DNA of 11,999 bases from Paraclostridium ghonii (lineage in GTDB: Bacteria > Bacillota > Clostridia > Peptostreptococcales > Peptostreptococcaceae): assembly GCF_023653455.1 (NCBI RefSeq), contig NZ_JAKEDR010000102.1, positions 1-11,999 of the forward strand. Direction: 5' to 3'. Positions 1 through 11,999 of this stretch are shown one piece after another. Both the position numbers and the translations under genes were made by a program. Below the pieces are notes generated by a model, which was not told where the DNA came from, made no database searches, and saw nothing but the letters and a program-made list of their open reading frames with translations. Each line of letters opens with the position of its first letter. The stretch's first letter is position 1.

Positions 1-140
1 ATTCTTCACCGATAGATGCTACTACATATCCTTTACCTTGTTTTTCTACTTCAGAAGCAGCAGGTTCAAATAATGCAACATAGTCACCTTCGCCACCCGC
101 AAATGAACCAGCTAAAACATTGAACTGTTTATCAGTATGA
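1..140 (-). pseudogene. Fragment of host ABC transporter substrate-binding protein gene interrupted by the prophage
   Basis: Reading leftward, an open frame encodes a segment with FNVLAGSFAGGEGDYVALFE followed by PAASEVEKQGKGYVVASIGE. This resembles the interior of periplasmic binding proteins of the NMT1/SsuA-like type, which capture sulfonates, nitrate or thiamine precursors at the cell surface for an ABC importer. The substrate cannot be told from so little. The frame is open to the window edge on its 3' side. On its 5' side it loses protein-like character around position 140 and meets a stop at 161-163, next to the 3' end of the recombinase gene. The missing 5' part should lie beyond the other prophage end, outside this window. 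Family assignment rests on recognition of the motif only. Confidence 0.65.
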
Positions 141-151
141 TGATAACAGTT
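123..151. other. Candidate attL core: imperfect palindrome at the host-prophage junction
   Basis: AACTGTTTATCA (123-134) and TGATAACAGTT (141-151) are inverted copies differing by one extra T, around the centre GTATGA (135-140). The left arm lies in the host reading frame and the right arm lies on the recombinase side. Large serine recombinases use att sites of roughly 40-50 bp with partial dyad symmetry and exchange at a central dinucleotide, and their genes usually sit beside one att site. Position and symmetry fit attL. It could instead be a weak terminator hairpin for the recombinase gene. Confidence 0.5.
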
Positions 152-156
152 ATTTG

Positions 157-1938
157 TTATTTATTTTTTAATTTTGGGTAAATTTTTATATTAGGTTTAG
201 ATGATCTTTTTCCAGGTTCTCTATAATATTCAATGCGATCTATTATTCGTTTTAATAATTCGTTTCTTTCTTTCATTACATCGGTTTTAGGGTATAACTC
301 TAAAACTTTTTCGATTTTAGGAATTATATCTGCAAAAGATACACTTGCCTTAGATTCTGCTTCTATATCCTTGTTTACCAATTTAATACTTTGTCTATTT
401 AACTCTATTTTTTCTGAGAGAGCTTTAGATCTATCTAAATATGTATCTACATCATAAATACCTTGCTCTAATAAATTATGAAGATTTTCTTTTTGCTTTG
501 ATAAAGTTTCGTATTCAGTTTCAAGAGTTTTTAAAAGTTTGTTATATTCTTTTAAAGTTCCGTTTTCCTTTGGTTTTATTGTATAAGCATCAAAAGATGT
601 TTTATAGGAGTTAACCCATAATTTTAGTTGATTGATAACCTCATTTTCTAATGTATCAAGTTTAATACTTCTGTTCATACCGCATTCTTTACACTTTACA
701 AACTTTACAATAGAACCTCCTGAATAAGTAGATTGTTGAGTTAACATTTTATAACCACATTCAGTACAAATAACTAAACCTGCTAGAGGGTTAGCTATAG
801 TTGTATCTTTTTTATTTCTTGGAACTTCATTTTTAGCCAAACGTATTTGAGCTTTATTCCAAATAGATTCGCTTATTATCGGTTCGTGAATGCCTTTTGA
901 CTCTATTCTTTCATCTAAATCCCTAGTTCTAGAAGTTGTTTTACCTCTTTCGACTCTATTCCAAACAACATATCCTGCATATGTTTTATTTTTTATAATA
1001 TCTCGAACACCTTTATCATACCAAGTTCTTCCCCTTGATGTTTTTAAACCTAAAGCATTTAAGTGTGAAGCTATTCTTCTTCCTCCATAACCTTTGTTTA
1101 CATATAAGTCAAAAACTAATTTAACTATATCTGCTTTTTCATCATCTATAACCATGGATTTCTTACCGTTTTCATCAAATGTAAATTTATAACCATAAGG
1201 TGCTTGAGAAGCTATATATTTACCTTCTTCTATACTCTTAACTCTACCTCTTTGCATACGTCTAGTTATTAATTTAAGTTCCTTACGAGCCATAAATGCT
1301 TCGAACTCTGAGTACTCCTCATCAAATTCATTAGTTAAATCATAAGTTTTGCGAGGAGTTATTATTTTTGTTTTAGATTTTTTAAATGTTTCTAAAATAA
1401 GCCCTTGGTCCTGCATGTTACCTCTACCTAAACGGTCTATGTCCATGACTAAAACCGCATCGTAAAATCCGTTCTTAACCTCATCTAAAAGCTCTATCAT
1501 TTTGGGTCTATACTCTATGCTTTCACCACTTACAACTTCTTCTTTTATTTCTACTATATTTAAATTTTGTTCTCTAGCTATTTTTAAAAGTGTAGATCTA
1601 TGTCTACTGAGAGTTTCATAAACTTCCTTAGTATCTGAATCTTCGTCTGCTCTTGATTTCCTTAAATAGATTGCTGTCTTCAAAAGCTCACCTCCTGTTA
1701 TATATAGTTCTGTTGAACGTTTAAATTTATTTTTTAAATCTTTATCTATAAACCAGCTAGCTAATTCATGAGGATTTAAGTTAAGCTCTTTAGCTATAAT
1801 AATTACTAACCTTAGAGTTGGCAATTTATCGACATGTTCGAAACTTTCTAACTTGCTTAAATAACTTTGTGTTATCTTGCAACGTTTGGCAAGTTGGCTT
1901 TGAGTTAAATTATACTTTTTTCTAGCCCTTACAATCAA
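157..1938 (-). CDS. Large serine recombinase (phage integrase) with N-terminal HTH domain
   Basis: This site-specific recombinase integrates and excises the prophage through a serine-linked DNA intermediate. In the 593-residue product (TTG start at 1938), residues 4-62 form an Xre-type helix-turn-helix (NLTQSQLAKRCKITQSYLSK). The resolvase catalytic domain starts near residue 86 with TAIYLRKS (nucleophile Ser95, Arg93) and continues through the DRLGR motif (168-172). The recombinase domain follows, with a zinc ribbon (C391, C394, C416, C419) and a coiled-coil segment. GTG at 1947 is in frame, but the GAGGTG Shine-Dalgarno sequence overlaps it and suits TTG at 1938 better. Large serine recombinases normally start at the catalytic domain, so the HTH extension is unusual. 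An internal TTG at 1683 with AGGAGG upstream would give the standard 508-aa form. The gene sits beside the attL candidate and points out of the prophage. Confidence 0.93.
   Translation of the reverse strand: MIVRARKKYNLTQSQLAKRCKITQSYLSKLESFEHVDKLPTLRLVIIIAKELNLNPHELASWFIDKDLKNKFKRSTELYITGGELLKTAIYLRKSRADEDSDTKEVYETLSRHRSTLLKIAREQNLNIVEIKEEVVSGESIEYRPKMIELLDEVKNGFYDAVLVMDIDRLGRGNMQDQGLILETFKKSKTKIITPRKTYDLTNEFDEEYSEFEAFMARKELKLITRRMQRGRVKSIEEGKYIASQAPYGYKFTFDENGKKSMVIDDEKADIVKLVFDLYVNKGYGGRRIASHLNALGLKTSRGRTWYDKGVRDIIKNKTYAGYVVWNRVERGKTTSRTRDLDERIESKGIHEPIISESIWNKAQIRLAKNEVPRNKKDTTIANPLAGLVICTECGYKMLTQQSTYSGGSIVKFVKCKECGMNRSIKLDTLENEVINQLKLWVNSYKTSFDAYTIKPKENGTLKEYNKLLKTLETEYETLSKQKENLHNLLEQGIYDVDTYLDRSKALSEKIELNRQSIKLVNKDIEAESKASVSFADIIPKIEKVLELYPKTDVMKERNELLKRIIDRIEYYREPGKRSSKPNIKIYPKLKNK
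1681..1697 (-). promoter_or_regulatory. Strong internal ribosome binding site with in-frame TTG start inside the recombinase gene
   Basis: On the minus strand AGGAGGTGAGCTTTTGAAG places a near-perfect Shine-Dalgarno sequence at ideal distance from a TTG (1683-1681) in the recombinase frame. Translation from here gives MKTAIYLRKS, the usual beginning of a large serine recombinase. It encodes the otherwise odd linker residues GGEL in the long form. Confidence 0.8.
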
Positions 1939-1960
1939 TAACGACACCTCAGGCTTTCAA

Positions 1961-1997
1961 TTTGATAATGCATAGTTTGTATCAAAATTATATCAAA
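1961..1997. promoter_or_regulatory. TTTGATA/TATCAAA repeats upstream of the recombinase gene (possible operator)
   Basis: TTTGATA at 1961-1967 is followed by its inverted copies TATCAAA at 1980-1986 and 1991-1997, the last two spaced 11 bp apart. They lie just upstream of the recombinase start, where its promoter must be. Poorly conserved promoter hexamers can be drawn through this stretch on the minus strand. A binding site for the recombinase's own HTH domain or another phage repressor is an inference from position and symmetry. Confidence 0.4.
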
Positions 1998-2113
1998 TCT
2001 TGTCGAGATAAGTCACAAAATATTCATGATAGGACTGCTTTTAGTGATAAAATATTAAGTGTAGAAAAACTGTGGCAAATATTTACAAAATAAAAACTGT
2101 TCGGTTGAAAATA

Positions 2114-2125
2114 GAACATATGTTT
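2114..2125. promoter_or_regulatory. Candidate LexA (SOS) box
   Basis: GAACATATGTTT matches the core GAAC-N4-GTTY of the Gram-positive LexA box. A TTGAAA at 2105-2110 and a TAAAGT at 2128-2133 with 17 bp spacing would put the box inside the promoter spacer. A second possible -10, TATAAT, lies at 2155-2160. The nearest downstream gene on this strand is the 40-aa ORF at 2214, so that gene is probably SOS-inducible. Confidence 0.6.
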
Positions 2126-2213
2126 GGTAAAGTGTAATTATAGATTGTGAATTTTATAATTATACATAGAATTTCTATTTAATATATAGGACATAAGAAA
2201 GAGGGAGTTTATT

Positions 2214-2336
2214 ATGGAGAAAAATTTTAATGAGGCAGAAATATTAGAAAATCTTAGGAAATTATATTTAAAATCTAAAAGTAATTTAAAAGAATTTGAA
2301 AAAAAAGCAAGAGAAGTAATTAAAGAACCAAACTAA
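2214..2336 (+). CDS. Small 40-aa basic/acidic helical protein, probably SOS-induced
   Basis: ATG with a GAGGGAG Shine-Dalgarno sequence opens a 40-codon frame, beginning MEKNFNEAEILENLRKLYLK and ending VIKEPN. It is highly charged, predicted mostly helical, and has no family I recognise. It lies between the recombinase gene (divergent) and the repressor gene (convergent), about 90 bp downstream of a LexA-type box. The downstream repressor has no self-cleavage domain, so a small LexA-controlled protein here is a good candidate for the antirepressor or induction factor. That role is inferred from context only. Its stop codon lies within the loop of the terminator hairpin. Confidence 0.65.
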   Translation: MEKNFNEAEILENLRKLYLKSKSNLKEFEKKAREVIKEPN

Positions 2337-2350
2337 AAAGGTTCTTTTTT
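2322..2350. terminator. Hairpin terminator between convergent small gene and repressor
   Basis: AAAGAACC (2322-2329) pairs with GGTTCTTT (2340-2347) around a 10-nt loop, and the 3' arm runs into a T tract ending at 2350. On the other strand the stem is followed by a weaker T-containing stretch, so it may serve both convergent genes. It overlaps the stop codon of the small gene and touches that of the repressor. Confidence 0.75.
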
Positions 2351-2675
2351 ACTTCTCTAAAAATTCTTCTAATAACTTTTCTAATGCAGCAACCTTAGAT
2401 TTATCTGCACTTAAAAGCAACTGAGTTATCCTCTTAACATCTTCTGGATAATCATCAAGGTTTTTCACATTTGTTTTTCCTAATAAATAATCAACGCTAA
2501 CACCAAGTGTTTTAGCTATGTGTGAAGCTACTTCTAAAGAGGGGCTTCTTTTTCCTGTTTCATATCCATTATAGGTATTACTAGGCAAATTTAATTTTTC
2601 TGCCATTTCTTTCTGTAAAAGACCTAAAGATTCTCTTTCTGATCTTAATCTATTTGCGAATTCATTTTCCAACAT
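2349..2675 (-). CDS. Xre-family phage repressor (CI-like, short, no peptidase domain)
   Basis: This 108-aa DNA-binding protein probably maintains lysogeny. Residues about 6-62 form an HTH_3 domain (FANRLRSERESLGLLQKEMA, then NLPSNTYNGYETGKRSPSLE), ending in the typical GVSVDYLLG. The tail is a short charged helix (about 75-108) likely to mediate dimerisation. There is no S24/LexA-like protease domain, so RecA-triggered self-cleavage is not possible. A GTG at 2681 is in frame but lies directly on the AAAGGAG Shine-Dalgarno sequence, so the ATG at 2675 is chosen. The gene is divergent from the Cro-like gene across a block of operators. A minus-strand promoter (TTGCGA at 2739-2734, TTAATT at 2716-2711, 17 bp apart) would overlap one operator, consistent with autoregulation. 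Confidence 0.88.
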   Translation of the reverse strand: MLENEFANRLRSERESLGLLQKEMAEKLNLPSNTYNGYETGKRSPSLEVASHIAKTLGVSVDYLLGKTNVKNLDDYPEDVKRITQLLLSADKSKVAALEKLLEEFLEK

Positions 2676-2720
2676 TCTCACTCCTTTCTACATAATTAAT
2701 TTTACAATAAAATTAACAGC

Positions 2721-2759
2721 TTGCGATTTTTTTTCGCAATTTTAGATTTTTTTTCTCAA
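2721..2759. promoter_or_regulatory. Tandem operator pair upstream of the repressor gene
   Basis: TTGCGA-7T-TCGCAA (2721-2739) is a perfect inverted repeat. Exactly 20 bp further, TTTAGA-7T-TCTCAA (2741-2759) is a degenerate copy with the same 19-bp architecture. The two-helical-turn spacing suggests side-by-side binding of repressor dimers. The first copy overlaps the likely -35 of the repressor promoter. Confidence 0.6.
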
Positions 2760-2766
2760 AAACGTA

Positions 2767-2795
2767 TTGACTATTCGCATTTTGGGGATTATACT
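2767..2795 (+). promoter_or_regulatory. Rightward early promoter
   Basis: TTGACT (2767-2772) and TATACT (2790-2795) are separated by 17 bp, a strong vegetative sigma-factor promoter. It should drive the Cro-like gene and the early operon, with transcription starting near 2802. TTCGCATTTTG inside the spacer repeats the operator motif, so repressor binding would block RNA polymerase. Confidence 0.8.
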
Positions 2796-2809
2796 AATGA
2801 TATATAAAG

Positions 2810-2823
2810 TCGCAAAATGCGAA
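2810..2823. promoter_or_regulatory. Operator palindrome at the start of the early transcript
   Basis: TCGCA-AAA-TGCGA (2810-2822) is a perfect 5-bp dyad. CGCAAAATGCGAA (2811-2823) is the inverted counterpart, 12 of 13 bases, of the sequence from 2774 in the promoter spacer. The two copies flank the -10 box. Confidence 0.55.
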
Positions 2824-2837
2824 TGGAGGTAATTAAG

Positions 2838-3032
2838 CTGAATAAAGAACTTTTAAAAAAAATACGACAACAACACGGTTTTAAACAGAAAGAAATAGCT
2901 GTTAAGCTGGGTATAGCTCCTAATTCTTACAGTGACAAAGAAAATGGAAAAAGAAAGTTTACTGTGCATGAAGCTATAAAACTTTCTGAAATACTAGAAT
3001 GCGATATGAAGGAAATTTTTTTGACTTATTAA
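2838..3032 (+). CDS. Cro-like Xre-family HTH regulator, probable CTG start
   Basis: This small DNA-binding protein is first in the rightward early operon and divergent from the repressor, the position of a Cro. An HTH_3 domain fills nearly all of it (LLKKIRQQHGFKQKEIAVKL, then SYSDKENGKRKFTVHEAIKL, ending CDMKEIFLTY). The frame is open from ATG 2817, which would give 71 aa. However, the ATGs at 2817 and 2823 sit in the operator palindrome and have no Shine-Dalgarno sequence. A perfect GGAGGT at 2825-2830 lies downstream of both, at correct distance from the CTG at 2838 (64 aa). I therefore prefer the CTG start, which is rare. Translation from the ATGs of a nearly leaderless mRNA cannot be excluded. 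Confidence 0.8.
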   Translation: MNKELLKKIRQQHGFKQKEIAVKLGIAPNSYSDKENGKRKFTVHEAIKLSEILECDMKEIFLTY

Positions 3033-3051
3033 TTCGCATAATGAGTATATT
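3021..3051 (+). promoter_or_regulatory. Possible second promoter with operator half-site before the antirepressor gene
   Basis: TTGACT (3021-3026) and TATATT (3046-3051) lie 19 bp apart, overlapping the end of the Cro-like gene. TTCGCAT in between repeats the operator half-site found in the main early promoter. The spacer is longer than ideal, so this is tentative. Confidence 0.35.
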
Positions 3052-3089
3052 TGTAGTTTAACCAATAAAAATTAAAATAGGAGAAATGA

Positions 3090-3806
3090 ATGATGGAAAG
3101 TTTAGTAATAATTAACCGAAATAATCAACTTCTAGCTGAAAGTAGGGAAGTTGCAGAATTAGTAGGAAAAGAACATGCTCATTTAATGAGAGATATAAGA
3201 GGATATGAAAAGATATTAAAGGATAATCCAAATTTGGATAGTCGTCATTTTTTTATAGAAAGTACTTATGTAAATTCTCAAAATAAAATACAACCTTGTT
3301 ACTTAATAACTAAAAAAGGTTGTGATATGGTAGCAAATAAAATGACAGGAGAAAAAGGAGTTATATTTACTGCAACTTATGTAAGTAGATTTGAAGAAAG
3401 GGAACAACAGTTAAGAAATCCATATCAAAACTTAAGCACAGAAATGAAAGCATTATTAATGCATGACGAAAAGATACAAGAAATAGGAAACAAGGTTGAA
3501 AAGGTAGACCGAAAATTTGATGATTTACCACTTTTTCCATCAGATTCAAAAGTTTTAAAAAAATTAGCGAATCAAACTGTAGTTCCACTGCTTGGAGGAA
3601 AGAAATCTAATGCTTATAAAAGATTAAGTAGAAAAGTATTTTCAGATTTATATAAGCAGATACACAGGGAATTCGGTGTAGTAGGATGCGAGGAGATAAA
3701 AAGAAAAGACTTAGAGTTTGCAAAGGAAATTATATATAGCTATAAATTACCGAGAGCTTTAGAAGAAGAAATTAAACTATTAAATACCCAAGTAGCTTTT
3801 GCATAG
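3090..3806 (+). CDS. Rha-family antirepressor with ORF6C domain
   Basis: This 238-aa phage regulator belongs to the Rha/ORF6C group, proteins thought to interfere with lysogenic repressors or regulate early phage transcription. Residues about 5-100 form the Rha N-terminal domain (SREVAELVGKEHAHLMRDIR, then CYLITKKGCDMVANKMTGEK). A linker follows, and residues about 145-230 form the ORF6C domain (VPLLGGKKSNAYKRLSRKVF, then SDLYKQIHREFGVV). Full length for this architecture. An AGGAG at 3079-3083 can serve ATG 3090 or the adjacent ATG 3093. It follows the Cro-like gene in the early operon and may also use the weak promoter overlapping that gene's stop codon. Confidence 0.88.
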   Translation: MMESLVIINRNNQLLAESREVAELVGKEHAHLMRDIRGYEKILKDNPNLDSRHFFIESTYVNSQNKIQPCYLITKKGCDMVANKMTGEKGVIFTATYVSRFEEREQQLRNPYQNLSTEMKALLMHDEKIQEIGNKVEKVDRKFDDLPLFPSDSKVLKKLANQTVVPLLGGKKSNAYKRLSRKVFSDLYKQIHREFGVVGCEEIKRKDLEFAKEIIYSYKLPRALEEEIKLLNTQVAFA

Positions 3807-3848
3807 GACAATTTTATAAGCGCATATAGTTTACAGGGAGGCGATGAC

Positions 3849-4055
3849 ATGTTAGATCCAAACATAGATTATAACAAAGAAATCTACAGAGTAGAAACAG
3901 AGCATGCAATTATCGAGATAATCTCTCCGGAAATTGTTTTAGGCAGACAACAGACAGATGAAGAAGTGCAAGAGATACTAGAAGATATAGCTAAAGTTAA
4001 TTACAAGATAGCAATTAGACTACATGAAGAAGGTAAATTAGCTACTGATAAATAG
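3849..4055 (+). CDS. Hypothetical small phage protein, 68 aa
   Basis: A clear GGGAGG Shine-Dalgarno sequence precedes the ATG. The product is acidic, with a predicted N-terminal beta segment (YRVETEHAIIEIISPEIVLG) and a C-terminal helix (TDEEVQEILEDIAKVNYKIA). I recognise no catalytic motif or named family. It lies in the early operon between the antirepressor and the recombination genes, and similar short proteins of unknown function are usual there. Confidence 0.75.
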   Translation: MLDPNIDYNKEIYRVETEHAIIEIISPEIVLGRQQTDEEVQEILEDIAKVNYKIAIRLHEEGKLATDK

Positions 4056-4061
4056 TAGCTA
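4039..4061 (+). other. Hairpin spanning the stop codon of the preceding gene
   Basis: TAGCTACT (4039-4046) pairs perfectly with AGTAGCTA (4054-4061) around a 7-nt loop that ends at the first base of the TAG stop codon (4053-4055). No T tract follows, only alternating AT. It could be a weak attenuator, an mRNA processing or stability element, or chance in AT-rich sequence. Confidence 0.4.
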
Positions 4062-4096
4062 TATATATAAATTTGGGACAAGGTAGGTGATAACAA

Positions 4097-4195
4097 GTGA
4101 ATATATCAAAATTTCAAACTATGACAATAGAAGAAAAGTCGATTTGGTTTGTAAGAAAATTAATAGATTACAAGTTGAAAGTAGGTGATAGATAA
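4097..4195 (+). CDS. Hypothetical 32-aa phage protein, GTG start
   Basis: GTG at 4097 follows an AAGGTAGGTGA ribosome-binding stretch. The product begins MNISKFQTMTIEEKSIWFVR and ends with the basic KLIDYKLKVGDR. No family recognised. The frame ends in TAATG, overlapping the start of the next gene by one base, and the downstream ribosome binding site lies inside its last codons. That arrangement suggests translational coupling and supports it as a real gene. Confidence 0.6.
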   Translation: MNISKFQTMTIEEKSIWFVRKLIDYKLKVGDR

Positions 4196-4470
4196 TGAGT
4201 TCTAACGAATGCATAAAAGAATTATCAAAAACCATGTTAAACATAAAAAAAGAAATAAAAAACTTAGACAACTCAATAAAAGGAGCTACAAAACTTGATG
4301 ATTTAGAATATATAGAAACTGACTTTGAAGATTTAAAAGACCAAATATTGATATTAGAAGAAGAACTAGAAGAATTGAAAGAAACTACCAAAGAAGAAGA
4401 ATTTGAAGCATTACAAATATACCAAGAACCAATAAGCTACGACACTTATGGATTAGGTCCTTGGCAATAA
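4195..4470 (+). CDS. Hypothetical coiled-coil protein, 91 aa
   Basis: The start overlaps the previous stop (TAATG), with GTAGGTGA just upstream. Residues about 5-70 are a strongly charged heptad-like helix rich in K, E, L and I (MLNIKKEIKNLDNSIKGATK, then LILEEELEELKETTKEEEFE). The tail is aromatic and glycine-containing (YDTYGLGPWQ). I do not recognise a family. It sits directly upstream of the exonuclease gene, so an accessory role in recombination is possible but unproven. Confidence 0.7.
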   Translation: MSSNECIKELSKTMLNIKKEIKNLDNSIKGATKLDDLEYIETDFEDLKDQILILEEELEELKETTKEEEFEALQIYQEPISYDTYGLGPWQ

Positions 4471-4497
4471 AAAGAATTAATAGGAGGATACCACATT

Positions 4498-5481
4498 ATG
4501 AACGGAGTTGCAATACTATCTCAAAATGAAAAATTCAGAAAATACTTAGATGCAAAAGTAATAGCAGATACGAAAACAATGTCAAAAGAAGAATGGCTTA
4601 AAAATAGACAAGCAGGAATTGGAGGAAGTGACGCATCTGCAATAACAGGCTTAAACCCTTGGAAAAGTTCAATACAACTTTATATGGAGAAAAAAGAAGA
4701 CAGTCCAAAAAAAATTAAATCTCTAAGAATGGAATTAGGAAATAGGTTAGAGGGATTAGTAGCAGAATTATTCACAGAAGAAACTGGATTAAAAGTAAGG
4801 AATGTGAATGGAATGCTTAAGAACGATAAATACCCATTTGCATTAGCAAATATAGATAGAGCAATAGTGGGAGAACAAGCCTTTTTAGAGTGTAAAACAA
4901 CTAACTCATTTGCACTTAAAGAATGGGAGGAAGGTGTACCACCACATTACGAAATACAATGCTTACACTACATGGCAATAACAGGAGCTACACATTGCTA
5001 TATAGCAGCATTAATAGGAAATAGTGAGTTTATATGGCACAAGATAGAAAGAGATCAAGAAACTATAGATTATCTTATGAAAATAGAAAAAGAGTTTTGG
5101 GAAGAAAACATATTAAAAGATATAGTGCCTTTACCAGATGGATCAGATGCTTACTCAGAGTATTTGAAAGAAAAATATAAGAAATCAAATGGCCAAGAAA
5201 TAGAATTACATTTATTAAAAGATGGACCACAAAAGCTTTTAAGATATGACGAAATAGATTCAGACATAAAGACCTTAGAAAGCGAAAAGAAGCTTATAGA
5301 ACAAGATATACAACTTCATATGGAAGAGTTTGAAGTTGCTAAGATAGGAGATAGAAAAATAACTTGGAAAACTTCAAATAGAAATATGATAGATAATAAA
5401 AAGTTAAAAGCTGAAATGCCAGAAATAGCAGAACAATTTATGAAAACTAGTACTTCAAGAACTTTTAGAATAAATAAATAG
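4498..5481 (+). CDS. YqaJ-family viral recombinase (lambda-type exonuclease)
   Basis: This 327-aa DNA exonuclease of the PD-(D/E)XK/YqaJ group resects double-stranded ends so that the partner RecT can anneal single strands. The signature GIGGSDASAI is at residues 40-49, a conserved acidic residue at E85, and the metal-binding catalytic core D120 (LANID) with E131 and K133 (LECKT). A QxxxY-type motif follows (EIQCLHYM). The C-terminal third is charged and helical. AGGAGG lies 10 nt upstream of the ATG. The gene immediately precedes recT, the classic exonuclease/annealase module, and the length is normal for phage YqaJ proteins. Confidence 0.92.
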   Translation: MNGVAILSQNEKFRKYLDAKVIADTKTMSKEEWLKNRQAGIGGSDASAITGLNPWKSSIQLYMEKKEDSPKKIKSLRMELGNRLEGLVAELFTEETGLKVRNVNGMLKNDKYPFALANIDRAIVGEQAFLECKTTNSFALKEWEEGVPPHYEIQCLHYMAITGATHCYIAALIGNSEFIWHKIERDQETIDYLMKIEKEFWEENILKDIVPLPDGSDAYSEYLKEKYKKSNGQEIELHLLKDGPQKLLRYDEIDSDIKTLESEKKLIEQDIQLHMEEFEVAKIGDRKITWKTSNRNMIDNKKLKAEMPEIAEQFMKTSTSRTFRINK

Positions 5482-5500
5482 AAAAGGAGGGTAATTAAAG

Positions 5501-6319
5501 ATGACAGATTTAAAAAATAAATTAGCAAATAAAGCAACAGGAACAACGGTAGCAAAGCAAGCTAGCCCAAATGCAGGAATGAAACAATTAATGACTAAGA
5601 TGGCTAAGGAAATAGAAGCAGCATTACCAAGTATGGTATCGAGTGAAAGATTTCAAAGAGTAGCATTAACAGCATTTAGCAATAATGATAAGTTGCAGTC
5701 ATGTGAACCTATGAGTTTTATAGCAGCAATGATGGAGAGTGCTCAACTGGGATTAGAGCCAAATACACCATTAGGGCAAGCATATTTAATTCCTTACGGA
5801 AACAAAGTTCAGTTTCAAATAGGATATAAGGGATTATTAGAATTAGCTCAAAGAAGTGGGAAAATAAAAACTCTATACGCTCATGAGGTTAGAGAAAATG
5901 ATACATTCGAAGTTAAATATGGATTACATCAAGATTTAATACATGAACCTGTATTAAAAGGTAATAGAGGTGAAGTAATAGGATATTATGCGGTATATCA
6001 CCTAGATACAGGAGGACACAGCTTTGTATTTATGACAAAAGATGAAGTTTTAGAACATGCAAAGGGGAAAAGCAAAACCTTTAATAATGGACCTTGGCAA
6101 ACAGACTTCGATGCAATGGCAAAGAAAACAGTTATAAAGCAACTTTTAAAATATGCTCCGCTAAGTATAGAAATGCAAAAAGCAGTAAGTTCAGATGAAA
6201 CAGTTAAATCAAAAATAGATGAAGATATGAGTTTAATAATAGATGAAACAGATTCTATAGAAGCTAACTTTGAGATAAAAGAAGATGAAGATGGTCAATC
6301 ATCTATAGACGTAAAATAA
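5501..6319 (+). CDS. recT: RecT single-strand annealing protein
   Basis: This 272-aa phage recombinase binds single-stranded DNA and promotes annealing and strand invasion during homologous recombination. The RecT core is evident: MSFIAAMMESAQLGLEPNTP (residues 71-90), then QAYLIPYG and QFQIGYKGLLELAQRSGKIK (105-124), and later NNGPWQTDFDAMAKKTVIKQ. The C-terminal tail is acidic, typical of ssDNA-binding proteins with a protein-interaction tail. AAAGGAGGG precedes the ATG. The gene lies 19 bp downstream of its exonuclease partner and its stop overlaps the next small start (TAATG). Confidence 0.95.
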   Translation: MTDLKNKLANKATGTTVAKQASPNAGMKQLMTKMAKEIEAALPSMVSSERFQRVALTAFSNNDKLQSCEPMSFIAAMMESAQLGLEPNTPLGQAYLIPYGNKVQFQIGYKGLLELAQRSGKIKTLYAHEVRENDTFEVKYGLHQDLIHEPVLKGNRGEVIGYYAVYHLDTGGHSFVFMTKDEVLEHAKGKSKTFNNGPWQTDFDAMAKKTVIKQLLKYAPLSIEMQKAVSSDETVKSKIDEDMSLIIDETDSIEANFEIKEDEDGQSSIDVK

Positions 6320-6396
6320 TGGAGTTTATAAAAGAAGTAGGCGTATATTACTTACTCTTACTTCTACTGATATCAATTAACAAAAGAAGAAGGTGA
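6319..6396 (+). CDS. Possible 25-aa membrane micropeptide
   Basis: The ATG overlaps the recT stop by one base. The encoded peptide MEFIKEVGVYYLLLLLLISI ends NKRRR: one hydrophobic helix followed by a positive cluster, the pattern of a single-pass membrane peptide. There is no separate Shine-Dalgarno sequence, so it would depend on reinitiation after recT. Its final codons carry the AGAAGGTGATG ribosome-binding stretch of the next gene. It may be only a coupling spacer. Confidence 0.4.
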   Translation: MEFIKEVGVYYLLLLLLISINKRRR

Positions 6397-6401
6397 TGTA
6401 G

Positions 6402-7289
6402 ATGACTAAAAAGTACTACTGGTTAAAGTTAAAAGAAGATTTTTTTGAAGAAGATGCAATAAGTTGGATTGAAGAACAAGAAAATGGAAAAGATTATTGC
6501 TTATTTTACTTAAAGCTATGTTTAAAATCACTTAAAACAAATGGTTTGCTAATAAGAAATGTAGGAAGTATGTTAGTTCCATATGACATAAAGACATTAG
6601 CTAGAGTGACTAATACTGAGCCAGATACAGTCAGAGTTGCTATGGAACTTTTTAAAAGAATTGGCCTAGTTCAAATATTAGAAAATGGAGAGATTTATAT
6701 AGCTCAACTTCAAAATATGGTTGGAAGTGAAACTTCAAAAGCTCAATTAATGAGAAATAAAAGACAAAAAGAGAAAAAAGTAATTGAAAGTGGTAACAAT
6801 GTTACTTCCATGTTACCAGGCAGTTACTTAAATGAGGAAAATTGTTACACAGAGATAGAGAAAGAGATAGAGAAAGAGATAGATATAGAACAACAACATA
6901 TAGAGAAGGTTGTTGCTGATAATGAAATAGAAAGAAGCTTAGTTATTCTTGAATTAAAAAAAGCTTATAACCATCTTTTAGATAAAGACATAAAAAAAAT
7001 AGCTGATACATTATCAGCTAAAAGGGAGGGTTACGATTTAGATTATCTCAAAGAAAAGATAGAGCTTTCTAAGAAACAATCTAATATTAGAAATCTAGTC
7101 GGATTTCTTATAAAAGCAATAAATGAAAATTTTTCTAATGAAAGTATAACCAGTTTTGATAAAAATAATTCAGATAAACCATTAAATCCTAAAGTTCATA
7201 ATTTTAGCGGAAGTGATGGTTATAGCAAGTACTCAGAAGAAGAACTTGAAAGAATTATATTAGAAAATCAAAAACATAAATTTCAATAG
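6402..7289 (+). CDS. Phage replisome organizer / replication initiator
   Basis: The N-terminal domain (residues about 3-125, starting KKYYWLKLKEDFFEEDAISW and containing YDIKTLARVTNTEPDTVRVA) matches the phage replisome-organizer N-terminal family, a winged-helix domain that binds the phage origin. A low-complexity linker follows (about 130-165, EIEKEIEKEIDIEQ), then a helical C-terminal region that probably contacts the host helicase or loader. The total of 295 aa is usual. AGAAGGTGATG precedes the ATG. The DNA of the linker contains phased GTTAC repeats and a 12-bp tandem repeat, so the gene may contain its own origin, as in lambda O. No helicase gene is seen in the window, so the phage probably recruits the host helicase. 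Confidence 0.85.
   Translation: MTKKYYWLKLKEDFFEEDAISWIEEQENGKDYCLFYLKLCLKSLKTNGLLIRNVGSMLVPYDIKTLARVTNTEPDTVRVAMELFKRIGLVQILENGEIYIAQLQNMVGSETSKAQLMRNKRQKEKKVIESGNNVTSMLPGSYLNEENCYTEIEKEIEKEIDIEQQHIEKVVADNEIERSLVILELKKAYNHLLDKDIKKIADTLSAKREGYDLDYLKEKIELSKKQSNIRNLVGFLIKAINENFSNESITSFDKNNSDKPLNPKVHNFSGSDGYSKYSEEELERIILENQKHKFQ
6792..6848. repeat. Phased GTTAC iterons, candidate replication origin
   Basis: GTTAC occurs at 6801, 6812, 6823 and 6844, spaced 11, 11 and 21 bp, with an inverted copy GGTAAC at 6792-6797. The spacing stays near whole helical turns, as in initiator-binding iterons. They lie in the linker-coding part of the initiator gene. Confidence 0.5.
6852..6887 (+). repeat. 12-bp direct repeat, three copies, in the initiator gene
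   Basis: GAGATAGAGAAA is repeated at 6852-6863 and 6864-6875, with a 10/12 copy at 6876-6887. It encodes the EIEK repeats of the linker. Immediately following the GTTAC iterons, it could be an AT-rich unwinding or binding part of an origin, or simply a slippage-expanded coiled linker. Confidence 0.6.
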
Positions 7290-7306
7290 GGAGGGTTAAT
7301 CCCTCC
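7290..7306 (+). other. Hairpin with SD-like and anti-SD-like arms between genes
   Basis: GGAGGG (7290-7295) pairs with CCCTCC (7301-7306) over a TTAAT loop. No T tract follows, so it is not a terminator. The CCCTCC arm could alternatively pair with the GGGGG of the next gene's ribosome binding site at 7316-7320. Confidence 0.45.
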
Positions 7307-7328
7307 TGGAAATAAGGGGGAATAAAAA

Positions 7329-7868
7329 ATGAAGTATGCTAACACATGTGATTTTGAATTAAGAGATAATTATATAGCTTTGTTAGCTTGTATATTAAAT
7401 CCAAAATTAAGTATAGGAAAAGCTATAAAATATATAACTTTGGAAGACGCAAAAGATAAACAGGGCGGGGAGTATAGACCACCAAGCAAACCAAGAAAGA
7501 AGCATGAATATAGAGCCAAAGTAATAGATGAACTTGAAAATAAAGAATATGAGTTTGATAACTTAGGAGATTGCTGCGAGTTTTTAAATATGAGAAGAGC
7601 AGACATAACCACTTATATAAAACGTAATAGAAGATTTAAGAAGAGATATAGAATAATAGGTTTAGATCCTATAAGAAGTGTTATTAGTAAACCTCTAATA
7701 GTTGAAGATACTTTAAATAATAAAACTATGGAGTTTGAAAGTGTAAATAAGGCATGTAAATATTTAGAAACTACTAGAGACGTTATCAATAAAGTTATAG
7801 CAACTAATAGATTGTTTAGAAAAAGATACAAAATTAAATATAAAGAGGGGAATGAGAGTAATGATTAA
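7329..7868 (+). CDS. Phage protein with two NUMOD1-like DNA-binding repeats
   Basis: This 179-aa basic protein contains two related segments: KVIDELENKEYEFDNLGDCC followed by EFLNMRRADITTYIKRNRRF, and PLIVEDTLNNKTMEFESVNK followed by ACKYLETTRDVINKVIATNR. Each ends with a basic (F)(K/R)KRY(R/K)I pattern. Such units resemble the NUMOD1-type helix-turn-helix modules found on homing endonucleases and phage regulators. No HNH or GIY-YIG nuclease domain is visible, so it looks like a DNA-binding protein only, possibly a relic of a homing endonuclease. AAGGGGG precedes the ATG. Placed after the replication initiator in the early operon. Confidence 0.75.
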   Translation: MKYANTCDFELRDNYIALLACILNPKLSIGKAIKYITLEDAKDKQGGEYRPPSKPRKKHEYRAKVIDELENKEYEFDNLGDCCEFLNMRRADITTYIKRNRRFKKRYRIIGLDPIRSVISKPLIVEDTLNNKTMEFESVNKACKYLETTRDVINKVIATNRLFRKRYKIKYKEGNESND

Positions 7869-7914
7869 AGTTATAGATTTAAATTATATAAAAAAGAGCA
7901 GAAAAGCTTTTTAG
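7861..7914 (+). CDS. Short 17-aa frame, probably the displaced N-terminus of the dUTPase-like protein
   Basis: ATG at 7861, 10 nt after AGAGGGG, reads MIKVIDLNYIKKSRKAF and stops at TAG 7912-7914. DLNY-type beginnings are common in dimeric dUTPases. The TAG is preceded by five T (7908-7912). A shift of one base backward here continues in LEYLKNVEGINYQ, the frame of the dUTPase-like gene. It is therefore either the true start of that gene split by a frameshift, or a short leader. Confidence 0.45.
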   Translation: MIKVIDLNYIKKSRKAF

Positions 7915-7919
7915 AGTAT

Positions 7920-8369
7920 TTGAAAAACGTTGAAGGTATAAATTATCAAGAAGATAAATTTCAAGTTCCTATGTGGCTTACATTAGCTTTACTAAGTGAG
8001 TTAGCAGAGGTGTTGAATGAAACTAAAATACATAAATGGTGGGACAGGCTTCCAGTTAATCGAGAAAAGTTAAAAGAAGAATTATTAGATTTATTAAGTC
8101 ATATAGGAAACTTAGCTAATGAGTTAGATGTTGATTTAATAGTTACAGTTGATGAAGTTCAAACAACTAGTTTAGAAAGACAATTTATATATTTAGCTTA
8201 TAAAATAACAACATTGCCCTGGAAAAAGATGTTTGGAAAACATAAGCTAGATACTTTAATAGCTAAATATGTAGAGCTTGTATATTCATTAGGATTTGAT
8301 ATGGACCAAATAAAAGAAGCCTATTTTACGAAAATGGAAGAGAATTATCTAAATCCTAAGTTTAGCTAA
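7920..8369 (+). CDS. Dimeric dUTPase-like / MazG-type NTP pyrophosphatase
   Basis: All-alpha NTP pyrophosphatase of the dUTPase_2 group, expected to hydrolyse dUTP or related nucleotides and keep uracil out of phage DNA. The metal-binding signature is complete: E27-LA-E30 in LLSELAEVLNE and E54-LL-D57 in KEELLDLLSH, with KWW between them as in the family. From TTG 7920 the product is 149 aa, but this TTG has no Shine-Dalgarno sequence and the first helix would be cut short. The same frame is open back to 7869 without an ATG or GTG. The better start, ATG 7861, is in another frame and joins this one only by a -1 shift at the T run 7908-7912. The 5' end is thus unresolved: programmed frameshift, mutation, or sequencing error. 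Confidence 0.8.
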   Translation: MKNVEGINYQEDKFQVPMWLTLALLSELAEVLNETKIHKWWDRLPVNREKLKEELLDLLSHIGNLANELDVDLIVTVDEVQTTSLERQFIYLAYKITTLPWKKMFGKHKLDTLIAKYVELVYSLGFDMDQIKEAYFTKMEENYLNPKFS

Positions 8370-8383
8370 GAGGGGGAACGATT

Positions 8384-8530
8384 ATGAATAGGGATGAATT
8401 TATAAAATTTAGAGCTACAAGAGAAGAAGTAGAATGTTTAAAAGATTTGGCAGAAATGTACCAAATGAATATATCTGATTTTATAAGAATGTTAGTGGTT
8501 GATAAATTAGAAGAAGAAGGGTACAGATAG
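8384..8530 (+). CDS. Ribbon-helix-helix (CopG/Arc-like) small protein, 48 aa
   Basis: AGAGGGGG precedes the ATG. The product MNRDEFIKFRATREEVECLK followed by DLAEMYQMNISDFIRMLVVD has the pattern of a ribbon-helix-helix DNA-binding fold: a short beta strand (FIKFRAT), a first helix (REEVECLKDLAEMYQ), the turn residue stretch MNIS, and a second helix (DFIRMLVVDKLEEEG). Such proteins bind DNA as dimers and regulate transcription or act in relaxosomes. No nuclease or toxin gene is adjacent, so a phage transcription regulator is the more likely role. Spacing to both neighbours is short, consistent with the same operon. Confidence 0.7.
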   Translation: MNRDEFIKFRATREEVECLKDLAEMYQMNISDFIRMLVVDKLEEEGYR

Positions 8531-8540
8531 GGGGATCATT

Positions 8541-8711
8541 ATGGAAACATTAAGACAAGCTTTAGAGGAGTTATATGCAGAGTTTGGACATACTACTGTA
8601 ACGGTTAAACTAAGCCAGATATTAGATAGATATGTAGTAGAACAACAAAGAGAGGAGCTGGTTAAATGCAAATCAAACAAGAAGTCAAAAGAGCTAGTTG
8701 CTCACTTGTAG
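8541..8711 (+). CDS. Spo0E-like aspartyl-phosphate phosphatase, 56 aa
   Basis: AGGGGG precedes the ATG. The sequence TLRQALEELYAEFGHTTVTV followed by KLSQILDRYVVEQQ fits the Spo0E family: two short helices, the second with the signature S-Q-x-L-D-x-(hydrophobic)2. Spo0E proteins dephosphorylate Spo0A~P and delay sporulation. The SQILD motif is intact at residues 25-29 (D29 being the key aspartate). A phage copy could keep the host vegetative or tune lysogeny to sporulation, although many phage members are untested. The 3' end overlaps the next gene by 46 bp, and the ribosome binding site of that gene lies inside this one. Confidence 0.65.
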   Translation: METLRQALEELYAEFGHTTVTVKLSQILDRYVVEQQREELVKCKSNKKSKELVAHL

Positions 8712-8929
8712 TTACATTAAATGATCTTATAGATTTATCATTTATAAATACTCATAACAGAGTTTTAGAAAAGTTTATAACTGATAATTACAACGTCATT
8801 ATAACTAAACATGAAGAGAAATTTAATAAAAGATATAGGAATTTCAATACGTTTGAAAGAGAAGAAGTTTACAAAGAAGGTAAGGCTTACGGAGATTATA
8901 TTATAAATAGATTTTATATTGAAAATTAA
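8666..8929 (+). CDS. Hypothetical phage protein, 87 aa
   Basis: AGAGGAG at 8651-8657 precedes the ATG, and the gene overlaps the end of the Spo0E-like gene in another frame. The product starts MQIKQEVKRASCSLVVTLND and contains a charged aromatic-rich C-terminal half (KRYRNFNTFEREEVYKEGKA). I recognise no family or catalytic motif. No signal peptide or membrane segment is visible. It belongs to the run of small early genes downstream of the replication module. Confidence 0.75.
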   Translation: MQIKQEVKRASCSLVVTLNDLIDLSFINTHNRVLEKFITDNYNVIITKHEEKFNKRYRNFNTFEREEVYKEGKAYGDYIINRFYIEN

Positions 8930-8950
8930 ATAAACTAGGGGGAACTAAAG

Positions 8951-9415
8951 ATGAAAATAAAATTACCACTTGTTTTAAGAAGTACTTATGAAAGATTAGT
9001 TAAGGATGTAATAGTTGCAGAATGTACAAAAGATACAGCAGAAAGTAAAGTTAGAAAACTTAAAAGTGAGTTACAAATGACTAAAGATAATGCATATATA
9101 AAAGAGCATAAGCAAAACAAAGAGATTGAGAAGTTAAAACTAGAACTAGAGAAAAAATACAAGCAACTACAAGGTATGGAATGGTGCATACAGGAAAGGG
9201 ATAAGGAATTAGTTAAGATAAAAGCATTTAACATGGAGCTGTATAAGAAAGTTGAGTTATCTAGTGAAATGTATAGACAGTTTAAAGATAAAGTTGATAA
9301 GGCTTGTGAAATAGAGCTTGTAACTAGAACTATAACACCTGCTGATATTAAGAAGTTTATGAAAGTAGAAGATATAATTCAGCTATATACTCTTATAGGA
9401 ATTGCAGGTAAATAG
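8951..9415 (+). CDS. Hypothetical coiled-coil protein, 154 aa
   Basis: A strong AGGGGG ribosome binding site precedes the ATG. Residues about 20-110 form a long, highly charged helix with heptad-like spacing (ESKVRKLKSELQMTKDNAYI, then EIEKLKLELEKKYKQLQGME). The C-terminus is a shorter mixed segment (TITPADIKKFMKVEDIIQLY). No recognised domain. It ends 2 bp before the zinc-ribbon gene, which has no strong ribosome binding site of its own, so the two are probably translated together. Confidence 0.75.
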   Translation: MKIKLPLVLRSTYERLVKDVIVAECTKDTAESKVRKLKSELQMTKDNAYIKEHKQNKEIEKLKLELEKKYKQLQGMEWCIQERDKELVKIKAFNMELYKKVELSSEMYRQFKDKVDKACEIELVTRTITPADIKKFMKVEDIIQLYTLIGIAGK

Positions 9416-9417
9416 GT

Positions 9418-9546
9418 ATGGCTCATATAGTACAGTTAGTAACTAAGAGAACTTGTCATCACTGTTCGGGAAAATTTATAGTGATAGATGTTAGAGGAAC
9501 TGAGTATTATCAATGTGCTAAATGTGGATGCATGACTAAGAAATAG
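9418..9546 (+). CDS. Small zinc-ribbon protein, 42 aa
   Basis: The product carries two CxxC knuckles, C13-HH-C16 and C33-AK-C36, with a third cysteine at 38, and a beta-rich middle (GKFIVIDVRGTEYYQ). This is a minimal rubredoxin-like zinc ribbon that would bind one zinc ion and nucleic acid or protein. The function is unknown, but such short zinc ribbons are common in phage early operons. Its ATG lies 2 bp after the preceding stop and has only a weak AGG upstream, suggesting coupled translation. A 20-bp perfect inverted repeat follows 9 bp downstream and probably ends this part of the operon. Confidence 0.75.
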   Translation: MAHIVQLVTKRTCHHCSGKFIVIDVRGTEYYQCAKCGCMTKK

Positions 9547-9554
9547 ATTTAGGG

Positions 9555-9604
9555 CAGATATCACTATCAATATAGATTTAGGAATATATTGATAGTGATA
9601 TCTG
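9555..9604. terminator. Perfect 20-bp inverted repeat between convergent genes (candidate bidirectional terminator)
   Basis: Positions 9555-9574 and 9585-9604 are exact inverted copies (CAGATATCAC ... GTGATATCTG) around a 10-base loop. It separates the rightward zinc-ribbon gene from the leftward membrane-protein gene, the place for a shared terminator. Neither side has a clear T tract, so it may instead halt or stabilise mRNA by stem strength, or be a protein or recombination site. An 11-bp motif, ATAGATTTAGG, occurs just before it (9543) and again partly within its loop (9572). Confidence 0.55.
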
Positions 9605-9614
9605 AATAAAGTGA

Positions 9615-10193
9615 TTATTTAATTTTCATTAAAGCTAAAAGGATAGGAATAGATGAGAATACGAAGAGTTGCTGGTAAGTTGCTATTTCTGACTTAGCAA
9701 GATTAATTAAATTGGGATCATTTCCAATTTCAGATAAAATTAAAGGTGGTAAAGGAAATAAAATCACTATGCCGGTTAAAAAGTAAGAAACTCCAATAGA
9801 TAAAATAAGGAATCTTTTATTACTTAATAAGTCCTTGTAAGATAAATGATTACAAGTGAATATACTTAATTTGGTTATCTTTAATTTGTTTTTGATAAAA
9901 TGATCTAATAAAAATACAGAGTAAGTTATAGTAACAAATATGAAATTAATTACTATAAAGAATATTAAATGGTATAAGAGTAACACCCATAATTGTGTCA
10001 GATTAACCAAAGAAGGGAAACTTAAAATTAATGATAGTAAAAAGGGAAGTAGACAAATGAATAAGCAAAAAGATATGAATACAAATTCTAAAAAGCTGTT
10101 AAACCCCTTATTAGAAAGGAAAATCCTATCAATGAAAATAGATACAAAAATTAATGATCCTAAGAACGTTAAACATAAAAATAAGTAATACAT
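9615..10193 (-). CDS. Multi-pass membrane protein, probable lysogenic-conversion or exclusion gene
   Basis: This 192-aa hydrophobic protein is encoded against the direction of the early operon. About five membrane segments are visible: residues 1-20 (MYYLFLCLTFLGSLIFVSIF), 36-58, 71-97, about 128-152 (SIGVSYFLTGIVILFPLPPL) and 172-190. I recognise no family. The start ATG 10193 has GGAGG 5 nt upstream; an in-frame TTG 12 bp earlier lies on the Shine-Dalgarno sequence itself and is rejected. Opposite orientation, its own putative -10 (TATAAT, minus strand, 10227-10222) and a hairpin behind it are the marks of a moron gene expressed in the lysogen. Membrane morons often act in superinfection exclusion, which is inference here. 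Confidence 0.75.
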   Translation of the reverse strand: MYYLFLCLTFLGSLIFVSIFIDRIFLSNKGFNSFLEFVFISFCLFICLLPFLLSLILSFPSLVNLTQLWVLLLYHLIFFIVINFIFVTITYSVFLLDHFIKNKLKITKLSIFTCNHLSYKDLLSNKRFLILSIGVSYFLTGIVILFPLPPLILSEIGNDPNLINLAKSEIATYQQLFVFSSIPILLALMKIK

Positions 10194-10201
10194 AAATACC
10201 T

Positions 10202-10227
10202 CCAAATGTTTATTTGGTAAAATTATA
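10202..10227 (-). promoter_or_regulatory. Promoter and palindrome of the leftward membrane-protein gene
   Basis: On the minus strand TATAAT is at 10227-10222; the -35 (TTTTAT) is weak. CCAAAT-AAAC-ATTTGG (10217-10202) is a 6-bp dyad at the expected transcription start. Its 3' arm shares GG with the GGAGG ribosome binding site. It could be an operator or an mRNA hairpin that partly hides the ribosome binding site. Confidence 0.4.
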
Positions 10228-10299
10228 CTATTTTTTATAGAAAAATAAAAATCACTAAAAAATCCAAATATTTCTAAAAATTAAAATTAGGAGATTGAT

Positions 10300-10743
10300 A
10301 TGAAAGTTAATTTTACGATAGATGGAGAAGTAAAGGGAAAAGAACGCCCTAAATTTTCAACTAAAAATGGTAGAGCATTTACACCAGAGCAAACTAAGCA
10401 TTATGAAAACTGGATAAAGCTATTATATAGAACTACAGTTAAGCATTATTTTGAAGGTAATGTAAAGATGTCTATAGTTTGTTATTACGGAATTACTAAA
10501 AAAGATGTGAATGCTATAGCTAAAAATAATATAAAAACTAAAGAGTTTAAAGAAGCTAGAGCAAAGTTAGATGGAATTATAAGACCAACTAAGAAACCAG
10601 ATTTAGATAATGTTATAAAAGCTATAGCAGACAGTTTAAATGGAATAGCTTACAAAGATGATGCACAGATTGTAGAGGTGGTTTCTAAGAAGTTCTACAG
10701 TGATAAACCTTGTGTTGAAGTAATGATAGAAGATTTAGTTTAA
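10300..10743 (+). CDS. rusA: RusA-family Holliday junction resolvase
   Basis: This 147-aa endonuclease cuts four-way DNA junctions arising in phage recombination and replication, and may debranch DNA before packaging. It shows the family pattern: an N-terminal strand with GEVKGKERPKFSTKNGRAFT (residues 9-28), then RPTKKPDLDN with catalytic D101 and D103, and NGIAYKDDAQIVEV with D120/D121. Length is close to the usual RusA size. AGGAG lies upstream of the ATG. It resumes the early operon after the leftward membrane gene, so it needs either readthrough past that gene or a promoter in the AT-rich gap 10206-10299, where I see no convincing -35. Confidence 0.92.
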   Translation: MKVNFTIDGEVKGKERPKFSTKNGRAFTPEQTKHYENWIKLLYRTTVKHYFEGNVKMSIVCYYGITKKDVNAIAKNNIKTKEFKEARAKLDGIIRPTKKPDLDNVIKAIADSLNGIAYKDDAQIVEVVSKKFYSDKPCVEVMIEDLV

Positions 10744-10761
10744 TTAGAGGGGGAGCTATTT

Positions 10762-11253
10762 ATGGAAAATATAGAAAAAGAAGATTTATTTTCAAAAGTT
10801 GAGGGAATGTTTTATAACTATGAACAGTTAAAAAAAGAAATTACATATGTAGATGAAGAGATAGAGTTTATAAAGCAAGATTATGCAGGTTGTGGAGCTA
10901 TAGAGTATTCAGAAAGAGTACAAACAAGTACTAATATAAACTCAGCGGTAGAAAGGGAGTTAATACAAAAACAAAAGCAAATAGAATACTTAAAAAAAGA
11001 AAAACTTAAAAAAGAAATGAGCTTAAGAAGAATTGAAAGAGCAAAATCTAATTTTAATATGGAAGAAGAGCAAATGTTTAAGATTAGATATTTATTAAAG
11101 ATTAAAGACTGGAAAGTTTATGCAGATAAAATGAATGTAGGCAAAGATACTTATTATTCAATAAGAGATAATATGATATATAAATCTATGTCTACAATGT
11201 ATCCTTTTTATAACTTTAAGAATACAGCAATGGAAAATATTATAAATTTCTAA
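10762..11253 (+). CDS. Putative phage late-gene transcription regulator (ArpU/sigma-like)
   Basis: This 163-aa protein is the last gene of the early block. Its N-terminal two thirds are charged and helical (VDEEIEFIKQDYAGCGAIEY, then ERELIQKQKQIEYLKKEKLK). The C-terminal part, residues about 100-145, looks like a sigma-region-4-type helix-turn-helix (MFKIRYLLKIKDWKVYADKM, then NVGKDTYYSIRDNM). Proteins of this size and layout at the early-late boundary in Firmicutes phages are ArpU- or RinA-like activators of packaging and lysis genes. Position just after RusA and just before a large structured leader supports that. AGAGGGGGAG precedes the ATG. Family assignment is by pattern and context. Confidence 0.65.
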   Translation: MENIEKEDLFSKVEGMFYNYEQLKKEITYVDEEIEFIKQDYAGCGAIEYSERVQTSTNINSAVERELIQKQKQIEYLKKEKLKKEMSLRRIERAKSNFNMEEEQMFKIRYLLKIKDWKVYADKMNVGKDTYYSIRDNMIYKSMSTMYPFYNFKNTAMENIINF

Positions 11254-11277
11254 AAAGGCAGAAAAGTATCAGAAAAA

Positions 11278-11379
11278 CTTCGGAATAAGTACCGAAGCAC
11301 AAGGGGTTGAAAGGTGATATTATATTATCATAGAGAACTTAGGACAACCTAAATTCTCACTCCCTAAAAACCCCTTTTT
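11278..11379 (+). ncRNA. Structured RNA module A: hairpin plus three-way-junction terminator
   Basis: CTTCGG (11278-11283) pairs with CCGAAG (11292-11297). Next, AAGGGGTT (11301-11308) pairs with AACCCCTT (11369-11376), enclosing two hairpins: TGATA/TATCA (11315-11319 with 11326-11330), and a 10-bp stem with one mismatch (GAGAA 11333-11337, TTAGG 11339-11343, CCTAA 11348-11352, TTCTC 11354-11358) with an ACAA loop. The closing stem runs into TTTTT, so the fold behaves as a terminator on the plus strand. It probably ends the early operon and is far more elaborate than a simple hairpin. Confidence 0.6.
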
Positions 11380-11381
11380 AT

Positions 11382-11570
11382 AAAAAATAGCCAGGTTTAC
11401 CCACCTGGCAGCGTGCAAGTAAGAGTATTAGTTGGTGCAACTCCAACAACTTGCTAAAATTGGACTACGAAAAGAGAAACTCTGTAGAGGTATGGAGTAT
11501 AAACTAAAAAACTTTTACGTACACTCGTTTATAACTACTGAAAAGTCAGGAACTTACACCTGGCTTTTTT
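11382..11570 (+). ncRNA. Structured RNA module B: about 180-nt folded RNA with two alternative closing helices
   Basis: Helices visible in order: GCCAGGT (11390-11396) with ACCTGGC (11403-11409); GCAAGT/ACTTGC (11415-11420 with 11449-11454), enclosing GTTGG/CCAAC (11431-11435 with 11443-11447); CTAC-AGAG/CTCT-GTAG (11465-11476 with 11480-11487, GAAA bulge); and AGT-ATAAAC/GTTTAT-A-ACT (11496-11504 with 11527-11536, one bulged A). A second ACCTGGC at 11558-11564 can also pair with GCCAGGT at 11390, closing the whole domain. No ORF fits. No known riboswitch class, tRNA, or intron core was recognised. Candidates are a late-operon leader, an antitermination element, a packaging RNA or a small regulatory RNA. 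Confidence 0.6.
11541..11570 (+). terminator. Intrinsic terminator at the end of RNA module B
   Basis: AAAAGTCAGG (11541-11550) pairs with CCTGGCTTTT (11559-11568), with one G-U pair and an 8-nt loop, and the T run extends to 11570. Its 3' arm is the second ACCTGGC, which can pair elsewhere. ACTTTT (11511-11516) is complementary to its 5' edge. Formation may therefore be conditional. Confidence 0.75.
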
Positions 11571-11611
11571 ATTGTGTATAAAATTCTAATTAGGAAAAAA
11601 ATGGAAAATTG

Positions 11612-11620
11612 TGATATAAT
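11612..11620 (+). promoter_or_regulatory. Extended -10 promoter of the PIN-like gene
   Basis: TGATATAAT (11612-11620) is a perfect TGnTATAAT extended -10, with no good -35. It lies after the module B terminator and 40 bp before the PIN-like gene start, so that gene probably has its own transcript. Confidence 0.6.
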
Positions 11621-11659
11621 AAAATTATTTGAGGTATTAGATATAATATGGAGGAAAAA

Positions 11660-11999
11660 ATGAAAAATACTTTTTTTGAGCATAATATGCATAGGTTGGG
11701 ATATGTAGACAAGATTAAAAACGATTCTATTATAATTTTAGATGCAAATGCACTACTAAATTTATATAGATATAATGAAGAGAATAGATCTAAATTTTTA
11801 GAAATATTAAAACAAGTTCAAAATAGATTATTTTTAACTAATCAATCTGTTGAAGAATTTTATAGAAATAGATTAAATATATTAAAAGATAAGTCTCGAT
11901 TTAAGGATAGTCTAAAAAAATCAATAAATAATGAGATGGGAAGTATTAGAGATAATATAGTAAATGGAAATTTTAAAGGTGATAACATATCATCTTGCC
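11660..11999 (+). CDS. PIN-like domain nuclease (PIN_8/DUF4935-type), truncated by window end
   Basis: The first 113 residues show the start of a PIN-like RNase domain: SIIILDANALLNLYRYNEEN (residues 23-42, metal-binding D28 with N30), then the helix-strand RLFLTNQSVEEFYRNRLNIL (56-75), with the conserved acidic pair E65/E66 before FxRNR. This matches the PIN_8 group, large PIN-like proteins found in mobile and defence contexts. The later acidic residues are beyond the window. GGAGG (11650-11654) precedes ATG 11660; the in-frame ATG at 11648 overlaps that site. It lies where phages usually start their packaging genes and has its own promoter, so it looks like inserted cargo, possibly antiviral or toxic. 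Confidence 0.7.
   Translation, partial: MKNTFFEHNMHRLGYVDKIKNDSIIILDANALLNLYRYNEENRSKFLEILKQVQNRLFLTNQSVEEFYRNRLNILKDKSRFKDSLKKSINNEMGSIRDNIVNGNFKGDNISSC

Follow-up and report, generated by a model that had tools for sequence, protein, structure and literature searches.

A structured RNA between the control gene and the late genes of a Paraclostridium prophage, predicted to carry a stripped-down tRNA copy

Introduction

The late leader of phage lambda (pR′–tR′, 6S RNA) is a short transcript of the late promoter that ends at a terminator before the late genes, and lambda tR′/6S and HK022 put serve as models for RNA-based antitermination. Model substrates of RNase P, in turn, include RNAs of the acceptor/T-arm type. 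Among the structured RNAs of phages and prophages, GOLLD possesses linkers that sometimes hold phage tRNAs, and ROOL is often located near tRNA genes (PMC12286853, in excerpt); a phage RNA with a tRNA inside therefore has precedent. RCd22/abiF RNA of C. difficile phages is a non-coding RNA with a terminator that precedes a gene and has also been reported in phiC2; it bears the Rfam RF03085 motif and acts as an antitoxin of AbiF (PMC12373285, in excerpt).

Here, we describe an element from a window of 11,999 nucleotides of Paraclostridium ghonii, by which we mean the whole stretch of DNA that was analyzed. The prophage in this window is predicted to encode a structured RNA that follows a control gene, precedes the late genes, and bears a stripped-down copy of a tRNA. 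An earlier note on the same DNA had proposed a structured RNA at 11382–11570 that switches between two mutually exclusive pairings.

Results

Organization of the element

The element and its two flanking genes comprise the following features.

10762–11253, + strand: gene for a RinA/DUF1492-like transcriptional regulator, directly upstream of the element (PHROG 36, E 2.5e-17; Pfam DUF1492, E 1.3e-4)
11278–11297, + strand: inverted repeat CTTCGG-N8-CCGAAG, judged by its sequence to be a possible regulator site
11315–11323, + strand: extended −10-like TGATATTAT, a putative promoter found by eye, with similar words in the corresponding position of homologues
11333–11358, + strand: leader hairpin GAGAA..TTCTC, present in the minimum-energy fold
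11390–11409, + strand: hairpin P1, GCCAGGT-TTACCC-ACCTGGC, from pair probability and a homologous hairpin
11410–11415, + strand: junction AGCGU/G, an RNase P-like 5′ flank by flank counts (U−1 and G+1; G at −4 in the window)
11415–11454, + strand: tRNA-like minihelix without D and anticodon arms, from comparative covariation and the tRNA in the homologous slot
11415–11420 with 11449–11454, + strand: acceptor of the minihelix
11431–11435 with 11443–11447, + strand: T-stem of the minihelix, with T-loop UGCAACU at 11436–11442; a linker replaces the D and anticodon arms
11479–11498, + strand: hairpin P3, ACUCUGUA-GAGG-UAUGGAGU, from the consensus fold of homologues
11499–11506, + strand: conserved AUAAACUA following P3
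11540–11575, + strand: intrinsic terminator GAAAAGTCAGG..CCTGGCTTTTT with T tail (terminator scan; pair probability 0.90–0.99)
11648–11999, + strand: PIN-domain gene, cut by the end of the window (Pfam PIN_8, E 5.2e-21)

The stretch 11382–11575 folds at −51.8 kcal/mol, compared with −37.9 ± 3.6 kcal/mol in 200 shuffles, none of which was as stable (z −3.82), and for 11258–11575 the z-score is −5.65. With its conservation and its terminator, the stretch at 11382–11570 is a structured RNA, as the earlier note had held. The terminator hairpin (11540–11569) has 11 pairs and is one of three terminator-like sites in 11200–11660, where shuffles yield a mean of 0.3. The core is followed by a hairpin that ends in a T-run in 40 of 42 rows, the window included, and the remaining two loci end too early. 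Upstream of the putative promoter, a minus-strand match of the terminator scan covers the inverted repeat at 11278–11297. Transcription of the element would start near 11330–11333; a consensus promoter scan did not report TGATATTAT at 11315–11323.

The pair probability of P1 is ∼0.99 for six of its seven pairs and 0.88 for the innermost, and the homologous hairpin shows double changes in three of eight pairs across 18 Paraclostridium-type copies, that is, copies gathered by the conserved 3′ core pattern. P3 is paired in 100% of cells in the consensus fold of 18 homologues, with seven of eight pairs invariant and one varying between G-U, G-C, and A-U; in the single-sequence fold of the window, its probability is only 0.02. 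The octamer AUAAACUA is near-invariant in alignments A2 and A3, both of which were gathered by a pattern that itself includes part of AUAAACUA.

Database searches

No match above gathering was found in the window with Rfam 15, in agreement with the earlier note, which knew of no class that the RNA matches. When E values up to 5 were admitted, the sole match in the window was a 17.7-bit CRISPR-repeat outside the element. The homologous loci scanned contain no Rfam family other than tRNA in some of them, plus chance matches below gathering. A tRNA cloverleaf with an anticodon arm is absent from the window according to both RF00005 and ARAGORN, and ARAGORN reported no tmRNA in the window or in 10 loci. 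ARAGORN did, however, find a tRNA in the homologous slot of 17 of 92 fetched loci, a set that includes repeated copies and many loci that BLAST matched by chance and that lack the element. Fifteen of these tRNAs were named Glu, Lys, Pro, or Ser, and two have no assigned anticodon. Rfam placed a tRNA of 34–60 bits in the slot of 5 of 10 loci scanned.

A covariance model (R1) built from 18 copies, none of them armless like that of the window, matched the window at 45.4 bits. This match proves little alone, because ordinary tRNA genes score as high: of 30 loci fetched with R1, 25 coincide with an ARAGORN tRNA and lack the core motif, and four possess this motif. As most fetched matches are ordinary tRNA genes, we did not count the R1 survey (46 of 71 genomes).

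Fold and covariation of the tRNA-like module

On comparative evidence, the segment 11415–11454 is the predicted acceptor-stem/T-arm minihelix of a tRNA that lacks D and anticodon arms. The earlier note had drawn the first of its inner hairpins at this position and had missed the likeness to tRNA. In alignment A4 (19 armless modules from several genera, i.e. 19 of 20 listed modules with L168 left out), compensatory changes are present in 10 of 11 pairs, the counted pairs having been predicted on A4 itself. Paired cells amount to 98.6% compared with 85.7% after shuffling, and none of 500 shuffles reached the alignment on any of five measures; a slide by one column lowers pairing to 40–49%. The double changes come from one sequence each in six acceptor pairs and from one to nine sequences in four T-stem pairs. 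An acceptor with a T-stem and T-loop is thus recovered comparatively as 6 + 5 pairs. The T-loop UGCAACU differs from UUCRANY at position 55, and its combination with an armless module is found in the window and six other modules.

The whole layout, written by hand as a 43-pair structure for the 18 Paraclostridium-type copies, is paired in 92.3% of cells, and 10 of its pairs show double changes. It was reached by none of 500 shuffles on four measures and by 42 of 500 on pair types. RNAalifold had paired the 5′ strand of the acceptor with a later strand in A3, a solution that we replaced by the tRNA-like structure.

Single-sequence folding gives a different picture for the full RNA of the window, where the free fold (−51.8 kcal/mol) is favored over the fold with minihelix and P3 enforced (−46.9 kcal/mol). 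In this setting, the minihelix has a probability of 0.01 or less (0.00 for the acceptor), and an extended hairpin that disrupts it is preferred. Folded alone, the segment 11390–11460 forms the acceptor with a pair probability of 0.71–0.82. Six other armless copies form the minihelix with probabilities of 0.04–0.73 when folded singly, and the acceptor helix is at or near zero in 7 of 18 full copies.

We also considered an open reading frame that starts from an RUG before the minihelix (GTG..TAA over the minihelix in the window) and rejected it on inspection. No Shine–Dalgarno sequence is visible by eye, and the 3′ arm of P1 lies directly upstream of the candidate GTG start. The frame closes after 3–5 codons in L053, L163, L204, and full-tRNA copies, but continues across the module in L005, L224, and L164.

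Relatives of the element

As judged from sequence comparison, related prophages fill the same slot, which follows a RinA-like regulator gene and precedes HNH/terminase genes, in different ways: with a full tRNA, with an armless minihelix, with a tRNA-like fold of larger size, or with two copies. Among the named carriers are Paraclostridium tenue, a Terrisporobacter phage, and phiC2 and phiCD27 of Clostridioides difficile; the P. tenue record and the same-genus genome G003 carry identical elements. Armless minihelices like that of the window occur in L005, L053, L070, L204, L224, and as the second copy of C. difficile phages. In L006, L069, and L077, the tRNA-like fold has an insert of ∼60 nt. 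Two tRNA-like copies are found in C. difficile phages and in the Terrisporobacter phage.

BLAST searches within the genus and family gave additional copies. One of them lies in the genome of the window itself (G000:C146:18582–18894, L008); it apparently belongs to another prophage and carries a degenerate full tRNA in the slot. With the window element as query, BLAST found no match in phages and one plasmid. The Paraclostridium sordellii phage-plasmid pRSJ16_1 (L013:3000–3112) possesses a part of the element, P3 and the terminator, without P1 and the tRNA-like module. P3 and the terminator may be the minimal unit, since P3 closely follows the putative promoter in this locus. The element of a same-family genome as query led to phiC2, phiCD27, phiCD418, CD1801, and four C. 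difficile plasmid records. The conserved 3′ core pattern gave 53 matches among viral contigs and a single match among genome contigs, and the C. difficile pattern matched 119 viral-contig stretches.

The first copy of the C. difficile phages includes a covarying arm, which reads GCAU-GAGG-AUGC in 7 of 17 distinct copies, GCGU-GAGG-ACGC in 5, and G-U variants of these in 5. The T-stem of the same copies is GUUAG/CUAAC in 10, GUAAG/CUUAC in 4, a G-to-A variant in 1, and mismatched in 2. The GAGG (or GCGG) loop of this arm (L161–L173) is shared with the Paraclostridium-type P3 (11487–11490 in the window).

When 1.07 Mb of phage DNA was scanned on both strands for an acceptor plus T-arm, 32 of the 36 matches fell into such elements, 27 just before the core motif and 5 in the phiC2, phiCD27, and Terrisporobacter elements; the other four lie elsewhere, and two of these are the same sequence. 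Of 80 regions that follow RinA-like genes of the same family, 18 scored, compared with 0 of 400 mononucleotide shuffles; the 80 regions are mostly the strongest among the matches listed, with some already collected left out, and L218 and L234 of the 18 were judged spurious by eye. In other families of the order, a tRNA-like match was found in 0 of 40 regions downstream of RinA-like genes, picked from among the matches listed.

Gene neighborhood

The nearest upstream gene is RinA-like (PHROG 36) in the window, L037, L013, L093, L050, and L072. In phiC2, it is annotated as similar to a sigma factor; in phiCD27, orf72 (“transcriptional regulator”) and orf73 are annotated upstream, and in L010 a 227-amino acid ORF lies between the regulator gene and the element. 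On the downstream side, the place of the PIN gene is taken by other genes in other phages. L013 and L043 continue with integrase, HNH, and terminase genes, whereas terminase genes are what follows in L039, L045, and L072; variable genes intervene. The Terrisporobacter phage is annotated with a like downstream gene order.

In this phage, TPELB_ph1, annotated small hypothetical ORFs overlap the tRNA-like copies (L093:3694–3804 and 3916–4014) and are probably not genes. In L007, a large palindrome with GTACG and ATTTATGTATG words (∼1744–1797) just upstream of the putative promoter is possibly a regulator site; a chance miRNA model of the Rfam scan matched both of its strands. Other phages have ACTTTAACTACA repeats where L007 has the palindrome.

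Two further genes of the window were noted. A large serine recombinase (157–1947, − strand) unites HTH_3 (XRE-type, residues 7–62), Resolvase (92–244), and Recombinase (270–373) domains in one ORF, and its HTH part looks like a fusion because the best plasmid relative aligns only from residue 88. The protein encoded by 7329–7868 (+ strand) shows a weak I-HmuI/NUMOD-like match (E 1.1e-6) and is perhaps derived from a homing endonuclease.

The 5′ flank and 3′ end of the module

U−1 is known to be optimal for cleavage by RNase P, and N−4 is contacted in the Bacillus subtilis and Escherichia coli enzymes, with C−4 best in E. coli (PMC9433436, in excerpt). Among 24 hand-chosen lineages, with the first copy of phiC2 (C−1) left out, U−1 is present in 23, G+1 in 22, and A−4 in 21. 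The corresponding numbers are 177, 215, and 181 in 262 ordinary tRNA genes from same-family loci, all fetched with R1. For U−1, the difference between lineages and tRNA genes has a Fisher p of 0.002, where the lineages are related and not independent. The A−4/U−1/G+1 flank of the lineages resembles that of host tRNA genes; the window has U−1 and G+1, but G−4.

We also counted distinct copies by motif, whereby G+1 is fixed by the motif itself for two groups. U−1 was invariant in the 30 full Paraclostridium-type copies and in the 41 second copies from C. difficile; among the 35 first copies, 29 have U−1 and the other six, phiC2 among them, have C−1. A−4 was found in 29 of 30, 6 of 41, and 20 of 35, respectively, and the position is otherwise mostly C (34 of the 41 second copies).

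At the 3′ end, the window has a UAAAA tail in place of RCCA, and CCA is absent from all 49 distinct C. difficile second copies; NCCA is present in many Paraclostridium-type copies. A 24-nt minihelix can serve as an RNase P substrate (PMC6614837, in excerpt). RNase P is inhibited by leader stem-loops and by pairing of N−1/N−2 with RCCA (PMC9433436, in excerpt), and a stable leader stem-loop and pairing of G−2U−1 with the 3′ end are listed as anti-determinants (PMC10731613 and PMC9433436, both in excerpt). Both are partly present here, since P1 ends 5 nt before the putative cut and some Paraclostridium-type copies can form extra pairs, so that binding without cutting is also conceivable.

Alternative pairings of P1 and the terminator

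All words on which the earlier note built its switch are in place, namely GCCAGGT at 11390–11396, ACCTGGC at 11403–11409 and again at 11558–11564, ACTTTT at 11511, and AAAAGT at 11541, the 5′ edge of the terminator, and the alternative pairings between them can be written down. However, only the local one is predicted to form. GCCAGGT pairs with the adjacent ACCTGGC at a probability of ∼0.99, and with the terminator arm at ∼0.007; forcing the long-range helix costs 4 kcal/mol in the window, and the ensemble probability of ACTTTT with AAAAGT is 0.0000. By the refuting condition that the earlier note had set, compensatory changes likewise support the local hairpin (in the three pairs noted above), whereas the long-range helix shows no sign of maintenance.

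For 20 representatives, which are related to each other and do not include the C. difficile elements, we calculated the duplex between the 5′ arm of P1 and the 3′ arm of the terminator. The native mean of −6.99 kcal/mol compares with −6.21 kcal/mol for arms swapped between phages, and 1054 of 20,000 permutations reach the native mean. Duplexes of −10 kcal/mol or stronger are restricted to six representatives (the window, L008, L037, L038, L039, and L077), and native values are near zero in L007 (−0.5), L010 (−0.9), L050 (−1.3), and L005 (−3.2 kcal/mol). We thus rejected a riboswitch or two-state leader in which both mutually exclusive helices are kept. What persists of the earlier proposal is a real, conserved, terminator-ended RNA without an Rfam class.

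Discussion

The element occupies a conserved position, keeps a conserved layout, and covaries in its helices. We tentatively read it as a late-leader non-coding RNA that carries a recognition module for host RNase P. Such an RNA would be made at the start of the prophage late region from the putative promoter, run through P1, the tRNA-like module, and P3, and end at its own intrinsic terminator. The module would retain what host tRNA-processing enzymes read, an acceptor stem stacked on a T-arm and a tRNA-like 5′ flank, and its D and anticodon arms would be free to be lost or exchanged; this retention of the parts read by such enzymes, with the anticodon parts dropped, is what points to RNase P. 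Most likely, RNase P would recognize the module and cut before G11415, parting the P1 leader from a 3′ RNA that starts in a tRNA-like fold and ends in the terminator. Late genes or the host may be affected. Counting against an RNase P module are the full-RNA fold, which disfavors the minihelix, the scores that ordinary tRNA genes reach with R1, the partly present anti-determinants, the C−1 of some first copies and the C−4 of most second copies in C. difficile phages, the missing CCA in the window, and the absence of the module from L013.

It is somewhat unlikely that RNA and terminator instead gate late-gene transcription in cis, by attenuation or as an RNA-based antiterminator, with the module as a stable fold or sensor. 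Such a leader would suit the location of the element, which has a RinA-like regulator gene on one side, packaging genes on the other, and a terminator immediately behind its core. If the C. difficile phage JD032 carries the element, its gene classes would also fit, with sigma-like genes assigned to the early class and HNH, integrase, and terminase genes to the middle class (PMC7205517, in excerpt). However, the genes after the terminator vary (the PIN gene, small ORFs, HNH, and others) while the RNA stays, and the representatives do not preserve an alternative pairing of P1 with the terminator.

An RNA that acts in trans late in infection we consider unlikely. Its tRNA-like part might titrate a host factor (RNase P, the CCA enzyme, EF-Tu, or a tRNA-directed defence), or its C-rich P1 loops might pair with host Shine–Dalgarno sequences. 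Consistent with this are the anti-determinants, which would favor binding over cutting, the two tRNA-like copies in the C. difficile and Terrisporobacter phages, and the CCC or CCCC in P1 loops of several lineages, although the P1 loops of L037, L038, and L010 have no C-runs. Since the anticodon loop is missing in the window, an anticodon decoy is ruled out there.

That the modules are decaying remnants of phage tRNA genes, caught downstream of a late promoter and functionless as RNA, seems decidedly improbable. Degenerate or absent anticodon arms in many copies, the lack of CCA and the broken minihelix in the single-sequence fold of the window, and the loss of the module from L013 would all fit decay. 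Nevertheless, compensatory changes preserve the acceptor and T-stems of the armless versions, conservation extends to P3 and the terminator in the surroundings of the module, and the module recurs at one position in several genera. Finally, a switch of GCCAGGT between the adjacent ACCTGGC and the terminator arm is barely credible as a model. The window can form the duplex (−13.6 kcal/mol), and the duplex is strong in a few representatives, but it has next to no probability in the ensemble, is matched by swapped arms, and nearly vanishes in several homologues.

Extending the RNase P reading to its relatives, it is possible, and we suggest it with reserve, that a class of late-leader RNAs is common to Peptostreptococcaceae phages, many C. 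difficile prophages among them, and that the tRNA tops of these RNAs dock RNase P, with cutting or holding as the outcome. Late expression, or the release of a stable RNA, would thereby be coupled to the tRNA maturation of the host. If so, members of this class would carry one or two tRNA tops, whole or as a bare minihelix, and the armless copies would be natural minimal RNase P substrates. With RNase P as the partner, phage late expression and tRNA processing would be directly linked. The element adds a conserved phage RNA family; the records of phiC2 and phiCD27 have no RNA annotation on that stretch. It also provides, within one genomic slot, a natural series of forms that runs from full tRNA down to bare minihelix and lets one ask which part of a tRNA the virus needs and which host enzyme reads it.

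Comparison with known systems

Like the late leader of lambda, the element would be a short, terminator-ended late transcript; unlike it, the element contains tRNA-like modules. With the minihelix model substrates of RNase P, it shares the stack of acceptor and T-arm, U−1, and G+1, but the module of the window is natural, is situated in a phage leader close behind P1, and has no 3′ CCA. Rfam reported neither GOLLD, ROOL, nor RF03085, the motif of RCd22/abiF RNA, in the window or in 19 other loci scanned. ROOL is far longer than the window element. Many GOLLD members likewise exceed 800 nt, whereas the element would measure ∼240 nt, and its tRNA-like module is a regular, often armless part of the layout.

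Our literature search, with supplements outside its scope, returned no description of a window-type RNA; transcript tables of C. difficile may contain it. The element is not named in the excerpts of two studies of C. difficile regulatory RNAs and start sites (PMC3649979 and PMC7438776), and the excerpted account of GOLLD and ROOL (PMC12286853) describes no reduction of a tRNA to its top half.
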